This document shows, in pieces, positions 1 through 64,000 of a stretch of 64,000 bases of DNA. The notes below the pieces were generated by a model. That model was not told the origin of the DNA. It searched no databases and saw only the letters and a program-made list of their open reading frames with translations. Source of the stretch: Bacillota bacterium (GTDB lineage: Bacteria > Bacillota > Sulfobacillia > JAJYWN01 > JAJZPE01); assembly GCA_021787335.1 (NCBI GenBank), contig JAJYMC010000039.1, forward strand, positions 2,206 to 66,205, written 5' to 3'. Each line of letters starts with the position of its first letter. Position 1 is the first letter of the stretch. A program made the position numbers and the translations under genes.

Positions 1-2
1 AC

Positions 3-395
3 CGAGACAAAGACCGCTTCATCAAAGACTCCCACGAATCGATAGCGGGTTTTTTCGAGGGCAGCCTTCATGAGTTGCGGGCCCGCAATCCGGAGATTGA
101 CTTTGATTTCTCTAGAGTTGACGCAACTCGGTTTGAGGCTACCGTTTACGTCAATGGACGCCGTGCAAGTAGTTGCGCGATTGGACTCTCCGACCAACGT
201 GGATTCCCCAACGGGATAGCCTACAGTAGTGGATTGATGCGGAACAGTGGTTTCAACGAACTGCTAAGCTTGGTTGAGGTGGATGGCCAGCTGGCGTTTG
301 AAAAACTGATGGGTTTTGGGGGTAGTGCCCGGCTCACTGTGGAGCAAGCTTGCGATTATTTATGGGGCATGTTTCTGGAGCCACTTCAGAGCTAA
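3..395 (+). CDS. Hypothetical protein, C-terminal fragment (5' end outside window)
   Basis: The frame is open from the first bases of the window, so the TTG at 75 is probably internal and this is the last ~130 residues of a longer protein. It is clearly AT-richer than the DNA after 424, which suggests recent transfer. From memory, the pattern ARNPEIDFDF, then FPNGIAYSSG, then LTVEQACDYLWG and EPLQS resembles the C-terminal part of some bacterial TIR-domain proteins. The TIR domain itself would lie upstream, so this is only a hint. No membrane segment is visible. The next gene starts 29 bases downstream. Confidence 0.65.
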   Translation, partial: RDKDRFIKDSHESIAGFFEGSLHELRARNPEIDFDFSRVDATRFEATVYVNGRRASSCAIGLSDQRGFPNGIAYSSGLMRNSGFNELLSLVEVDGQLAFEKLMGFGGSARLTVEQACDYLWGMFLEPLQS

Positions 396-423
396 CCCAT
401 CAGAAAACCTATGGAGGAGAATA

Positions 424-1089
424 ATGCTCATCGAAACGCTGACCGTCGGGCCGATGATGGCCAACTGCTACCTGGTCGCCGGGTCCGGTTCGCCGGAGGC
501 GGTGGTCATCGACCCGGGCGGGGACGCCCGGGACATCATGGACGCCGTGCGGCGCCTGGGTCTGAAGGTCGTCCTCATCGTCGACACGCACGGCCACGTC
601 GACCACATCGCCGCCAACAACGAGGTCAAGGCGGAGACCGGGGCGCCGCTCGCCGTCCACCGGTTGGAGGCCCCGATGCTGACCCAGCCGTCCCTCAACC
701 TGTCCTCGTGGGGGGGCGTCTCGCTTTCCGGGCCACCGGCCGACCGCCTGGTCGAGGACGGCGAGGAACTCCGCGCCGGGACCCTCATCATCAAGGTCGC
801 GCACACCCCGGGCCACACCCCCGGTGGGATCAGCCTGATCGTCTCCGAGGATAAGGCCAACCCGGCCTGCGGCCCGTCCGCCTGCGAGGGGCCGGTCATC
901 TTCAGCGGCGACACGCTCTTCGCCGGCTCGGTCGGGCGGACCGACTTCCCCGGCGGCTCCTTCACCGACCTCATCGCCGGGATCAGGGACAAGCTCCTCG
1001 TCTTCGAGGACGACACCGAGGTCTACCCCGGGCATGGCCCGTCGACGACCATCGGCGAGGAACGGGAGACGAACCCCTTCCTGGTCTGA
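424..1089 (+). CDS. MBL-fold metallo-hydrolase (glyoxalase II-like)
   Basis: This 221-residue protein has the full metal-site series of the metallo-beta-lactamase fold: THGHVDH, HTPGHTPGG, SGDTLF and a late YPGHG histidine. It therefore probably binds two metal ions and hydrolyses a thioester or similar bond in the cytosol; the substrate cannot be told. The length fits the small glyoxalase II-like/YcbL group. I chose the ATG at 424 because GGAGGA lies at 413-418, and the longer upstream frame only overlaps the previous gene. An insertion carrying two cysteines (residues ~141-146, ACGPSAC) precedes the SGD motif. Confidence 0.85.
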   Translation: MLIETLTVGPMMANCYLVAGSGSPEAVVIDPGGDARDIMDAVRRLGLKVVLIVDTHGHVDHIAANNEVKAETGAPLAVHRLEAPMLTQPSLNLSSWGGVSLSGPPADRLVEDGEELRAGTLIIKVAHTPGHTPGGISLIVSEDKANPACGPSACEGPVIFSGDTLFAGSVGRTDFPGGSFTDLIAGIRDKLLVFEDDTEVYPGHGPSTTIGEERETNPFLV

Positions 1090-1092
1090 CCG

Positions 1093-1130
1093 AAAAAAGA
1101 CGGGGCCGGCCTTCAAAGGGCCGGCCCCGC
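1093..1130 (-). terminator. Rho-independent terminator (minus strand)
   Basis: A GC-rich hairpin (1101-1111 with 1119-1130) is followed on the minus strand by six T residues. It serves the leftward membrane-protein gene and lies between two convergent genes. There is no T-run on the plus side. Confidence 0.75.
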
Positions 1131-1180
1131 TGAATACCACCCGCCGTCCGGGCGAAAGCCCGGCGCGGCGAGAAAGCCCG

Positions 1181-2779
1181 TCAGTAGCGGAAGAAGGCGG
1201 GGAGGAAGTCCATCAGCGCCCGCGACAGGGCCGGCCCGAAGAAGTTCCCGGTCCTCTGGAAAAGGAAGCCGTTGAGGGCGGTCAGCAGCGGGACGACGAA
1301 GAGGTTCTCGATGAGCGCCGGGACCAGCGCCGTCTTCAGGATGATGGCCGCCGGAAGGGAAAAGGCCGCTCCGGCAAGAAAGGCTGTGGCTACGAGGCCC
1401 CAGGTGGGACCGAGGCGGTTCTGCAGCCAGGTCTGCAGGTAGGCGTGGATGATGAAGGTCCGGGCGAAGCCGATGACCACGAACGACCAGTAGACCTGAC
1501 CGAGCAACCCCAACGGGCTGAGGCGCTGAAGGCCCAGGGGGAACGAGAGGGCCCCGGCCGAGACGGTCAGGAAGCCGAGCGTGGCCCCGATCATCAGGCT
1601 CCGGTAGAGATTGTCCCGGCGCAGGCCGAGCCGCTTCCAGGTCACCTTGTAGTGATGGAAGAGGTAGAGGATGAGCGCGGCGATGGCCAGGTCGCCCAGG
1701 GTCCCGAGGACCCGGCCGGGAAGGTAGCCGCCGGTCAGGGCGGCCATGATGGCGTAGAGGGCGATCGCCGCGACGGCCGTCGAGGTCGCCCGCGGCGGCC
1801 AGCTCCGCAGCTCCAGTTCACGTTCGATGATGGAGCGGTGCCGGAAGTCGGGGTTGGTGTCGACGGTCAGGACGAAGACCATCGAGCCCAGGAAGCCGAC
1901 CATCAACAGCAGCAAGAGGGCCGATATGGGGAGCACCCGGGGCTGGGCGTAGACCAGGAAGAACATGGCCGTCCCCGAATACTGATTGGGGAACGAGAAG
2001 GTCTGGCCGGTGGCGGCGAAGGCCAGGGTCACCTGGCGTCCGAGGAACAGGCTGACCCGCCCGAAGTGTTCGCCGTAGATCTGCACCGCCTGCGACTTCG
2101 CGCCCGTCTGGAACTCGCGGGTGATCCCGAAGAGGCCGACGCTCCGCAGGTTCTGCTTCAGGTCATTGATGACGGTCCGGGCCCGATCGAGGGCCGCCGG
2201 CGCGTCGGCCGGCTTGGCCACCGCCCGGTCCTTCATGGCCTCGAGTTCCTGATAGGACAGGGGTATGTAAATGGCGCTGAACGAGTCCTGCAGAGTGCCC
2301 GAGTCGACGGCGGCCGCGATGCTGTCGGCCTGGTCGGGCGGCGGGGCCAGACGATAGAGGCCGGGCCCGATGATGATCACGCCGGCCGTCTGCGGGCCGC
2401 GGTAGGTCGGGATGAGGAAGCCGTCCTTGACGTCCACCTTCAGGTATGGGTCGTCGACGACGAGGCGCTGAAAGGAATAAGCCTCGTTGCGGATGAACTC
2501 CTCGCGCAGAAGACCCAGGCTCGACGGGCTCAGGAAGAACAGCCCGAGGGCCAGGGCCCCGGCGATGAGCGCCCCGAGGCTGATGAAGGCCAACCAGTGG
2601 ATTGGATTGCGGGTGTGATACGTGGTCCGGCGGCGATCGTCGAACTCCGGCTCGGGCGGGGACGGCCGCCTCGGACCAGAACCGCTGGGGCGCGGTTGAG
2701 CCGGCGGTGAGCCGACGGGCGCGCGCGTCAGGGGCCGGTCGGGCAGAGGTAATCTGGTCCGGCCGTTATCGTCGGCCAT
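1181..2779 (-). CDS. Multi-pass membrane protein with a degenerate CPBP (CAAX-protease-like) domain
   Basis: This 532-residue protein has a proline-rich cytosolic N terminus (residues 1-55), a first membrane segment at about 63-85, an extracytoplasmic domain of about 180 residues, then about eight more membrane segments. The last ~130 residues follow the CPBP/Abi layout: a helix ending AYLQTWLQNRLG, then FLAGAAFSLP, then LFQRTGNFFGPAL. The residues expected to form the active site are changed: the Glu-Glu pair aligns with Arg-Thr and the histidine of the second motif aligns with Ser. It may be a non-catalytic member. It is transcribed away from hisS and ends at its own terminator. Confidence 0.7.
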   Translation of the reverse strand: MADDNGRTRLPLPDRPLTRAPVGSPPAQPRPSGSGPRRPSPPEPEFDDRRRTTYHTRNPIHWLAFISLGALIAGALALGLFFLSPSSLGLLREEFIRNEAYSFQRLVVDDPYLKVDVKDGFLIPTYRGPQTAGVIIIGPGLYRLAPPPDQADSIAAAVDSGTLQDSFSAIYIPLSYQELEAMKDRAVAKPADAPAALDRARTVINDLKQNLRSVGLFGITREFQTGAKSQAVQIYGEHFGRVSLFLGRQVTLAFAATGQTFSFPNQYSGTAMFFLVYAQPRVLPISALLLLLMVGFLGSMVFVLTVDTNPDFRHRSIIERELELRSWPPRATSTAVAAIALYAIMAALTGGYLPGRVLGTLGDLAIAALILYLFHHYKVTWKRLGLRRDNLYRSLMIGATLGFLTVSAGALSFPLGLQRLSPLGLLGQVYWSFVVIGFARTFIIHAYLQTWLQNRLGPTWGLVATAFLAGAAFSLPAAIILKTALVPALIENLFVVPLLTALNGFLFQRTGNFFGPALSRALMDFLPAFFRY

Positions 2780-2908
2780 CTGGCAACGGCTCCTTCCCTG
2801 GGAATATGGTCTTAGTTATCCTATCTAGCAGGAAATTCCTTTGGAATAAGCTGGAATACGACTGGTAGAACGGCAAAAACGACTTGCATGGGGTAGGGAG
2901 GAGACCAG

Positions 2909-6081
<3,173 letters not shown>

Positions 6082-6140
6082 TGGCGACGGGTTAGGGGCA
6101 CCTATTGCCACAGAACCTCGCCTTTTCTGGTTCTTTTTGG

Positions 6141-6210
6141 CGCCGCCCACCATGAGATATTCGTCATAGGCCGGCCCCGGACGGTCGATACTCACGGTGG
6201 GCGGCGTTTT
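6141..6210 (+). terminator. Probable terminator of the hisS-aspS operon
   Basis: Perfect 11-bp arms (6141-6151 and 6196-6206) enclose a 44-base loop and are followed by TTTT. The long loop is unusual, so this may instead be a general inverted repeat, but position and T-run suit termination. Confidence 0.5.
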
Positions 6211-6268
6211 CGTCGGCCCGCCACGCCTTTCTCGGGCCGATATCTGACGAGACGCCCCTCGGGGGGTC

Positions 6269-6766
6269 ATGAAACGAATCGCGGTTGGACTATTGTTGCT
6301 CGCTTTGGCCACCGCCTTGACGACGCCCGCGGTGGCCCGAAGCCAGGGAGCCAGCGTGGCCATAGCGGTAAGCGTCCGGCCGACGCTCGCCGTGGACATC
6401 ACCGACGGTCCGCAGCCCTTCCAGGTACGGGAGACCGACCGTGGCCGGGACATCGTCCTGCCCTTGACCGGCCAGGTGCGGTCAAACATGAAGTGGGTCA
6501 TTGCCCTCGAACTCCCGGACTCGGTTCCTGGACCGCAGGGCTATGCCATCGCCGGGTCGGCGATAAGCCTACGGCCGAGGTCCGGAGCCGAGGGCCTGGA
6601 TCTCCGAACCACGAACCTGGCCCTCCTTACTGGACGACCGACCTCCGGCGTGCTATTCGGGAACCAGCTGACAGTTCACGTTCCCCCGGGGGCACCGCCG
6701 GGGACCTACGAAGTGCCTGTCTACCTGTCCATCACCCCTGGCGAACTGGGTGGGCAGGGCCGTTGA
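6269..6766 (+). CDS. Small exported protein of unknown function
   Basis: This 165-residue protein starts with a clear signal peptide (MKRIAVGLLLLALATALTT, probable cleavage after AVA at about residue 23). The mature part is rich in Val, Pro, Gly and Thr with alternating hydrophobic residues, which suggests a beta-sandwich. It ends with the pattern VPPGAPPGTYEVPVYLSI, like the last strands of many surface beta domains. I recognise no named family. It is followed by a second exported protein and a membrane-anchored DUF916-like protein, so the three probably act together at the cell surface. The ribosome site (GGGGGG) is close to the ATG. Confidence 0.7.
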   Translation: MKRIAVGLLLLALATALTTPAVARSQGASVAIAVSVRPTLAVDITDGPQPFQVRETDRGRDIVLPLTGQVRSNMKWVIALELPDSVPGPQGYAIAGSAISLRPRSGAEGLDLRTTNLALLTGRPTSGVLFGNQLTVHVPPGAPPGTYEVPVYLSITPGELGGQGR

Positions 6767-6809
6767 CCCCATTCCGGGGGTGATTAACAAAAGGCCAGCT
6801 AAGACCCGC

Positions 6810-6839
6810 TTGACATAAATCCGTCGGACGTGGGATAAT
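6810..6839 (+). promoter_or_regulatory. Strong sigma-A-type promoter
   Basis: TTGACA (6810-6815) and GATAAT (6834-6839) are separated by 18 bases. Transcription should begin near 6846. Confidence 0.75.
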
Positions 6840-6845
6840 TATCAT

Positions 6846-6946
6846 ACGTTGGAAAGCGAGGAAGGACAGGCCTATTTTGGGCGCTTAACGGCCTGTCCCG
6901 AGCGAGTGGCGCAACCGACCCAACTGATGTTGGGTCTTTATTTTTT
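6846..6946 (+). ncRNA. Candidate small RNA or attenuated leader
   Basis: About 100 bases separate the promoter from a textbook terminator. A perfect 9-bp stem (6864-6872 with 6890-6898) is followed by the terminator stem (6917-6924 with 6929-6936, 4-base loop) and TTTATTTTTT. The next gene starts 70 bases later, so this could be an independent RNA or a riboswitch/attenuator-type leader. It matches no riboswitch consensus that I know. Confidence 0.5.
6917..6946 (+). terminator. Intrinsic terminator in the leader of the exported-protein gene
   Basis: An 8-bp stem with a TGAT loop is followed by ten bases that include nine T residues. It lies between the strong promoter and the coding sequence it would serve. 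Confidence 0.75.
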
Positions 6947-7015
6947 CCCAATCAAGCATAAGATGACACGGAAGTCCAAGACATGGTGTCAACGTCAAGC
7001 AGGGAGGGGCGTATC

Positions 7016-7513
7016 TTGAAGAAACTTGTGGTAGGGCTAGTTCTGATGGGGTTAGCCATGGCTCTGTACGCGGGGATTGGGGGGCAGGTCTCTGCGGCCT
7101 CTGTTTTGCAGTCCACCGGCATGAGTGCCAAAGCGAATCCCAAGGTGCTCTTCACGGCCGTGTTCACGGGAGTTGGTGACTGGGTAACGGTGCCCCTGGA
7201 CCCGGACACGATCAAGGACGTGGCGATCTCTCTCAATATCAAGCACAACGTCCCCGTCACCCTGGCGATCACGGTCAGTCCCGACAGCGCGACAACCATA
7301 CCGACCAGCGCCATGTCTCTACAGCTGAACACCTCAGCATACACGAGTGGCGCCGGGTTCGCGGCCACCGGGGACTATAGCGCCGCCACCGGGGCTGGGA
7401 TTTCGACCCGCGGGGTCGACAACCGGACCGATGTGTTCCGGCTGACGGTTCCCTACACGATGGACCCAACGGTGACTTACACCACGACTCTCACTTACAC
7501 GATAACCGGTTGA
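7016..7513 (+). CDS. Small exported beta-rich protein
   Basis: The TTG at 7016 is chosen because GGGAGGGG lies 6-7 bases upstream and it places two lysines directly before the hydrophobic core of a signal peptide (KKLVVGLVLMGLAMALYAG, probable cleavage after VSA). The 165-residue product is rich in Thr, Ser, Ala and Val after cleavage, with repeated T-V-T-Y-T-type strands at the end, as in secreted surface proteins. No family is recognised and no cysteine is present in the mature part. It lies downstream of a strong promoter and terminator and upstream of the DUF916-like gene. Confidence 0.7.
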   Translation: MKKLVVGLVLMGLAMALYAGIGGQVSAASVLQSTGMSAKANPKVLFTAVFTGVGDWVTVPLDPDTIKDVAISLNIKHNVPVTLAITVSPDSATTIPTSAMSLQLNTSAYTSGAGFAATGDYSAATGAGISTRGVDNRTDVFRLTVPYTMDPTVTYTTTLTYTITG

Positions 7514-7617
7514 AGTCAGGACTGCTCACGGGTAGCAAGGCTTTGTGAGTCTGACCAACGGCGGGTTGCGGCGGTTTGACCGCCCACCCGCCCATTGTCG
7601 TTTGGGGGTCGGCGAGC

Positions 7618-8958
7618 TTGCGGTTGTTAATCAGAGTCCGGGTCTCCGTAATGACGATTGCTTTCCTTGCGGTCATTCTCCTGGCTCTGGCGCCTGTCTT
7701 TCCCGGGCGCGGCATCGCCGCCGCGGCCACCACGGGCGGCGTGTCCATGGGAGTGGAGCCGCTCAGGATTCAGCTGACCCTTGGCCCTGCTCAGTCCAGC
7801 CAGGGTGAAATCGAGGTGTCGAACGAGAGCGCCGAGGCTATCACTGTAAGGGTCTACATCATGGACCGGGTGATCAAGAGCAGCGGCCAGATCAGCTTCA
7901 TCGAACCAGGTAGCAACCGCTGGTCGGCGGGGCGCTGGATCACTCTTGCGACGGACTCGGTGGCTGTCGGTCCCAAGAAAGCAGCCAAGGTTGGCTGGCG
8001 GGTGGATGTACCGCAGGGTGTCGAGCCGGGTGAGCACTCGGCGGTCATCTTCTTTGAACCGGTGCGGGAGACGACCGAAGCCCAGCACTTTACCTTTGCG
8101 ACCCGCATCGGGACGGTCATTTCGGTGGAGGTCCCGGGTCTGATCCGGACAGAGGGAAGGCTCATCGGGTTCACGGCCCAGCAGCCCCCGGTGAGGGTCA
8201 ACCTCGGACCTATCAAGACAAACTTCAAGCTACCGTTCGGCCTTTTCGACGGCGGGCCGGTACCGCTCGCCGCCGCCTTCGAGAACACCGGTAACGTCCG
8301 GGTTGAGGCCACTTCGAAGGTGGAGATCAAGACCCACTCAGGAAAGTCCGTGGCCACCATTGATTCGGGCGAAGCCGTGACCATCTTCCCCGATGATAGC
8401 TGGAACGTTTCAGCTACCTGGGACAAGCCTCCGACCTTCGGGCGGTTCGTCGCCGAAGTCCGAGTGAAGTACGCGGACGACCGCCCTGAATTGATCGCGA
8501 CCACCACGTTCAACGTCTTTCCCATCCGCCAGACCATGGTCCTGCTGCTTTTCGCCGCCGCCATCTGGTTCATCCGGGGCGGGATAAGCTCACTGATGCA
8601 GCGGCGGCGCCGCCGGCGCGAGGCGCGCAAAGCGGCCGGGGGCGAATCTGGCGGCATGGCGTCCGGGTCGTCGACTCAGCAAGCACCGCCAGTACAGGCA
8701 GAGGCTCCGGCGCAGCCGTTGCTAGAGGCACCGTCCCAGACGTCGCCAGAACAGGCGCCGCCTTCACCTACGCCCGCGCCCGAGTCGCCTTCAGTTGCAG
8801 CTCCCACGCCCACGCCGTCCACTCTTTCGCCGCGATCGTCCAAGATAAACGGCGTGGCGCCCACCGCGCCGCAGGCTGGCCCCAAGAACGGGCAGCCGTC
8901 CAATGGGAGCAGCGGCTCCACGGGCATCGGTTCACGGCGGGACCGGAAGAAGAAGTGA
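7618..8958 (+). CDS. Membrane-anchored DUF916-like (WxL-interacting-like) surface protein
   Basis: The ~446-residue protein has a signal sequence, an extracytoplasmic region of ~270 residues, one membrane helix (TMVLLLFAAAIWFIRGGI, near residue 308), a cluster of arginines, and a ~110-residue Pro/Ala/Ser-rich cytoplasmic tail. The pattern GSNRWSAGRWITL then VPQGVEPGEHSAVIFF resembles the Ig-like DUF916 domain that in other Firmicutes partners WxL surface proteins. The TTG at 7618 is preferred because it adds the basic residues expected before the hydrophobic core; the ATG at 7651 is possible. It probably anchors or presents the two small exported proteins upstream. Confidence 0.7.
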   Translation: MRLLIRVRVSVMTIAFLAVILLALAPVFPGRGIAAAATTGGVSMGVEPLRIQLTLGPAQSSQGEIEVSNESAEAITVRVYIMDRVIKSSGQISFIEPGSNRWSAGRWITLATDSVAVGPKKAAKVGWRVDVPQGVEPGEHSAVIFFEPVRETTEAQHFTFATRIGTVISVEVPGLIRTEGRLIGFTAQQPPVRVNLGPIKTNFKLPFGLFDGGPVPLAAAFENTGNVRVEATSKVEIKTHSGKSVATIDSGEAVTIFPDDSWNVSATWDKPPTFGRFVAEVRVKYADDRPELIATTTFNVFPIRQTMVLLLFAAAIWFIRGGISSLMQRRRRRREARKAAGGESGGMASGSSTQQAPPVQAEAPAQPLLEAPSQTSPEQAPPSPTPAPESPSVAAPTPTPSTLSPRSSKINGVAPTAPQAGPKNGQPSNGSSGSTGIGSRRDRKKK

Positions 8959-9075
8959 GCACGTCGTCATCGGAACAAAGAGAAATGATCTCGCCGACCG
9001 CGCCTCGTCGCTCGAAACCGGCCGAATTATTGCGCTTCTTGTCTCATGGCGCGACGCCGCAAACCGTTCAACGAC

Positions 9076-9105
9076 TTGCATCTGCTCGCATACGCGTGGT
9101 ATGAT
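9076..9105 (+). promoter_or_regulatory. Promoter of 6S RNA
   Basis: TTGCAT (9076-9081) and TATGAT (9100-9105) have an 18-base spacer, placing the start near 9112. Confidence 0.65.
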
Positions 9106-9111
9106 AGGAAT

Positions 9112-9356
9112 CGGCGACGGAGAGCGAAAAGCAAAGCCGTCGCTATGGCAAAGGCTTTGCGGATACCCTGCCGTGTGCGTGGAAGTCCGATAGGTTTTGA
9201 GCCAACATCAATACCTAGGGAGTCTGGCTCCGCCGGTGGACAGCACGCCCCCGTCCCCATGGACGTCAGGGGAAGCTGGCAAGCCGGCGGGAGGACACCC
9301 ACCTGCGTAAGCAGGTTCAAAACACGGGGCATCACGGCATGGTGGGGTTCCAATGA
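9112..9356 (+). ncRNA. ssrS: 6S RNA
   Basis: 6S RNA binds the RNA polymerase sigma-A holoenzyme and down-regulates it in stationary phase. The core runs from about 9161 to 9351. Its ends pair (TGCCGTG 9169-9175 with CACGGCA 9333-9339, plus an outer GC-rich stem), it contains the GAGCCA/TGGCTC stem (9199-9204 with 9225-9230), and near the 3' end it has the CACCTGCGTAAGCAGGT hairpin followed by TCAAAACAC, as in many bacterial 6S RNAs. A 5' leader with two short hairpins (about 9113-9160) precedes the core and may be removed. The ~560-base stretch 8959-9518 holds no protein gene. Confidence 0.75.
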
Positions 9357-9364
9357 AAAGCGAG

Positions 9365-9402
9365 ACGGCGGCTGTCTAAAACGACGGCCGCCGTTGTGTT
9401 TT
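9365..9402 (+). terminator. Terminator of 6S RNA
   Basis: An 8-bp stem (9365-9372 with 9387-9394) is followed by TGTGTTTTG just after the 3' end of the 6S core. Confidence 0.75.
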
Positions 9403-9518
9403 GCCGGACCGCGGTGTCCACGGGCTTGGAGGAACACGTCCTGCCTGGAGGGAAACCCGGGCCGGCCCTAGAACAGTACCTGGGACAAGGGGTTGGTGCA
9501 GCAAAGGAGACAGTCGCC

Positions 9519-10151
9519 ATGACCGAGAATGCCCGGCAAGCCCTGAGCATCCTGCGCGACGGCAGCCAGTTCCAGTGGTACGTCATCCCTCTCCTGGCCT
9601 TCGTGTTCTACGTCTACACCGTTGAGGTCGAGAAGCGCAACTGGAACCTGGTCCTGGCCGGGCTGGCCTTCTGGGGCATGGACTGGTTCAACGAGCTCTG
9701 GAACGCGCTGGTGCTGCGCTTCACCGGCTACGCCCCGGTCTGGGGCGCCCCCGGCAAGACGGCCTTCCTCATCCTGGCCGGGCTGAACATCGAGATCATG
9801 TTCATGTTCGCCGTCTCCGGCGTGATCTGGAGCAAGATGCTGCTGCCGAGGAAGGAGGACAGGATCCTCGGCCTCCCGAACCGTTGGTTCATCGCCGTGG
9901 CCGGGTCGGCGTTCTGCGTCTTCGTCGAGTACCTCCTCAACAGCGTGGGCGCCCTGACCTGGGACTACTCGTGGTGGAACCGCGGCGCCCCCTGGCTCAT
10001 CTTCCTCTTCGGATACCTGACGTTCTTCGTCGTGGCTTTCTGGGTGCACGACATGAAGTCAATGAAGCAGAAACTCCTCACCGTCGGGAGCATCTGGGCG
10101 TTGGACATCCTGGCCCTGGGGCTGTTCATCCCGGTGCTGCACTGGATCTGA
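9519..10151 (+). CDS. Six-helix membrane protein of unknown function
   Basis: This 210-residue protein has about six membrane helices, beginning with WYVIPLLAFVFYVYTVEV and ending LLTVGSIWALDILALGLFIP. It is rich in Trp and Phe, and acidic residues (DWFNELWN, NIEIMF, FVEYLLN) sit inside helices, which hints at a conserved polar site. I recognise no family. AAGGAG lies 9 bases before the ATG. It stands between the 6S RNA terminator and threonine aldolase, with no clear functional link to either. Confidence 0.75.
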   Translation: MTENARQALSILRDGSQFQWYVIPLLAFVFYVYTVEVEKRNWNLVLAGLAFWGMDWFNELWNALVLRFTGYAPVWGAPGKTAFLILAGLNIEIMFMFAVSGVIWSKMLLPRKEDRILGLPNRWFIAVAGSAFCVFVEYLLNSVGALTWDYSWWNRGAPWLIFLFGYLTFFVVAFWVHDMKSMKQKLLTVGSIWALDILALGLFIPVLHWI

Positions 10152-10208
10152 GAGACCACCTAGGCCACGCGACGGCCGGTGAGCCGAAGCCATGAAAGGG
10201 CGATGACA

Positions 10209-11249
10209 TTGGGCAAGTACATCGATCTGAGAAGCGACACCGTGACCACACCGACGCCCGAGATGCGCCGGGCGATGGCCGACGCCGAAGTCGGCGACGA
10301 CGTCTACGGCGAAGACCCGACGGTCAACCGGCTGCAGGAGCTGGCCGCGGAGAAGGTGGGGAAGGAGGCCGCCCTCTTCGTCACCAGCGGTACGCAGGGC
10401 AACCAGTGCGCGGTGATGACCCACACGCAACGCGGCGACGAGGTCATCCTCGAGGCCGAGTCGCACATCTTCTACTATGAAGTCGGCGGCGTGGCCCTCC
10501 TGTCCGGCGCCCAGGCCCGGACGATCAAGGGCACGCGCGGCGCGCTCGACCCGAAGGACGTCATGGGGGCCATCCGCGACGACGATCTCCATCACCCGCG
10601 GACCTCGCTGGTCTGCATGGAGAACACCCACAACCGGGCCGGCGGCGCGGTCGTCCGTCCGGAGCAGATGAAGGCCGTCTACGACCTGGCCAAGAGCCAC
10701 GGGCTGGACGTCCACCTGGACGGGGCGCGCGTCTTCAACGCCGCCACCGCCCTCGGCCGGCCGGTCACCGACATCACGAGCAACTGCGACTCGGTCATGT
10801 TCTGCCTGTCGAAGGGCCTGTCGGCCCCGGTCGGGTCGATCCTGGCCGGCTCACGCGAGTTCATCGACCGCGCCCGCAAGAACCGCAAGGTCATGGGCGG
10901 CGGGCTGCGCCAGGCCGGCATCATCGCCGCGGCTGGCCTCATCGCCCTCGAGAAGATGGTCGGCCGCCTGGCCGACGACCATGCCGACGCGCAGGTCCTG
11001 GCGAAGGGCCTGGCGGCAATGCCCGGCATCGCCCTCGATCCGGCGTCCGTCGAGACCAACATCATCTACTTCGACCTGACTCACCCTAAGCTGGACGGGA
11101 AGAGCTTCCCGGCGGCCCTGAAGAACGAGGGCATCCTGGTCAACCCGGCCAACGGCCGGCGGCTGCGGATGGTCACCCACAAGGACATCAGCCGCAAGGA
11201 CGTCGACACCACCCTGGTGACCATCGCCAGAATCATGAAGGAGAACTGA
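10209..11249 (+). CDS. ltaE: Low-specificity L-threonine aldolase
   Basis: This PLP enzyme cleaves L-threonine and allo-threonine to glycine and acetaldehyde. The N terminus ([20 protein letters not shown]), the TSGTQGNQ phosphate-site region, [11 protein letters not shown], and the PLP lysine in [13 protein letters not shown] are all typical. The TTG start at 10209 gives good spacing (8 bases) from GAAAGGG; the ATG at 10203 is too close to it but cannot be excluded. The length (about 346 residues) is normal. A strong terminator follows. Confidence 0.92.
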
Positions 11250-11299
11250 ACCGGCCTCCGCGAGATGGTCGCGGGGCGATGCCACGAGACACAAACGCA

Positions 11300-11337
11300 A
11301 GCGGGGAGACGCTGGAGAGCGCTCCCCGCTTTTTTTA
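11300..11337 (+). terminator. Terminator of the threonine aldolase gene
   Basis: The stem GCGGGGA / TCCCCGC (within 11300-11330) is followed by seven T residues. Confidence 0.9.
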
Positions 11338-11417
11338 TCTGTTTGGAGCCGATTCGGCGCCCATGGGGCGGCCGACCGGGCCAACGTAGCTAGACCCACC
11401 GAGCGAGGCCCACCGAA

Positions 11418-12209
11418 CTAGACCCGCTTGGCCACGATGTTCTCGATGAACTCCTCGTTCCGCGCTTCCTCGATGCTGAACGGCACAAGCCCTCCATCCT
11501 CGGTCAGCTTGAAGAAGGCCATCCCGAGCCGGTCTCTGAGGTCGACCAGCAGGTCGATCAGGGGCTCGGCGTCGCCGCCCAGCATGACGCGGTTCCATTC
11601 GAAGACGATGACGTCGACCACCTTCCGTTCGAGCATCTGCCGCATGCCGGAGAGGACCTGGAACTCGCCGCCCTCGGTGTCGATCTTGACCAGGTCGACG
11701 TGGTTCAGGTGGGTCAGGTGGATGTCGAGCGGTTCGGCCTCGACGGTGAGGCTCTTGACACGGTCGATGTTGTGCCGCATGCCCTCGGGGCTCCGCTCTT
11801 TGAGCGAACTGAGCCCGGAGAATCTCTCCGCCACGTGGAAGGTCAGGGTTTCGGCCTTGGAGTGGGCCGCCTTCTTGATCAGAGTGGTCTGGTGATGGTG
11901 GAAGTTGATGGCCAGGTTATCGGAGAGGATGGTGTGGAGGTCTGGGTTGGGCTCATAGGCCACGACCAGGCCGGCGGGACCGGCGAGGAAGCCGAGAAGG
12001 ACGGTGAAGTATCCCAGGTTGGCGCCGACGTCGAAGACGACCGCCCCAGTCTTGACCTGCTTGAGCAGGTACTTGGTCAGGGGGAGTTCAAAGGCCCCGT
12101 CGATGATCAGGCTGGGGGCCAGGCTCAGGTCGCCTGCCGGGACAAGGAGCTTGCCGCCCCAGACCGGTGAGACCAGGACTCTGCCGTCACCGATGTAGAC
12201 ACCGCGCAT
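11418..12209 (-). CDS. FkbM-family methyltransferase
   Basis: This 263-residue protein has the FkbM-type SAM-binding start VVFDVGANLGYFTVLLG, then VVAYEPNPD, and the later VDLVKIDTEGGEFQVLSG, the hallmark of the family. Such enzymes usually O-methylate sugars or other surface glycans. The start MRGVYIGDGR is preferred over the longer frame because GGGAGGCAG lies just upstream. It is transcribed away from the sugar dehydrogenase and may share its upstream region. The location in a glycan locus supports sugar methylation; the substrate is unknown. Confidence 0.85.
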   Translation of the reverse strand: MRGVYIGDGRVLVSPVWGGKLLVPAGDLSLAPSLIIDGAFELPLTKYLLKQVKTGAVVFDVGANLGYFTVLLGFLAGPAGLVVAYEPNPDLHTILSDNLAINFHHHQTTLIKKAAHSKAETLTFHVAERFSGLSSLKERSPEGMRHNIDRVKSLTVEAEPLDIHLTHLNHVDLVKIDTEGGEFQVLSGMRQMLERKVVDVIVFEWNRVMLGGDAEPLIDLLVDLRDRLGMAFFKLTEDGGLVPFSIEEARNEEFIENIVAKRV

Positions 12210-12457
12210 TGAGCTGCCTCCCTGGAGTTTGTCGGCCATTCGGGCCGGGCATCCCCGGCTGGCCACCACCGGCCAGATAACCAAAGCTGGTCGGCTCGTT
12301 CCTAGGATTCGGCTGCCGGCCCCCCCTTTCCTGCGCCCAGCCGGCCGTATCCTCGCAGGCAGGGTAAAGTTTTGGGTCCGAAACTCCGATATATGGGGTG
12401 TACAACAAGCGCGGGCCCAAGGGATGGGCCGGCAACATCCGCAGGAGGTGGCCAAGG

Positions 12458-13561
12458 ATGGCCAGGGCAACCGGACCTGCTGGGTCTGACGGCGTTGTGT
12501 GCGTCGTCGGGCTCGGCAACATCGGGGAGAACCTGTATCGCTCGCTGGATGCGTTCATGCATCCGGGGGTCATCGGCATCGATATCGACGAGCAGCTCGT
12601 TCGGCGCCTTCGCAGGCAAGGGGTGAACGCTTTCACCGCTTTGCCTGCGGGGACGCCGATTTCTGCTTACCTCATCGCCATCTCGGTCAAGGGCGACAAT
12701 CTGGCCCGGGTCGTCGATGGGCTCGACTTCAGCGCCCGCCCGCTCGTCTCCATCGAGTCCACCGCGCCCCTGGGAGCCACCGGGCAGGTGGCCGCCAGGC
12801 TGGCCGGGCGGGGGCTTGCGGCCGGGCGGGACTACTTCCTCATCGCCTGTCCCCACCGGATCATGTTCGGCCAGGACAAGTCGGTCTTCGACATGCCGAG
12901 GGTCATCGCCGGGGTCACCCCCGCCTGCCTGAAACGGGGGATGGCCTTCTACGGCCGATTCGTCCCAAAGTTGCTCCCGGTGAGCCGCCCGGAAGTCGCC
13001 GAACTGGCCAAGATGGCCGAGAACGCCTTCCGGTTCGTGGACATCGCTTTCGCCGAAGAGCTCTCGCTGATCTGCGGCGAAAGGGGCCTGGACTTCGAGG
13101 AGCTGCGCCAGGCGATGAACACGAAGGATAACATCAGGCTGCCGGCGGTCGAGTACGGTATCGGCGGCGAGTGCCTGCCCAAGGACATCCGTCTGCTCCA
13201 GGAGGCCAAGTACGAGCCCAAATCGGCCCTCCTGGACGGGGCCATCAACGCCGACCGGCGCTATCGTGAGGGCCTGATCGAGCAGACCATGGCCGCCAGG
13301 CCGAGCCGGGTCCATGTCCGCGGGGTCAGCTACAAGAAGGGCACCCGCCAGTTAAAGTTCAGCAAGGGTGTCGAGCTGGTCAAAGGGCTTGAGGCCCGGG
13401 GGGTCAGGGTCGACGTGAGCGACGAGGTCATGACCCCGGACGAGCTCATCCGCGCGGGTTTCAGCGTCGCCCACGCCGGGACCACCTATGACGCGACCAT
13501 CGAACGGGGCCGGATCGAGCGCCGCGGGGCGCGGGCTCGGCTGGCCGCCGAAGCTGACTAG
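12458..13561 (+). CDS. UDP-sugar 6-dehydrogenase family (UDP-glucose/ManNAc dehydrogenase-like)
   Basis: This 367-residue protein has an N-terminal Rossmann motif (VCVVGLGNIGENLY), the central helices (KMAENAFRFVDIAFAEEL) and the catalytic cysteine in GGECLPKD. It probably oxidises a nucleotide sugar to the uronic acid using NAD. The C-terminal UDP-binding domain looks shorter than usual (family ~430 residues). AGGAGG is 9 bases before the ATG at 12458; the longer GTG start at 12398 adds only an unrelated basic stretch. It begins a plus-strand run with an epimerase and a glycosyltransferase. Confidence 0.85.
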   Translation: MARATGPAGSDGVVCVVGLGNIGENLYRSLDAFMHPGVIGIDIDEQLVRRLRRQGVNAFTALPAGTPISAYLIAISVKGDNLARVVDGLDFSARPLVSIESTAPLGATGQVAARLAGRGLAAGRDYFLIACPHRIMFGQDKSVFDMPRVIAGVTPACLKRGMAFYGRFVPKLLPVSRPEVAELAKMAENAFRFVDIAFAEELSLICGERGLDFEELRQAMNTKDNIRLPAVEYGIGGECLPKDIRLLQEAKYEPKSALLDGAINADRRYREGLIEQTMAARPSRVHVRGVSYKKGTRQLKFSKGVELVKGLEARGVRVDVSDEVMTPDELIRAGFSVAHAGTTYDATIERGRIERRGARARLAAEAD

Positions 13562-13577
13562 CGGGAGGTCGAAGATA

Positions 13578-14543
13578 ATGGCAAAGATACTCGTCACCGG
13601 AAGTCACGGCACGCTTGGCCGTCCGCTCGTGGCCCAGCTCGAGGCCAACGGCCACGAAGTCTGGCAGTGCGACCTGCAGCACCACCCCGAGGAGCGGTTC
13701 ATCCGGGCCGACGTCTCATCGTACCGGCAGGTCGAGCGGGTCTTCGAGCAGGACTACGACTACGTCTACCACCTGGCCGCCGAGTTCGGGCGGATCAACG
13801 GCGAGGAGTACTACGACACCCTCTGGCAGACCAACGTCATCGGCACCCGCAACATCCTCGAATTCCAGAAGAAGAAGGGGTTCAAGCTCATCTTCGCCAG
13901 CTCGTCCGAGATCTACGGGGAGGCCCAGGAGGCCATCCTCGACGAGGACCTGCCGGCCACGAAGACCATCGTCCAGCACAACGACTATGCCCTGACGAAG
14001 TGGGTCAACGAGGTCCAGGTGATGAACTTCGAGAAGCGCTATGGGGTGCCGGTGATGCGCCTCCGCTTCTTCAACGCCTATGGCCCCGGCGAGTACTACC
14101 ACAACTACCGCAGCGTTGTCTGCCTCTTCGCCTATCGGGCCCTCCACAATCAGCCATACCAGGTTTTCGAGGGCTATCACCGGGTCTTCATGTACATCGA
14201 CGACTTCATCCCCACGCTGGCCAGGGCCTGCGACCGGTTCGTCCCCGGCGAGGTGGTCAACATCGGCGGCACCGAGTATCGCAGCGTCAAGGAACTGAGC
14301 GACCTGATCCTCGCGGCCACCGGCGCCGACCCGCGGATCGTCGAGTACCTACCGGAGGATAAGCACAACACGGTCAACAAGCGGCCGGACATCTCCAAGG
14401 CCCGGCGGCTGTTCGGTCACAACCCAACGGTGCCGCTCGAGGTCGGGATCCCGAAGACCATCGAGTGGATGGCCGGGGTGTACGGCGCCAGGCTGCCGAA
14501 GCGGGCGGTCGGCGGACGGGAGGCCTTGAGATGCGTGAGCTGA
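13578..14543 (+). CDS. NAD-dependent sugar epimerase/dehydratase
   Basis: This 321-residue extended short-chain dehydrogenase has the NAD motif ILVTGSHGTLGRPL, the substrate-site SSSEIYGE and the YALTK catalytic pair. The nearby oxidised-sugar enzyme suggests that it acts on a UDP-uronate or related sugar, but the substrate is not readable. GGGAGG precedes the ATG; the gap from the previous stop is 16 bases. The C terminus overlaps the next gene by 13 bases. Confidence 0.88.
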   Translation: MAKILVTGSHGTLGRPLVAQLEANGHEVWQCDLQHHPEERFIRADVSSYRQVERVFEQDYDYVYHLAAEFGRINGEEYYDTLWQTNVIGTRNILEFQKKKGFKLIFASSSEIYGEAQEAILDEDLPATKTIVQHNDYALTKWVNEVQVMNFEKRYGVPVMRLRFFNAYGPGEYYHNYRSVVCLFAYRALHNQPYQVFEGYHRVFMYIDDFIPTLARACDRFVPGEVVNIGGTEYRSVKELSDLILAATGADPRIVEYLPEDKHNTVNKRPDISKARRLFGHNPTVPLEVGIPKTIEWMAGVYGARLPKRAVGGREALRCVS

Positions 14544-16174
14544 GCGTGCCGGAGGCGCGGACGCCGCTGGTCAGTGTCCTGATGCCGACATACAACCAGG
14601 CGGGTTTCCTCTCGGAGAGCGTCGAAAGCGTCATCGCCCAGACCTATCCGCACTGGGAACTGGTCGTCGTCGATGACGGGTCGACCGATGACACCCCTCG
14701 AATCCTCGCCGATTTCGCCGCCCGCGACCCGCGGGTGAAACCGTCCCGGCAGCCGAACGGCGGCGTCGCCCGGGCCCTGAACGCCGGCCTCGAGCGGGCG
14801 ACGGGTGACTACGTCTGCTGGCTCAGCTCGGACGACCTATGGGCGTCGGGAAAGCTGGAAAGGCAGTTGGCTGTGTTCGCGCGCGACCCCGACCTGGCCC
14901 TGGTCTATTCTGAGTATGAGATTATCGATGAGCATGGGCAGTTCCTCCGCAACATCCCCGGGGTCCAGTTTCACGGGGACGAAGCCCTGGTCCAGTTGAT
15001 CCGGCAGAATCACATCAACGGTTGCTCGGTGATGATCCCACGCGGCGTCTTCAAGGAAGTCGGGCCGTTCGACCCGGATTGTAAGTACGCCCAGGATTAC
15101 GACATGTGGTTGCGGATAGTCGCCGGACGCCGGATCCGCCTGGCCCCCGGCTCGTTGGTCAAGATGCGGGTCCACGCCAGCCAGATGAGCCAGGACAACC
15201 GGAACGAAGACGACGCCGTCCGGGTCCTGCGCAAGAACCTCCCGGGCTGGACGCCGGAGGTGCTTACCGGCGATGAGGCCCTGTCCCCGAGCCGCCGGGC
15301 CATGGCCCTCGTGCGCCTCGCCCTGGCCCTGCGGACGAGGCCAGGTCAGGAGCTCGCTGATGAGGCCAGACGCATCTTCAGTGAGGCCTTGGAGACGGCT
15401 CCGCCGTCGCAAGTCGAGGCCATCCGGTCGAGTTGGGTCAGGGCTCTCGCGGGGTACGCCGCCTACCGCTACTCCCTGAGCCGCGCCGGCGAAGCCGAGG
15501 GCATCCTCCGCGAGGCCCTCGCGGACGCCCCCGGGGACGGTCTCTACGCCCGCGAAAGCTCAGGCCCGGCCTGGTTCAACCTCGGCGTCATCCAGCTAAA
15601 AGGGGGGCGGTACCGCGAGGCGGTCGAATCATTCGAGCATGCGGTCAAGTGCGACCCGGCCAACGCCGAATCCTCCTACCACCTGGCCTACGCCTGTACC
15701 TGCGCCGGCGACCCGCACCGGGGGGAGGAGCAGCTCAGGCGGACCCTTCACCTGAAGGCCGACCACCGGCTGGCCAGGGAAGGGTTGGCCATGGTCTCGG
15801 CGACGCTCGAGAAGGCCGCCGCCGGGCAGGCCTCGGTCAGCAAGGCCAGGCTCAACTTCCACGTCGGCGAGGAGGCGGACCCGGGGTTGGAGGCCGACGT
15901 CCTGGAAGTCGCCCGTGAGCTCGCCAAGCGCGGCCACAAGGCGACTGTCCTCTACGCCCCCGGACGACCGCTGCCTGACCGGGTCAACCAGTCCAGCCAA
16001 CTAGTGGTCCTCCGGGATGGCGAGCCGCGGCCGGCCGCCGCGGCCGATGTCTACGCCGGGCGCGCGCCTGGCGGTCCCGGGTGGATCCGCTTCGACCGGG
16101 CCTGGGTGAGCAACCCGACGGCCGTCGCCCACCTCGCCAGGGCGCAGCGGAAGCGTGTCGCCAGGGCTGGGTGA
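14531..16174 (+). CDS. GT2 glycosyltransferase with C-terminal TPR repeats
   Basis: Residues ~10-230 form a GT-A fold glycosyltransferase: VSVLMPTYNQAGFLSESV, VVVDDGSTDDT, a WLSSDD motif in the DXD position and the acceptor-side DYDMWLR. Residues ~330-450 contain TPR units such as AWFNLGVIQLKGGRYREAVE. The last ~100 residues start NFHVGEEADPGLEADVL and resemble an incomplete Rossmann-like domain. Such fusions often glycosylate proteins or peptides. GGGAGG is 7 bases before the ATG, and the 13-base overlap couples it to the epimerase. Confidence 0.85.
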   Translation: MRELSVPEARTPLVSVLMPTYNQAGFLSESVESVIAQTYPHWELVVVDDGSTDDTPRILADFAARDPRVKPSRQPNGGVARALNAGLERATGDYVCWLSSDDLWASGKLERQLAVFARDPDLALVYSEYEIIDEHGQFLRNIPGVQFHGDEALVQLIRQNHINGCSVMIPRGVFKEVGPFDPDCKYAQDYDMWLRIVAGRRIRLAPGSLVKMRVHASQMSQDNRNEDDAVRVLRKNLPGWTPEVLTGDEALSPSRRAMALVRLALALRTRPGQELADEARRIFSEALETAPPSQVEAIRSSWVRALAGYAAYRYSLSRAGEAEGILREALADAPGDGLYARESSGPAWFNLGVIQLKGGRYREAVESFEHAVKCDPANAESSYHLAYACTCAGDPHRGEEQLRRTLHLKADHRLAREGLAMVSATLEKAAAGQASVSKARLNFHVGEEADPGLEADVLEVARELAKRGHKATVLYAPGRPLPDRVNQSSQLVVLRDGEPRPAAAADVYAGRAPGGPGWIRFDRAWVSNPTAVAHLARAQRKRVARAG

Positions 16175-16210
16175 CAGCCGGATGAACGACCCGGATGAAC
16201 AAGAGACAAA

Positions 16211-16253
16211 GAACGCCCCGTGGGCGCTGGCCCGCGGGGCGTTCGTTATTTTC
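16211..16253. terminator. Bidirectional terminator
   Basis: A 10-bp stem (16211-16220 with 16234-16243) between convergent genes is followed by GTTATTTT on the plus strand and by a T-rich stretch on the minus strand. Confidence 0.75.
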
Positions 16254-16255
16254 GC

Positions 16256-17602
16256 TCAGTCCTTCGCCGGTCCTCGCCGCTTCGTCCAAAGCCGGTCCAG
16301 CCGTTCCTTGAGGTCCTTCTCCCGGCCCTCCTCGCTGGGCCGGTAGTAGACCTTGCCGCGCAACTCGGCCGGCAGATAGTCCTGCGTCGTGAAGTGGCCC
16401 GGGAAATCATGCGGGTACTTGTAGTCGCGGCCGTGCCCCATCTCGGCCAGGCCCTTGGCTGGCGCGTTGCGCAGGTGCAGGGGGATGCCGGCGATGGTGT
16501 GGTCGGCGACGTCCTTGGCCGCCGCCTCGCCGGCCAGGTAGGCGGCGTTGCTCTTGGGCGCGGCGGCCAGGTAGGTCGTGGCCTGGGCGAGCGGGATGCG
16601 GCCCTCGGGCAGACCGACCGACTCGACCGCCTGGAAGGCCGCGGTGGCCAGGACGAGGCCCATCGGGTCGGCGTTGCCGATGTCCTCGGAGGCCAGGATG
16701 ACCAGGCGGCGGGCGATGAAGGTCGGGTCCTCGCCGGCGTAGAGCATCCGCGCCAGCCAGTACAGGGCGGCGTCGGGGTCGCTGCCGCGGACGCTCTTGA
16801 TGAAGGCCGAGATGGTGTCGTAGTGCTCGTCCCCGCCCTTGTCGTAGGTGAGGGCGCGCTGCTGGATGGACTCCTCGGCGATGGGCAGGGTGATTCGGCG
16901 GACGCCGTCCGCGTCCGGGGCGGTGGTCAGGACCGCCAGCTCGATCGCGTTCAGTAGGGACCGCCCATCGCCGTTGGCCATCTCGAGGAGGTGGTCCATG
17001 GCCTCCGGGGCGACCTCGGTCCGGTAGTTGCCCAGGCCGCGCTCGCGGTCGGCCAGGGCCCGGGCGGCGATGGTCCGCAGGTCCTCGCGATCAAGACGCT
17101 CCAGGCGGAAGACCCGGCAACGGCTGACCAGCGGGGCGATGACCTCGAAGAAGGGGTTCTCGGTGGTCGCCCCGATGAGGGTGATGATGCCCCGCTCGAC
17201 GTGCGGCAGGAGGGCATCCTGCTGGGCCTTGTTGAAGCGGTGGATCTCGTCGATGAAGAGGACGGTCCGCTTGCCGTACTGGCCAAGCCGGTCGGAGGCC
17301 TGCCCGATGACCTGGCGAACGTCGGCCACCCCCGACGTGACCGCCGACAGCTCGATGAACTCGCTCTTGGTCGTCTCGGCGATGACCCGGGCCAGCGACG
17401 TCTTGCCGGAGCCGGCCGGCCCCCACAGGATGATCGACGAGAGCCGGTCGGCCTCGATCATCCGGCGTAGCAGGCACCCGGGCCCGACCGTCTTCTCCTG
17501 GCCGATGACCTCGTCCAGGCTGCGCGGGCGCATCCGCTCCGGGAGCGGCCCTTCCTTGCTGAGGATCTTGCGGCGGCTGATATCGAAGAGGTCATCGCTC
17601 AA
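16256..17602 (-). CDS. rarA: Replication-associated recombination protein A
   Basis: This AAA+ ATPase (RarA/MgsA, relative of clamp loaders) acts at stalled replication forks. It has the Walker A motif GPAGSGKTS, the Walker B region LFIDEIHRFNKAQQD, the sensor GATTENPFFEV and a C-terminal region with EMGHGRDYKYPHDFPGH. A TTG at 17602 gives 448 residues, which fits the family; GGAGGAG lies ~11 bases upstream. It follows the giant glycosyltransferase gene by only 22 bases, so the two are probably co-transcribed even though their roles differ. Confidence 0.92.
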   Translation of the reverse strand: MSDDLFDISRRKILSKEGPLPERMRPRSLDEVIGQEKTVGPGCLLRRMIEADRLSSIILWGPAGSGKTSLARVIAETTKSEFIELSAVTSGVADVRQVIGQASDRLGQYGKRTVLFIDEIHRFNKAQQDALLPHVERGIITLIGATTENPFFEVIAPLVSRCRVFRLERLDREDLRTIAARALADRERGLGNYRTEVAPEAMDHLLEMANGDGRSLLNAIELAVLTTAPDADGVRRITLPIAEESIQQRALTYDKGGDEHYDTISAFIKSVRGSDPDAALYWLARMLYAGEDPTFIARRLVILASEDIGNADPMGLVLATAAFQAVESVGLPEGRIPLAQATTYLAAAPKSNAAYLAGEAAAKDVADHTIAGIPLHLRNAPAKGLAEMGHGRDYKYPHDFPGHFTTQDYLPAELRGKVYYRPSEEGREKDLKERLDRLWTKRRGPAKD

Positions 17603-17624
17603 AGGTCTGTGGTCTCCTCCCGTG

Positions 17625-20600
17625 TCAGGCGGCTCCGGACGCCAGGGCGGCCTCAAGGGCGCTCAGGCCCGGATGCTCGGCGAAACGCCCGGCCAGGGCG
17701 TCTCTGACGGCCTGCAAGGCTTCGCCCCGGCGCCCCGTGTCGGCCAGGACCCGGGCGAGGTCGATGTGACTTTGGACGCGCTCGGGGTCGGTCTCGACCG
17801 ATCGCCTCAGGAATTCGACGGCGTCATCGGTCAGACCTTTGCCCACGGCGATCAGGCCGAGGAAGGCCAGCGACTCGCCATCCTCATCGCCGGCCTGGAC
17901 GGCCCCGATGAGCCGTTCGAGGGCCTCGTCGGGGGCGCCGTGGCGGAAGAGGAATTTGCCGAGTTCCCGGTCGGCCCGTCCCGAGGCGGTGAAGACCCTG
18001 TCCGCCAGGCCGGTGAGGGCGACGAAGGCCTTGGCCTCGCCCAAGGCCCAGAGGCGGTCGGCCAGGGATGAGAAAGCCCGGGCGGCTTCGGGCCGCGCCA
18101 GTTCCCGGCGGGCCTGGGTGCCTTCTCCGGATGAATCCGGCTCTCCTTGTCCGGGCGCGGTGAGGGCCCGGGCTAACTCCCTATAGAGCCGCGCTTGACC
18201 GGGCGCTCCTTCCGCCACCGCCTGCAGGACCTTTTCGGCCTCCGCTGGGCGCTCGCTGAGGAGCAGGCACAAGGCCTGGTGCCAGACCGCTTCGCGCAAG
18301 TTGGTGTCGGAAGGGGCACCTGGCCCTGATGCGTCGACGACACTGGCGAAGACGTCCGCGGCTTGCCCGTAACGATTCTGCCCTTCAAAGGCCAGGCCCA
18401 ACCAGTACCGACAGGTGGCCGTGGCCGGTGCGGGGATCGCTGGGTCGGCCAGGACCGCCTGAAGTGGCGCCTCGGCCAAACCCGCAAGCCCCTCGGCGAC
18501 AAGGACCTTGGCCAGGACGCACACGGCCTCGCTCCGCGTGGGAGGGTCGTACGACGACAGCAGCCCCTGAAGGAAGGTCACTCCCTGCTCGGGTGGCCCG
18601 GCCCGGACCAGAAGGGAAGCGAGGCGGCCGAGAGCCCCGGGCTCGCCCGGGCGTAGGCCAAGGGCTTGCCGGTAAGCGGTCACGGCTTCGCCGGCCTGAC
18701 CCAACTCCTCGTAGGCCTGGCCGAGCCAGCGCCATGCGTCGGCCTGGATGGCCTCGCGCCGGTAGGCGTACTTGGCGGGGGACGGACCGCCGGCCAAGAC
18801 CTGCAGGAAACGCTTGACGGCCTCTACTGGACGGCCCATGGCCAGAAGGGCCTCCCCGTGGGCGACCGTTAGCTCACGGTAGTCGGGCCAGGCTGCCGTG
18901 AAGACCTCGGCCGCCTGGAGGGCTCGGGCCACTCGCCCGCCACGGACCAGCCCCTCGATCGATGACTGGGCGGCGACTGGGGCGAAGTCCTCGTCCATCT
19001 CTCCGGTGCCCCCGTCATCCAGCGCCTGCAGAGCCCTGGCCACCAGATCGAACTCGTCGGTGGCCAGCTCGAAATGGCCGGCTCGAGTCAGTTCCCGGGC
19101 CAACTGGAACCGGAGGTACAGGTCTCCGGGCCGCTCCTGTAAGCTGTCCCTCAGGAGCTTGACGTTGCGATAGACCTTGTCCTTCGCGGCCACTTCAGCG
19201 TCCAGGTACCCGGAGTGGTTCAACCTCACAGCGCTGGTGGAGACCCGCCCGCCGGCGGCGAGGATGCTTGGCAGGACCTGCTCGTGGATGCGCCTCTGGA
19301 AGCGGTATTCCGGCCGGTTGCGGAAGAGCCGCAACACCCGTGATACGTCGGCCGGCCGACCGGCCCCGGTCCCGACGTAGTTCAGGGCGTTGAGATAGTG
19401 GGCGTCGGCCTCCGTGTCCGGGGCCGTCAGCCTCAGCAGCGGGAGGACGCTTTCCGGGTCCAGCTCCTCGTCGGCGTCCATGACCAGGACCCAGTCGCCG
19501 CGGGCATCCTCGAGGACTTCGTTGCGGGCCGCGGCGAAGTCGTCGGTCCATCTGACCGGCTTCACCCGGGCCCCGAACATGATCCCCAGCAGGGCGGTAT
19601 AGTCGGCGGAGCCGGTGTCCCCGAAGACGACCTCGTCGGCGACCTCCTCCACGCTGGCGAGGCAGCGTTTCAGGTTGGCCTCCTCGTTGCGGGCGATGAG
19701 GCAGACGCTGATGGTCCGGCGCGTCTGGCCCCGGGCGGCCAGTTCGGCCTCGAACACCGACCGAGCCAAGGGGCGGAGGTCAGGCTGTAGGGCGACGGTC
19801 TGCCTCCAGACTACGTCCTCCAGCCTATCGAAGCTGTTGTCCCAGGTGAAACGGGCGGACGTCGTCAGACCCATAGTGGCCAGCCGGTGACGAAGCCCCT
19901 CATCGGTCAGGGCCCGCTGGATCGCCTCAGCCATCGCGCCGACATCGCCGACCGGACACATCAGGCAGTTCTGACCGTCGACCGCGTACTGCCGGACCCC
20001 ATCGTTGGCCGCCGTGACCACGGCCGTCCCGCTGGCCATGGCCTCGAGGGGGGGCATGGCAAAGGATTCATAGTGCGAGCCGGAGATGAACAGGTCGGCC
20101 TCGGCCAGGATCCGCCCGATCTCCTCGCGCGGGGGGGACTCGACGAAGAGACCCTCGAAGGCCGGGTCGCGGGACGAGTTCGGGGAGATGTGGACGACGT
20201 CGAAGTCAAGCCCACGCTCTTTGACCATGCGCAGGGCCGCCTTGATGTCGTCGATGCCCTTGAAGGGGGCGTCGCCGGGCCCCATGATGACCACGCGCGG
20301 CCGGCCCGGGCTGGAGGTCTTCGGGCGGGGGAAGAAGTGGGCCGGCTCCACCGCGTTCTCAATGACCTCGCTCTCCCGGTCGTAGTTGACCTTCAACAGA
20401 TCCCGGAGAAGGTTCGAGACGACGAGGAGGTGAACCGGCCGTCCATAGAAGTGGTCGATGGCGTCCGAGACGTTCCGGCTGAGCTGGTCCGATAGCTGCG
20501 GGTTGGTCCGCTCGAAGATATATGGGTCGCCCTGGAAGAGGAAGAACGGGACGGAGCGCTCGGAGGCGCTGACCAGATCGGCGACCTGGTCCCAGTAGAT

Positions 20601-21257
20601 GCCGAAGGACGCGTCGCCGGCCGGCATCGACTCGGCCAGGCTCTCCGACAGCGGCATGGTCAGGAAGGGAGCGTCGACGCGCATCCAGGAGGGCTCCCCG
20701 CTGTGCGAGAGCACGGAGACCTGGTGACCACGGGCCGCCATGCGGTTGACCCACTCGTAGAAGATGAGTTGGCCGCCGCAGAGGACGGGCGCGGTGCCCA
20801 GGAAACTCAGGACGAGAGAGGGAGAGACCTGGCGGGCCGCCGCCACCTGGGCGGCGACGAGCTCGGCGTAGGTCGTCGGGGGCGTGGAATCACCGACGTC
20901 CCGGAGGGCCGAGGTGAACGAGGTCAGGCGTGGCAGGCCGGGCATGGCCGCCGACGCTGCCGCCAGCGCTCGGCGGGCCTCCGCTGGACGACCGCCGAGC
21001 CAGGACGCGATGGCCAGTCCGAGAGACGAGGACTTGGGCCCCTGAGGGCTGGCGGCCGCGCGGCTGAAGTCGTCGGTCGCCCCGCCGAAGTCGCCGGTCC
21101 ACAGGCGGGCCAGGCCGCGGTTGTAGTCGAAGGCCGGCGCCTTGCCGGCCAGTCCCGCCAGGTCGGCGAACTGCTCGAGCCCATCAAGGGCCCGTCCGTC
21201 GACCAGCCGGACCAAGCCTACTCGGTATTTCTCTCTCATTTCTCCCCAGGGTTCCAT
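17625..21257 (-). CDS. Giant bifunctional glycosyltransferase: GT4-like (GT-B) plus GT2-like (GT-A) with TPR tail
   Basis: This ~1,210-residue protein has four parts. Residues ~1-120 are TPR-like. Residues ~140-500 form a GT-B fold with FKGIDDIKAALRMVKERG and the EX7E motif in YESFAMPPLEAMASG. Residues ~525-740 form a GT-A domain: ISVCLIARNEEANLKRC, FGDTGSADYT and VMDADEELDPE. The remaining ~450 residues are repeated TPR-type helices. Two catalytic domains in one chain could build a two-sugar unit on a protein or lipid carrier. The start at 21257 is a best guess; the ATG at 21239 is possible. It is convergent with the GT2-TPR gene and belongs to the same locus. Confidence 0.85.
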   Translation of the reverse strand: MEPWGEMREKYRVGLVRLVDGRALDGLEQFADLAGLAGKAPAFDYNRGLARLWTGDFGGATDDFSRAAASPQGPKSSSLGLAIASWLGGRPAEARRALAAASAAMPGLPRLTSFTSALRDVGDSTPPTTYAELVAAQVAAARQVSPSLVLSFLGTAPVLCGGQLIFYEWVNRMAARGHQVSVLSHSGEPSWMRVDAPFLTMPLSESLAESMPAGDASFGIYWDQVADLVSASERSVPFFLFQGDPYIFERTNPQLSDQLSRNVSDAIDHFYGRPVHLLVVSNLLRDLLKVNYDRESEVIENAVEPAHFFPRPKTSSPGRPRVVIMGPGDAPFKGIDDIKAALRMVKERGLDFDVVHISPNSSRDPAFEGLFVESPPREEIGRILAEADLFISGSHYESFAMPPLEAMASGTAVVTAANDGVRQYAVDGQNCLMCPVGDVGAMAEAIQRALTDEGLRHRLATMGLTTSARFTWDNSFDRLEDVVWRQTVALQPDLRPLARSVFEAELAARGQTRRTISVCLIARNEEANLKRCLASVEEVADEVVFGDTGSADYTALLGIMFGARVKPVRWTDDFAAARNEVLEDARGDWVLVMDADEELDPESVLPLLRLTAPDTEADAHYLNALNYVGTGAGRPADVSRVLRLFRNRPEYRFQRRIHEQVLPSILAAGGRVSTSAVRLNHSGYLDAEVAAKDKVYRNVKLLRDSLQERPGDLYLRFQLARELTRAGHFELATDEFDLVARALQALDDGGTGEMDEDFAPVAAQSSIEGLVRGGRVARALQAAEVFTAAWPDYRELTVAHGEALLAMGRPVEAVKRFLQVLAGGPSPAKYAYRREAIQADAWRWLGQAYEELGQAGEAVTAYRQALGLRPGEPGALGRLASLLVRAGPPEQGVTFLQGLLSSYDPPTRSEAVCVLAKVLVAEGLAGLAEAPLQAVLADPAIPAPATATCRYWLGLAFEGQNRYGQAADVFASVVDASGPGAPSDTNLREAVWHQALCLLLSERPAEAEKVLQAVAEGAPGQARLYRELARALTAPGQGEPDSSGEGTQARRELARPEAARAFSSLADRLWALGEAKAFVALTGLADRVFTASGRADRELGKFLFRHGAPDEALERLIGAVQAGDEDGESLAFLGLIAVGKGLTDDAVEFLRRSVETDPERVQSHIDLARVLADTGRRGEALQAVRDALAGRFAEHPGLSALEAALASGAA

Positions 21258-21421
21258 GGTGTCACCATCCCCACCGACTGGTGTCCAACAACTGGACACT
21301 TCTACCCATCTTATCGGGTTTTGGAAGCCTAGAGTTTAGCCTGTCGCATCGACCCGGAGCCGCTGATCCTACCAGCGTGGCCAGGGTTTGTTGGATACCG
21401 TTGGCCGATTGTCTGGAGTCG

Positions 21422-21450
21422 TTGACAAAAACCTAGCACGATGGTAGGAT
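21422..21450 (+). promoter_or_regulatory. Promoter of the isc operon with candidate IscR operator
   Basis: TTGACA (21422-21427) and TAGGAT (21445-21450) have a 17-base spacer. CCTA at 21432-21435 and TAGG at 21445-21448 form an inverted repeat with a 9-base centre that overlaps the -10 box, a suitable place for autorepression by the Rrf2 regulator encoded just downstream. The operator role is inferred. Confidence 0.55.
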
Positions 21451-21525
21451 TAAGGCGGATAACCAAGCGGGAAACTCGGAATTATAGTCAGCGGTCAAGC
21501 GCTTGAGGGATTTGGAGGAGAGCCA

Positions 21526-21972
21526 ATGAAACTGTCCACCAAGGGCCGCTACGGCGTGATGGCCATGGTCGACGTCGCCATGAACGGCGACGACGGCCCG
21601 GTCTCATTGAAGGCCGTGGCCGAACGGCAGGGCCTCTCCGAAAGCTACCTCGAACAGCTGGCCGGCTCGCTTCGCAAGGCCGGACTCCTGACCGGCATCC
21701 GGGGCGCCCAGGGCGGTTACACCCTGGCCCGTGAGGCCGGAGAGATCACCGTCGGCGACATCATCCGGGTCCTCGAGGGCCCCATCGCCCCGGTCGAGTG
21801 CGCCAGCGAGGAAAAAGGTCCGGTCCAGCACTGCGCCAACTCGCAGGGTTGCGTGGCCAAGAGCGTCTGGGTCAAGCTCCGTGACAGCATCGTCAAGGCC
21901 CTTGACTCGGTCAGCCTGGCCGACCTGTGCGACGAAGCCAAGCAGGACGGCGGCTGCCTGCCGCCGGTCTGA
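21526..21972 (+). CDS. iscR: Rrf2-family iron-sulfur regulator (IscR-like)
   Basis: This 148-residue protein has the N-terminal winged helix MKLSTKGRYGVMAMVDVA, the recognition part LSESYLEQLAGSLRKAGLL and GAQGGYTLAR, and three cysteines spaced as in IscR (VECASEEKG, HCANSQGC) that probably hold a [2Fe-2S] cluster. It should sense cluster status and control the isc genes that follow. Two extra cysteines lie in the C-terminal tail. GGAGGAG precedes the ATG. Confidence 0.92.
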   Translation: MKLSTKGRYGVMAMVDVAMNGDDGPVSLKAVAERQGLSESYLEQLAGSLRKAGLLTGIRGAQGGYTLAREAGEITVGDIIRVLEGPIAPVECASEEKGPVQHCANSQGCVAKSVWVKLRDSIVKALDSVSLADLCDEAKQDGGCLPPV

Positions 21973-22010
21973 ACCCCGGTTCCCACCATCCAAAGGAGAT
22001 GAACTCGCAG

Positions 22011-23246
22011 ATGGCCGAGACACGTCGTGTCTACCTCGACCACGCCGCCACCACCCCGGTCCACCCGGAAGTGGTCAAGATCATGGACCATTACATGCTC
22101 GAAGCCTTCGGCAACCCATCGAGCATTCACTCGTTCGGCCGCGAGGCCCGCAAGGGGGTCGAGGAGGCCCGCGAGCAGGTCGCCGCGCTGATGGGGGCCA
22201 CGCCCAACGAGATCGCCTTCACCTCGGGCGGAACCGAGGCTGACAACATGGCCATCCAGGGTGTCGCCCACGGGCGTCGCGACGTGGGCAACCACATCAT
22301 CACCTCGACCATCGAGCACCACGCCGTCCTGCACACCTGCGAGCACCTCGAGAAAGCGGGCTACAAGGTCACCTACCTACCGGTCGACAAGTACGGCATG
22401 GTCGACCCGGACGACGTCAAGAAGGCCCTGACCCCCCAGACCATCCTGGTGACGATCATGGCCGCCAACAACGAGGTCGGCACCATCCAGCCGTCGGCCG
22501 AGATCGGCCGGGTGGTCAAGGAGCACGGCCAGGCCTACTACCACATCGACGGCGTCCAGACCTACGGCAACTGGCCGGTGAACGTCGACGACCTGCACGC
22601 CGATCTCTTTAGCGCCTCGTCCCACAAGATCTACGGGCCCAAGGGCACCGGCGCGCTGTACATCCGCAAGGGGATCAAGCTTGTTCCCCTCGTCTTCGGC
22701 GGCTCCCACGAGCGCAAGCGCCGTCCGGGCACCGAGGGCGTCCCCGGCATCGCCGGCTTCGGCAAGGCCGCCGAGATCGCCCGTGAGACCCTCGACCAGC
22801 GGATCGCCCACAACACGGCCCTCCGCGACCGGCTCATCTCCGGACTCCTGGCCGAGCTGGACTACACCCGCCTGAACGGCCACCCGACCCAGCGCCTGCC
22901 GAACAACGCCAACATCTCGGTCGAGTTCGTCGAGGGCGAGTCGATGCTCCTGAACCTCGACATGAAGGGCATCGCCGCCTCCAGCGGCTCGGCCTGCACC
23001 TCCGGCTCCCTCGAACCGTCCCACGTCCTCCTGGCCATGGGTCTGCCGCACGAGATCGCCCACGGCTCGTTGCGACTGACCGTCGGCACCGACAACACCA
23101 TGGACGACATCGAGGATGTCATCGCCACCCTGCCGGACATCGTCCGGCGCCTCCGGGCCATGTCACCGCTGTACGCCGACAAGATCAAGGGCCATTCGGC
23201 CGCGCCGCTGACCCCGGCGGGAGAGGAGCATCACCACGATGTATAA
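22011..23246 (+). CDS. iscS: Cysteine desulfurase (NifS/IscS)
   Basis: This PLP enzyme takes sulfur from cysteine for Fe-S clusters and tRNA thiolation. It shows VYLDHAATTPVHPEV, the SGGTEADNMAI motif, the PLP lysine in SASSHKIYGPKG, and the catalytic cysteine in SSGSACTSGSLEPSHVL. The length is 411 residues, including a His-rich end (EEHHHDV). I chose the ATG at 22011; the ATG at 21999 touches the AAGGAG. The stop overlaps the iscU start by 8 bases. Confidence 0.95.
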   Translation: MAETRRVYLDHAATTPVHPEVVKIMDHYMLEAFGNPSSIHSFGREARKGVEEAREQVAALMGATPNEIAFTSGGTEADNMAIQGVAHGRRDVGNHIITSTIEHHAVLHTCEHLEKAGYKVTYLPVDKYGMVDPDDVKKALTPQTILVTIMAANNEVGTIQPSAEIGRVVKEHGQAYYHIDGVQTYGNWPVNVDDLHADLFSASSHKIYGPKGTGALYIRKGIKLVPLVFGGSHERKRRPGTEGVPGIAGFGKAAEIARETLDQRIAHNTALRDRLISGLLAELDYTRLNGHPTQRLPNNANISVEFVEGESMLLNLDMKGIAASSGSACTSGSLEPSHVLLAMGLPHEIAHGSLRLTVGTDNTMDDIEDVIATLPDIVRRLRAMSPLYADKIKGHSAAPLTPAGEEHHHDV

Positions 23247-23772
23247 CGACAAAGTGATGGAGCACTTCCGCAACCCCAAGAACGTCGGTGAGATGACCGA
23301 GCCCGATGGCATCGGCCGCGTCGGCAACCCGACCTGCGGCGACATCATGCAGATCGCCATCAAGGTCAAGGACGACCGGATCGAGGACGTCAAGTTCCAG
23401 ACCTTCGGCTGCGGGGCGGCCATCGCCACCTCGAGCATGGTCACCGAGATGGTCAAGGGCAAGACCCTCGACGAGGCCCTCCACATCACCAACCGTTCCG
23501 TGGCCGAGGAACTCGGCGGCCTGCCGCCGAACAAGCTGCACTGCTCGAACCTGGCCGCTGACGCCCTTCACGAGGCGATCAAGGACTACCAGGCCAAGCT
23601 CGGCGGGTCCAACGGCAACGGCAAGGACAAGCCCGCGGACGGCGAGGAGAAGGACAAGCACGAGGGGCAGGACAAGCACGAGGGGCAGGACAAGCACGAG
23701 GGGAAGGACAAGCCCGAGGGGAAGGACAGGCCCGAGGGGAAGGATAGGCCCGAGGGGAAGGACAAGCACTAA
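23239..23772 (+). CDS. iscU: IscU/NifU scaffold protein with repetitive charged tail
   Basis: The first ~128 residues are a standard IscU-type scaffold with the three cluster cysteines in GNPTCGD, FGCGAAIA and LHCSNLAA, so it assembles Fe-S clusters from iscS-derived sulfur. The last ~45 residues are unusual: a six-residue unit (DKHEGQ, changing to DKPEGK and DRPEGK) is repeated about six times. The tail contains histidines that could bind metal. The gene overlaps iscS and abuts mnmA (TAA directly followed by ATG). Confidence 0.93.
   Translation: MYNDKVMEHFRNPKNVGEMTEPDGIGRVGNPTCGDIMQIAIKVKDDRIEDVKFQTFGCGAAIATSSMVTEMVKGKTLDEALHITNRSVAEELGGLPPNKLHCSNLAADALHEAIKDYQAKLGGSNGNGKDKPADGEEKDKHEGQDKHEGQDKHEGKDKPEGKDRPEGKDRPEGKDKH
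23653..23769 (+). repeat. 18-bp tandem repeats in the 3' end of iscU
   Basis: Six copies of an 18-bp unit plus half a copy encode DKHEGQ/DKPEGK/DRPEGK. Copies differ by few bases, which suggests recent expansion by slippage. Confidence 0.9.
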
Positions 23773-24912
23773 ATGAGGAAGCGCGTCCTGGCCGCCATGA
23801 GCGGCGGGGTCGACAGTTCGCTGGCGGCCGCGCTCCTCAAGGACCAGGGGTATGAGGTCATCGGGGCGACCATGCAGATCTGGCCCGACGTCGCCCCGGA
23901 GGTCGCCGACGACTACGGCGGCTGCTGTTCGCTCGTCGCTGTAGAGGATGCCCGGCGGGTCGCCGACCGGCTGGGCATCCCTTACTATGTCCTCAACCTT
24001 CAGGAGACCTTCGAGCGCACGGTCATCGACGACTTCGTCGCCGAATACACCCGCGGGCGCACGCCCAACCCGTGCCTCGTCTGCAACCGCGAGGTCAAGT
24101 TCAAGGCGCTCCTGGAGAAGGCCTTGGCCCTCGGCTGCGAGTACGTGGCCACCGGTCACTACGCCCGGGTCGAGCGCGACGGGGCCTCCGGCCGCTATCT
24201 GATCAAGAAGGCGGCCGACCGGCGCAAGGACCAGACCTATGCCCTCTACACCCTGACCCAGGAGCAGCTGAGCCACGTCCTCTGGCCGCTCGGCGGGCTG
24301 ACCAAGCCCGAGGTGCGGAAGCTGGCCGCGGCCTACGGCCTGCCGACGGCGAACAAGCCGGAGAGCCAGGAGATCTGCTTCGTCATGGACAACGACTACG
24401 CCCACTTCGTGGGCGAGCGTGCCCCCGAGGCCTTTGTCCCCGGGCCGTTCGTGGACACGGCCGGCCGGATCATCGGCGAGCACCGCGGGCTGCCCAACTA
24501 CACGGTGGGGCAGCGGAAGGGGCTCGGACTCACGAGCGAGCGGCCCTACTACGTCGTCCGTCTGGAGCCCGAGCGGAACGCCGTCGTCCTCGGCCATGCC
24601 GAGGACGTTTACAGCCGGGGCCTTCTGGCCACCGGCTGCAACTTCGTCGCCATCCCCGAACTGACGGGCCCGCGCGCGGCCGGGATCAAGGTCCGCTACG
24701 GGGCCGACGAGACCCCGGGGACGATCGAGCCGGCGGGGAGCGGGGAAGGGCCCGCGCTGGCCGCGGGAGCCGGCGCCGACGGCCTGCCCGGCCCCATCGT
24801 CCGCGCGACATTCGACCGCCCGCAGCGGGCGGTGACGCCCGGTCAGGCCGCCGTCTTCTACGACGGCGAGACCCTCATCGGCGGCGGGACCATCGAGCGG
24901 GCGATGGAGTGA
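23773..24912 (+). CDS. mnmA: tRNA-specific 2-thiouridylase
   Basis: MnmA makes 2-thiouridine at tRNA position 34 with ATP and sulfur passed on from the cysteine desulfurase. The PP-loop SGGVDSSLAA lies at residues 10-19; the catalytic cysteines are in GRTPNPCLVCN and ESQEICFV. The length is 379 residues, with a small Gly/Ala-rich insert near residue 325. It starts directly after the iscU stop, so sulfur donor and user are in one operon. Confidence 0.95.
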   Translation: MRKRVLAAMSGGVDSSLAAALLKDQGYEVIGATMQIWPDVAPEVADDYGGCCSLVAVEDARRVADRLGIPYYVLNLQETFERTVIDDFVAEYTRGRTPNPCLVCNREVKFKALLEKALALGCEYVATGHYARVERDGASGRYLIKKAADRRKDQTYALYTLTQEQLSHVLWPLGGLTKPEVRKLAAAYGLPTANKPESQEICFVMDNDYAHFVGERAPEAFVPGPFVDTAGRIIGEHRGLPNYTVGQRKGLGLTSERPYYVVRLEPERNAVVLGHAEDVYSRGLLATGCNFVAIPELTGPRAAGIKVRYGADETPGTIEPAGSGEGPALAAGAGADGLPGPIVRATFDRPQRAVTPGQAAVFYDGETLIGGGTIERAME

Positions 24913-24950
24913 CCGCTCTCTGGGCAATCCGCAATACGTCTAGACAAACC

Positions 24951-24979
24951 AGCCCTGGGATATTTGTCCCGGGGCTTTT
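24951..24979 (+). terminator. Terminator of the isc-mnmA operon
   Basis: A 10-bp stem (24951-24960 with 24967-24976, one G-T pair) with a 6-base loop ends in TTTT. Confidence 0.85.
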
Positions 24980-25394
24980 CTTGGCTGTCGGGGGGCCTGC
25001 TGCTTTAAGGCCCGCAGCCGCCGAGAAGTGATGCTTTTGGGGGAAGGGAGTTGTCGAAATCGGTCGACAGCATCCGCCAAAAGGCGGCAGGAAAAACGCC
25101 ACTGGCATCGGAACCACTTCCTTGACCTGGGAACATCTACAACAACGGAAACATCCTATGCCAGGGGAATCCGGCAGCGTTAGATGCACTTCTGCCCAGG
25201 CCAGAGTGGAGGGCGTTGAACCCATACTCAGCGGCTCACCTTGATCCTCCCCAGACAGTGGAAACTGCCAGGTGAACCAAATGAGGCCCTGGCGAAACTC
25301 ACTGATGTCGGCCGCCTTGGACCGGTCGGCTCGACACCTCAGTGGATGACTGAACGTTGTTTGATTTTTGTATGGCTGGAGGGGAATATCCCAG
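24980..25394. other. Intergenic stretch without a recognisable gene
   Basis: This ~415-base stretch is AT-richer than its left neighbour. Open frames on both strands here have no ribosome site or recognisable protein pattern. It probably holds the promoter of the MFS gene, but I see no convincing -35/-10 pair. Confidence 0.5.
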
Positions 25395-26813
25395 TTGAGT
25401 GCCAATATGGTGGGTACCGACGTCGTGACCCGTGCCGAGTATCGGACTCCGCCCAACGGCTGGCGGACATTCTTGGCCGTTTGGATCACGCAATCCATTT
25501 CCGCCTTTGGCAGCAACTTGACTTTCTTCTCTCTAACGATCTGGATAACAACCGTCCTTTATCCGCGCCCTGATCAGAAACCCGCTCTCGGTGTTGCTCT
25601 TTCGGCAGTCAGTTTGGCCTTCACCCTGACGGCAGTCTTCGGCGGGCCCATCGCAGGGGCCTGGGCTGATCGCCATGACCGAAGGCGAACAATGATTGCC
25701 ATGGATTTCGCCAGTGGAGCTCTAAGCCTGGCCTTGATCGGGCTGGTCGGCGCCGATGCCCTCAACTTACCACTGCTTCTTCTCGTATCAGTGTTGTTTG
25801 CGGCGACCGGCGCCTTCCACGGCTCGTCGTTTGAGGCCTCATATGCAATGATAGTCCCGGACCGATTGCTCCCACGGGCTAATGGGATGATGCAAACCAC
25901 TTCGGCTCTGTCCGGTGTCTTGTCACCGGCTATCGCTGCGGCCATTCTTTCGTTGCCAGGCCTCGCCCGCCAAGGACATATTCCCGGTTCTGTGGGCACG
26001 TTTTTGGGGCGAATGGCCAACGGCATGCCACTCGCCATTACCGTTGACAGCATAACTTTCTTTGTGGCCGCCGTTACCCTTCTTGTTCTCAAGATCCCCT
26101 CGCCCGTCCGGACAGAACTCCGCAGCGATGGCAGGGTCAGAAAGACTATGTGGGCCGACATAAAAGAGGGTGCCCTCTATATATTGAGGCGCCGCCCCCT
26201 ACTGTGGCTTCTCAGCACACTCGCGCTAATAAACCTGATCTCTGCCCCCGTCAACGTGCTCCTTCCCCTGCTCATCAAGTTCAACTTAGCCACCGACTGG
26301 TCCACTCGTGGGTTTACATTTGAGACGGCTCTGGGCCTCATGAGCACCTTGGCCAGCGCGGGCGGGGTCGTGGGCGGGTTGATGGTGAGTTCTTGGGGTG
26401 GTCTAAAGGCACGTCGGATATATGGAGTGTTCGTTCCGGTGGTCGTGGGTGGTCTGTTCCAGGCTATCCTTGGTTTCTCACCATACCTCTTCTTGAGTTC
26501 ATCTGCGATTGCCGCCATCTGCCTATTGTCACCGATCACTGGCGCCCATTCCCAGACCATCTGGCAGGCTCAGACACCGCGTGAACTGCAAGGGCGAGTC
26601 TTCTCCGTTAGACGTCTTATCGCCCAGGTCACCATTCCGTTCGGGGTAGCCATAGGCGGTTGGTTGGCCGGCGCCTTCAACCCGGGGACTGTTGTCGCCA
26701 TCTCGGGTATAGCCGTAACGGTTTTCAGTTTTCTGCAGCTTTTCAACCCATACTTGATGAGGGTGGAAGACAAGAAGTGGCTCGACCGGTTGGCCGGGAA
26801 TGCACAACCGTAG
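25395..26813 (+). CDS. MFS multidrug exporter (macrolide-efflux-like)
   Basis: This ~472-residue protein has 12 predicted membrane helices. The loop GAWADRHDRRRTMIAMD is the MFS motif between helices 2 and 3, and SFEASYAMIVPDRLLPRANG and QTPRELQGRVFSVRRLIAQ match the MefA-like drug exporter group. The TTG at 25395 is ~10 bases after GGAGGGG; the ATG at 25407 is possible. Base composition and codon choice are clearly AT-richer than the flanking genes, suggesting acquisition by transfer. Confidence 0.85.
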   Translation: MSANMVGTDVVTRAEYRTPPNGWRTFLAVWITQSISAFGSNLTFFSLTIWITTVLYPRPDQKPALGVALSAVSLAFTLTAVFGGPIAGAWADRHDRRRTMIAMDFASGALSLALIGLVGADALNLPLLLLVSVLFAATGAFHGSSFEASYAMIVPDRLLPRANGMMQTTSALSGVLSPAIAAAILSLPGLARQGHIPGSVGTFLGRMANGMPLAITVDSITFFVAAVTLLVLKIPSPVRTELRSDGRVRKTMWADIKEGALYILRRRPLLWLLSTLALINLISAPVNVLLPLLIKFNLATDWSTRGFTFETALGLMSTLASAGGVVGGLMVSSWGGLKARRIYGVFVPVVVGGLFQAILGFSPYLFLSSSAIAAICLLSPITGAHSQTIWQAQTPRELQGRVFSVRRLIAQVTIPFGVAIGGWLAGAFNPGTVVAISGIAVTVFSFLQLFNPYLMRVEDKKWLDRLAGNAQP

Positions 26814-26924
26814 TCGAGACCTCCTTCGTTCCATACTGTCCTGAGTTTGCATCAAGCAGGGGGCAGCTTTCAAATACCGCTAGAGGAGGCCCTGGCTCGA
26901 TTTCCTTTCCCAACCCTATTCTGT

Positions 26925-26963
26925 ATTGAAAAGAACAAAGGCCGCAATAGACGCGGCCTTTGT
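26925..26963 (-). terminator. Terminator (minus strand), next to a second hairpin
   Basis: Eleven-bp arms (26935-26945 with 26953-26963) are followed on the minus strand by TTCTTTTC. A second GC-rich hairpin lies at 26975-26997. Both separate convergent genes. Confidence 0.7.
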
Positions 26964-27021
26964 CAACGTCTCAGGCCCCGGGACACTAGCCCGGGGCTTC
27001 ATGTATTTCATACCGTCCATC

Positions 27022-27660
27022 CTATCGGGGCTGGCCCGGCGGCAGGCTGTAGACGACCTTGCCATCCTCATCGAGGAACTCCAGCCGCGGCACGTCGTCC
27101 TTGTCGACGCGCATCCAGATGCGGGTCCGGCCCTTGCTGTCCGCCAGCATCACGACGGCCTCACCGGCCGGGTTCCGTCCGACGAAAAGACGAAGGGCGA
27201 TGCCGAGCTCGGCACCGAGGTCTCGAAAGGCTTGGTCCTTGCTTGGCCCGTCAGGCATTCTTTTTACGGCTTCAGCCTTCTCGGCGACTTCGGCCAAAGG
27301 CACTGGTGCGCGGTCCATTATGGTTAGCCCGTATGAACGCTTGCCGCCTTCATCATCGTACGACAGCTGGACGACCTGGTCCTGCTCGAACTGGTCGAAG
27401 GTCAACGAGGTCCCGGCCGAGCAACCGCCATCCTCTCGCCGTCCACGGAAGACAAGTCCGCCGCACTCAAACCCCTTATCGTTGAAGAAAATCAGGCCGG
27501 GCATCTGCCCGCCGCTACGCGTGTAAGGTTTTCCGTTAATGACCGGGTCCGGCGACCGCTCCGTGTTGGCGATGGCCAGGCGGAGCGTCCCGTTCCGATC
27601 GACGATGTTGATTCGCTCGACCTCGATCTCCTCGAACCTGACCTTTCCCTCCAATGCCAT
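27022..27660 (-). CDS. Conserved hypothetical protein
   Basis: This 212-residue soluble protein begins MALEGKVRFEEIEVERINIV and contains GLIFFNDKGFECGGLVF, SLTFDQFEQDQVVQLSY and near the end VDKDDVPRLEFLDEDGKVVY. I have seen this pattern in uncharacterised bacterial proteins (ERINIVD followed by FFND and a D-Q-V-Q strand), but no function is known to me. The predicted structure is mostly beta. There is no signal peptide. GGGGGAGG lies 8 bases before the ATG. The gene follows ubiX on the same strand. Confidence 0.7.
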   Translation of the reverse strand: MALEGKVRFEEIEVERINIVDRNGTLRLAIANTERSPDPVINGKPYTRSGGQMPGLIFFNDKGFECGGLVFRGRREDGGCSAGTSLTFDQFEQDQVVQLSYDDEGGKRSYGLTIMDRAPVPLAEVAEKAEAVKRMPDGPSKDQAFRDLGAELGIALRLFVGRNPAGEAVVMLADSKGRTRIWMRVDKDDVPRLEFLDEDGKVVYSLPPGQPR

Positions 27661-27689
27661 TCCGACGACCTCCCCCGTGCGACCTATCG

Positions 27690-28322
27690 CTACTGAGTCC
27701 TGGCGGCAGCCATGGCTTCGGCCGCCTCGTCCCCGAGGAGCGGCTTCAAGGCGGCCACGACCACCGAATCGACCAGTTCCAGCAGGTCCTTGGGCTGCGG
27801 GCCGAAGACGGGGCAGGCGGGATGGACGCGCGCGCCCGCCTCGCTCAGGGTCAGCAGGTTCCGCAGGTCGATCCGCCCCAGAGGGGACTCGCGGGGGACA
27901 ACGACCAGCGGCCGCCCCATTCGCAGGGCCGTGCCGGCAGCCTTCTCGATGAGGTCGCCACCCAGCCCGGTGGCGATGGCCGCGACGGTGGGCATGGCGC
28001 AGGGGATGATGAGAACTCCCGGGACCTCAGGCCCCGCCAACGCCGCTTCCGCGTCCCCCGGGTCATGGCAGAAGAACCGCCGCTTGACTCGCTCGGGCAC
28101 GGCCCGCCGCGGGGCCCGGTCAATCCAGTAGCGGAGGAGGGCGGCCTTCTGGCCGGCCGGGTCGACCGGCAGCTCGAGCCCCATTTCCTGGGAAATACCG
28201 CGGCGCGACGCCTCGGGCAAGACGGCATGGACCTCGCTCTCCGTGTTCAAGAGAAGCTCCAGGGCCCTGAGCCAATAGACCGTCCCGGTCGGGCCGGTCA
28301 TGGTGATGACCACGCGGCTCAC
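27690..28322 (-). CDS. ubiX: UbiX-family flavin prenyltransferase
   Basis: UbiX joins dimethylallyl phosphate to FMN to make the cofactor of UbiD decarboxylases. The protein shows RVVITMTGPTGTVYWL at the N terminus, IIPCAMPTVAAIATGLGGDLI in the middle and VVVPRESPLGRIDLRNLL, all matching UbiX. The GTG at 28322 gives 210 residues, with GGGAGG upstream; longer starts only add a charged stretch from the neighbouring frame. It overlaps the end of the upstream phosphoesterase gene by 4 bases. No ubiD gene is visible in the window. Confidence 0.88.
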   Translation of the reverse strand: MSRVVITMTGPTGTVYWLRALELLLNTESEVHAVLPEASRRGISQEMGLELPVDPAGQKAALLRYWIDRAPRRAVPERVKRRFFCHDPGDAEAALAGPEVPGVLIIPCAMPTVAAIATGLGGDLIEKAAGTALRMGRPLVVVPRESPLGRIDLRNLLTLSEAGARVHPACPVFGPQPKDLLELVDSVVVAALKPLLGDEAAEAMAAARTQ

Positions 28323-28906
28323 CGCTTCTGCCTCCCGTCGCCGCTCGCCGTCTTCATCAGCAGCCACTGGTTCTCGCGCGTGTGGACGAGGACGTAGCCG
28401 CCCTGCATCTTCTGGCCAAGAGCGGCGAACTCGATCATGTCCGGCCTGTTCACGGCCAGGGCATAAGGCCCATTGTCCCAGATGCTGACCGAGCCGGCGC
28501 CGTAGTTGCCCTCGGGGACCATCCCCTCGAAGTCGATGTAACTCAGGGGGTGGTCCTCGACCTGCACCGCCAGCCGCCGCACACCCTTGACCAGCGGCGG
28601 ACCCTTGGGCACGGCCCAGCTCTTGAGGACGCCGTCCATCTCCAACCGCAGGTCCCAGTGGAGGTGCGTGGCGTGGTGCTCCTGAACGACGAAGCGGGGG
28701 AAGCCACCGGGCGGCACGGTCTGTCCGGCCGGCCCGGGCTGGGGCGCGGGCGACGGCGCGGGCGGCGGCGCGGGCGGCGGCGTTCCCTGACCCCCGGCGG
28801 GCTCGGGCGTCCGGGTGAAGTCGCGCTTATGTTCGTACTCGCCGAGCGGCCGGTTGTTGCCGAGCGGCCGGTCGCCGCCAGGCGGTGTCGTCTTCCTCGG
28901 AGTCAT
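28319..28906 (-). CDS. Stand-alone LigD-type 3'-phosphoesterase domain protein
   Basis: The C-terminal ~125 residues match the phosphoesterase module of LigD: RFVVQEHHATHLHWDLRLEM, LAVQVEDHPLSYIDFEGMVPEGNYGAG and IWDNGPY, with the metal-binding His and Asp residues present. It would clean 3' ends of DNA during end joining. The N-terminal ~70 residues are Pro/Gly-rich and probably disordered. There is no ligase or polymerase domain and no Ku gene nearby. The start at 28906 (MTPRKTTPPGG) has GAGAGGAG upstream; length 195 residues. Confidence 0.88.
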   Translation of the reverse strand: MTPRKTTPPGGDRPLGNNRPLGEYEHKRDFTRTPEPAGGQGTPPPAPPPAPSPAPQPGPAGQTVPPGGFPRFVVQEHHATHLHWDLRLEMDGVLKSWAVPKGPPLVKGVRRLAVQVEDHPLSYIDFEGMVPEGNYGAGSVSIWDNGPYALAVNRPDMIEFAALGQKMQGGYVLVHTRENQWLLMKTASGDGRQKR

Positions 28907-29030
28907 CGGACCGACTCCTCTCCGGTTAGTAGCTTCGTGCCAAACGAGGAAAAAACCTCCAAAGGTGCCTCCTGACACGCATTAAAGGGGCCCGGCCGGG
29001 GCAGAATAAAGGAAAAAGTGGGGCCTTCCA

Positions 29031-29612
29031 ATGCGTACACGCCGTGGAATCATCGGGCTGCCGGTCATTTGCCTACAAACGGGGAGGAAGATGGGCGAGG
29101 TCAGGGACCTCTTGATCGGCCGCCGGGGCGACCGCCTCAGCGGCCTTCGCGTGGTGGTCTCCGGTCGCTTCTCGCTCAAGTCGCTCCGTTTCCGGGACAT
29201 CCACAGCCTCGGTGAGGACGCGGTCATCATCCACGACCCGACCGCCCTGCTCGCGCCGAGCCGCGTGCGGGCCGCCGAGGCCGGCGCCCGCGGGCCGGAG
29301 AAGATCATCGGTAAGCGGGTCATCACCGCGGATGGCCGCGACCTCGGGACCGTCGACGATATTGTCATCGATGCGACGGCCGGGAAGGTCACCGGTTACG
29401 AGGTCTCGGGCGGGCTGGTCAGGGATCTCGTCGACGGCAAGCTTATCTTGCCCGTCCCCCCGGGGATGAAGGTCGGCCAGGACGCCGTGATCATCCCCGC
29501 CGATTGGGCGGCGAAACTGTTTCACCCCGGGATGGCGGCCGGGCCGCCGGCGGCTCCGGGCGAAGGAGGTCGGCAAGCTGAACACGCTCGTCTGCCCGCG
29601 ATGCGGGAGTAA
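29031..29612 (+). CDS. PRC-barrel domain protein
   Basis: This 193-residue protein holds two PRC-barrel-like halves: RRGIIGLPVICLQTGRKMGE (residues 4-23) with the strands after it, and KIIGKRVITADGRDLGTVDD (about 90-109). PRC-barrels are small beta domains that bind RNA or proteins; in Firmicutes two-domain forms are linked to sporulation (YlmC/YmxH-like). The ribosome site before the ATG is weak. The next gene, a zinc ribbon, begins inside its 3' end. Confidence 0.8.
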   Translation: MRTRRGIIGLPVICLQTGRKMGEVRDLLIGRRGDRLSGLRVVVSGRFSLKSLRFRDIHSLGEDAVIIHDPTALLAPSRVRAAEAGARGPEKIIGKRVITADGRDLGTVDDIVIDATAGKVTGYEVSGGLVRDLVDGKLILPVPPGMKVGQDAVIIPADWAAKLFHPGMAAGPPAAPGEGGRQAEHARLPAMRE

Positions 29613-29793
29613 GGTTGTGGGGAAAGTCGGTACCGGGCAGTACTACTGTTGGGACTGCTTCATCGAATTCTCCGTCGGCAAGGGCGGTCCGCATCTCTAC
29701 AAGATCGACCCGGAGGGTACGCTCGTGGCCTTCAACCCGGACCACGAGGCCAGGTCGGACACGATGGCCGGGGGACCGACGCGGATAAGCTAA
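29578..29793 (+). CDS. Small zinc-ribbon protein with CTG start
   Basis: The frame encodes a 71-residue protein beginning (M)NTLVCPRCGSKVVGKVG, then YYCWDCFIEF, a four-cysteine zinc ribbon, followed by a strand-rich tail LYKIDPEGTLVAFNP. No ATG, GTG or TTG is available before the first cysteine, but CTG at 29578 lies 7 bases after a perfect AAGGAGGT (29563-29570). It overlaps the PRC-barrel gene by 35 bases, so translation is probably coupled. Similar small zinc ribbons occur as unnamed proteins in Clostridia. Confidence 0.75.
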   Translation: MNTLVCPRCGSKVVGKVGTGQYYCWDCFIEFSVGKGGPHLYKIDPEGTLVAFNPDHEARSDTMAGGPTRIS

Positions 29794-29833
29794 GGGTGGG
29801 GCAGGGTGACAATCCTCGGGTGGAGGTGAAGGT

Positions 29834-30034
29834 ATGAGTCAGAGGTCTTTCTGGGGTGGGCTGTTGACGGGGGGCCTGATCGGGATGGCCATCGCCATCG
29901 CCATGGCCCCGCAACTCAAGCCTGAGACGCGCGAGCACATAATGAGCACCAGCAAGCACTGGTCCGGGCGGGCGGGCAGACTACTGAGCAAGGGCCGTGA
30001 CGCGGTCATGGACGCGGCCGACAACCTGCACTGA
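29834..30034 (+). CDS. Small YtxH-like membrane protein
   Basis: This 66-residue protein has one N-terminal membrane segment (GGLLTGGLIGMAIAIAMAPQ) followed by PETREHIMSTSK and a basic amphipathic helix, the layout of YtxH-family stress/envelope proteins. GGAGGTGA precedes the ATG. It lies between the zinc-ribbon gene and a terminator. Confidence 0.75.
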   Translation: MSQRSFWGGLLTGGLIGMAIAIAMAPQLKPETREHIMSTSKHWSGRAGRLLSKGRDAVMDAADNLH

Positions 30035-30100
30035 CGCCGGGCGCGCCGTTATACGGGCGCGCGCGGGAGGGCAAGTGATCGGATGACGGTCGTCGACGCG

Positions 30101-30128
30101 GGAGGAGGCACTTGAGCCTCCTCCTTTT
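30101..30128 (+). terminator. Terminator after the PRC / zinc-ribbon / YtxH group
   Basis: A perfect 9-bp stem (30101-30109 with 30116-30124) is followed by TTTT. Confidence 0.85.
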
Positions 30129-30191
30129 CACACCGTGAGGCCTGGCATGGTGGCGGGCGAAGCCCGCGGGACCGCGAAAGGGGGGATGAAG

Positions 30192-31376
30192 ATGGCCGGT
30201 CCGAACTGGATGGCGGTCCGGCGATACCGAGTAGCCGCGTTGGTCCTGACGATGCTCGCCATCGTCGCCCTCCTCTACCGGGTGCGGGGTATCCTCAGCC
30301 CGTTCGTGCTGGCCGGGGTGATCACCTACATCCTCGAACCGCCGGTCCGGACCCTGGAGCGGCGGGGGTTCCCGCGGCTGCTGTCCATCGTCCTCATCTA
30401 TTTCCTGGTCATCGGGGCCGTCGCCCTGACCGTCGCCTGGGTCGTGCCGTCGGCCCTGGCCGAACTCAACGCCTTGGCCCAGAGCCTGCCGGGCTACATG
30501 CAACAGGCCGAGCAGTTGGGCCTGCGGGTGCAGAGCTTCTACGCCCGCCTGTCCCTACCCGAGGCGGTCCGGGCCACCCTCGACCTCAGCATCCGCAACG
30601 CCGAGTCCGGGCTGCTCAGGGTCATCGGTGACGCCATCACCGGCATCCTCGGCGCCGCGAGCTGGCTGCCCGGCCTGATCCTGGCGCCGTTCCTGGCCTT
30701 CTACGCCCTGAAGGATCTGGCCGTCATCAAGGCCGGCTTCGTCAGGAGCCTACCCAGGGAATCGCGAACCGAGGTGATGGCCGTCCTATCAGGGATTGAC
30801 GCGGTCCTCAGCCGCTTCCTCCGCGGTCAGCTCATCCTGTCCGCCGTGATCGGCGCCGCCTTCGCCTTCGGCCTACGGCTCCTGGGCATCCCGTTCTGGG
30901 TCATCATCGGCGTGTTCGCCGCCTTCGCCGAGGTCATCCCGTACTTCGGGCCGGTCATCGGGGCCACGCCCGCCGTGATTATCGCCCTGACCCGCTCGCC
31001 GGCCCTGGCCCTCAACGTCATCATCCTGTTCGTCGTGATCCAGGAAATCGAGAACGTGGTCCTGGCACCAAAGATAATGGGCGACAGCATCGGCCTGCAC
31101 CCGTTGTGGGTCTTCTTCGCCGTCCTGGCCGGCGGCGAACTGGCCGGATTCTGGGGCCTTCTGCTGGCGGTGCCGACGGCCGGCGTCGTGCGGGTCATCG
31201 GTGCCTACGCCGTCCGCAAGCTGTCGATGGCGGCGACGCAGGCGGCGGCTGAACCGCCGCGTCCGCCCGGGCCGCCGCGATCAGGGCCGGCGCCGACGTC
31301 GCGACCGGTGGCCCGCCCCGTGGTCCGCGCCCCGCACGTTGACAAGGCCCCCTATGCCAAGTATAATGAAGAGTAA
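30192..31376 (+). CDS. AI-2E family (UPF0118) transporter
   Basis: This 394-residue permease has the family layout: two N-terminal helices, a long periplasmic or cytosolic insert (about residues 85-170), then a C-terminal bundle with FLRGQLILSAVIGAAF, PYFGPVIGATPAVIIA and LAPKIMGDSIGLHPLWVFF. Members export small molecules or act as ion antiporters. The ATG at 30192 is 6 bases after AAAGGGGGG. The Pro/Arg-rich C-terminal tail overlaps the promoter of the downstream T-box. Confidence 0.88.
   Translation: MAGPNWMAVRRYRVAALVLTMLAIVALLYRVRGILSPFVLAGVITYILEPPVRTLERRGFPRLLSIVLIYFLVIGAVALTVAWVVPSALAELNALAQSLPGYMQQAEQLGLRVQSFYARLSLPEAVRATLDLSIRNAESGLLRVIGDAITGILGAASWLPGLILAPFLAFYALKDLAVIKAGFVRSLPRESRTEVMAVLSGIDAVLSRFLRGQLILSAVIGAAFAFGLRLLGIPFWVIIGVFAAFAEVIPYFGPVIGATPAVIIALTRSPALALNVIILFVVIQEIENVVLAPKIMGDSIGLHPLWVFFAVLAGGELAGFWGLLLAVPTAGVVRVIGAYAVRKLSMAATQAAAEPPRPPGPPRSGPAPTSRPVARPVVRAPHVDKAPYAKYNEE
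31339..31367 (+). promoter_or_regulatory. Promoter of the alanine T-box transcript
   Basis: Perfect TTGACA (31339-31344) and TATAAT (31362-31367) with a 17-base spacer lie inside the last codons of the AI-2E gene. The start is expected near 31374. Confidence 0.85.
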
Positions 31377-31659
31377 GTTAAAAAAACCAGGCGATGATGG
31401 GATCAACAGGGTCACCAACGACGTCGAAGAGAGGCCCCGCAAGGTGCGAAAGGGGCTGACGCACGGACCCTCGGCAAGCCATCCCGGAGCTTCGGCCAAA
31501 GCCCCCGCACCGGTTCTTGAAACCGGGCGGGGGGCCTGAACCGACGGGTAAGGCCCGTGACAGCCGGACAGAGTTGACCGCGAGGCGAAAGCGCCCGCCG
31601 GTCAATCAGGGTGGTACCGCGAACGACCTCGCCCCTGCAACAGGGGGCGGGTTTTTTTG
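31374..31659 (+). promoter_or_regulatory. T-box leader, alanine-specific
   Basis: The conserved T-box AGGGTGGTACCGCG is at 31608-31621 and a terminator (31627-31658) follows. Stem I can be drawn with GGGAT/ATCCC and GGGTC/GACCC arms around the specifier loop, whose 3' side (31471-31480) holds GCA at 31474-31476, an alanine codon followed by A. Uncharged tRNA-Ala would stabilise the antiterminator and switch on the HEAT-repeat gene and alaS. Confidence 0.92.
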
Positions 31660-31762
31660 GTTTCCGGGGCCCGCGGAGAGCCGGACCCGCCGGCGGCTCC
31701 GGAGACACCTTTACATAAGATATCTTCTGTCAACTAGCTCGCACAGGGAGAACACCCCCGGC

Positions 31763-32515
31763 ATGAAAACCGCCGCCGAAAGACTCGAACACATCCGGAG
31801 CACCCGCGACCAGGGCGAGCTGACTCTCGCCCTTTCCGACCCCTCCCACCTGGTGGTGGAGGCGGCCGCGAAGCGACTGACCGACGAGGGCGCGGCCACG
31901 GCGCTGCTCCAAAGCTACCTACGCCTGCACGAGGCCGCCCCCAGGGCCGATCCCGGGTGCTGGGCCAGGATGGCGGTGATCGAGGCCATGTCCAGACTAC
32001 AGTCGCCCCGCGCGGAGCAGGCGGCCAAGCTGGCCATGGACACCGTCCAGGTCGAACGCGTGGGTACCGGACTGGTGGACACGGCCACCGGCCTTCGGGC
32101 CGCCGCGGCCAGGGCGATCGGGGCCCTCGGAGACCTCGGGGGTACCGCGGTGCTTGCCGTGAAGCTGGCCTACCCGGGCCAGGAGCTTGGTGAGGTGCTC
32201 GCGGAGTGTATGGACGCGCTCGCGGCGCTGAAGGACGAGCGCATCGTGGGCATCCTCAACCCCTGGCTGAAGTACGGGAACCCGTATCTCGTGAGCGTCG
32301 CCGCGACCGCGATGGCTCAGGGCGCCGGAAAAGCAGCCCTGCAAGCGCTGGTGGCTTCGGTTCCGGGGGCGGTGGCGGACGCCAGAGAGGCCGTGGTCTA
32401 CGCGATTGCCAGCGTTCGTTCGGAGGAAACGCGGGCGGCGCTCCAATCGCTCGCCGAGAGCGAGGATCAGGTGGTGAGCAAGGCCGCGAAAAGTATGCTT
32501 GGAGCGGTCGGGTAA
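31763..32515 (+). CDS. HEAT-repeat-like protein in the alaS transcript
   Basis: This 250-residue all-helical protein has repeated paired helices with patterns such as AAARAIGALGDLGG, LAECMDALAALKDERIV and AREAVVYAIASVRSEETRAAL, typical of HEAT or PBS-lyase-type repeats that bind proteins. No catalytic motif is seen. The ATG at 31763 follows a GGGAG; the longer frame runs through the T-box. It lies between the alanine T-box and alaS with no terminator between, so it is switched on when tRNA-Ala is uncharged. Confidence 0.7.
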   Translation: MKTAAERLEHIRSTRDQGELTLALSDPSHLVVEAAAKRLTDEGAATALLQSYLRLHEAAPRADPGCWARMAVIEAMSRLQSPRAEQAAKLAMDTVQVERVGTGLVDTATGLRAAAARAIGALGDLGGTAVLAVKLAYPGQELGEVLAECMDALAALKDERIVGILNPWLKYGNPYLVSVAATAMAQGAGKAALQALVASVPGAVADAREAVVYAIASVRSEETRAALQSLAESEDQVVSKAAKSMLGAVG

Positions 32516-32575
32516 AGTCAGAGCGAGACACCAAGAGAGACGCATCCGTACCTACAGTTGAGGAGGACCAGACCG

Positions 32576-35224
32576 ATGAGACGCATGTCGGGCAACGAGA
32601 TTCGCCGAAGCTTCCTGGACTTCTTCGCCTCGAAGGGGCACACGGTGCTGCCGAGCGCGGCACTGGTGCCGGTCGACGACCCCACGCTCCTCTGGATCAA
32701 CTGCGGCATGGCGCCCTTGAAGCCGTACTTCGAAGAACGCGTCGCCCCGCCCAACCGGCGCCTGGCCTCGAGCCAGAAGTCCATCCGTACCAACGACATC
32801 GAGAACGTCGGGCGGACCCCGCGGCACCACACCTTCTTCGAGATGCTCGGGAACTTCTCCATCGGGGACTACTTCAAGGAAGACGCCATCGCCTGGGCCT
32901 GGGAGCTGGTCACCCAAGTCTTCGAGCTGCCGCCGGAGAAGCTCTACGTGACCGTTCATCCGACCGACGACGAGGCCCGTCAGATCTGGCTCAAGAAGAT
33001 CGGCCTGCCCGCCGGCAGGGTCCTCGACGACCCCGGCGACTTCTGGGACATCGGGCCCGGGCCGTGCGGCCCCAACTCGGAGATCTACATCGACCGCGGC
33101 GAGCATCTCAGCTGCGGAAAGCCCAATTGCCTGCCCGGGAGCTGCGACTGCTCACGCTGGCTGGAGTTCTGGAACCTCGTCTTCACCCAGTTCAGCCACA
33201 ACGAGGACGGCAGCCACACGCCGCTCCCGAAGAAGAACATCGACACCGGCATGGGCCTCGAGCGGATGGCCTCAATCATGCAGGGGGTCGACACCAACTT
33301 CGAGACCGACCTGCTCTACCCGATCATCGCCGAGACCTCGAAGCTGAGCGGGAAGCACTACAAGGAATCGCCCGAGACCCGGCTGGCGATGAACGTCATG
33401 GCCGACCACCTGCGCAGCGTGGTCATGGCCATCGGCGACGGCGCGGCGCCGTCCAACGAGGGCCGCGGCTACATCCTCCGGCGCCTCATCCGCCGGGCCA
33501 TCCGTTACGCCAGGACCCTTGGCTTCGAGGGCCCCGTCCTGAGCACCCTGGTGCCCACGGCGACGGACATCTTCAGCCAGCCGTACCCCGAGCTGGGCGC
33601 CAAGAACGAGGCCATCGCCCGGGTCATCCGCGGCGAGGAGGAGCGCTTCCACTCCACCCTGAGCGACGGCATGCGTATCGCCGAAGGGATCATCACCGAG
33701 GCCAAGGCCGGCGGGCGCCAGGTCATCGAGGGCCGGCAGGCTTTTCTGCTCTACGACACCTACGGCTTCCCCCTCGACCTGACCGAGGACATCGCCGCCG
33801 AGAACGGCCTCCGCGTCGACCGCGGCGGCTTCGAGAAGGCTATGGAGGAGCAGCGCCGGCGGGCCCGCGCGGCCCGGCAGGGCGTCGAAGGCTGGGATTC
33901 CTCGGCCGCCTTCGCCCAATCGTTGAAGAAGTTCCACAAGACCGAGTTCATCGGCTACGACCAGCTGGCCGCCAAGGCCAAGGTGCTGGCGGTGGTCAGG
34001 AGCGGCGAGGTCGTCGACACGGCCCAGCCCGGCGAGGAGGTCGACATCCTCCTCGACCAGACGCCATTCTATGCTGAGAGCGGCGGCCAGGTCAGCGACC
34101 AGGGCGAGTTGACCTCGGGCGAGACCCGGGTCTTCGAGGTTTATGGGGTGAAGAAGCTGGAGGACGGTAAGTTCCTGCACGTCGGGCGGGTCGGCGAGAC
34201 CCCGGTCAAGACGGGGATGGAGGTCACCGCCAAGGTCGACCAGGAACGCCGCCTGGCCACGGCCAGGAACCACACCGCGACCCACCTCCTGCAGGCCGCC
34301 CTGCGCCGGATCCTCGGTGACCACGTCAACCAGGCCGGCTCCTACGTCGAACCCGACCGCCTCCGGTTCGACTTCTCACACTCGGCGGCGATGACCCGGG
34401 ACGAGATAAGGGCGGCCGAGCGGCTCGTCAACGAAAAGGTCCTCGAAGGCCTCCCGGTCACCTGGCATGAGACCAGCCTGGCCGAGGCCAAGGCGGGAGG
34501 GGCCACGGCCCTCTTCGGCGAGAAGTACGGCGAGCGGGTCCGGATCGTCAGCATCGGCGACTTCAGTCGCGAGCTGTGCGGGGGTACGCATCTCACCGCC
34601 GCCCACCAGATCGGGCTGTTCAAGATCGTCGGCGAGGGCAGCATCGGTTCGGGCGTCCGGCGCGTGGAGGCGGTGACGGGGGAGGGCGCCCTGGCCTACG
34701 TCGAGGGCCGCGATGACCTCCTGACCACGGTCGCCGACGAACTCAGGACCACCGTCCCTGAGCTCCAGACCAAGGCCGGCGAACTGCAGAAGATGGTCAA
34801 GGAACGGGACAAGGAAATTGAGACCATGCAACGGCGGCTCGGCGGCTTCGCCGTCGAGGAGCTGGTGGCCGCGGCCAGAGACCTCTCCGGGGTCAAGGTG
34901 GTCGCCGGCAAGGCCGACGTCGGTAACCAGGAAGCCCTGCGCGAACTGGCCGACCGGGTCCGCGACCGGCTGGGCTCAGGCGTGGTCCTCATCGGCTCCT
35001 CCGCCGGCGAGGGCAAGGTCAGCTTCGTCAGCGTCGTCACTAAGGACCTCCTGCCGCGCGGTCTGAACGCCGGCGAGATCGTCCGCGAGGCGGCCAAGGT
35101 CGCCGGGGGCGGCGGGGGCGGTAGGCCCGACATGGCCCAGGCCGGCGGGAAAAATCCGGCCATGCTCGACCAGGCCATCGCCCGGGGCGTCGAGGTCGTG
35201 ACCCAGAAGATCGGTGCCAAATAG
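32576..35224 (+). CDS. alaS: Alanyl-tRNA synthetase
   Basis: This 882-residue enzyme is complete: aminoacylation core (MSGNEIRRSFLDFFASKGH, then TPRHHTFFEMLGNFS), editing domain with the zinc/water residues in NHTATHLLQ and ELCGGTHL, a coiled-coil stretch (ELQTKAGELQKMVKERDKE) and the DHHA1-type C-Ala domain with a Gly run (VAGGGGGGRPDMAQAGG). GAGGAGGA is 9 bases before the ATG. It is controlled by the alanine T-box upstream. Confidence 0.97.
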   Translation: MRRMSGNEIRRSFLDFFASKGHTVLPSAALVPVDDPTLLWINCGMAPLKPYFEERVAPPNRRLASSQKSIRTNDIENVGRTPRHHTFFEMLGNFSIGDYFKEDAIAWAWELVTQVFELPPEKLYVTVHPTDDEARQIWLKKIGLPAGRVLDDPGDFWDIGPGPCGPNSEIYIDRGEHLSCGKPNCLPGSCDCSRWLEFWNLVFTQFSHNEDGSHTPLPKKNIDTGMGLERMASIMQGVDTNFETDLLYPIIAETSKLSGKHYKESPETRLAMNVMADHLRSVVMAIGDGAAPSNEGRGYILRRLIRRAIRYARTLGFEGPVLSTLVPTATDIFSQPYPELGAKNEAIARVIRGEEERFHSTLSDGMRIAEGIITEAKAGGRQVIEGRQAFLLYDTYGFPLDLTEDIAAENGLRVDRGGFEKAMEEQRRRARAARQGVEGWDSSAAFAQSLKKFHKTEFIGYDQLAAKAKVLAVVRSGEVVDTAQPGEEVDILLDQTPFYAESGGQVSDQGELTSGETRVFEVYGVKKLEDGKFLHVGRVGETPVKTGMEVTAKVDQERRLATARNHTATHLLQAALRRILGDHVNQAGSYVEPDRLRFDFSHSAAMTRDEIRAAERLVNEKVLEGLPVTWHETSLAEAKAGGATALFGEKYGERVRIVSIGDFSRELCGGTHLTAAHQIGLFKIVGEGSIGSGVRRVEAVTGEGALAYVEGRDDLLTTVADELRTTVPELQTKAGELQKMVKERDKEIETMQRRLGGFAVEELVAAARDLSGVKVVAGKADVGNQEALRELADRVRDRLGSGVVLIGSSAGEGKVSFVSVVTKDLLPRGLNAGEIVREAAKVAGGGGGGRPDMAQAGGKNPAMLDQAIARGVEVVTQKIGAK

Positions 35225-35262
35225 CCCTCGGGATACGGTGATAGATATAAACGACATGACTC

Positions 35263-35297
35263 AGAAAGCCGCCCGGACAATGGGGCGGCTTTCTTTA
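35263..35297 (+). terminator. Terminator of alaS
   Basis: A 12-bp stem (35263-35274 with 35283-35294) is followed by TTTA. Confidence 0.8.
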
Positions 35298-35491
35298 CGT
35301 GAATGGCTTAGATGAATATCAACGCTACCTTGAGCGGGCAGGGCATGGAGAAGAGAACAGGTGAGGCACGCATCGTAGATAATAATCAGGGCAAGCGGCA
35401 CGACGCCACGCACTGGGATAGATATGAACGCATAGGACGGCGGCGACGCGCCCGGCCCTCCCGGGAATGTAGTTAAAGATAGACCTTCGCG

Positions 35492-35508
35492 GCAGGCCGA
35501 CCGCGGTC
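35492..35508 (+). repeat. 17-bp direct repeat, copy 1
   Basis: GCAGGCCGACCGCGGTC occurs here, upstream of the cysteine T-box promoter, and again at 35861-35877 inside the T-box leader. Here it lies in a hairpin (AGACC/GGTCT arms). Confidence 0.75.
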
Positions 35509-35541
35509 TTTCGATGGCGGCAAAATGGAAGGACAAACCCG

Positions 35542-35570
35542 TTGACTTTTGGGGGGCCGATGAGTAGAAT
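35542..35570 (+). promoter_or_regulatory. Promoter of the cysteine T-box transcript
   Basis: TTGACT (35542-35547) and TAGAAT (35565-35570) have a 17-base spacer; the start is expected near 35577. Confidence 0.75.
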
Positions 35571-35576
35571 ATGAGC

Positions 35577-35973
35577 CAATAGCAAGAACGCCAAGGACGA
35601 TGAACGGGAGAAGTAACTCCTTGCGACGCCGTCAGAGAGGGCCCGGTCGGTGAGATGGGCCTCGGTGGTCAGGGAGCGAAATGCGCCTGTGAGTCCCGCC
35701 CGCGAAGATCCCCCGTCTCCGACGGCCTCATCGGCCGGCGAGTCGCAGGGACTGAGCAGACGGCGGTAGGCCACCGTTAACCGGCCGGGGCATCAGGACG
35801 CGCCGTGGGATCAGCCGCGGCGACCGGACCTCGTGCCCGTCGAGATGAGCGTGAGTCGGCGCAGGCCGACCGCGGTCGCCCGCGGGGCGGCCGGTCACCC
35901 GTAGGACTCGCGCTCGAATTAGGGTGGAACAGCGGATTCCCCGCCCCTGAGTGATTTCAGGGGTGGGGTTTTT
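35577..35973 (+). promoter_or_regulatory. T-box leader, cysteine-specific
   Basis: The T-box sequence AGGGTGGAACAGCGG is at 35921-35935, followed by a terminator (35939-35950 with 35957-35968, then TTTTT). Stem I contains the AGTA bulge motif and the AGAGAG segment. The specifier loop can be placed between ACGGG/CCTGT and CTCC/GGGAG helices; its 3' side reads CGAAATGCG, giving TGC (35682-35684), a cysteine codon. This fits the cysteine biosynthesis genes downstream, which would be expressed when tRNA-Cys is uncharged. Confidence 0.88.
35861..35877 (+). repeat. 17-bp direct repeat, copy 2
   Basis: This is an exact copy of 35492-35508, located in the T-box leader between stem I and the antiterminator. 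Confidence 0.75.
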
Positions 35974-36033
35974 CATTTTCCCCGCCGTTTTCCCCGGTTG
36001 TCCTTGGCTTCGTGCCGCAAAGGAGGCGTTCCC

Positions 36034-36723
36034 ATGCTTGAGCGGTTGATGTCGGGAGCGGCTCGTCGGGACGTCCGGGCGGTCCTGGAACGCGACCCGG
36101 CGGCCAGGAGCGTCCTCGAGGTCATCCTATGCTATCCGGGGCTCCACGCGGTCTGGATCCACCGGTCGGCGCGCCGCCTCTACAGGTGGCGGCTTTTCAC
36201 GGCGGCCCGGCTCCTCTCCCAGTTCGGCCGGTTCCTGACCGGCATCGAGATCCATCCCGGGGCTCGCCTTGGGCCCGGCCTCTTCATCGACCATGGGATG
36301 GGCGTTGTCATCGGGGAGACCGCCGAGGTCGGCGAGGACGTCATCATCTACCACGGAGTGGTCCTGGGAGGCACGGGCAAGGAGAAGGGCAAGCGCCACC
36401 CGACCATCGGCCGGAACGTCATCATCGGCGCCGGGGCCAAGGTCCTCGGGGCCATCACCATCGGCGACAACTGCAAAATCGGTGCCGGGGCCGTGGTCAT
36501 CAGGTCGGTTCCCCCCAACTGCACCGTCGTCGGCGTACCCGGCCGCGTGGTCAGGCGCGACGGCGTCCGCACGGCGAGGGCCGAGCTGGACCACGCCGAC
36601 CTGCCCGACCCGGTGGCCGAGGCTATCGGCACGCTCAGCCGCCGGCTCGCCCGGCTGGAGGAGAACCAATCATCCAAGGAGGTTGAGACAGAATGCGAAT
36701 CGCCAATGACGTCACGGCTTTGA
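36034..36723 (+). CDS. cysE: Serine O-acetyltransferase
   Basis: CysE makes O-acetylserine, the first step of cysteine synthesis. The N-terminal helices (residues 1-65) are followed by a left-handed beta-helix with [40 protein letters not shown] and [15 protein letters not shown], which include the catalytic His-Asp pair. The length is 229 residues with a non-conserved tail. AAAGGAGG precedes the ATG. Its 3' end overlaps cysK by 31 bases, and the cysteine T-box controls it. Confidence 0.95.
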
Positions 36724-37682
36724 TCGGCGGAACCCCCCTGGTCCGGCTAAACCGGGTGACCGGGGACGCCCGGGCGACCGTGGTCGCCAAGCTCGAGTTC
36801 ACCAACCCGGGGGGCAGCGTCAAGGACCGCATCAGCCTGAGCATGATCGAGGAAGCCGAACGCGCCGGCCGCCTGGGCCCAGAGACGGTCATCCTCGAGC
36901 CGACCAGCGGCAACACCGGGGTCGGGCTGGCCCTCGTCTGCGCGGCCAGGGGTCGCCGCTGCGTCTTGGTCATGCCCGAGACGATGAGCGTCGAGCGGAG
37001 GATGCTCCTCACCGCCCTGGGGGCGGGGCTCGTCCTCACGCCGGGCGCCGAGGGCATGTCCGGAGCCGTCGCCAGGGCGGCGGCGATGGCCGCCGAGGAC
37101 CCGCGGTACTTCATCCCGCAGCAGTTCGAGAACCCGGCCAACCCGGCCGTCCACCGGCAAACCACGGCCGAGGAGATCTGGGAAGACACGGACGGGCGGG
37201 TCGACATCGTCGTCGCCGGCGTCGGCACGGGTGGGACCATCACCGGGGTGGCCGAGGTCCTCAAGGCTCGTAAGCCGGGGCTGCGCGCGGTGGCCGTCGA
37301 GCCGGCGGCCTCGCCCGTGCTCTCCGGGGGCGCCCCGGGCAAGCACAAGATCCAGGGCATCGGGGCCGGTTTTGTCCCGAAGGTCCTCAACCGGGAGGTC
37401 ATCGACGAAATCATTACCGTGACCGATGATGAGGCCCTGGCCATGGGCCGTCGCCTGGCCCGCCAGGAAGGGCTCTTGGTCGGCATTTCGTCGGGGGCGG
37501 CGGCGCACGCCGCGCTGACCCTGGCCGCGCGCCCAGAGAACGCCGGCAAGCTCATCGTCACCGTCTTCCCGGATACCGGGACCCGCTACCTGTCGACGCA
37601 GCTCTATGAGGAGCCGGCGGGCGCACGGACCGAGGGTCCGCTGCTCATCGAGAAGGAGGCCCCCGATGTCCGGCAGAAATGA
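36693..37682 (+). CDS. cysK: Cysteine synthase
   Basis: This PLP enzyme joins O-acetylserine and sulfide to give cysteine. The PLP lysine is in [10 protein letters not shown] (residues ~38-47), the phosphate loop in [13 protein letters not shown] and GTGGTITG, and the substrate loop follows. The length is 329 residues. It overlaps cysE upstream and the sulfite reductase/TusA fusion downstream by 17 bases, showing tight coupling. Confidence 0.95.
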
Positions 37683-38868
37683 AGCCATCGCCCGGTTGAA
37701 GGACGGGGGCTTTGTCAAGCAACGCCAGGAAGGCTACTTCGCGGTCCGGGTCCGGGTGGTCGCCGGCAACCTGGGGGCCGAACAGCTCCCAAGAGTCGCC
37801 GAGATCGCCAGCCGTTACGGGCGCGGCTACGTCAGCCTGACCGTCCGGCAGGGCCTCGAGATCCCCTGGGTCCAACGCGAAGACCTCGAGGCCTGCAAGG
37901 CCGAACTGGTCGAGGCCGGCCTAGCGGTGGCCGGGTGCGGGCCGCGGGTACGGGCCATCGTCTGCTGCAAGGGCAGCGTCTGCCCGTACGGTCTGGTCGA
38001 CACGCAGGAGCTGGTGCGGGACTGGGACGCCCGGTTTTTCTCCCTCTCCGGATTCCCGCACAAGTTCAAGATCGGCTTGGCTGGCTGCCCGAATTGCTGC
38101 AGCAAGCCCCAGTTCAACGATGTCGGCCTGATGGCCCGGATGGAGCCCAGGCTGGTTGCCGAGAAGTGCAACGGCTGTGACCTGTGCGTCAAGGCCTGCC
38201 GGGAGGCGGCCATCACCATGGAGGGATGCCTCCCGGCCCGCGACGCCGCCCGCTGCCTCGGTTGCGGCGATTGCGTACGGGTCTGCCCGCGCGACGCCTG
38301 GCGGCCGGTGCGCACCGGCCTGTCGCTCTTCGTCGGCGGGAAGTTCGGCCGCCACCCGCGCTACGGGCGGCGCCTGGCCGAGTTCATCCCGGCCGAGCGG
38401 GCTTTCGAGGCCATCGAGGCGGTCATGGCCTATTACCGGCAGGACGGCCGCACCGGCGAGCGGCTGTGGGATACCACGGTGAGGGTTGGACTTGAGGACC
38501 TGCGCGAGCGTCTGGCCGCCCTGGGCGGTGAGCCTGGTCTGGCCGACGCCGGCCCGCTCACCCCAGCCAAGGCCGGCGCGGAGAAGCCCGGTGGCATGGA
38601 GAAGCCCGTCCTCGCCGCCGACGATACCGAAGGCGTTGCCGTCCTGGACCTCCGTGGCGAGCCCTGCCCGTACACCTTCATCCGGACGATGATCGCCCTC
38701 GACGAAGTGCCCGCCGGCGGGCGCCTGTTCGTGCTCCTCGACGACGGCCAGCCCATCCGCGACGTACCCCGGAGTCTGAAAGGGGCCGGGCATGAGGTCC
38801 AGCGAGTCACGCCCGAGGGGCCTTGCTTCCGCTTGCTGATCAGGAAGGGCGGGGCCCCGCCCGAGTAG
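37666..38868 (+). CDS. Siroheme sulfite/nitrite reductase-like domain + two [4Fe-4S] ferredoxin motifs + TusA-like domain (fusion)
   Basis: This 400-residue protein has a ferredoxin-like half domain of the sulfite/nitrite reductase family (residues ~5-85), a siroheme/[4Fe-4S] region with cysteines 100, 101, 106, 141, 144 and 145 (in [12 protein letters not shown] and [13 protein letters not shown]), and two ferredoxin motifs (C168-C178 and C197-C207). After a linker comes a TusA-like domain (~320-395) with the sulfur-carrying cysteine at 334 ([13 protein letters not shown]). It could reduce sulfite and pass on sulfur as a protein persulfide. AAGGAGG is 6 bases before the ATG. It shares the cysteine T-box transcript with cysE and cysK. 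Confidence 0.85.
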
Positions 38869-38928
38869 TCCTCGCGTTATGATCTCGTGACTTCAGCCGC
38901 AAGACCAAGGGGACAGGAGGAACCCTAC

Positions 38929-38988
38929 TTGAACCGGAACGAGGGCACCGTGAGTGCCGAGCTTAGACCCGAGTTCAACAGTCCATAG
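38929..38988 (+). CDS. Possible 19-residue ORF
   Basis: TTG at 38929 lies 8 bases after GGACAGGAGG and opens a 19-codon frame that ends at TAG. It matches nothing I know. The same segment can fold (GGCAC/GTGCC hairpin; TTGAAC/GTTCAA arms), so it may be a leader peptide or part of a structured leader for the genes from 39082 on. Confidence 0.3.
   Translation: MNRNEGTVSAELRPEFNSP
38968..38982 (-). repeat. 15-bp motif, inverted copy
   Basis: CCCGAGTTCAACAGT is the reverse complement, with two mismatches, of 39061-39075. The two could form a long stem that closes a 78-base loop. Confidence 0.6.
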
Positions 38989-39060
38989 GTGAGAGAATGG
39001 CGCAACAGGGCGCCAGATAAGGGTTTGCCGGGTCGGGGTTTTCGAGGCGTGTAACTATTT

Positions 39061-39075
39061 ACTGTCAAACTCGGG
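39061..39075 (+). repeat. 15-bp motif, direct copy 1
   Basis: ACTGTCAAACTCGGG here and ACTGTCGAACTCGGG at 40603-40617 differ at one base and flank the block with the two small genes and the YeiH-family gene. Confidence 0.7.
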
Positions 39076-39081
39076 GGTTCG

Positions 39082-39312
39082 GTGAAACAGGATGAGCTCG
39101 AGTTCATCGTCCACGGCGTGCCCGACCCCGGGGTCATCCTGTGGGAGGCGCCCCTGAAGAACCAGCAGGAGGCGCTCATCCTCCGCTTCGGCCCGGACGT
39201 CAACCTCGGGAACATCCAGACCAACGAGGTCATCGCCTTGGAGTCTCTGCGCGTCGGCCTCCGCGGCGACACGTTCAAGACAGTTCTTCCCAAGAAGGAG
39301 GGGAAAGGATGA
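39082..39312 (+). CDS. Small soluble protein of unknown function (76 aa)
   Basis: The GTG at 39082 follows GGGGG. The 76-residue product (starting MKQDELEFIVHGVPDPGVIL) is charged, has no signal peptide and has no known motif; codon use is typical of the genome. Its stop overlaps the start of a 35-residue membrane protein (ATGA), and a YeiH-family exporter follows. The three probably form one transcript, so this may be an accessory or regulatory part of that transporter. Confidence 0.6.
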   Translation: MKQDELEFIVHGVPDPGVILWEAPLKNQQEALILRFGPDVNLGNIQTNEVIALESLRVGLRGDTFKTVLPKKEGKG

Positions 39313-39416
39313 AGATCTTCGGGGTCTCCATCCACATCGACTGGGTGGCGGTCATCATCGCCGGGATCGGTATACTCCTGGTGAAGCTCGGCGCCATCAC
39401 GAAGGTCCCATGGTGA
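39309..39416 (+). CDS. 35-residue single-pass membrane protein
   Basis: The ATG at 39309 overlaps the previous stop and is preceded by AAGGAGGGGAAAGG. The product begins MKIFGVSIHIDW and has one membrane helix (VAVIIAGIGILLVKLGAI) and a short basic end. The size and position directly before a sulfur-anion exporter gene suggest a small transporter subunit, but there is no known family to prove this. Confidence 0.6.
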   Translation: MKIFGVSIHIDWVAVIIAGIGILLVKLGAITKVPW

Positions 39417-39459
39417 CGGCGACCATCTCAATAACCCTGTGATACGGAGGGAAAAACCA

Positions 39460-40506
39460 GTGTCAACGCTCCAAAAGGCGGCGGTGAACCCGAACGGCCT
39501 CTTGCCGACCCTCGGTCGAGGGCTGGGCTACATCCCCGGCCTGGCGCTGCTCCTGGGCATCGGCTACGCGGGTAAGCTCATCGCCCCCCTTGTCCCCCAC
39601 ACGGAATACGTCCTCTTCGCCATCGCCATCGGAATGATCATCTCGAACACGATGACCCTGCCGAAGATCTTCGTCCCCGGGGCCAAGACCTATGAGCTCT
39701 GGCTGAAGACCGGCATCGTCTTCATGGGCGGCAGCCTGGCCCTGCAGAACGTGGCCAAGATCGGCGGGCCGGGCATCCTCCTTGTCGTCGTCGAGATCCT
39801 GGTCTCCATCGTCGTCGCCCACTACCTGGCCAAGTGGTTCAAGCTGAAAGAGAAGCTCGGTAGCCTGATCGGCGTGGGCGTGGGCATCTGTGGCGTGTCG
39901 GCCATCATCGGCGCCTCCGGGGCCATCGATGCCGACAAGGACGACCAGGGCTACGCCATCGCCACCATCCTCCTCTTCGGCGCGGTCATGGTCTTTGCGC
40001 TGCCGCTCCTCGGCCACTTCCTAGGGCTCAGCGACAAGTTCTTCGGCTTCTGGGCCGGCGTCAGCGTCGACAACACGGCCGAGACCATCGCCACCGGCTT
40101 CGCCTTCTCGGAGGCCGCCGGCAAGGTGGCCACCGTAGTCAAACTGGCCCGGAACACCCTCATGGGGCTGGTCATCCTGGGCATGGCCCTCTGGTACGCC
40201 CAGCGCGGCCTGACCGGCGTGGTCAAGAACAAGGCCAAGTTCCTGTGGGACCGCTTCCCCAAGTTCGTCCTCGGCTTCCTGGCTGTCTCGGCCCTGGCGA
40301 CCGTGGGGTTCTTCTCGGCCGGGCAGGTCAAGGCGATGACGGCCATCTCCAAGTGGCTGTTCACGATGACCTTCGCCGGCGTCGGTCTGTCGATGCGCTT
40401 CTCCGACATGAAGGCCGGCATCAAGCCGTTCCTTGTCGGGTTCGGCGTCGAGGCCGTCGTCACCCTGGTGAACTTCGCCCTGGTGACGCTGCTCATCGGC
40501 TTGTGA
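39460..40506 (+). CDS. YeiH-family (UPF0324) putative sulfate/sulfite exporter
   Basis: This 348-residue membrane protein has about ten helices and the family hallmarks LKTGIVFMGGSLALQ, GVGVGICGVSAIIGASGAI and AGVSVDNTAETIATGFAFSE. YeiH proteins are annotated as sulfate exporters and are linked with cysteine and sulfite metabolism in other bacteria. The GTG at 39460 follows CGGAGGG at 8 bases. Its position after the cys genes suggests export of sulfite or a related anion. Confidence 0.88.
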   Translation: MSTLQKAAVNPNGLLPTLGRGLGYIPGLALLLGIGYAGKLIAPLVPHTEYVLFAIAIGMIISNTMTLPKIFVPGAKTYELWLKTGIVFMGGSLALQNVAKIGGPGILLVVVEILVSIVVAHYLAKWFKLKEKLGSLIGVGVGICGVSAIIGASGAIDADKDDQGYAIATILLFGAVMVFALPLLGHFLGLSDKFFGFWAGVSVDNTAETIATGFAFSEAAGKVATVVKLARNTLMGLVILGMALWYAQRGLTGVVKNKAKFLWDRFPKFVLGFLAVSALATVGFFSAGQVKAMTAISKWLFTMTFAGVGLSMRFSDMKAGIKPFLVGFGVEAVVTLVNFALVTLLIGL

Positions 40507-40602
40507 AGGCCTCATCAGGGGCCTGAAGCCTCATCCGTGGCCCCGTGAGGGGCCCGGTCTCTCCGACCGCGGGTGGCACGTTCCGCCCGCGCGAATCTAC
40601 TC

Positions 40603-40617
40603 ACTGTCGAACTCGGG
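40603..40617 (+). repeat. 15-bp motif, direct copy 2
   Basis: This copy lies just after the YeiH gene and directly before the LarE-like remnant. A GC-rich hairpin without T-run (40568-40591) lies upstream. Confidence 0.7.
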
Positions 40618-40619
40618 CT

Positions 40620-40703
40620 AGAGCCAAGGCGGCCCACCTGCATCAGGTCCTGGCCGGACTTAGAGGGGCGGTGGTGGCCTTCTCGGGCGGGGTCGATAGC
40701 GCC
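40620..40703 (+). pseudogene. Remnant of a LarE-like PP-loop sulfur-transferase gene
   Basis: In one frame the bases encode HQVLAGLRGAVVAFSGGVDS, the N terminus of ATP-dependent sacrificial sulfur transferase LarE with an exact PP-loop (40671-40700). After that the frame turns into Pro/Arg-rich non-protein sequence, so only ~25 residues remain. The 365-base gap 40507-40871 holds no other gene. It suggests that a sulfur-transfer gene once stood here. Confidence 0.55.
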
Positions 40704-40770
40704 CGCCCATCGCCGAAGTCCAGGGTCCGGCCCCCCGGCCCCCGCGACGACACCCCGCGAACGAAAGGTC

Positions 40771-40800
40771 TTGACAAGGCTCGCGGTCGGGAATCATAAT
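40771..40800 (+). promoter_or_regulatory. Promoter of the rhomboid operon
   Basis: TTGACA (40771-40776) and CATAAT (40795-40800) with an 18-base spacer. Confidence 0.7.
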
Positions 40801-40871
40801 TGGAAAGCGGTTTCCACGGCCATCACGGACGTGGGGCCGGACGACTCGGCCGGGTGGAGAAGGGTGATTCC

Positions 40872-41582
40872 TTGATCCCGTTGCGGGACAGCGCGAGGTC
40901 GCGCAGCTTCCCGGTGGTCAACCTGGGGCTGATCCTCCTCACGGGGTTCGTCTTCATCAAGGAACTCGGACTCTCTCAGGCAGGCCTGACGCGCCTTTAC
41001 GCGGTCTACGCCGTCAATCCGGCCAAGATCGTCTGGGCGGTGGGTCATTTCGCGAGCAATCCCACGACCGCGGCCAGGGTGCTCGGGACCCTGGTGACGG
41101 CCATCTTCCTGCACGGTGGATGGCTCCACCTCGGCGGGAACATGCTCTACCTGTGGGTCTTCGGCGATAACGTCGAGGACCGCCTGGGACACCTGCGCTA
41201 CCTGCTGCTCTATCTGACGGCGGGGGTGGCCGGGTTCCTCGTCCACAGCTTCCTTCTGGCTCCCGTGACCGTCCCGACCATCGGGGCCAGCGGGGCCATC
41301 GCCGGCGTCCTCGGCGCCTACATCGTCCTGTCCCCCGGGGCCAGCGTCACGACCCTCATCTTCCTGGGCATCTTCATCCAGGTCCTCGACGTGCCGGCCT
41401 TCGTCTTCCTTATCGTCTGGTTCGGAATGCAACTTCTGAGCGGCGTGGCCTCACTGGGCCAGCCGGGCACGGCCGAGACCGTGGCCTGGTGGGCGCATGT
41501 CGGCGGCTTCGCCAGTGGGCTCCTCCTCGGGTTGCTCCTTCGCCGCCGGCCGCGGCCCCCGCGGGCCTGGGACATGCCTTGA
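40872..41582 (+). CDS. Rhomboid-family intramembrane serine protease
   Basis: This ~236-residue membrane protein has the rhomboid motifs HGGWLHLGGNMLYLWVFGDNVED, the catalytic serine in TIGASGAIAGVLGAY and the catalytic histidine in AHVGGFASGLLLG, spread over six to seven helices. It cleaves membrane proteins within the bilayer; the substrate is unknown. The TTG at 40872 follows GGAGAAGGG. Its stop overlaps the start of the next gene (TTGA). Confidence 0.9.
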   Translation: MIPLRDSARSRSFPVVNLGLILLTGFVFIKELGLSQAGLTRLYAVYAVNPAKIVWAVGHFASNPTTAARVLGTLVTAIFLHGGWLHLGGNMLYLWVFGDNVEDRLGHLRYLLLYLTAGVAGFLVHSFLLAPVTVPTIGASGAIAGVLGAYIVLSPGASVTTLIFLGIFIQVLDVPAFVFLIVWFGMQLLSGVASLGQPGTAETVAWWAHVGGFASGLLLGLLLRRRPRPPRAWDMP

Positions 41583-42535
41583 ACGCCGAACGACGGGCCT
41601 ACGGGCCACTCGGCCGGACCGGCATCACCGTCTCCCGGCTCTGCTTCGGCGCCCTGACCATCGGGCCGCTGCAGGCCAACCTGTCGGTCGAGGAGGGGGC
41701 GGACGTCCTCCGCCGGGCCTTCGACCTCGGCGTCACCTTCGTCGACACGGCCGAGATCTACCGCTCCGACCCGTACCTCAAGGTCGCCCTGCGCGGGCGG
41801 GACGAGGTCGTCCTGGCCACGAAGACCTATGCCTACACGGCCGAGGGCGCCGAGGAGAGCCTCCACAAGGCCCTCGAAGGCGTCGGCCGGTCCTGGATCG
41901 ACCTCTTCCTCCTGCACGAGATGGACGAGCGGACCCTCGACGGCCACCGGCCCGCCCTCGAGTACTTCCTCAGGGCCAAAGCGAAGGGGCTGGTCCGGGC
42001 GGTCGGTTTCTCGACCCACTCGGTGGCGGCCGTCCGCAAGGGCGCGGGCCTCGACGACGTCGACGTCATCCACCCGCTGATGAACCGCGAGGGGCTCGGG
42101 CTGGTCGACGGCACGGCGGCCGAGATGTTCGCCGCGGTCGAGGCGGCCCACGCCCGGGGCAAGGGCATCTACGCCATGAAGGCCCTCGGCGGCGGACACT
42201 TCTACGCCGACGCCGAGAACGCCCTCGGGCAGGTCGCCGCGCTTCCCTTCGTGGACGCGGTGGCCGTCGGGATGAAGACGCCGGAAGAGGCCGAGCTTGA
42301 CTGGCTAATCGTCCGCGGGCTTCCCGTCCCGGATGGGCTCCGGCGCCGGGTGGCCGCCCGGCCGCGCCGCCTCCTGGTCGAGGAATGGTGCCAGGGCTGC
42401 GCCGAATGCGTCGCGCGGTGCACCCACGGGGCCCTCACCATCAACGATGGGCGGGCGACGGTCGACGACTCGCGCTGCATCCTTTGCGGCTACTGCGCCT
42501 CGGTCTGCCCCGAATTCTGCCTGAAGGTGGTCTGA
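41579..42535 (+). CDS. Aldo/keto reductase with C-terminal 4Fe-4S ferredoxin domain
   Basis: Residues ~1-250 form an aldo/keto reductase-like barrel (YGPLGRTGITVSRLCFG, VDTAEIYRSDP, FLLHEMDERT, GFSTHSVAAVRK). Residues ~265-318 hold two CxxCxxCxxxC clusters (CQGCAECVARC and CILCGYCASVC). The typical catalytic Lys-His pair is partly kept (TKTYAY). Such fusions are common in anaerobes as oxidoreductases of unknown substrate. The TTG at 41579 overlaps the rhomboid stop, so the two are translationally coupled. Confidence 0.85.
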   Translation: MNAERRAYGPLGRTGITVSRLCFGALTIGPLQANLSVEEGADVLRRAFDLGVTFVDTAEIYRSDPYLKVALRGRDEVVLATKTYAYTAEGAEESLHKALEGVGRSWIDLFLLHEMDERTLDGHRPALEYFLRAKAKGLVRAVGFSTHSVAAVRKGAGLDDVDVIHPLMNREGLGLVDGTAAEMFAAVEAAHARGKGIYAMKALGGGHFYADAENALGQVAALPFVDAVAVGMKTPEEAELDWLIVRGLPVPDGLRRRVAARPRRLLVEEWCQGCAECVARCTHGALTINDGRATVDDSRCILCGYCASVCPEFCLKVV

Positions 42536-42539
42536 AGAC

Positions 42540-42959
42540 TTGCGGCTCATGGGTCTGGACGTCGGCGAGAAGACCATCGGTGTGGCCGTCAGCGACGAGC
42601 TGGGCCTGACCGCCCAGGGCGTCACGGTCATCCGCCGCGTCTCGAAGAAGGCCGACCTGAAGGCCCTCAGCGACCTGGTCGCCGAGCGCGCCGTCGAGGG
42701 GCTGGTCATCGGGATGCCCCGGAACATGGACGGCTCCATGGGCCCCAAGGCCAGGGAGGCCCAGCGCTTCGGGGAGTGGGTGGGGGAGGCCCTCGGGCTT
42801 CCCGTCGAGTATGCCGACGAACGCCTGACCACCGTCGTCGCTCAGCGCGCGCTGCTCGAGGCCGACGTCTCGCGGGCCAAGCGTCGTCGCGTCATCGACC
42901 AGCTGGCGGCGTCCATCATCCTGCAGGGCCATCTCGACCGGCACAGGCACCAGGGTTAA
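42540..42959 (+). CDS. ruvX: Holliday junction resolvase-like protein RuvX/YqgF
   Basis: This 139-residue RNase H-fold nuclease has MGLDVGEKTIGVAVSD, VIGMPRNMDGSMGPKA and YADERLTTVVAQRALLE, carrying the acidic active-site residues. It functions in 16S rRNA processing and possibly DNA junctions. The TTG at 42540 lies 9 bases after AAGGTGG, inside the end region of the aldo/keto reductase. The Firmicutes order ruvX-DUF1292-mltG follows. Confidence 0.93.
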   Translation: MRLMGLDVGEKTIGVAVSDELGLTAQGVTVIRRVSKKADLKALSDLVAERAVEGLVIGMPRNMDGSMGPKAREAQRFGEWVGEALGLPVEYADERLTTVVAQRALLEADVSRAKRRRVIDQLAASIILQGHLDRHRHQG

Positions 42960-43013
42960 AACCCGTCCTGGTGGGTAGAATCACAAAGAGACCAAATTGA
43001 GAGAGGTGAAAGT

Positions 43014-43427
43014 ATGACCGCCGAGAAGGACGAGGTCATCGTCCTCACTGATGAAGAGGGCGACGAGCACCAGTTCGCGGTGATTGACGTGATCGAGGTC
43101 GAGGGCCGCGACTACGCCATCCTCCTGCCGTACTCCTCCGAGGGCGAAGACGCCGATAAGGAAGAGACCGAGGGCGAGGCGGATGAAGAGGAAGGGGAGG
43201 ACCTCGGTCTGGACGACGAGGATGAGGCCGACGAGGCCATCATTCTCCGCATAGACAAGGACGACGAAGGCGACGACATCCTCGTCGACATCGAGGACGA
43301 GGAAGAGTGGCAGCGCGTCGCCGACGCCTGGGATGAACTCCTCGACGAGGAACTGGCCGAGGAAGAGGACGAGGAAGGCGACGAGGAAGACGAAAAGGCC
43401 GGCGACGAGGAGAAGAAAGAGGAATGA
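43014..43427 (+). CDS. DUF1292 protein (YrzB-like), very acidic
   Basis: This 137-residue protein begins with DEVIVLTDEEGDEHQFAVIDV, the DUF1292 beta core, and is later split by long runs of Glu and Asp (residues ~45-75 and 110-137). YrzB-like proteins sit between ruvX and mltG in most Firmicutes but their function is unknown. Acidic runs are longer than in the ~90-residue homologues. GAGAGGTGA precedes the ATG. Confidence 0.9.
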   Translation: MTAEKDEVIVLTDEEGDEHQFAVIDVIEVEGRDYAILLPYSSEGEDADKEETEGEADEEEGEDLGLDDEDEADEAIILRIDKDDEGDDILVDIEDEEEWQRVADAWDELLDEELAEEEDEEGDEEDEKAGDEEKKEE

Positions 43428-43483
43428 GATAGCCTGACAAAAGGCCCGGCGCGGAAGCCCCGCGCGGACCAGACGCAATCCAC

Positions 43484-43510
43484 GGCCGGCCGCCCAGCGG
43501 TCGGCCTTTC
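43484..43510 (+). terminator. Terminator after DUF1292
   Basis: A 10-bp stem (43484-43493 with 43497-43506) is followed by TTTCGTTC. Confidence 0.65.
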
Positions 43511-43651
43511 GTTCGCCCCACGGCCCCCGACGCCGCGGGGAGGTTTTTGCCGCGGTCGCGGAGAATGGTGTCAGCCTACGCCGGGGAAACGCCTAGGAGG
43601 GCTTTTGCCCCCCCGCGGTCCCCGGACGACCGATGAAAAGGTGGCGTCCCC

Positions 43652-44722
43652 TTGCCGTCCAAGCAGCCGGGCCGGCCTGCCAAGCCCGGGAGAGTCCCCG
43701 TGAAATGGTCCCGACCGCTGGTCTTCGCGGTGGCGGTCATCCTCGCCGCGGTCGCGGCCCTCGTCGGCACGGCCACGCTCATCTCGCCGGTCGACGCCAG
43801 GTCGACCGAACAGGTGGTCATCCAGGTCGCCGCCGGCGCCTCCACCAACGACATCGCCGCTCAGCTGAAACAGGCCGGGCTGATCCGTTCGCGGACCGGC
43901 TTCCGGGTCCTGATCGCCATCGAGCGGGCCGACGGCCGCCTGCGGGCCGGCGAGTACCAGTTCGGGCCGAACCTGTCCATGCGGGGCATCATCGACCGGA
44001 TGGTCCGCGGGCAGGTTGTCACCTACCCGTTCACCATCCCCGAGGGGTTCACCGTCGCCCAGATCGCCGACCTGCTGGCCCGCAAGGGCTTCGCCGACGC
44101 GGTCAAGCTCAAGAGCATCCTGAGCAACGTGACCGTGCCCTTCACGTACGCCGTCAAGAACAAGGTCATCAAGCAGCCATACGAGGGCTACCTGTTTCCG
44201 GATACCTACCAGTACTACAAGGGGATGACCGAGGAGGCGCTGGTCGCGGCGATGCTCAGCCGCTTCCAGGCCAACTTCGGCCCCGACCTCCAGGCCCGCG
44301 CGGCCGAACTGAAGATGACCATCCCCGAGGTCGTCACGCTGGCCTCGATCATCGAGCGCGAGGCCCGCGTGCCCGAGGAGCGCGCGCTCATCTCGGCCGT
44401 CTACCACAACCGCCTGAAGCTGGGGATGAAGTTGGACGCCGACCCGACCGTCCGTTACGCCCTGGACAAGCCCGGGGACATCGTCACCTTCAAGGACCTC
44501 GAGGTCAACTCGCCGTACAACACCTACAAGAACGCGGGGCTGCCCCCCGGGCCCATCGCCAATCCCGGGTTGGCCTCCATCAGGGCCGCCCTCTTCCCGG
44601 CCGATGTGCCCTACCTGTACTTCGTGGCCAAGAACGACGGGACGGGGGCCCACGAGTTCAGCCGGACCCTGGCGGAGCACCTCCGGGCGGTCCAGAAATA
44701 CTCGAAGCCGCCGGGCAAATGA
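43652..44722 (+). CDS. mltG: Endolytic peptidoglycan transglycosylase MltG
   Basis: This 356-residue protein has a basic N terminus, one membrane helix (PLVFAVAVILAAVAALVGTA), a LysM-like domain (VVIQVAAGASTNDIAAQLKQ), and the YceG catalytic domain with EGYLFPDTY, the catalytic glutamate in LASIIEREA, and DPTVRYAL. It cuts nascent glycan strands at the membrane outer face. The TTG at 43652 lies 8 bases after AAAAGGTGG. Confidence 0.92.
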   Translation: MPSKQPGRPAKPGRVPVKWSRPLVFAVAVILAAVAALVGTATLISPVDARSTEQVVIQVAAGASTNDIAAQLKQAGLIRSRTGFRVLIAIERADGRLRAGEYQFGPNLSMRGIIDRMVRGQVVTYPFTIPEGFTVAQIADLLARKGFADAVKLKSILSNVTVPFTYAVKNKVIKQPYEGYLFPDTYQYYKGMTEEALVAAMLSRFQANFGPDLQARAAELKMTIPEVVTLASIIEREARVPEERALISAVYHNRLKLGMKLDADPTVRYALDKPGDIVTFKDLEVNSPYNTYKNAGLPPGPIANPGLASIRAALFPADVPYLYFVAKNDGTGAHEFSRTLAEHLRAVQKYSKPPGK

Positions 44723-44755
44723 CCGCCCGCCGGCCCGACCGGCCCGACGATGAGC

Positions 44756-44793
44756 AAAAAGAAACGATCCCGGGCGCTGTACTCCCGGGGTCG
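44756..44793 (-). terminator. Terminator (minus strand) of the zinc-ribbon/PH-like gene
   Basis: A 10-bp stem (44765-44774 with 44784-44793) is followed on the minus strand by TTTCTTTTT. Confidence 0.8.
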
Positions 44794-44852
44794 CCTGTGT
44801 GTGCTTGGTTGTGGCTGGGTCGGCGCCCCAGATGGGACGCCCGCCGGATCGC

Positions 44853-45479
44853 TCAGCCCGCCTTGCGGAGGGCCGATTGCTTGAGGTAGTCGGCGGCGCC
44901 CTGGAACTTGTCCTTGGTGGCCGCCAGGAAGGTGACGACGTTGTCGGCCTGACGGGCCTCGCCGATATCGGCCGGCATCATGTCCTTGGTCCCCGGCGCG
45001 GTGACCTGGATGCGGCCATACGCCAGGCCGCAGTTGAACTCGACCGAGACCAGCTGATTGAAGAAGAAGCCTCGGTATTTCCCGGCGCCCGCCCCGCCGG
45101 CCAAACCGGTCTTGAGGACGAGGACGCGTTTGTCGGTGGCCACCAGGGCCTCGCCGCTCGACCCGTTGAGGGCGAACTTGACCTGCTCGGTGGAGGTCAC
45201 GGCCTGCTTCAGGACGTCCTGGAGGGCTCCGCTGAGGGCCTCGACCGGAAGCGATCCACCGCCGGCCGCGGCCGCGGCGCAGGTGCTGCAGATTATCTTC
45301 CCGTTGACCGTGCTGTAGCTGGCGTTGGTCGAGAAGGCCTCACGCCCGCAGACGCTGCACTTGATCATGCCCTTGGTTTTGGTCAGGCAGGGACGGCAAT
45401 AATGAACGTTGTCGAATTTCACCAGCGGGGTCCCGCCGAGCCCGGCATCGGACGTACGGCACACCGAACACTGAGCCAC
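44853..45479 (-). CDS. Zinc-ribbon protein with bacterial PH-like domain
   Basis: This ~208-residue protein has four cysteine pairs in the first ~75 residues (CSVC, CRPC, CSVC, CSTC), a LIM-like double zinc ribbon. The C-terminal ~130 residues include GEALVATDKRVLVLKTG and YRGFFFNQLVSVEFNCGLAYGRIQV, a bacterial PH-like fold. There is no membrane helix. The GTG at 45479 (starting VAQCSVC) follows GAGGGGGG; an upstream GTG at 45512 is possible. Its role is unknown. It is divergent from ahcY. Confidence 0.75.
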   Translation of the reverse strand: MAQCSVCRTSDAGLGGTPLVKFDNVHYCRPCLTKTKGMIKCSVCGREAFSTNASYSTVNGKIICSTCAAAAAGGGSLPVEALSGALQDVLKQAVTSTEQVKFALNGSSGEALVATDKRVLVLKTGLAGGAGAGKYRGFFFNQLVSVEFNCGLAYGRIQVTAPGTKDMMPADIGEARQADNVVTFLAATKDKFQGAADYLKQSALRKAG

Positions 45480-45622
45480 TCTCTTTTTGCCCCCCTCTTT
45501 TTGGATGGTCACCTGAAGAGTGACCGGACACCCCCTATATCGAACGGAGAGCCTGGAAAGTTTAGCCTCCGGAAGTCTTTTGTGGAAACAGCAGCTATAA
45601 GCACCGATGGGAGGGTTCTGAT

Positions 45623-46885
45623 TTGTTCGCGGACACCGTCAAGCTGGTCGACAAGGGAAAAAAGCGGATCGAATGGGCCGGGGTGAGCATGCCCGTCGTC
45701 CGATCCATCGCCGAGCGCTGGGAGAAGGAGAAGCCCCTCGAGGGCCGGCGCATCGCCGCCTGCCTACACGTGACCACGGAAACGGCCAACCTGGCCATCA
45801 CCCTGAAGACGGGCGGGGCCAGCGTGGCCCTCTGCGCCTCCAACCCGCTGTCCACCCAGGACGACGTGGTCGCCGCCCTCAACGAGGTCTACCAGATCCC
45901 GACCTACGCCAAGCGGGGCGAGGACGCCGAGTCCTACTACAAGAACATCGAGACCGTCCTCTGGACGCGGCCGGAGATAACCATGGACGACGGGGCCGAC
46001 CTGGTCGCCACCCTCCACACCAAGCACCGCGAGCTCATCCCGGGGGTCGTCGCCGGGACCGAGGAGACCACCACCGGGGTCATCCGCCTGCGGGCCATGG
46101 AACGCGACGGAGCCCTGGCCTACCCGATCGTGGCCATCAACGAGGCCATGACCAAGCACATGTTCGACAACCGCTACGGCACCGGCCAGTCGACCCTGGA
46201 CGGGATCATCCGGGCGACCAACCGGCTCATCGCCGGGAGCACCGTGGTCGTCGCCGGCTATGGCTGGTGCGGCCGCGGCGTGGCCTCCCGGGCGCACGGC
46301 TTCGGGGCACGGGTCATCGTCGTCGAGGTCGACCCGATCAGGGCCCTCGAGGCGGCCATGGACGGCCACTCGGTGATGACCATGGACCAGGCCGCCCCCC
46401 TGGGTGACATCTTCATCACCGTGACCGGGGACATCAAGGCCATCGACCGCCGTCACATCGAGAAGATGAAGGACGGGGCCATCCTGGCCAACTCCGGCCA
46501 CTTCAACGTCGAGCTGGACCTGCCCGGGCTGGAGGCGATGACCGTCGAGCGCCGCCAGGTCCGCGAGAACGTCGAGGAGTTCGTCATCCGCGCGCCCGGC
46601 GAGCGGAAGCGCATCTACGTCGTGGCCGAGGGGCGGCTGGTCAACCTGGCCGCCGCCGAGGGTCACCCGGCCGCGGTCATGGACATGAGCTTCGCCAACC
46701 AGGCCCTGGTCTGCGAGTGGCTGAGCCAGAAGAAGCCGGCCCTGGAGAAGAAGGTCTACAGCGTACCCGAGGACATCGACCGGCTGGTCGCCCGGATGAA
46801 GCTCGAAAGCCTGGGCATGGCCGTCGAGAAGCTCTCCGAGGAGCAGCACCACTACCTGACGAGCTGGGAGTCCGGGACGCGGTGA
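45623..46885 (+). CDS. ahcY: S-adenosylhomocysteine hydrolase
   Basis: This 420-residue NAD enzyme splits S-adenosylhomocysteine into homocysteine and adenosine. It shows ALCASNPLSTQDDVVAAL, GTEETTTGVIRL, DNRYGTGQSTLDGI, the NAD motif VVVAGYGWCGRGVA, and ANSGHFNVELD. It lacks the large insert of plant and proteobacterial forms, as is usual in Firmicutes and archaea. The TTG at 45623 follows GGGAGG. A terminator follows. Confidence 0.95.
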   Translation: MFADTVKLVDKGKKRIEWAGVSMPVVRSIAERWEKEKPLEGRRIAACLHVTTETANLAITLKTGGASVALCASNPLSTQDDVVAALNEVYQIPTYAKRGEDAESYYKNIETVLWTRPEITMDDGADLVATLHTKHRELIPGVVAGTEETTTGVIRLRAMERDGALAYPIVAINEAMTKHMFDNRYGTGQSTLDGIIRATNRLIAGSTVVVAGYGWCGRGVASRAHGFGARVIVVEVDPIRALEAAMDGHSVMTMDQAAPLGDIFITVTGDIKAIDRRHIEKMKDGAILANSGHFNVELDLPGLEAMTVERRQVRENVEEFVIRAPGERKRIYVVAEGRLVNLAAAEGHPAAVMDMSFANQALVCEWLSQKKPALEKKVYSVPEDIDRLVARMKLESLGMAVEKLSEEQHHYLTSWESGTR

Positions 46886-46948
46886 GCGACCCGCGGGCCG
46901 GCCGCGTGGGCGGCTGCCTGGAATAGCCTGGCAAGGCAGGGAAAGACT

Positions 46949-46995
46949 AAGCGGGAACCACCGGCAGAGCCGGGCGGTTCCCGCTTCTTCTTTCA
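46949..46995 (+). terminator. Terminator of ahcY
   Basis: Eleven-bp arms (46949-46959 with 46976-46986) are followed by CTTCTTTC. Confidence 0.8.
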
Positions 46996-47013
46996 CTGCG
47001 GGGTGGCGCGGAC

Positions 47014-48699
47014 ATGGACGGGTCCTGGGGCGAGCGGCAGAGACAGATCCTGAAGATCCTCGGCTTCGTGGCCGTCTGCCTTGGCCTCTTGGCCTTCCAG
47101 ATGGTCCGGCGGCAGCTCTTCGAGGGCCACTGGCTGGCTCAGCAGGCCATCGCCCAGCGGGCCCAGGGCTTCCCCCTCGAAGTGGCCAGGGGCGAGATTC
47201 TCGACCGGAACCGGCAGTCCCTGACCGGGACGACCCGCCGCTTTTCGGCCGTGGCCTTCCCGGCCCTCATCCGGGACAAGGACGGGACGGCCGCGTCGGT
47301 GGCCGCGCTGCTCGGGCTCGACCGCGGCCGGGTCCTCGAGCAGCTCCTGGGCAGCGGGCCCCCGGTGGTCATCGCCGCCGACATCAGCGCCGAGCGGGTC
47401 GAGGCGGTCAGGAAGGCGGCCATTCCCGGGGTCATCGGCGTCCAGGAGAAGGTCCGTTACGGCGCGACCTCGCTGGCTCACCACGTGGTCGGGTACATCA
47501 ACAACGCCCTCGACAACCAGGGCAAGGACGGCCTGGAGCACGACTTCGACCGTTACCTGCGGGGCGGCCGGCCGGAGGCGGTGATGGCCTTCATCGACGC
47601 CAACCGCCGGCCCATCTCGGGCCTGGGCCTCAGGGTCCAGCTCCCGGAGACGACCGGGGCCTCGGCGACCGGCGGGCCGCACACCCTCGTGACCACCATC
47701 GACGCCCGCATCCAGCGCATCGTCGAGGAGGCCATGGACAAGTATGTGCCCCGGGGGGCGGCGGTCGTCGTCGACCCGCGCAACGGCGACATCCTGGCCA
47801 TGGTCAGCCGCCCGGACTTCGACCCCAACGACGTCGCGGCCTACCTCAACGCGGATGACTCGCCGCTGGTCAACCGGGCGGTCAAGGGCTATCCGCCGGG
47901 CTCGGTCTTCAAGGTGGTCACGGCCGCGGCCGCCCTCGAAGCGGGGGCCGTCCGCCCGGCCGATGTCTTCGACGACCCGGGTTACATCGACGTCCAGGGG
48001 CGCCGGTACCGTTGTTACAAGGACGGTGGGCACGGCCGATTGACCTTCACCGACGCCATGGCCTACTCGTGCAACCCGGTCTTCATCGAGGTCGGGCAGA
48101 AGGTCGGCGCGGCCAAGATCGCCGACCTGGCGCGGAGCCTCGGCTTCGGCTCCAAGCTGGGTCTGCCCGTGGCCCAAGAATCACCGGGCAACGTGCCCGA
48201 CGAGACGGCCGCCGGCGACCCCAACCTGAGCATCGGCCAGGGGGCCCTCCTGGTGACCCCGGTGCAGGTGGCCCAGATGATGACGGCGGTGGCCAACAAC
48301 GGCGTCGTCGCCCGGCTCAGGCTGATCAAGGAGATCGACGACGCGATGGGCGTGGCCGTCGAGCGCGGCCCGGAGGTCCGGCTGAGCCAGGCCTTCTCAT
48401 GGCTGACCGCGACCCGGCTGCGCAGTATGCTCCGGGACGTGGTCGCCTACGGGACCGGGACGCCGGCGGCCCCCGAGGGGACGACGGCCGCGGGCAAGAC
48501 CGGCTCGGCCGAGACGGGGAAGGTGGCCGCCAACGGCGAGAGCGTCTCGCACGGCTGGTTCGCCGGCTACGCCCCGGCCTCGAGCCCGCGCCTGGTCGTG
48601 GTCGTCTTTGCCGAAGAGGGCATGTCGGGCGGCAAGGCCGCCGCTCCGGCCTTCAAGGAGATCGTCGAGCGGGCCCTGCCGCTGGTCGGCGGGCGCTGA
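47014..48699 (+). CDS. Class B penicillin-binding protein (transpeptidase)
   Basis: This 561-residue protein has an N-terminal membrane helix (ILGFVAVCLGLLAFQMV), a dimerisation domain with ARGEILDRNRQSL, and a transpeptidase domain with SVFK (active Ser), SCN and KTG motifs, all intact. It cross-links peptidoglycan on the outer face of the membrane. It is shorter than division PBPs and lacks PASTA domains, so an elongation or sporulation PBP (PbpA type) is likely. The weak ribosome site (GGGGTGG) is close to the ATG. Confidence 0.9.
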   Translation: MDGSWGERQRQILKILGFVAVCLGLLAFQMVRRQLFEGHWLAQQAIAQRAQGFPLEVARGEILDRNRQSLTGTTRRFSAVAFPALIRDKDGTAASVAALLGLDRGRVLEQLLGSGPPVVIAADISAERVEAVRKAAIPGVIGVQEKVRYGATSLAHHVVGYINNALDNQGKDGLEHDFDRYLRGGRPEAVMAFIDANRRPISGLGLRVQLPETTGASATGGPHTLVTTIDARIQRIVEEAMDKYVPRGAAVVVDPRNGDILAMVSRPDFDPNDVAAYLNADDSPLVNRAVKGYPPGSVFKVVTAAAALEAGAVRPADVFDDPGYIDVQGRRYRCYKDGGHGRLTFTDAMAYSCNPVFIEVGQKVGAAKIADLARSLGFGSKLGLPVAQESPGNVPDETAAGDPNLSIGQGALLVTPVQVAQMMTAVANNGVVARLRLIKEIDDAMGVAVERGPEVRLSQAFSWLTATRLRSMLRDVVAYGTGTPAAPEGTTAAGKTGSAETGKVAANGESVSHGWFAGYAPASSPRLVVVVFAEEGMSGGKAAAPAFKEIVERALPLVGGR

Positions 48700-48706
48700 C
48701 GACTGG

Positions 48707-49942
48707 TCACGCCTCGCCCGGCCTGGCCGTCCCGTTGCGGCCCGCGGCCCGTTGCCACCAGAGCCCGACCCCGGCCAGGCTGAGGAGGCCGGTGACCCCG
48801 CCGACGAACATGGCTGTCGGCGTGCCGTACTTCTCGGCGAGGGTCCCGGCGAAGAGGGCGCCGAACGGGGTCACCCCGGCGAAGACCATGAAGTAGACGC
48901 TCATCACCCGGCCGCGCAGGCGGTCCGGCACGGTGACCTGCACCGTGGTGTTGCAGGTGGCGGAGAAGACGATCATCGCCAGGCCGGCCATGGCCAGGAG
49001 GACGGAGGCCAGGCCGCTGTGGCGGATGAAGGCCAGGCCGATCTCGGTCACGCAGAGGAGCACCGCGCCACCGACCAGCAGTTGCCGCTGCGGCCCGCGG
49101 GCGCTGATGAAAGCCAACCCGACGGCGCCGATGAGAGCCCCCAGGCCCATCGCCGACATCAGGTAGCCGTACAGCCCGGCGTCCCCCTTCAGGACATCCT
49201 TGGCCAGGAGGGGGACGTAAACATTGAAGTTCAGGGCGAACGTCGAGACCAGCCCGAGGAGGAGGATGACCGTCAGGACCTGCGGCGTCCGCCCGATGTA
49301 GCCGATGCCCTCCCGGACGTCGGCGGCGACGCTGCGGTGGATGGCCTCGAAGCGCTTGGGCAGGTCCATCCGCATGGCGAAGAGGGCGGCGATGACCGCC
49401 AGGAAGCTCACCCCGTTGATGAAGAAGGCCCAACCCGGCCCGTAGACCTTGGTCACGAAGCCCGACACGGCCGGCCCGATGATCCGGGCCACGTTGAAGA
49501 TGCTCGAGTTGAGAGCGATGGCGTTCATCAGGTCCTCTTTGCCGACCATCTCGACGACGAAGGCCTGACGCGTCGGCCCATCGAAGGCGTTGGTGATGCC
49601 GAGGAGGGCCGCCAGGACGGCGATGTGCCAGTAGCGGACCCGGCCGGTCAGGGTCAGGGCCGCCAGGACGAAGGCCAGGACCATCAGGCTCGTCTGGGTG
49701 ATGATGAGCATCGTCCGCTTCGGCACCCGGTCGGCGACGACCCCGGCGACCAGGCCGAAGATGAGCACGGGCGCGAACTGCAGGGCACCGATGAGTCCCA
49801 GGAGGAAAGGCGAGTCGGTCAGGATGAGGACGAGCCAGGCCTGGCCGGTGGTCTGCATCCAGGTGCCGATGAGCGAGACCATCTGGCCGGCCCAGTAGAG
49901 CCGGTAGTTGCGGTGTCTGAGGGACGCTAACGGAGACGCCAA
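48707..49942 (-). CDS. MFS transporter (paralogue 1)
   Basis: This 411-residue protein has 12 membrane helices. MVSLIGTWMQTTGQAWLVL, GVVADRVPKRTMLIITQ, NAIALNSSIFNVARIIGPA and VTVPDRLRGRVMSVYFM place it in the EntS/DHA3-type MFS exporters. It is closely similar to the next upstream gene over its whole length, indicating tandem duplication. TTG at 49942 follows GGGAGGT. It is convergent with the PBP gene, with only 7 bases between stops. Confidence 0.88.
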   Translation of the reverse strand: MASPLASLRHRNYRLYWAGQMVSLIGTWMQTTGQAWLVLILTDSPFLLGLIGALQFAPVLIFGLVAGVVADRVPKRTMLIITQTSLMVLAFVLAALTLTGRVRYWHIAVLAALLGITNAFDGPTRQAFVVEMVGKEDLMNAIALNSSIFNVARIIGPAVSGFVTKVYGPGWAFFINGVSFLAVIAALFAMRMDLPKRFEAIHRSVAADVREGIGYIGRTPQVLTVILLLGLVSTFALNFNVYVPLLAKDVLKGDAGLYGYLMSAMGLGALIGAVGLAFISARGPQRQLLVGGAVLLCVTEIGLAFIRHSGLASVLLAMAGLAMIVFSATCNTTVQVTVPDRLRGRVMSVYFMVFAGVTPFGALFAGTLAEKYGTPTAMFVGGVTGLLSLAGVGLWWQRAAGRNGTARPGEA

Positions 49943-50014
49943 ACAGGAAGACCTCCCGCGTTATCATGCCCGGCCGTTGGGCCGGGCTCATTTACAGTCA
50001 CGCCGGGCGTGCCC

Positions 50015-51283
50015 TCAGCCGACGCCGGTCCCGAGCCCCGCGGACCGCCGCCGGGCCAGCAAAGCCGTCAGTCCCACGACCACGGCGACCGACAGGAGCC
50101 CGACGCCGCCGGCCGAGACCCAGCCGGCGCGCGGGCCGAAGCGGCTCATCATCGCCCCGAGGAAGAGCGAGCCCAGCGGCACGACGCCGTTGTGAACGAG
50201 GTTGTAGATGCTCATCACCCGTCCGCGGAGGTTGTCCGGGACGGTTATCTGCACGGCCGTGTTGGACGAGGCCATGTAGACCATGTTCAGGGCGCCGATG
50301 AAGACCATCATCGTCACGGCCACGGGGTAGTGGAAGATGCCCGCCATCGCCAGGGTCAGGCCGGACAACAGGGCGGCCGTGATGTATAGCCAGCGGAGGT
50401 CCGGCTCGCGACCGCCGATGGAGGCCAGGCCCAGCGAGGCGGCCACGGCCCCGACGCCCATCGCCGACATCATGAAGCCGTAGCCGGCGGCCGTCTGCCC
50501 CAGGGCCTGCTTGGCCAGGACCGGGACGACCAGGTTGTAGTTCTGGACGAAGGTCCCGATGAGGCCGAGGAGCAGCAGGACCAAGAAGATCCTGACCTCG
50601 CGCCTGACGTAGTTCACGCCCTCGACGGCGTCGTGCCAGATGCTCCGTTGCACCCCGACCTCGGGCCGGCCGCGACTCAGGCGCATCCGCATCAGTCCAT
50701 AGATGATGGCCAGGAAACTGAGGCCGTTGAGGAAGAAGGCCCAACCGGCGCCGTAGGCGGCCATCACCAGGCCGGCCAGGGCCGGGCCGAAGATGCGGGC
50801 GCCGTTGACGATGGACGAGTTCAGGGCGATGGCGGCCATCAGGTCCTCGCGCCCGACCATTTCGATGACGAAGGCCTGCCGGGCCGGGATGTCGAAGGCC
50901 CGGGCGATGCCGAGGATGGTCGCCAGGATGGCGATGTGCCAGTAGGCGACGAGCCCGCTCCAGACGAGCCAGGCGAGGATGAACGCCTGGAGCATCATGG
51001 TCGTCTGGGTCACCATGAGGAGCGGACGTTTGGCGGTGCGGTCGGCGACCGCCCCGGCCACCAAGGAGAAGAAGAGCATCGGGAGGGTCTGGCAGGCCGT
51101 GACCAGACCCAGGAGGAACGCCGAGTTGGTCAATTGGAGGACCAGCCAGGCCTGGCCGGCCGATTGCATCCACGTCCCGATCTGCGAGACGAGCTGACCC
51201 CACCAGTATAGGCGGTAGTTGTGGTGTTTGAAGACGCCGAAGGGGTTGCCGGGGCGACGACGGGTGTTGGTGGCGATGGCCAT
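50015..51283 (-). CDS. MFS transporter (paralogue 2)
   Basis: This 422-residue 12-helix exporter shares the sequence blocks GTWMQSAGQAWLVL, AGAVADRTAKRPLLMVTQT, AAIALNSSIVNGARIFGPA and ITVPDNLRGRVMSIYN with paralogue 1. The ATG at 51283 has GGGAG upstream. The gap to paralogue 1 is 72 bases without a clear terminator, so they are probably co-transcribed. The two could function as separate pumps or as a pair; substrates are not readable. Confidence 0.88.
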   Translation of the reverse strand: MAIATNTRRRPGNPFGVFKHHNYRLYWWGQLVSQIGTWMQSAGQAWLVLQLTNSAFLLGLVTACQTLPMLFFSLVAGAVADRTAKRPLLMVTQTTMMLQAFILAWLVWSGLVAYWHIAILATILGIARAFDIPARQAFVIEMVGREDLMAAIALNSSIVNGARIFGPALAGLVMAAYGAGWAFFLNGLSFLAIIYGLMRMRLSRGRPEVGVQRSIWHDAVEGVNYVRREVRIFLVLLLLGLIGTFVQNYNLVVPVLAKQALGQTAAGYGFMMSAMGVGAVAASLGLASIGGREPDLRWLYITAALLSGLTLAMAGIFHYPVAVTMMVFIGALNMVYMASSNTAVQITVPDNLRGRVMSIYNLVHNGVVPLGSLFLGAMMSRFGPRAGWVSAGGVGLLSVAVVVGLTALLARRRSAGLGTGVG

Positions 51284-51347
51284 GCTGACTCTCCCGTTGG
51301 CGCTGGGTTGTTAGCTCGGCGGGCAGGAGGGACGGTGCAACGGTGCG

Positions 51348-51376
51348 ATTTAAAATCGTTTCGTGAATAAAAACAA
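51348..51376 (-). promoter_or_regulatory. Possible promoter of the MFS pair (minus strand)
   Basis: On the minus strand TTGTTT (51371-51376) and TTAAAT (51348-51353) have a 17-base spacer, placing the start near 51341. Confidence 0.45.
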
Positions 51377-51486
51377 ATCTCCTGCTGGAAGAAGGCCACC
51401 TATAGATTCCGGCAGGGCTTTGGCCCGGCCGGGCCGAATAACCTTCTTCGGACGGAACAACTCAGGTCACCACCGCTCAGCGCCGT

Positions 51487-51512
51487 GCCGACAGCGTCTC
51501 TGTCGGCTTTTT
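51487..51512 (+). terminator. Intrinsic terminator in the leader of the stomatin-like gene
   Basis: A perfect 8-bp stem (51487-51494 with 51500-51507) with a 5-base loop is followed by TTTTT. It points toward the gene that starts 42 bases later, and no same-strand gene lies upstream. Confidence 0.75.
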
Positions 51513-51553
51513 GGTTGGCGGGAAGCGGTGGGCCCAAAAAGGAGGCCGGCGTA

Positions 51554-52300
51554 ATGTATTTCTCGGTTCCTCTGCTCATCGTCATTATCGCCATCGTCGC
51601 CACCGGGATCAGGATCATCAACCAGTATGAGGAAGGGGTCATCTTCCGCCTCGGCCGGGTGGCCAAGAGCCTGAAGCCCGGACTTAACGTGATCGTCCCC
51701 TTCGGAATCGACCGCCTGGTCAAGGTCGACCTGCGGACGGTGACCATCGACGTCCCGCGCCAGGAGGTCATCACCCGGGACAACGTCCCGGTGATGGTCG
51801 ACGCGGTCATCTACTTCAACGTGTTCGACCCTGTCCTGGCCACGACCAAGGTCTTCAACTTCATGCAGTCGACGACCCTCCTCGGCCAGACCACCCTCCG
51901 GGCCATCCTCGGCCAGCACGAGCTGGACGAGATGCTCACCCGCCGGAGCGAACTCAACACGCTGCTCCGCGAGCAACTCGACCGGGAGACCGACGGCTGG
52001 GGGATCAAGGTGACCATGGTCGAGGTAAAGAACGTCGAGTTGCCCGACACGATGAAGCGGGCCATGGCCAAGCAGGCCGAGGCCGAGCGCGAGCGCCGGG
52101 CGAAGGTCATCGCCGCGGAAGGGGAACTGCAGGCCTCGGAGAAACTGTCCATGGCGGCGGCCGTCATCGCTCAGCAGCCGATCGCCATCCAGCTGCGGTA
52201 CCTGCAGATACTACCGGAGATCGCCGCCGAGAACAACTCGACCATCATCTTCCCGGTCCCGATGGAGCTGACGCGGTTCCTGGAGAAGCTGGGGAAGTGA
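51554..52300 (+). CDS. Stomatin/prohibitin-family (slipin) membrane protein
   Basis: This 248-residue protein has an N-terminal membrane segment (YFSVPLLIVIIAIVATGIRI), a SPFH domain with EEGVIFRLGRVAKSLKPGLN, VTIDVPRQEVITRDNVPV and LGQHELDEMLTRRSELN, and a coiled-coil stretch (KQAEAERERRAKVIAAEGE). Such proteins scaffold membrane domains. No NfeD-type partner is next to it, which is often present. AAGGAGG lies 9 bases before the ATG. Confidence 0.93.
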   Translation: MYFSVPLLIVIIAIVATGIRIINQYEEGVIFRLGRVAKSLKPGLNVIVPFGIDRLVKVDLRTVTIDVPRQEVITRDNVPVMVDAVIYFNVFDPVLATTKVFNFMQSTTLLGQTTLRAILGQHELDEMLTRRSELNTLLREQLDRETDGWGIKVTMVEVKNVELPDTMKRAMAKQAEAERERRAKVIAAEGELQASEKLSMAAAVIAQQPIAIQLRYLQILPEIAAENNSTIIFPVPMELTRFLEKLGK

Positions 52301-52370
52301 GAGCCTGAAGGGGAGGGCGCGCCTGCAACTGAAGGGCAAGGTCGTCGTCACCGAGGAGGTCGCCGTGGCC

Positions 52371-52466
52371 ATGGAAAAGGAAAAGCGCGAGGGGACCCAC
52401 TCGCGCTTCCTGCAGGTGATGAGCCTGTTCGCTCCGGGGCTGCTCCGGACCGCGCCCCTAGTGTGA
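52371..52466 (+). CDS. Possible 31-residue protein after the stomatin-like gene
   Basis: The ATG at 52371 is preceded by GAGGAGGT (10 bases), with an in-frame GTG at 52365. The frame (MEKEKREGTHSRFLQVMSLF...) uses GC-rich third positions like real genes and stays open up to the stomatin stop. It ends a few bases inside the 3' end of the opposite-strand gene. No family is recognised. Confidence 0.3.
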   Translation: MEKEKREGTHSRFLQVMSLFAPGLLRTAPLV

Positions 52467-52955
52467 TTCCGCGTTCCTGATCCGCTCGAGTTCCCGACGG
52501 ACTTCCTTCGTCTCGTCCTCCAGGTCCTCGAGGTAACGCTCGAGGGCCTTTTGCTGGTTGCGGCGACCGCCGCCCCAGTACGGGCGGCCGCAGGCCGGGC
52601 ATCCGCCCATCCCCATCTTCATCGCCTGGTGATGCTGGCCATGCATCTGGCCGGGCATGTGGCCGTGCCGCCCGGGCATGCCATGGGGGCCGGGCATCCC
52701 CGGTTGTCCCTCGCCGTACCACGGGCCGTTGCCCCAGCCGTACCAGGGGCCATAGCCGTATGAGCCGACGTAGCCACCGCTGTAACCCTCGCCCGGTCCG
52801 CCGCGGTACTTATGGCCGCCCCAACCCTCGAAGGCGGGACCGCCGCCGTGGCCCTCGACCTCCCCGGGCCCTCCGTAGCCGCCGCCCCGGCCGAAGCCGG
52901 AGTAATGCTTGTGACCCGGGCCGTGCCCTTCGTGTTCATCGAAATCTCCACGCAT
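52458..52955 (-). CDS. Gly/Tyr/His-rich protein with CxxC and coiled-coil end (DUF5320-like)
   Basis: This ~165-residue protein consists of a low-complexity part rich in Gly, Tyr, Trp, Pro and His, then a GGCPACGRPYWGGG motif (one CxxC) and an acidic/basic helix (QQKALERYLEDLEDETKEV). The layout resembles DUF5320 proteins, which often lie near DUF134 and NifX-like genes; a DUF134 gene lies 2 kb away. Histidines and the CxxC could bind metal. The start at 52955 is preceded by AAGGAG at a long distance (13 bases). Confidence 0.6.
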   Translation of the reverse strand: MRGDFDEHEGHGPGHKHYSGFGRGGGYGGPGEVEGHGGGPAFEGWGGHKYRGGPGEGYSGGYVGSYGYGPWYGWGNGPWYGEGQPGMPGPHGMPGRHGHMPGQMHGQHHQAMKMGMGGCPACGRPYWGGGRRNQQKALERYLEDLEDETKEVRRELERIRNAESH

Positions 52956-53090
52956 CAGCGAACTCACGCTCCTTATCGCGAGGTCCGCGCGGCCAGAGCC
53001 GCGCCTTGAACCATGGACGGCCATAGTATCTGCCATTAAGCCACGTCTGACCCCTGCGGCGGGTGTGACCGGTTCCACACTGACGAATGA

Positions 53091-53119
53091 CGGCGGCCAT
53101 TTGGCCGCCGACTTTTTTC
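53091..53119 (+). terminator. Intrinsic terminator upstream of the hemerythrin-like gene
   Basis: CGGCGGCCA and TGGCCGCCG pair (53091-53110) and are followed by ACTTTTTT. No same-strand gene lies between the stomatin group and here; the hemerythrin-like gene begins 43 bases after. Confidence 0.75.
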
Positions 53120-53161
53120 TGTTACGCTGAAACCGCGGGGCGAATCGGTGGAGGGATGGCG

Positions 53162-54118
53162 ATGACTGAGGACATGTTAACTGAGAATGGTCCACGAGAC
53201 CTCGGCGCCGTCGCGCGGACTCACCGCGAGGCCGTCCAAGCATACGCCGACGCCGTCGAGGCCGAGCGGGCGGCGATCACGGCCCGTATGGAAAGCCTGC
53301 ACCGGTTGCGGCTGACGACCATCGACCTCGTCGACGCCCTGCGGGCGGCCATCGGGCGGACCCACCCGGGCACAGCCGGCGCCGTCCCACCGCCCATCCG
53401 CGATCTGCTCGAATGGCTCGAACGCCTGGAGACCATGGCCCGACGAGCGACCATCGAGGCCACGGACCTGGCCGGCGCCGGAGCGGCCCTGGCCGCCAGG
53501 CTGCAGTCTCCCGACTTCGCCAGTCTACTCATGGAGGTGTCCAAGATGACCGCCACCGAGACCCTCAAGCACGAGCACCGGGTGATCGAACTGGTCCTGG
53601 GGGCCATCGACCGCGAGGCTCGCAAGGCCGCCCGCGGCGAGCCCGTCGACCCCGCCTTCTTCGCCCAGGCCATCGACTTCATCCGGAACTTCGCCGACAA
53701 GTGCCACCACGGCAAGGAGGAGGGCATCCTCTTCAAGGCCATGGCCGAGAAGGGCGTCCCCGTCGAGGGCGGGCCCATCGGGGTCATGCTCGGCGACCAC
53801 GAGGAGGGGCGCCGCTTCGTCCGGACGGCCCGCGAGGCCCTCGACCGCAGCGACCTGCGGGCGGTGGCCGAGAACCTGATGAAGTACACCGCGCTCCTCC
53901 GGCAGCACATCATGAAGGAGGACAACGTCCTCTACCCGATGGCCGAGCGGGTGATGAGCCAGGCCGAGCTGGACGACCTGGTCGAGCGGTTCGAGACCGT
54001 CGAGCGCGAGGAGATGGGCGAGGGGACCCACGAGCGCTATCACGAACTGGCCCACACGCTGGCCGGCGCCTACCCCGGCGAACCTGAGCGGCCGGCTCCC
54101 ACCACCCCCGGGCGCTGA
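53162..54118 (+). CDS. Hemerythrin-like (HHE) domain protein with helical N terminus
   Basis: Residues ~1-140 are helical and charged (AVARTHREAVQAYADAVEAE). Residues ~145-290 form a hemerythrin-type four-helix bundle with the di-iron ligands in KHEHRVIE, KCHHGKEEGILF, LGDHEEGRRF and LRQHIMKEDNVLYP. It probably binds O2, NO or iron. The ATG at 53162 gives 6 bases from GGTGGAGGG; the ATG at 53156 is closer. The length is 318 residues. Confidence 0.88.
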   Translation: MTEDMLTENGPRDLGAVARTHREAVQAYADAVEAERAAITARMESLHRLRLTTIDLVDALRAAIGRTHPGTAGAVPPPIRDLLEWLERLETMARRATIEATDLAGAGAALAARLQSPDFASLLMEVSKMTATETLKHEHRVIELVLGAIDREARKAARGEPVDPAFFAQAIDFIRNFADKCHHGKEEGILFKAMAEKGVPVEGGPIGVMLGDHEEGRRFVRTAREALDRSDLRAVAENLMKYTALLRQHIMKEDNVLYPMAERVMSQAELDDLVERFETVEREEMGEGTHERYHELAHTLAGAYPGEPERPAPTTPGR

Positions 54119-54130
54119 ATATCCTGGGAC

Positions 54131-54173
54131 GGGAGGGCATACGCCTTGACCTGGGAGGGCATACGCCTTGACC
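54131..54173 (+). repeat. 22-bp tandem duplication of a ribosome site and TTG
   Basis: GGGAGGGCATACGCCTTGACC occurs at 54131-54151 and again at 54153-54173. Each copy contains a ribosome site and a TTG. Only the second TTG (54168) is in the frame of the Nudix gene, because the repeat length is 22. Confidence 0.9.
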
Positions 54174-54647
54174 GTCCGCGTCTACGAACGCCGGCTCGCC
54201 TGCGGCGCCATAGTCCAGAACCAGGCGGGCGAGGTCCTGCTGGTCAGGTTGCGCGGGGCCTTGCCCGGCGACCCATCGGCGTGGGCCTTGCCATCCGTCG
54301 AGGCCGAGGGCTGGGAGACCTCCCGCCAGGCGGCCGCCAGGGCGGTCCACCTGCGGGCGGCCCTCCGCGTCGACCCGGGGCCGCTGGCCTTCGCCGTCGA
54401 GTGGCGTGAGGAGGGGCCGGCGCGCGGGCCGGCCATCTGGATGCTCGCCTTCTACCACGCGACCGCGCGAGAGCCGGTCATCGACCACCGGCGCGACCCC
54501 GAAGTCCTCGAGGTGCGCTGGATACCGCCCGAGGGGGCGGCCGTCCTCCTGGGGTCGGGCGTGCTGGCGGGGGTCCTCCTCGACTGGCTGGCCTCGGGGA
54601 CGGCGGAACTGTATGAGGTCAGCGGCGGCAGGCCGCTGAACACTTGA
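54168..54647 (+). CDS. Nudix-fold protein with degenerate Nudix box
   Basis: This 159-residue protein has a Nudix-type start (RLACGAIVQNQAGEVLLVRLRG) and ends VLEVRWIPPEGAAVLL, as in Nudix hydrolases. The Nudix box region (WETSRQAAARAVHLRAALRV) has the helix but lacks the REXXEE glutamates that hold the metal ions. It is probably not a normal hydrolase; a binding or regulatory role is possible. The ribosome site is inside a tandem repeat. Confidence 0.7.
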   Translation: MTVRVYERRLACGAIVQNQAGEVLLVRLRGALPGDPSAWALPSVEAEGWETSRQAAARAVHLRAALRVDPGPLAFAVEWREEGPARGPAIWMLAFYHATAREPVIDHRRDPEVLEVRWIPPEGAAVLLGSGVLAGVLLDWLASGTAELYEVSGGRPLNT

Positions 54648-54791
54648 ACGGGGACGACGCATGGTTCACACCGGGGCCCGCGGATTTGACACATCCGGCG
54701 GGCCTTGTTACATTTGTTTCGGACGAATGGCCGATACGCGGACCGGGCTCACACCGGTGACCGCGCGAGATCGGAAAAAGGAGTGAAGCTC

Positions 54792-55238
54792 ATGCCGCGG
54801 CCGATCAAATGCCGCCGGATCGGGTTCATGCCCGACATCACCTACTTCAAACCCGCCGGGGTGCCCCTCCGCATGCTCGAGGAAATCATCCTGAGCTTCG
54901 ATGAACTCGAGGCCCTCCGCCTGAAGGACATCGAAGGCCTGGAGCAGCAGGACGGCGCGGACCAGATGGGCGTCTCGCGGGCGACCTTCCGCCGGGTGCT
55001 GGTCAGCGCGCGGCGCAAGGTGGCCGACGCGTTGGTGGGGGGCAAGGCCCTCCGGGTCGAGGGTGGCGCCGTCGTCCACGAAGGGTCGCGGGGCGGCCCG
55101 GCCGATGGCCGAGGCGTTGATGGCCCGCGGGATCGAGGTCATCCCCACGGACGAGGTCGACGCCCTGCGGGCGGCCGAACTTTACGGCCGCGGGGAGCTG
55201 CGGTAAGTCGGCTTCGGTCCCCTCCGTTTCCCAAGTAG
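54792..55238 (+). CDS. DUF134 (UPF0251) DNA-binding protein, 3' end probably frameshifted
   Basis: Residues 1-~88 match DUF134: [40 protein letters not shown], and a sigma-70 region 4-like helix-turn-helix ([21 protein letters not shown]). From about residue 100 on this frame becomes Gly/Arg/Pro-rich, unlike a protein, while another frame from 55105 to 55206 encodes a good protein end ([20 protein letters not shown]...). AAAGGAG is 8 bases before the ATG. It lies directly upstream of sigK. Confidence 0.75.
55105..55206 (+). CDS. Out-of-frame NifX-like C-terminal fragment
   Basis: The frame starting ATG at 55105 encodes 33 residues ending [15 protein letters not shown], similar in pattern to the last helix and strand of NifX-type (dinitrogenase cofactor) domains. 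It overlaps the DUF134 frame. It could be the true end of that protein after a frameshift or deletion, or a chance frame. Confidence 0.35.
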
Positions 55239-55245
55239 CAAATGA

Positions 55246-55297
55246 CCCACCTCCGGCATAAGGTCTATATTGCCCCCTTTGGGGCACCGGAGGTGGG
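55246..55297 (+). promoter_or_regulatory. Inverted repeat that can mask the sigK ribosome site; sigma-E-like -10 in the loop
   Basis: CCCACCTCCGG (55246-55256) and CCGGAGGTGGG (55287-55297) are perfect 11-bp arms; the second contains the sigK Shine-Dalgarno sequence. CATAAGGT (55257-55264), similar to the sigma-E -10 CATA...T, lies between the arms, and a TGCCCC/GGGGCA hairpin sits at 55270-55286. A transcript started near 55271 would lack the first arm; read-through mRNA would have both. Confidence 0.6.
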
Positions 55298-55302
55298 TCT
55301 TC

Positions 55303-56004
55303 TTGTTCAGCTTCCTGGCCGCTCTCGGGGTCTCGGTGCTGCAGGCCCTGCTCTTCCAGACCGGTCACATCTCAGGCTCGAACACCTTCCCCCAACCACT
55401 GTCCGAAGACGAAGAGGCCAAGTACCTGAAGCGGCTGGCCAGCGGAGACTCGACGGCCAAGGACGTCCTGGTCGAACGAAACCTCCGGCTGGTCGCCCAC
55501 GTGGTCAAGAAGTTCGACAACACCGGTGAGGACATCGACGACCTCATCTCCATCGGGACCATCGGCCTCATCAAGGGAATCAGGACGTTCAACCCCAACA
55601 AGGGGACGCGGTTGGCGACCTACGCCGCCCGGTGCATCGAGAACGAGATCCTGATGTACCTGCGCTCGACCAAGCGCGTGCGGGCCGAGGTCTCCCTCTA
55701 TGACCCGATCGGGGTGGACCGCGAGGGCAACGAGATAACCCTCATTGACGTCCTCGGGTCCGATAACCCCGACGTCGTCCCCGACGAGGTCGAGAGCAGG
55801 TTCGAGGAGCACCGGCTGCGCGAGAAGCTCGGGTCGCTGGACGGCAAGGAGCGCGAGGTGCTCGAGCTGCGGTATGGGCTGGGCCAGTGCCGCGAGCGCA
55901 AGACCCAGCGCGAGATAGCGTGGCTGCTCGGAATCTCGCGGTCGTATGTGTCGCGCATCGAGAAGAGGGCCCTGGAGCGCATCCTCGGGCTGTTGACTCA
56001 GTAG
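55303..56004 (+). CDS. sigK: Sporulation sigma factor pro-sigma-K
   Basis: This 233-residue protein matches sigma-K, the late mother-cell sigma factor. It keeps the hydrophobic pro-sequence (MFSFLAALGVSVLQALLF), removed on activation, then NTFPQPLSEDEE, NLRLVAHVVKKFDNTGED (region 2), and TQREIAWLLGISRSYVSRIEKRAL (region 4). The gene is in one piece, without a skin element. TTG at 55303 lies 7 bases after GGAGGTG, which can be paired in an upstream inverted repeat. Confidence 0.93.
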   Translation: MFSFLAALGVSVLQALLFQTGHISGSNTFPQPLSEDEEAKYLKRLASGDSTAKDVLVERNLRLVAHVVKKFDNTGEDIDDLISIGTIGLIKGIRTFNPNKGTRLATYAARCIENEILMYLRSTKRVRAEVSLYDPIGVDREGNEITLIDVLGSDNPDVVPDEVESRFEEHRLREKLGSLDGKEREVLELRYGLGQCRERKTQREIAWLLGISRSYVSRIEKRALERILGLLTQ

Positions 56005-56070
56005 CGGCCGGGCGAGGCCATCGCTGGGGGCGCCGGCGGCGCTACGGGCGCGGCCATCATCTCCCCATGG

Positions 56071-56076
56071 TATAAT
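56071..56076 (+). promoter_or_regulatory. -10 box giving a probably leaderless mRNA
   Basis: TATAAT ends 6 bases before the ATG at 56083, so transcription would start at or next to the start codon. No good -35 is visible. Confidence 0.5.
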
Positions 56077-56082
56077 AGGCCC

Positions 56083-56583
56083 ATGAGCAGCAAGCTGCGG
56101 CCGGCGGAACTGGCGCCGACCATCTATGAAGTGAATTACGATCTCCTCTGGGGCAACGGCATCCGGGGCCTGCTCTTCGACCTCGACAACACCGTCGCCC
56201 CGTGGGACACACCAGACCCCGACGACCGGCTGGCCGATTTCATCGGCGACCTCCGGCGGCGGGGTTTCAAGGTCTGCATCGTCTCCAACGCCCGGCCGGC
56301 CCGCTGCGCCAGGTTCTCCGAGCGCCTTGGTGTCCCCGTCCTGCCGGACAGCGGCAAGCCCAGGCGGGCGGGCTTCCTCCGCGGCCTCGAGGCCATCGGG
56401 ACCAGGCCGGATGAGACGGCGGTCATCGGCGACCAGGTCTTCACGGACGTGTTCGGGGCCAACCGGGTCGGCCTGTACGCCATCCTCGTTACTCCCCTCG
56501 GCCGCCGGGAATTGGTCTGGACCAAGTTCATGCGGCTCCTCGAACGGTGGGCTCTGGCCCGGATGGGGCTGAGGCGCCCCTGA
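56083..56583 (+). CDS. YqeG-family HAD-IIIA phosphatase
   Basis: This 166-residue protein has the HAD motifs GLLFDLDNTVAPWD (motif I), VCIVSNARPARC (motif II) and VIGDQVFTDVFGANRVGLYAI (motif IV). YqeG-like proteins are phosphatases or sugar-phosphate phosphatases of unclear role, common in Firmicutes. No Shine-Dalgarno sequence precedes the ATG, but a TATAAT lies directly upstream, so translation may be leaderless. A terminator follows. Confidence 0.9.
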   Translation: MSSKLRPAELAPTIYEVNYDLLWGNGIRGLLFDLDNTVAPWDTPDPDDRLADFIGDLRRRGFKVCIVSNARPARCARFSERLGVPVLPDSGKPRRAGFLRGLEAIGTRPDETAVIGDQVFTDVFGANRVGLYAILVTPLGRRELVWTKFMRLLERWALARMGLRRP

Positions 56584-56642
56584 CGGGCGACTCTGGCGGT
56601 CGGCCCGCTGGCGTCCATCAAACGGCATCAAAGCAGCAGCGA

Positions 56643-56677
56643 CCCCCGGCCATGAAGGCGCGGGGGCCTTTGTTTGT
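56643..56677 (+). terminator. Terminator after yqeG-like gene
   Basis: CCCCCG (56643-56648) and CGGGGG (56661-56666) pair; the following bases include TTTGTTTG. Confidence 0.6.
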
Positions 56678-56854
56678 CCCCCCGGCCCGACACAATATTA
56701 AACCGTTCGACACGGACATGAAGTTCCAGACAACGACAAATCTTGACAAGGGGCTTGGCCTAGAATGATGAAGGCATGAAAGACCGGTCGTCACGCGTCG
56801 CGGCGCCGAGGCAGAGGCCGTAGGCAGGCGCGACGGCCGTAAGGAGGGACGTCT

Positions 56855-57220
56855 TTGATCCGGGTCCTGCTAGCCGACGACCATTCCGCGCTCCGCGAAG
56901 TCATCAGCGCTTACCTCACCAAGTACCCCTCCGTGTTCGAGGTGGTGGCCGAGGCCGGAAACGGTAAGGCCGCTGTCGAACTGGCTGAGAACGTGAGGCC
57001 CGACGTCATCATCATGGATCTTCGGATGCCGGTGCTCGACGGGGTCGAGGCGATACGGCTTTTGAAGCGACTCGGCAATCCGGCCAAGATCATCGCCTAC
57101 ACCAGCCTGGCCGACAATGACGCCATCGACCAGACCCGTTCCGCGGGGGCCGTGGCCTGTCTGCCCAAGCCCTGCAACCTGGAGGACCTCAAGGATGCCA
57201 TCCTGGCGGCTGCCGGGTGA
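56855..57220 (+). CDS. Single-domain response regulator
   Basis: This 121-residue receiver has ADDHSALREVI (acidic pocket), the phosphorylated aspartate in DVIIMDLRMPVLDG, AYTS (Thr) and the lysine in CLPKPCN. There is no output domain, so it acts like CheY or Spo0F through protein contact. The TTG at 56855 follows AAGGAGGG. No histidine kinase gene is adjacent. Confidence 0.92.
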   Translation: MIRVLLADDHSALREVISAYLTKYPSVFEVVAEAGNGKAAVELAENVRPDVIIMDLRMPVLDGVEAIRLLKRLGNPAKIIAYTSLADNDAIDQTRSAGAVACLPKPCNLEDLKDAILAAAG

Positions 57221-57316
57221 CCCCTGGACCGGATAGGAAGTCGAAGAAATGCGTATACTGTAACCGGTCGCTAGAAATGACTACTGTCTTTTTGGGTTAG
57301 CGGCCGGTGAAAGGAA

Positions 57317-57616
57317 TTGGGCGGAGACCTCTTTACCGTCAACCGCCTCGTGCCAGCCGACGCGGTCCTCGGGCCGCGTAGTTCGCAGCGTCTGCTGAGC
57401 CTCCTTCGCAGCATCGTCCGGGACATCCGCCGGGTGAACCCGGGGATGAAGTCCTACCACCTGTACGACATCAGCTTCCAGAGGCGCGACGACAATATCG
57501 ACATCCGGCTCTACTTCCAGGGCGATACGGCCAAGCGCGGGGATGAGGCCGAGGGCGTCAACGAGCCCAGGCAAACGGCGGCGGTCCCGCAGCCGGCCGG
57601 AGTCAAAGGCGATTGA
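57317..57616 (+). CDS. Small hypothetical protein (99 aa)
   Basis: The frame opens at TTG 57317. It encodes a charged soluble protein with RLLSLLRSIVRDIRRV and SYHLYDISFQRRDDNIDIRLYFQG, suggesting a helix followed by beta strands; the last ~25 residues are Pro/Gln-rich. No family is recognised. The ribosome site (AAAGGA) is too close to the TTG, which leaves the start uncertain. It ends before a clear terminator. Confidence 0.55.
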   Translation: MGGDLFTVNRLVPADAVLGPRSSQRLLSLLRSIVRDIRRVNPGMKSYHLYDISFQRRDDNIDIRLYFQGDTAKRGDEAEGVNEPRQTAAVPQPAGVKGD

Positions 57617-57641
57617 CGAGTTCTCACGATAGCGCGTCCGG

Positions 57642-57670
57642 CCCCGGCCGATGAGGTCGGGGTTTTCTTT
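57642..57670 (+). terminator. Terminator after the 99-aa gene
   Basis: CCCCGGCC (57642-57649) and GGTCGGGG (57655-57662) pair and are followed by TTTTCTTT. Confidence 0.8.
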
Positions 57671-57781
57671 ATGCTGGTCAGGAGGGCCGGCGCAAGGAAA
57701 CCGCGGCTAGATGTCGCAGGAAAACGGCAGCCACGGATGGAAGTCTCTCTGGCGGTTCATTCTGCAGGCAGGGAGGCGTTC

Positions 57782-58546
57782 GTGCGGTTGCCGGTCTATG
57801 CCGCTTTCGTCTTCGTCCTCGGGCTGGTCGTTGGGAGCTTCCTCAACGTGGTCGCCTACCGGCTGCCGCGGCATCAGTCGCTGGCTTTCCCGCCGTCGCA
57901 TTGTCCCGATTGCGGCGCCCGCCTGCGCCCGGCCGACCTCGTCCCGGTCTTCAGCTGGCTGGCCCTGCGCGGGCGCTGCCGGTACTGCGGCCGGCCCATC
58001 TCGCCGCGGTACCCGGTTGTCGAGTCGATCACCGGGCTCCTCTTTCTGCTCGTCTTCGTCGCCCGCGGACCGGGCCTCGGCCTCGTCCCGGGTTTCGTCT
58101 TGGCGGCCCTGATGGTGGCCGTCGCGGCCATCGACCTCGACCTCCGGATCATCCCGAACCCCCTGACCCTCTGCGGCGTCGTGGCCGGGCTCGCCTTCGG
58201 CCTCCTGGGCTGGAGCGGCGTCGGCCTCTGGCAAGCCCTGATGGGGCTGGTCGTCTGCGGAGGCTTCCTGCTGGTCGTCGGCCTGGCCGGCCGCGGCGGC
58301 ATGGGGGGCGGCGATGTCAAGCTGGGGGCGGTCATCGGCGCCTTCCTCGGCTGGAGCACCGGCCTCTTCGGCATCCTTCTCGGCTTCGTCATCGGGGCGG
58401 TGGTCGGCCTCGGCCTCATCGTCACGGGCATCAGGGGGCGCAAGGACGCCATCCCCTTCGGGCCGTTCCTGGCCCTGGGGGCGGTCTTCAGTTACCTGTG
58501 GGGCGGCCGGATCGTCGCCGCTTATCTCAACCTTTTTGTGAGGTGA
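57782..58546 (+). CDS. Prepilin peptidase (A24 family)
   Basis: This ~254-residue membrane protein cleaves and methylates type IV prepilin-like proteins. It has FVLGLVVGSFLNVVAYRLPR, two zinc-type CxxC pairs (CPDCGARL, CRYCGRPI), the aspartate motif AAIDLDLRIIPN, and the GGGDVKLGAVIGAF active site. The GTG at 57782 follows GGGAGG; a longer frame exists but lacks a suitable site. No pilin gene is in the window. Confidence 0.92.
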   Translation: MRLPVYAAFVFVLGLVVGSFLNVVAYRLPRHQSLAFPPSHCPDCGARLRPADLVPVFSWLALRGRCRYCGRPISPRYPVVESITGLLFLLVFVARGPGLGLVPGFVLAALMVAVAAIDLDLRIIPNPLTLCGVVAGLAFGLLGWSGVGLWQALMGLVVCGGFLLVVGLAGRGGMGGGDVKLGAVIGAFLGWSTGLFGILLGFVIGAVVGLGLIVTGIRGRKDAIPFGPFLALGAVFSYLWGGRIVAAYLNLFVR

Positions 58547-58553
58547 CCTGTCC

Positions 58554-59753
58554 ATGGGGCTCAGCCACGAAGCGCTCGAGGCACTCAAGACCAGGGCCGG
58601 CAAGGTCGTCGACGAGTTGGCCCCGACCCTCATTGAAACCAGCGACGCCATCTACGAGGAGCCGGAGCTGGGGCTCCAGGAAGTGAAGGCGGCCGCCCGG
58701 CTGTCCGGGCTGCTGGAGCGGAAGGGCCTGACCGTACGACGCGGCCTCGCCGGGATGCCGACGGCCTTCGTCGCCGCAAAGGACGGGCGCGGGCCCGGGC
58801 CGCGGGTGGCCATCCTGGCCGAGTACGACGCCCTGCCGGGGATCGGCCACGGCTGCGGGCACAACATCATCGGCACATCCGCCGTCGGGGCGGGCATCGC
58901 CGTCGCCGCGGTCATGGGCCAGCTCGAGGGGACCGTCCTGGTCGTCGGCTGCCCGGCCGAGGAGGGGGCCGTCGACAACGCCGGGGGCAAGGTCACGCTG
59001 GTCGAGGACGGGTTCTTCAAGGGCATCGACGCGGCCATCATGGCCCACCCCTCCAGCCGGACCTCGGTCGAAGGGACCTCGACCGCCCGCGAGGCCATGG
59101 AGATAAGCTTCAAGGGCCGGTCGGCCCACGCCGCCGGTGCCCCCCACGAGGGCATCAACGCCCTCGACGCGGCCATCCTGACCTTCAACGGGATCAACGC
59201 CCTGCGCCAGCACGTCAAGGACGACGTCCGCATCCACGGCGTCATCACCAAGGGCGGCGTGGCCCCGAATATCGTCCCGGACTACTCCGAGATCAGGCTC
59301 TACGTACGTTCCAACGACCGCGCCTACCTGGCCCAGACGGTGGAGAAGGTACGGGACTGCGCCCGCGGCGCGGCCCTGGCCACCGGGGCCACGGTCAGCT
59401 TCCGGAAGACGGCCAACACCTACGAGAACATGCGCACCAACAAGGCGCTGGCCGCGACGATGCAGGTCAACCTGGAGACCCTCGGGCAGAAGGTCGAGAA
59501 GCCGGAGCGCCCGGGTTCGGGCTCGACCGACATGGGCAACGTCAGCCAGGTCATCCCGGCGGTCCACGCCTACATCGGCATCTGCGGCAAGAACGTGGTC
59601 GGCCACAGCCGCGAGTTCGCCGAGGCGACCATCACCGAGGCCGGGCACGCCGGCCTTTTGGACGGGGCCAAGGCCATGGCGATGACGGTCATCGACCTCC
59701 TGGGCCAGGCCGACCTCCTCCGGCGGGTGAAGGACGAGTTCGCCGCCGGGTGA
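58554..59753 (+). CDS. M20-family amidohydrolase (aminobenzoyl-glutamate hydrolase-like)
   Basis: This 399-residue metallo-peptidase has AILAEYDALPGIGHGCGHNIIG (metal His and Asp), GCPAEEGAVDNAGGK (catalytic Glu), AIMAHPSS and the dimerisation domain GRSAHAAGAPHEGINALDA. It probably deacylates an N-acyl or aminobenzoyl-amino acid. The ATG is 7 bases after the previous stop, so it is probably co-transcribed with the peptidase. Ribosome site AGGTGA. Confidence 0.9.
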   Translation: MGLSHEALEALKTRAGKVVDELAPTLIETSDAIYEEPELGLQEVKAAARLSGLLERKGLTVRRGLAGMPTAFVAAKDGRGPGPRVAILAEYDALPGIGHGCGHNIIGTSAVGAGIAVAAVMGQLEGTVLVVGCPAEEGAVDNAGGKVTLVEDGFFKGIDAAIMAHPSSRTSVEGTSTAREAMEISFKGRSAHAAGAPHEGINALDAAILTFNGINALRQHVKDDVRIHGVITKGGVAPNIVPDYSEIRLYVRSNDRAYLAQTVEKVRDCARGAALATGATVSFRKTANTYENMRTNKALAATMQVNLETLGQKVEKPERPGSGSTDMGNVSQVIPAVHAYIGICGKNVVGHSREFAEATITEAGHAGLLDGAKAMAMTVIDLLGQADLLRRVKDEFAAG

Positions 59754-59831
59754 CCGACGCGGCGCCTCCGGACGTGGGGGAAGGCCCTGGGACGAGTTTC
59801 ATAGAGTAAAGTCAGCCTTTGTTGCCCAAAA

Positions 59832-59866
59832 GGGTCGTGGTCGGTTGACCACGACCCCAATCTTTT
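59832..59866 (+). terminator. Terminator of the peptidase-amidohydrolase unit
   Basis: A perfect 11-bp stem (59832-59842 with 59847-59857), 4-base loop, then CAATCTTTT. Confidence 0.8.
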
Positions 59867-59960
59867 CCACGTTTCCTTTCGAATGCATTAATACCAGCTT
59901 TCAGCGCCCGGAACGCCCGGCCGCGAGGCCGGCTCGGGGGACGAAGGGGGAGGGTCGCCG

Positions 59961-60380
59961 ATGGTGATGGTCATCAACGCCAGCAGACACTCGCTTCTGG
60001 CCGGTCGAGCACAGCGGATCAGTGGCCCGTGGGGCGGCCTCGGCTCCATCCTCAACCGCCCCGAACTCTACCCCGGGCAGGGCGTGATCGTCGACGGCGA
60101 CCTCGTCAAGGCAGCCAAGACGGTCGGGACGCGGTTCCTGCGGCAACCGATCGATGTCATCTTCGCCGACCGGCTCGGCCGGGTCATCGCCCTGGAAGCC
60201 GGAGTGAAACCCTCCGCCCACCTGCCGGTGCCCCTCGGGACGACGATGGTGCTGAAGCTGCCGGCCGGAAGCATCGGGATGAGTTCGACCGCCGTCGGTG
60301 ATCAGGTCGCGGTGGTCGACGATAGGGAGACCGCCGCCGAAGAAGCCAGAGAGAGCACGAGCGTAGAGACCGCCGGGTAG
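59961..60380 (+). CDS. DUF192 family protein
   Basis: This 139-residue protein has the DUF192 pattern: TRFLRQPIDVIFADRLGRVIAL, KPSAHLPVP and VLKLPAGSIGMSSTAVGDQV. No signal peptide is present, unlike many homologues. The function of the family is unknown. A Glu/Ser-rich tail follows. GGGGGAGGG precedes the ATG. The stop codon lies inside the first arm of the terminator. Confidence 0.8.
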   Translation: MVMVINASRHSLLAGRAQRISGPWGGLGSILNRPELYPGQGVIVDGDLVKAAKTVGTRFLRQPIDVIFADRLGRVIALEAGVKPSAHLPVPLGTTMVLKLPAGSIGMSSTAVGDQVAVVDDRETAAEEARESTSVETAG

Positions 60381-60406
60381 ATGGCTGACCCGGCGGTTCA
60401 TTTTTC
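60369..60406 (+). terminator. Terminator of the DUF192 gene
   Basis: Ten-bp arms (60369-60378 with 60388-60397) are followed by TCATTTTTC. A TATAAT (60410-60415), probably the -10 of the next gene, follows at once. Confidence 0.8.
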
Positions 60407-60475
60407 TGATATAATGTCTTCGAGAATGTAGGTTAAGCTGGGGTCGGACTCCACGAGGCCCCGGGAGGTGCCGCC

Positions 60476-62512
60476 GTGGCCGGTCAGACCAAGACCGTTA
60501 GAACCGCCTGCCCCCTCGACTGCTGGGACGCCTGCGCCCTGCTGGTTGACGTCGAGGATGGGCGGGCGGTTTCCGTTCGCGGCGACCCGGATCATCCGGT
60601 GACCCGCGGCTTCGCTTGCCCGAAGGCCCAGCGCCAGTTGGAGCGACTGTACTCACCCGAGCGGCTGCTGCACCCGTTGATCAGGCCGGCGCGCGGGGCC
60701 GACTTCAAGCAGGTGTCCTGGGACGCCGCTCTCGACCTCGTCGCCGAGCGGCTGTCGGCGGTGAAAGAGCGTTACGGCTCGCTGGGCGTGCTGCTTAACT
60801 ATGACGCGGGGGCCGGCGGTCTCCTGAAAAACCTCGAGCATCGCTTCTGGAACCTCTTCGGCGGCGTGACCGTCCCGGTCGGCAGCCTGTGCTGGGCCGG
60901 CGGCATCGCCGCCCAGAAGTACGACTTCGGCGCCGTCCTCGGGAACGACCCGGCCGACGCCGTCCACTCCAAGCTGATCATCCTCTGGGGTCGCAACCCG
61001 GTCTTCACCAACACGCACTTCTTGCCGTTCCTCCGCCAGGCCAAGGCCCGTGGGGCGGAGGTCATCCTCATCGACCCGGTCCACACGGCCACGGCCGCGC
61101 TGGCCGACCGCCACATCGCCCCCCGGCCGGGCACCGACGGCGCTCTGGCCCTGGCGATGGCCTCCGTGATCATCGCCGAGGGACTGGCTGACCGGGCCTT
61201 CCTGGCCGAGCGGACCTTCGGCTTCGACGAGTTCGCCAAGCTGGCCGCGGAGTACCCGCCCGAGCGGGCCGCGGCCATCTGCGACGTGCCAGCCGCGACC
61301 ATCCGCGACCTGGCCCGGCGTTACGCGAAGACCCGCCCCACGGCCATCCACCTCGGCTGGGGGATGCAGCGGTACTCCAACGGCGGCGCGGCCATCCGGG
61401 CCATCGACGCCCTGGGCGCTCTGACCGGCAACATCGGTCGGGTCGGCGGCGGGGTCATCTACGCCAACCAGGCCACCGACGGGGTCTTCCCGGACCTTCG
61501 GGCCGCCGATCGCGCGGTGGCCCACCGCGGCTTCATGCGGGCCAGGATGGGCGCCGAGATCCTGGCGGCCGATGACCCGCCGGTGAAGGCCTTCTTCGTC
61601 ACCCGGTCCAACCCGGTGGCCCAGTCGCCCAACACCTCGCTGGTCCTCAAGGCTCTGGAGGCGGTCGACTTCAAGGTCGTCGTCGACCTGACCATGACCG
61701 ACACCGCGGCCATGGCCGACGTCGTCCTCCCGTGCACGACGCCCTTCGAGGAGGAGGACGTGGTCTTCTGTTCTTGGCATAACCACATCAACTACGGCGT
61801 CCCGGCCGTCGAGCCGGTGGCTGAGGCCCGCTCGGACCTGGCCATCTACTCGGCCCTGGCCGCCAGGCTTGGGTTCGGCGATGAGTTCCGGCGGACACCA
61901 TCGGAATGGATCGAGACCTATTTCTCCCGTCTGGCCGAGGCCGGGGTGAAGGCGGCCGACGTCCGCGGCCGGTCGTTCCGCAACCCCTTCGCCGTCGACG
62001 TCCCATGGGCCGACGGTGGGTTCAAGACGCCTTCAGGACGGTTCGAGTTTTACTCCGAGAAGGCCGCGGCCGACGGGCACGACGCGCTGGCGCGGTTCCA
62101 CGAACCGGTCGAGTGGGTGGGCCGGACGTCCGGCGGCGGGCGAAAGGCCACGGACGGACGGGCGATCGAATTCCCGTTGCAGCTCATCACCCCGCGCCAC
62201 CGTGAGACGCTGCACTCGCAGTTCTACAAGCGGGTCACCGGCGGGCGCGGCTTGGCCGTCGAGGTCTCGACGGGGTTCGCGCGGGCTCGCGGCCTCAAGG
62301 ACGGCGAGGCCGTTCGGGTCGTGTCGCCGCGCGGCGAGGTCCGGGCCCGACTCCTTGTGCGCGACGACCTCCGCGACGACGTGGCCCTGGTCTACGCGGG
62401 CGGCTCGGTCCGCGACCGCGAGGCCATCAACCTGTTGACCCCCGACCGCGAGACGGACCTCGGGCACGGGGCCGCCTACTTCGATTGCACCTGCGACGTG
62501 CGCCCGGCCTGA
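60476..62512 (+). CDS. Molybdopterin-dependent oxidoreductase (DMSO reductase family)
   Basis: This 678-residue protein has the N-terminal [4Fe-4S] ligands in TACPLDCWDAC and GFACPK, the molybdopterin-binding blocks LIILWGRNPVFTNTH, ILIDPVHTATAALAD and GWGMQRYSNG, and a C-terminal dinucleotide-binding domain (LITPRHRETLHSQF). There is no Tat signal, so it is cytosolic. No separate electron-transfer subunit lies next to it and the substrate is unknown. The GTG follows GGGAGGTG. Confidence 0.9.
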   Translation: MAGQTKTVRTACPLDCWDACALLVDVEDGRAVSVRGDPDHPVTRGFACPKAQRQLERLYSPERLLHPLIRPARGADFKQVSWDAALDLVAERLSAVKERYGSLGVLLNYDAGAGGLLKNLEHRFWNLFGGVTVPVGSLCWAGGIAAQKYDFGAVLGNDPADAVHSKLIILWGRNPVFTNTHFLPFLRQAKARGAEVILIDPVHTATAALADRHIAPRPGTDGALALAMASVIIAEGLADRAFLAERTFGFDEFAKLAAEYPPERAAAICDVPAATIRDLARRYAKTRPTAIHLGWGMQRYSNGGAAIRAIDALGALTGNIGRVGGGVIYANQATDGVFPDLRAADRAVAHRGFMRARMGAEILAADDPPVKAFFVTRSNPVAQSPNTSLVLKALEAVDFKVVVDLTMTDTAAMADVVLPCTTPFEEEDVVFCSWHNHINYGVPAVEPVAEARSDLAIYSALAARLGFGDEFRRTPSEWIETYFSRLAEAGVKAADVRGRSFRNPFAVDVPWADGGFKTPSGRFEFYSEKAAADGHDALARFHEPVEWVGRTSGGGRKATDGRAIEFPLQLITPRHRETLHSQFYKRVTGGRGLAVEVSTGFARARGLKDGEAVRVVSPRGEVRARLLVRDDLRDDVALVYAGGSVRDREAINLLTPDRETDLGHGAAYFDCTCDVRPA

Positions 62513-62582
62513 GACCGCTCGGACCGCCACCCGCCGCGTGTCCATAACACCGCAGCAACCATCACAAACCTTGGAGGCCTAG

Positions 62583-63830
62583 ATGATGAGCTACCTGAGC
62601 CACCTGGAATGTCCGAAGTGCGGAAAGACTTACGATGCCGGTAAGGCCCAGACCGTCTGCGAGTGCGGGTCGCCGCTCCTGGCGCGCTACGACCTGGAGG
62701 TCGTGGCCAAGAAGGTCAAGCGAGACGACCTGAAGGGCCGGGTCTCCAGCCTCTGGCGGTACCGCGAGCTGCTGCCGGTGAACGACGACCGCAACGTCAT
62801 CAGCCTGGGCGAGGGGATGACCCCGATGCTCGCGTCCCCTAAACTGGGACAAGCCGTCGGCCTGCCGAAGCTGTACATCAAGGATGAGGGGCTGAACCCG
62901 ACGGGCACCTTCAAGGCCCGCGGCGCGGCCGTTGGCGTTTCTAAAGCCAGAGAGCTCGGTATCCACGCGGTCGCCATGCCGACGGCCGGAAACGCCGGCG
63001 GGGCCTGGTCCGCATACGCCGCCAAGGCCGGGCTGGCCATGTACGTGGTCATGCCCGTGGACGCCCCGGACCTGGCCAAGAAGGAATGCGTGGCCGCCGG
63101 CGCCGGCACCTATCTCGTCAAGGGGCTCATCTCCGACGCCGGGAAGATCGTCGGGCAGGCCGCCAAGACCCAGGGCTGGTTCGACGCCTCGACCCTCAAG
63201 GAACCGTACCGCATCGAGGGCAAGAAGACCATGGGGCTGGAGATCGCCGAGCAGTTCGAATGGGAGCTGCCCGACGCCATCCTCTATCCGACCGGCGGCG
63301 GCGTCGGCATCATCGGCATCTACAAGGCCCTCCAGGAGATGGAGGCCATTGGCTGGATCAAGAAGGGGGCCAAGTGGCCCAAGCTGATCTCGGTCCAGGC
63401 CGACGGCTGCTCGCCCATCGTCCGGGCATACCGCGAGGGCAAGAACGTCTCTGAGTTCCACACCGGCGCGCAGACGCTGGCCGCCGGCATCCGCGTGCCC
63501 AAGGCCCTCGGCGATTTCCTCGTCCTCGAGGCCGTCCGCGAGACCGGAGGCGTGGCCATCTCGGTCAACGACGACGAGATCATGAAGGCCCTGCTGCTGG
63601 TGGCCCGGACCGAGGGCATGCTGATCTGCCCGGAGGGCGCGGCGGCCGTGGCCGCCCTGCCTCACCTGGTCAAACAAGGCGTGCTCAACGCCGGGGAACG
63701 GGTCGTCGTCCTGAACACCGGTTCCGGTCTCAAGTATCCGGACCTCATCGCCATCGACCTGCCGGTGCTCGAGAAGGAAGCCCAACTCCAGGTGGCCACG
63801 GCAGGGGAGCGGACGGGCGGCGCAGAATAA
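62583..63830 (+). CDS. thrC: Threonine synthase
   Basis: This PLP enzyme converts O-phosphohomoserine to threonine. It has an N-terminal zinc ribbon (CPKCGKTYD, CECGSPLL), the PLP lysine in NPTGTFKARGAA, the AMPTAGNAGGAW loop and LYPTGGGVGIIGI. Two ATGs in tandem (62583, 62586) follow GGAGG; either is possible. The length is ~415 residues, the short bacterial/archaeal type. Confidence 0.9.
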   Translation: MMSYLSHLECPKCGKTYDAGKAQTVCECGSPLLARYDLEVVAKKVKRDDLKGRVSSLWRYRELLPVNDDRNVISLGEGMTPMLASPKLGQAVGLPKLYIKDEGLNPTGTFKARGAAVGVSKARELGIHAVAMPTAGNAGGAWSAYAAKAGLAMYVVMPVDAPDLAKKECVAAGAGTYLVKGLISDAGKIVGQAAKTQGWFDASTLKEPYRIEGKKTMGLEIAEQFEWELPDAILYPTGGGVGIIGIYKALQEMEAIGWIKKGAKWPKLISVQADGCSPIVRAYREGKNVSEFHTGAQTLAAGIRVPKALGDFLVLEAVRETGGVAISVNDDEIMKALLLVARTEGMLICPEGAAAVAALPHLVKQGVLNAGERVVVLNTGSGLKYPDLIAIDLPVLEKEAQLQVATAGERTGGAE

Positions 63831-63876
63831 AACCGTATCACCGTCCCCAAAGAACAGCAGAGGGGGTCACGAGACA

Positions 63877-64000
63877 GTGTTCGATAAGGCGCTCACCCCG
63901 ACCCTCGGTGCCATTGTGCAGGAAGGGCAGTTCTGGCCGCTTCTGTTGATCCTCGCCGTAGGCGTCTATGTCGTCTACGACTGGCTGCAGAAGCGAAAGC
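63877..64000 (+). CDS. Membrane protein, N-terminal part (cut by window end)
   Basis: The GTG at 63877 follows GAGGGGG. The first 41 residues (MFDKALTPTLGAIVQEGQFW...) contain one membrane helix (PLLLILAVGVYVVYDWL) and stay open to the window end. The family cannot be told. Confidence 0.6.
   Translation, partial: MFDKALTPTLGAIVQEGQFWPLLLILAVGVYVVYDWLQKRK

Follow-up and report, generated by a model that had tools for sequence, protein, structure and literature searches.

A predicted hairpin that would hide the Shine-Dalgarno sequence of sigK and encloses its predicted sigma-E promoter, with counterparts at sigK and spoIIID genes across Bacillota

In this study, the DNA before the sporulation sigma-factor gene sigK was investigated in a stretch of 64,000 nt from a Bacillota genome; this whole stretch is called the window. 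A perfect inverted repeat was found before sigK, and its second arm contains the Shine-Dalgarno (SD) sequence of the gene. The observation had been made in a first-pass annotation; it was confirmed as real, and it had been understated at first. The best explanation of the repeat is a translational insulator nested around the sigK promoter, to which a probability of about 0.6 is given. Across Bacillota, roughly one in five sigK genes and one in four spoIIID genes have this layout.

The sigK coding sequence occupies positions 55303–56004 of the forward strand. It starts with TTG at 55303 and is uninterrupted, with no skin element. The protein matched the SigK equivalog TIGR02846 with 347 bits (cut-off 299; E = 3.5e-104), and one full-length match of 233 aa in the genome of the window showed that the gene is intact. 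A DUF134 gene (54792–55238, forward strand; PF02001, 82 bits) lies upstream in the same direction as sigK and is a plausible source of read-through RNA. Further upstream are a Nudix gene and a hemerythrin-like gene, and a YqeG-family phosphatase gene is located downstream of sigK. In the region 55105–55207, the DUF134 frame closes with a tail rich in R, G and P; another frame there has a protein-like reading of 33 residues with a stop at 55207, so the 3' end of the DUF134 gene is uncertain. A frameshift or a fused domain at this end is possible. Directly before the Nudix gene, at about 54128–54173, a sequence of some 22 nt, GGGAGGGCATACGCCTTGACC, was observed in tandem repeat.

The sequence of 55240–55305, read from the window, is AAATGACCCACCTCCGGCATAAGGTCTATATTGCCCCCTTTGGGGCACCGGAGGTGGGTCTTCTTG. 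Arm 1, GACCCACCTCCGG, is located at 55244–55256, and arm 2, CCGGAGGTGGGTC, at 55287–55299, both on the forward strand. The pairing of the two arms was perfect in the MFE fold and in the centroid fold. The first-pass annotation had correctly described the arms as perfect and had placed the SD in the second arm, and its arm length of 11 bp had to be corrected to 13 bp. The SD is GGAGGTG at 55289–55295, and its core GGAGG (55289–55293) is inside arm 2. An inner hairpin, TGCCCC-CTTT-GGGGCA, was obtained from the fold at 55271–55286 of the forward strand and was absent from the earlier description. Its strands, 55271–55276 and 55281–55286, form a perfect helix of 6 bp stacked on arm 2. The unpaired part of the leader fold consists of 14 nt holding the -10 element described below, plus a small inner loop.

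The leader fold had an energy of -38.3 kcal/mol (z = -5.35), and none of 200 shuffles was equally stable. The longest exact complement to the sigK SD region within the 102 nt upstream was 13 nt, and 0 of 20,000 dinucleotide shuffles reached this length. Apart from the sigK arms, the 64 kb has no perfect inverted repeat whose arms reach 13 bp around a loop of 3–40 nt; the same search on five shuffled windows gave one such repeat in total. No Rfam leader matched at the hairpin. The Rfam matches of the window were elsewhere, with a c-di-GMP-II riboswitch at 6843–6929 (forward strand, 58.8 bits) and a 6S RNA at 9162–9352 (forward strand, 99.6 bits).

A sigma-E-like -10 element between the arms, as claimed earlier, was recovered. 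It is CATAAGGT at 55257–55264 of the forward strand, it is adjoined on its 5' side by arm 1, and it falls within the unpaired section of the loop. A -10 matrix built from 185 sigK leaders gave this CATANNNT-type element a score of 5.9, and about 1.7% of random window positions score even 4. It occupies the position homologous to CATAATCT in the relative G002. Upstream of arm 1, a degenerate stretch like a SpoIIID box, CAAGTAGCAA, was found at 55232–55241 (forward strand), where relatives have RGACANGCAC. In G002 the box is probably CCAGGCAC at -25, while the copy of the window appears poor in comparison, a point against the insulator reading. A SpoIIID-like RGACANGCAC box was present in 135 of the 185 sigK leaders, Bacillota-wide and in nearly all cases 25 nt before the -10 element, and this supports the identification of the -10 element as part of a promoter. 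In a control stretch, a similar box was present in 4 of the 185 leaders. SpoIIID activates spoIVCB in B. subtilis (PMC517825), and the positioned SpoIIID-like box together with the -10 element agrees with the known promoter of B. subtilis sigK, which uses sigma-E and SpoIIID. About 17 nt separate the box from the -10 element, and this spacer is the place of arm 1. Judged from the position of the -10 element, the sigma-E transcript probably starts at about the inner hairpin (55271–55286).

RNA entering sigK from upstream would have both arms and would form the 13-bp stem stacked on the 6-bp hairpin, and the folded read-through RNA could not present the SD to ribosomes. Sigma-E polymerase would start within the loop and give RNA without arm 1, in which the SD would be open and translated. 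The synthesis of SigK would thereby be tied to its own mother-cell promoter. The predicted cost of opening the sigK SD of the window was 17.6 kcal/mol in read-through RNA vs 6.5 kcal/mol in RNA from the predicted start, and it was 7.3 kcal/mol when arm 1 was shuffled. Arm 1 lies exactly where the promoter's own RNA would exclude it, which argues for the silencing of upstream RNA. The silencing of read-through RNA had been proposed in the first-pass annotation as a means of preventing early SigK. This mechanism is partly supported: the geometry of arm 1, -10 element and SD in arm 2 is real and recurs phylum-wide. Guarding against early SigK would be a plausible purpose. The timing of SigK is guarded by the skin element, pro-SigK processing and SpoIIID. 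If the insulator reading is true, the hairpin would be a further SigK checkpoint, usable by species without skin, and deletion of arm 1 would lead to SigK or SpoIIID made from stray transcription.

The layout was surveyed in 203 non-redundant sigK leaders, gathered from whole genomes and named contigs. A CATANNNT -10 element was present in 185 of them, with a median distance of 45 nt to the start. For each leader, the energy of the duplex formed by its SD region with the DNA immediately 5' of the -10 element was compared with dinucleotide shuffles and with SD regions swapped in from other species. The swap control was needed because SDs share GGAGG, so that every one of them could pair with a plain pyrimidine-rich spacer. 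With an upstream stretch of 35 nt, 16–17% of the sigK leaders were at p < 0.05. Control genes from the same loci reached this level in 5.0% of 497 cases, which indicated that the test was calibrated. With a stretch of 26 nt, 18% to 23% of the leaders were individually significant, the latter value in 166 leaders, and about 80% of the sigK leaders had no individually significant hairpin. The signal was weaker in a test of 75 nt upstream that was not anchored on the promoter.

The position of the signal was investigated with a sliding window of 16 nt in the 185 leaders. Complementarity to the own SD peaked sharply beside the -10 element. At the peak, offset -12, it was -1.92 ± 0.23 kcal/mol vs shuffles and -2.09 ± 0.30 kcal/mol vs swapped SDs, with standard errors that are somewhat optimistic. 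It was small beyond -27, and it fell to about zero past +12 and in the transcribed leader. The median distance from the end of the arm to the -10 element was 0 in the 34 significant loci. Such a sharp position is not expected of an ordinary leader hairpin. The signal was the same in the class of the window (53 leaders) and outside it (132 leaders). It persisted in 166 leaders reduced to under 80% identity, a filter that removes shared ancestry only partly and so accounts for the optimistic standard errors, and a signal of -1.15 ± 0.21 remained after the significant leaders were removed.

By full folding, strong examples were L262, L220, L269, L207, L047 (Candidatus Formimonas warabiya) and L032 (a bin labelled Thermaerobacter). 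The mean SD opening cost of 183 leaders was 7.9 kcal/mol for RNA begun 60 nt upstream of the -10 element, 6.3 kcal/mol with arm 1 shuffled, and 4.9 kcal/mol from the predicted start. The Fictibacillus leader L070 was rejected as an example, as its duplex was striking but its SD was not sequestered in the full fold.

The effect of upstream gene direction was investigated with a trained gene classifier (95% cross-validated). Hairpins were found behind 25 of 113 co-directional genes vs 6 of 59 otherwise (p = 0.06), and with strict gene calls behind 21 of 86 vs 3 of 29 (one-sided p = 0.084). Rank tests on upstream direction were null (MWU p = 0.38; strict calls, 0.15), and crude longest-ORF orientation gave no link between hairpin and direction. 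The difference had the direction predicted if the hairpin silences upstream RNA, but the link between hairpin and co-directional genes is no more than a trend. The median distance from the end of a co-directional upstream gene to the sigK start was 118 nt in the other genomes.

One further sigK is known in the family of the window, that of G002, with a protein identity of 89%. Arm 1 of G002 is GACCCCCCTCC; it has one C.U mismatch, its inner end is disturbed, and there is no compensation. The stem is retained as GACCC.CCTCC / GGAGG.GGGTC. The inner hairpin of G002 is different from that of the window, unrelated to it and larger, and the gene upstream of its sigK appears divergent. Column-wise covariation in one family of four related leaders was no better than in shuffles, and a megablast search for relatives against plasmids gave none. 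The first-pass annotation had proposed a comparison of the arms in relatives for paired changes and had regarded arms that do not covary as evidence against its mechanism. Phylum-wide, species-specific pairing of the arm with its own SD was strong, and the mechanism is not refuted on this count. However, G002 has one broken, uncompensated pair, and the column count in the four leaders did not exceed shuffles.

Other sporulation genes were tested in the same way. The gene spoIIID encodes the activator of sigK. In its leaders, 14 of 50 (28%) were at p < 0.05, and the signal was -3.10 ± 0.54 vs shuffles and -3.00 ± 0.56 vs swaps, stronger than that of sigK. The spoIIID leader of the window's own genome (L372; G000:C55:98411-98647, minus strand) has the layout seen at sigK. 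Its order is CCCCCCTC, ATAGACATT, an inner hairpin, and GAGGGGGG with the SD. The stretch CATAGACATT lies between the arms CCCCCCTC and GAGGGGGG, with the inner hairpin stacking on the arm that holds the SD. For spoIIIAA, a sigma-E gene used as a control, 1 of 21 leaders was significant, and spoIID gave no signal at the position anchored on the -10 element (14 leaders). The result for spoIVA was weak and mixed (13–18 leaders). For sigG, 8–12% of 24–25 leaders were significant, and one genus had a strong stem. In a looser test without the promoter anchor, spoIVA, spoIIID and spoIID were all above 5% (22–31%). In the spoIVA leaders L280 and L281 (G200 and G238), the arms CTTCGCCC and GGGCGAAG were observed about 55 nt apart, the second adjoining the SD.

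Since sigK and spoIIID were positive and spoIIIAA and spoIID null, the feature appears to mark, among the genes tested, the two mother-cell regulator genes. A phylum-wide design rule of the mother cell may be proposed tentatively, at slightly less than even odds. By this rule, the promoters of sigK and spoIIID would be nested in SD-sequestering hairpins, so that only RNA from the proper sigma-E promoter would make the next regulator; at sigK, the DNA that separates the SpoIIID box from the -10 element would serve as arm 1.

The hairpin could also act on transcription, as an intrinsic terminator of the DUF134 transcript, so that read-through is stopped and not merely left untranslated. The strong GC stem is followed by TTCTTGTTC, with 6 T in 9 nt, and no other terminator-like site lies from DUF134 to sigK. 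However, the scan detected no terminator-like site at all between the two genes and did not call the hairpin itself, which has a loop of 30 nt with a nested hairpin. At other hairpin loci, the sequence after arm 2 was hardly richer in T (3.18 vs 2.77 in 9 nt), and only 3 of 34 loci had 6 or more T, so termination is not the conserved property. The stem is, moreover, held to the SD by species-specific pairing, and termination is considered unlikely. In translational coupling, ribosomes ending an upstream frame or starting at ATG 55242 would melt the stem and so switch sigK on. The stop at 55236–55238, five bases before arm 1, and ATG 55242 share a reading frame and both border arm 1, and in B. 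subtilis spoIIID is reported to require usd for its translation (PMC4474612). Yet ATG 55242 has no SD, the C-terminus of the DUF134 protein may truly end at 55207 in the other frame, and the median gap of 118 nt elsewhere is mostly too far for arm 1 to be melted. Coupling is thus quite improbable.

The symmetry of the arms around the -10 element would suit an operator, a DNA-level inverted repeat bound by a dimeric protein that regulates the sigK promoter. An operator would conserve its sequence, but the arm sequences are wholly different between species, yet complementary to each own SD, and this reading is very improbable. The fold might also be true and yet have no selected role in the genome of the window, the phylum signal coming from other species. 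The imperfect stem of the nearest relative, G002, and the small share of leaders with a significant hairpin (18–23%) are in line with this. Chance of that kind is nevertheless quite unlikely in view of the 13-nt complement that none of the 20,000 shuffles matched, the like layout with inner hairpin at spoIIID of the same genome, and the population signal in the window's own class.

The insulator reading for sigK has known parallels. In T4 gene e, the long early RNA pairs the ribosome site in a helix and is silent, while late promoters just upstream of that site give RNA without the 5' strand, which is well translated (PMC3014915). An effect of about 100-fold was reported, and soc, 49 and I-TevI are kin (PMC3014915). 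Gene e and sigK share an SD held by the 3' strand of a stable helix, and at sigK a -10 match lies between the arms; in gene e the promoter is a phage late promoter and the function was demonstrated, whereas at sigK the putative promoter is of the sigma-E/SpoIIID kind and the function is predicted. In B. subtilis sigG (spoIIIG), a hairpin of 20+ bp was proposed to block translation of spoIIG read-through RNA, and RNA begun at the sigG promoter cannot form it (PMC5942855). This large hairpin resembles that of sigK in belonging to a sporulation sigma-factor gene and, as predicted for sigK, in concerning read-through RNA only. It differs in belonging to a forespore gene behind spoIIGA-sigE, whereas sigK and spoIIID are mother-cell genes in which arm 1 abuts the -10 element. 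A small 5-bp hairpin at the RBS in B. subtilis sigG mRNA (PMC5942855) likewise covers the SD of a sporulation sigma gene; it is within the mature mRNA and damps all translation, whereas arm 1 of sigK lies 5' of the -10 element. The usd-spoIIID system of B. subtilis shares with the mechanism proposed for sigK the control of a mother-cell regulator gene at the level of translation. Its stem-loop was reportedly detailed by Decatur et al. in 1997. Unlike sigK, it requires an upstream open frame inside the sigma-E transcript (PMC4474612). The promoter-nested SD hairpin is therefore of a known kind. In the literature searched, which misses most subscription journals, no paper on a hairpin before sigK was found, nor were sigK and spoIIID as members of this kind or the positional rule.

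Among the surveyed sigK genes, the leaders of split or truncated copies had 0 significant hairpins in 13, vs 34 in 172 for intact copies, numbers too few for significance. In several members of the class of the window (in part loci L166–L175), whose leaders had no significant hairpin, separate N- and C-terminal sigK matches were observed in a skin-like arrangement, namely in G018, G019, G024, G034, G038, G039, G041, G052 and G054.
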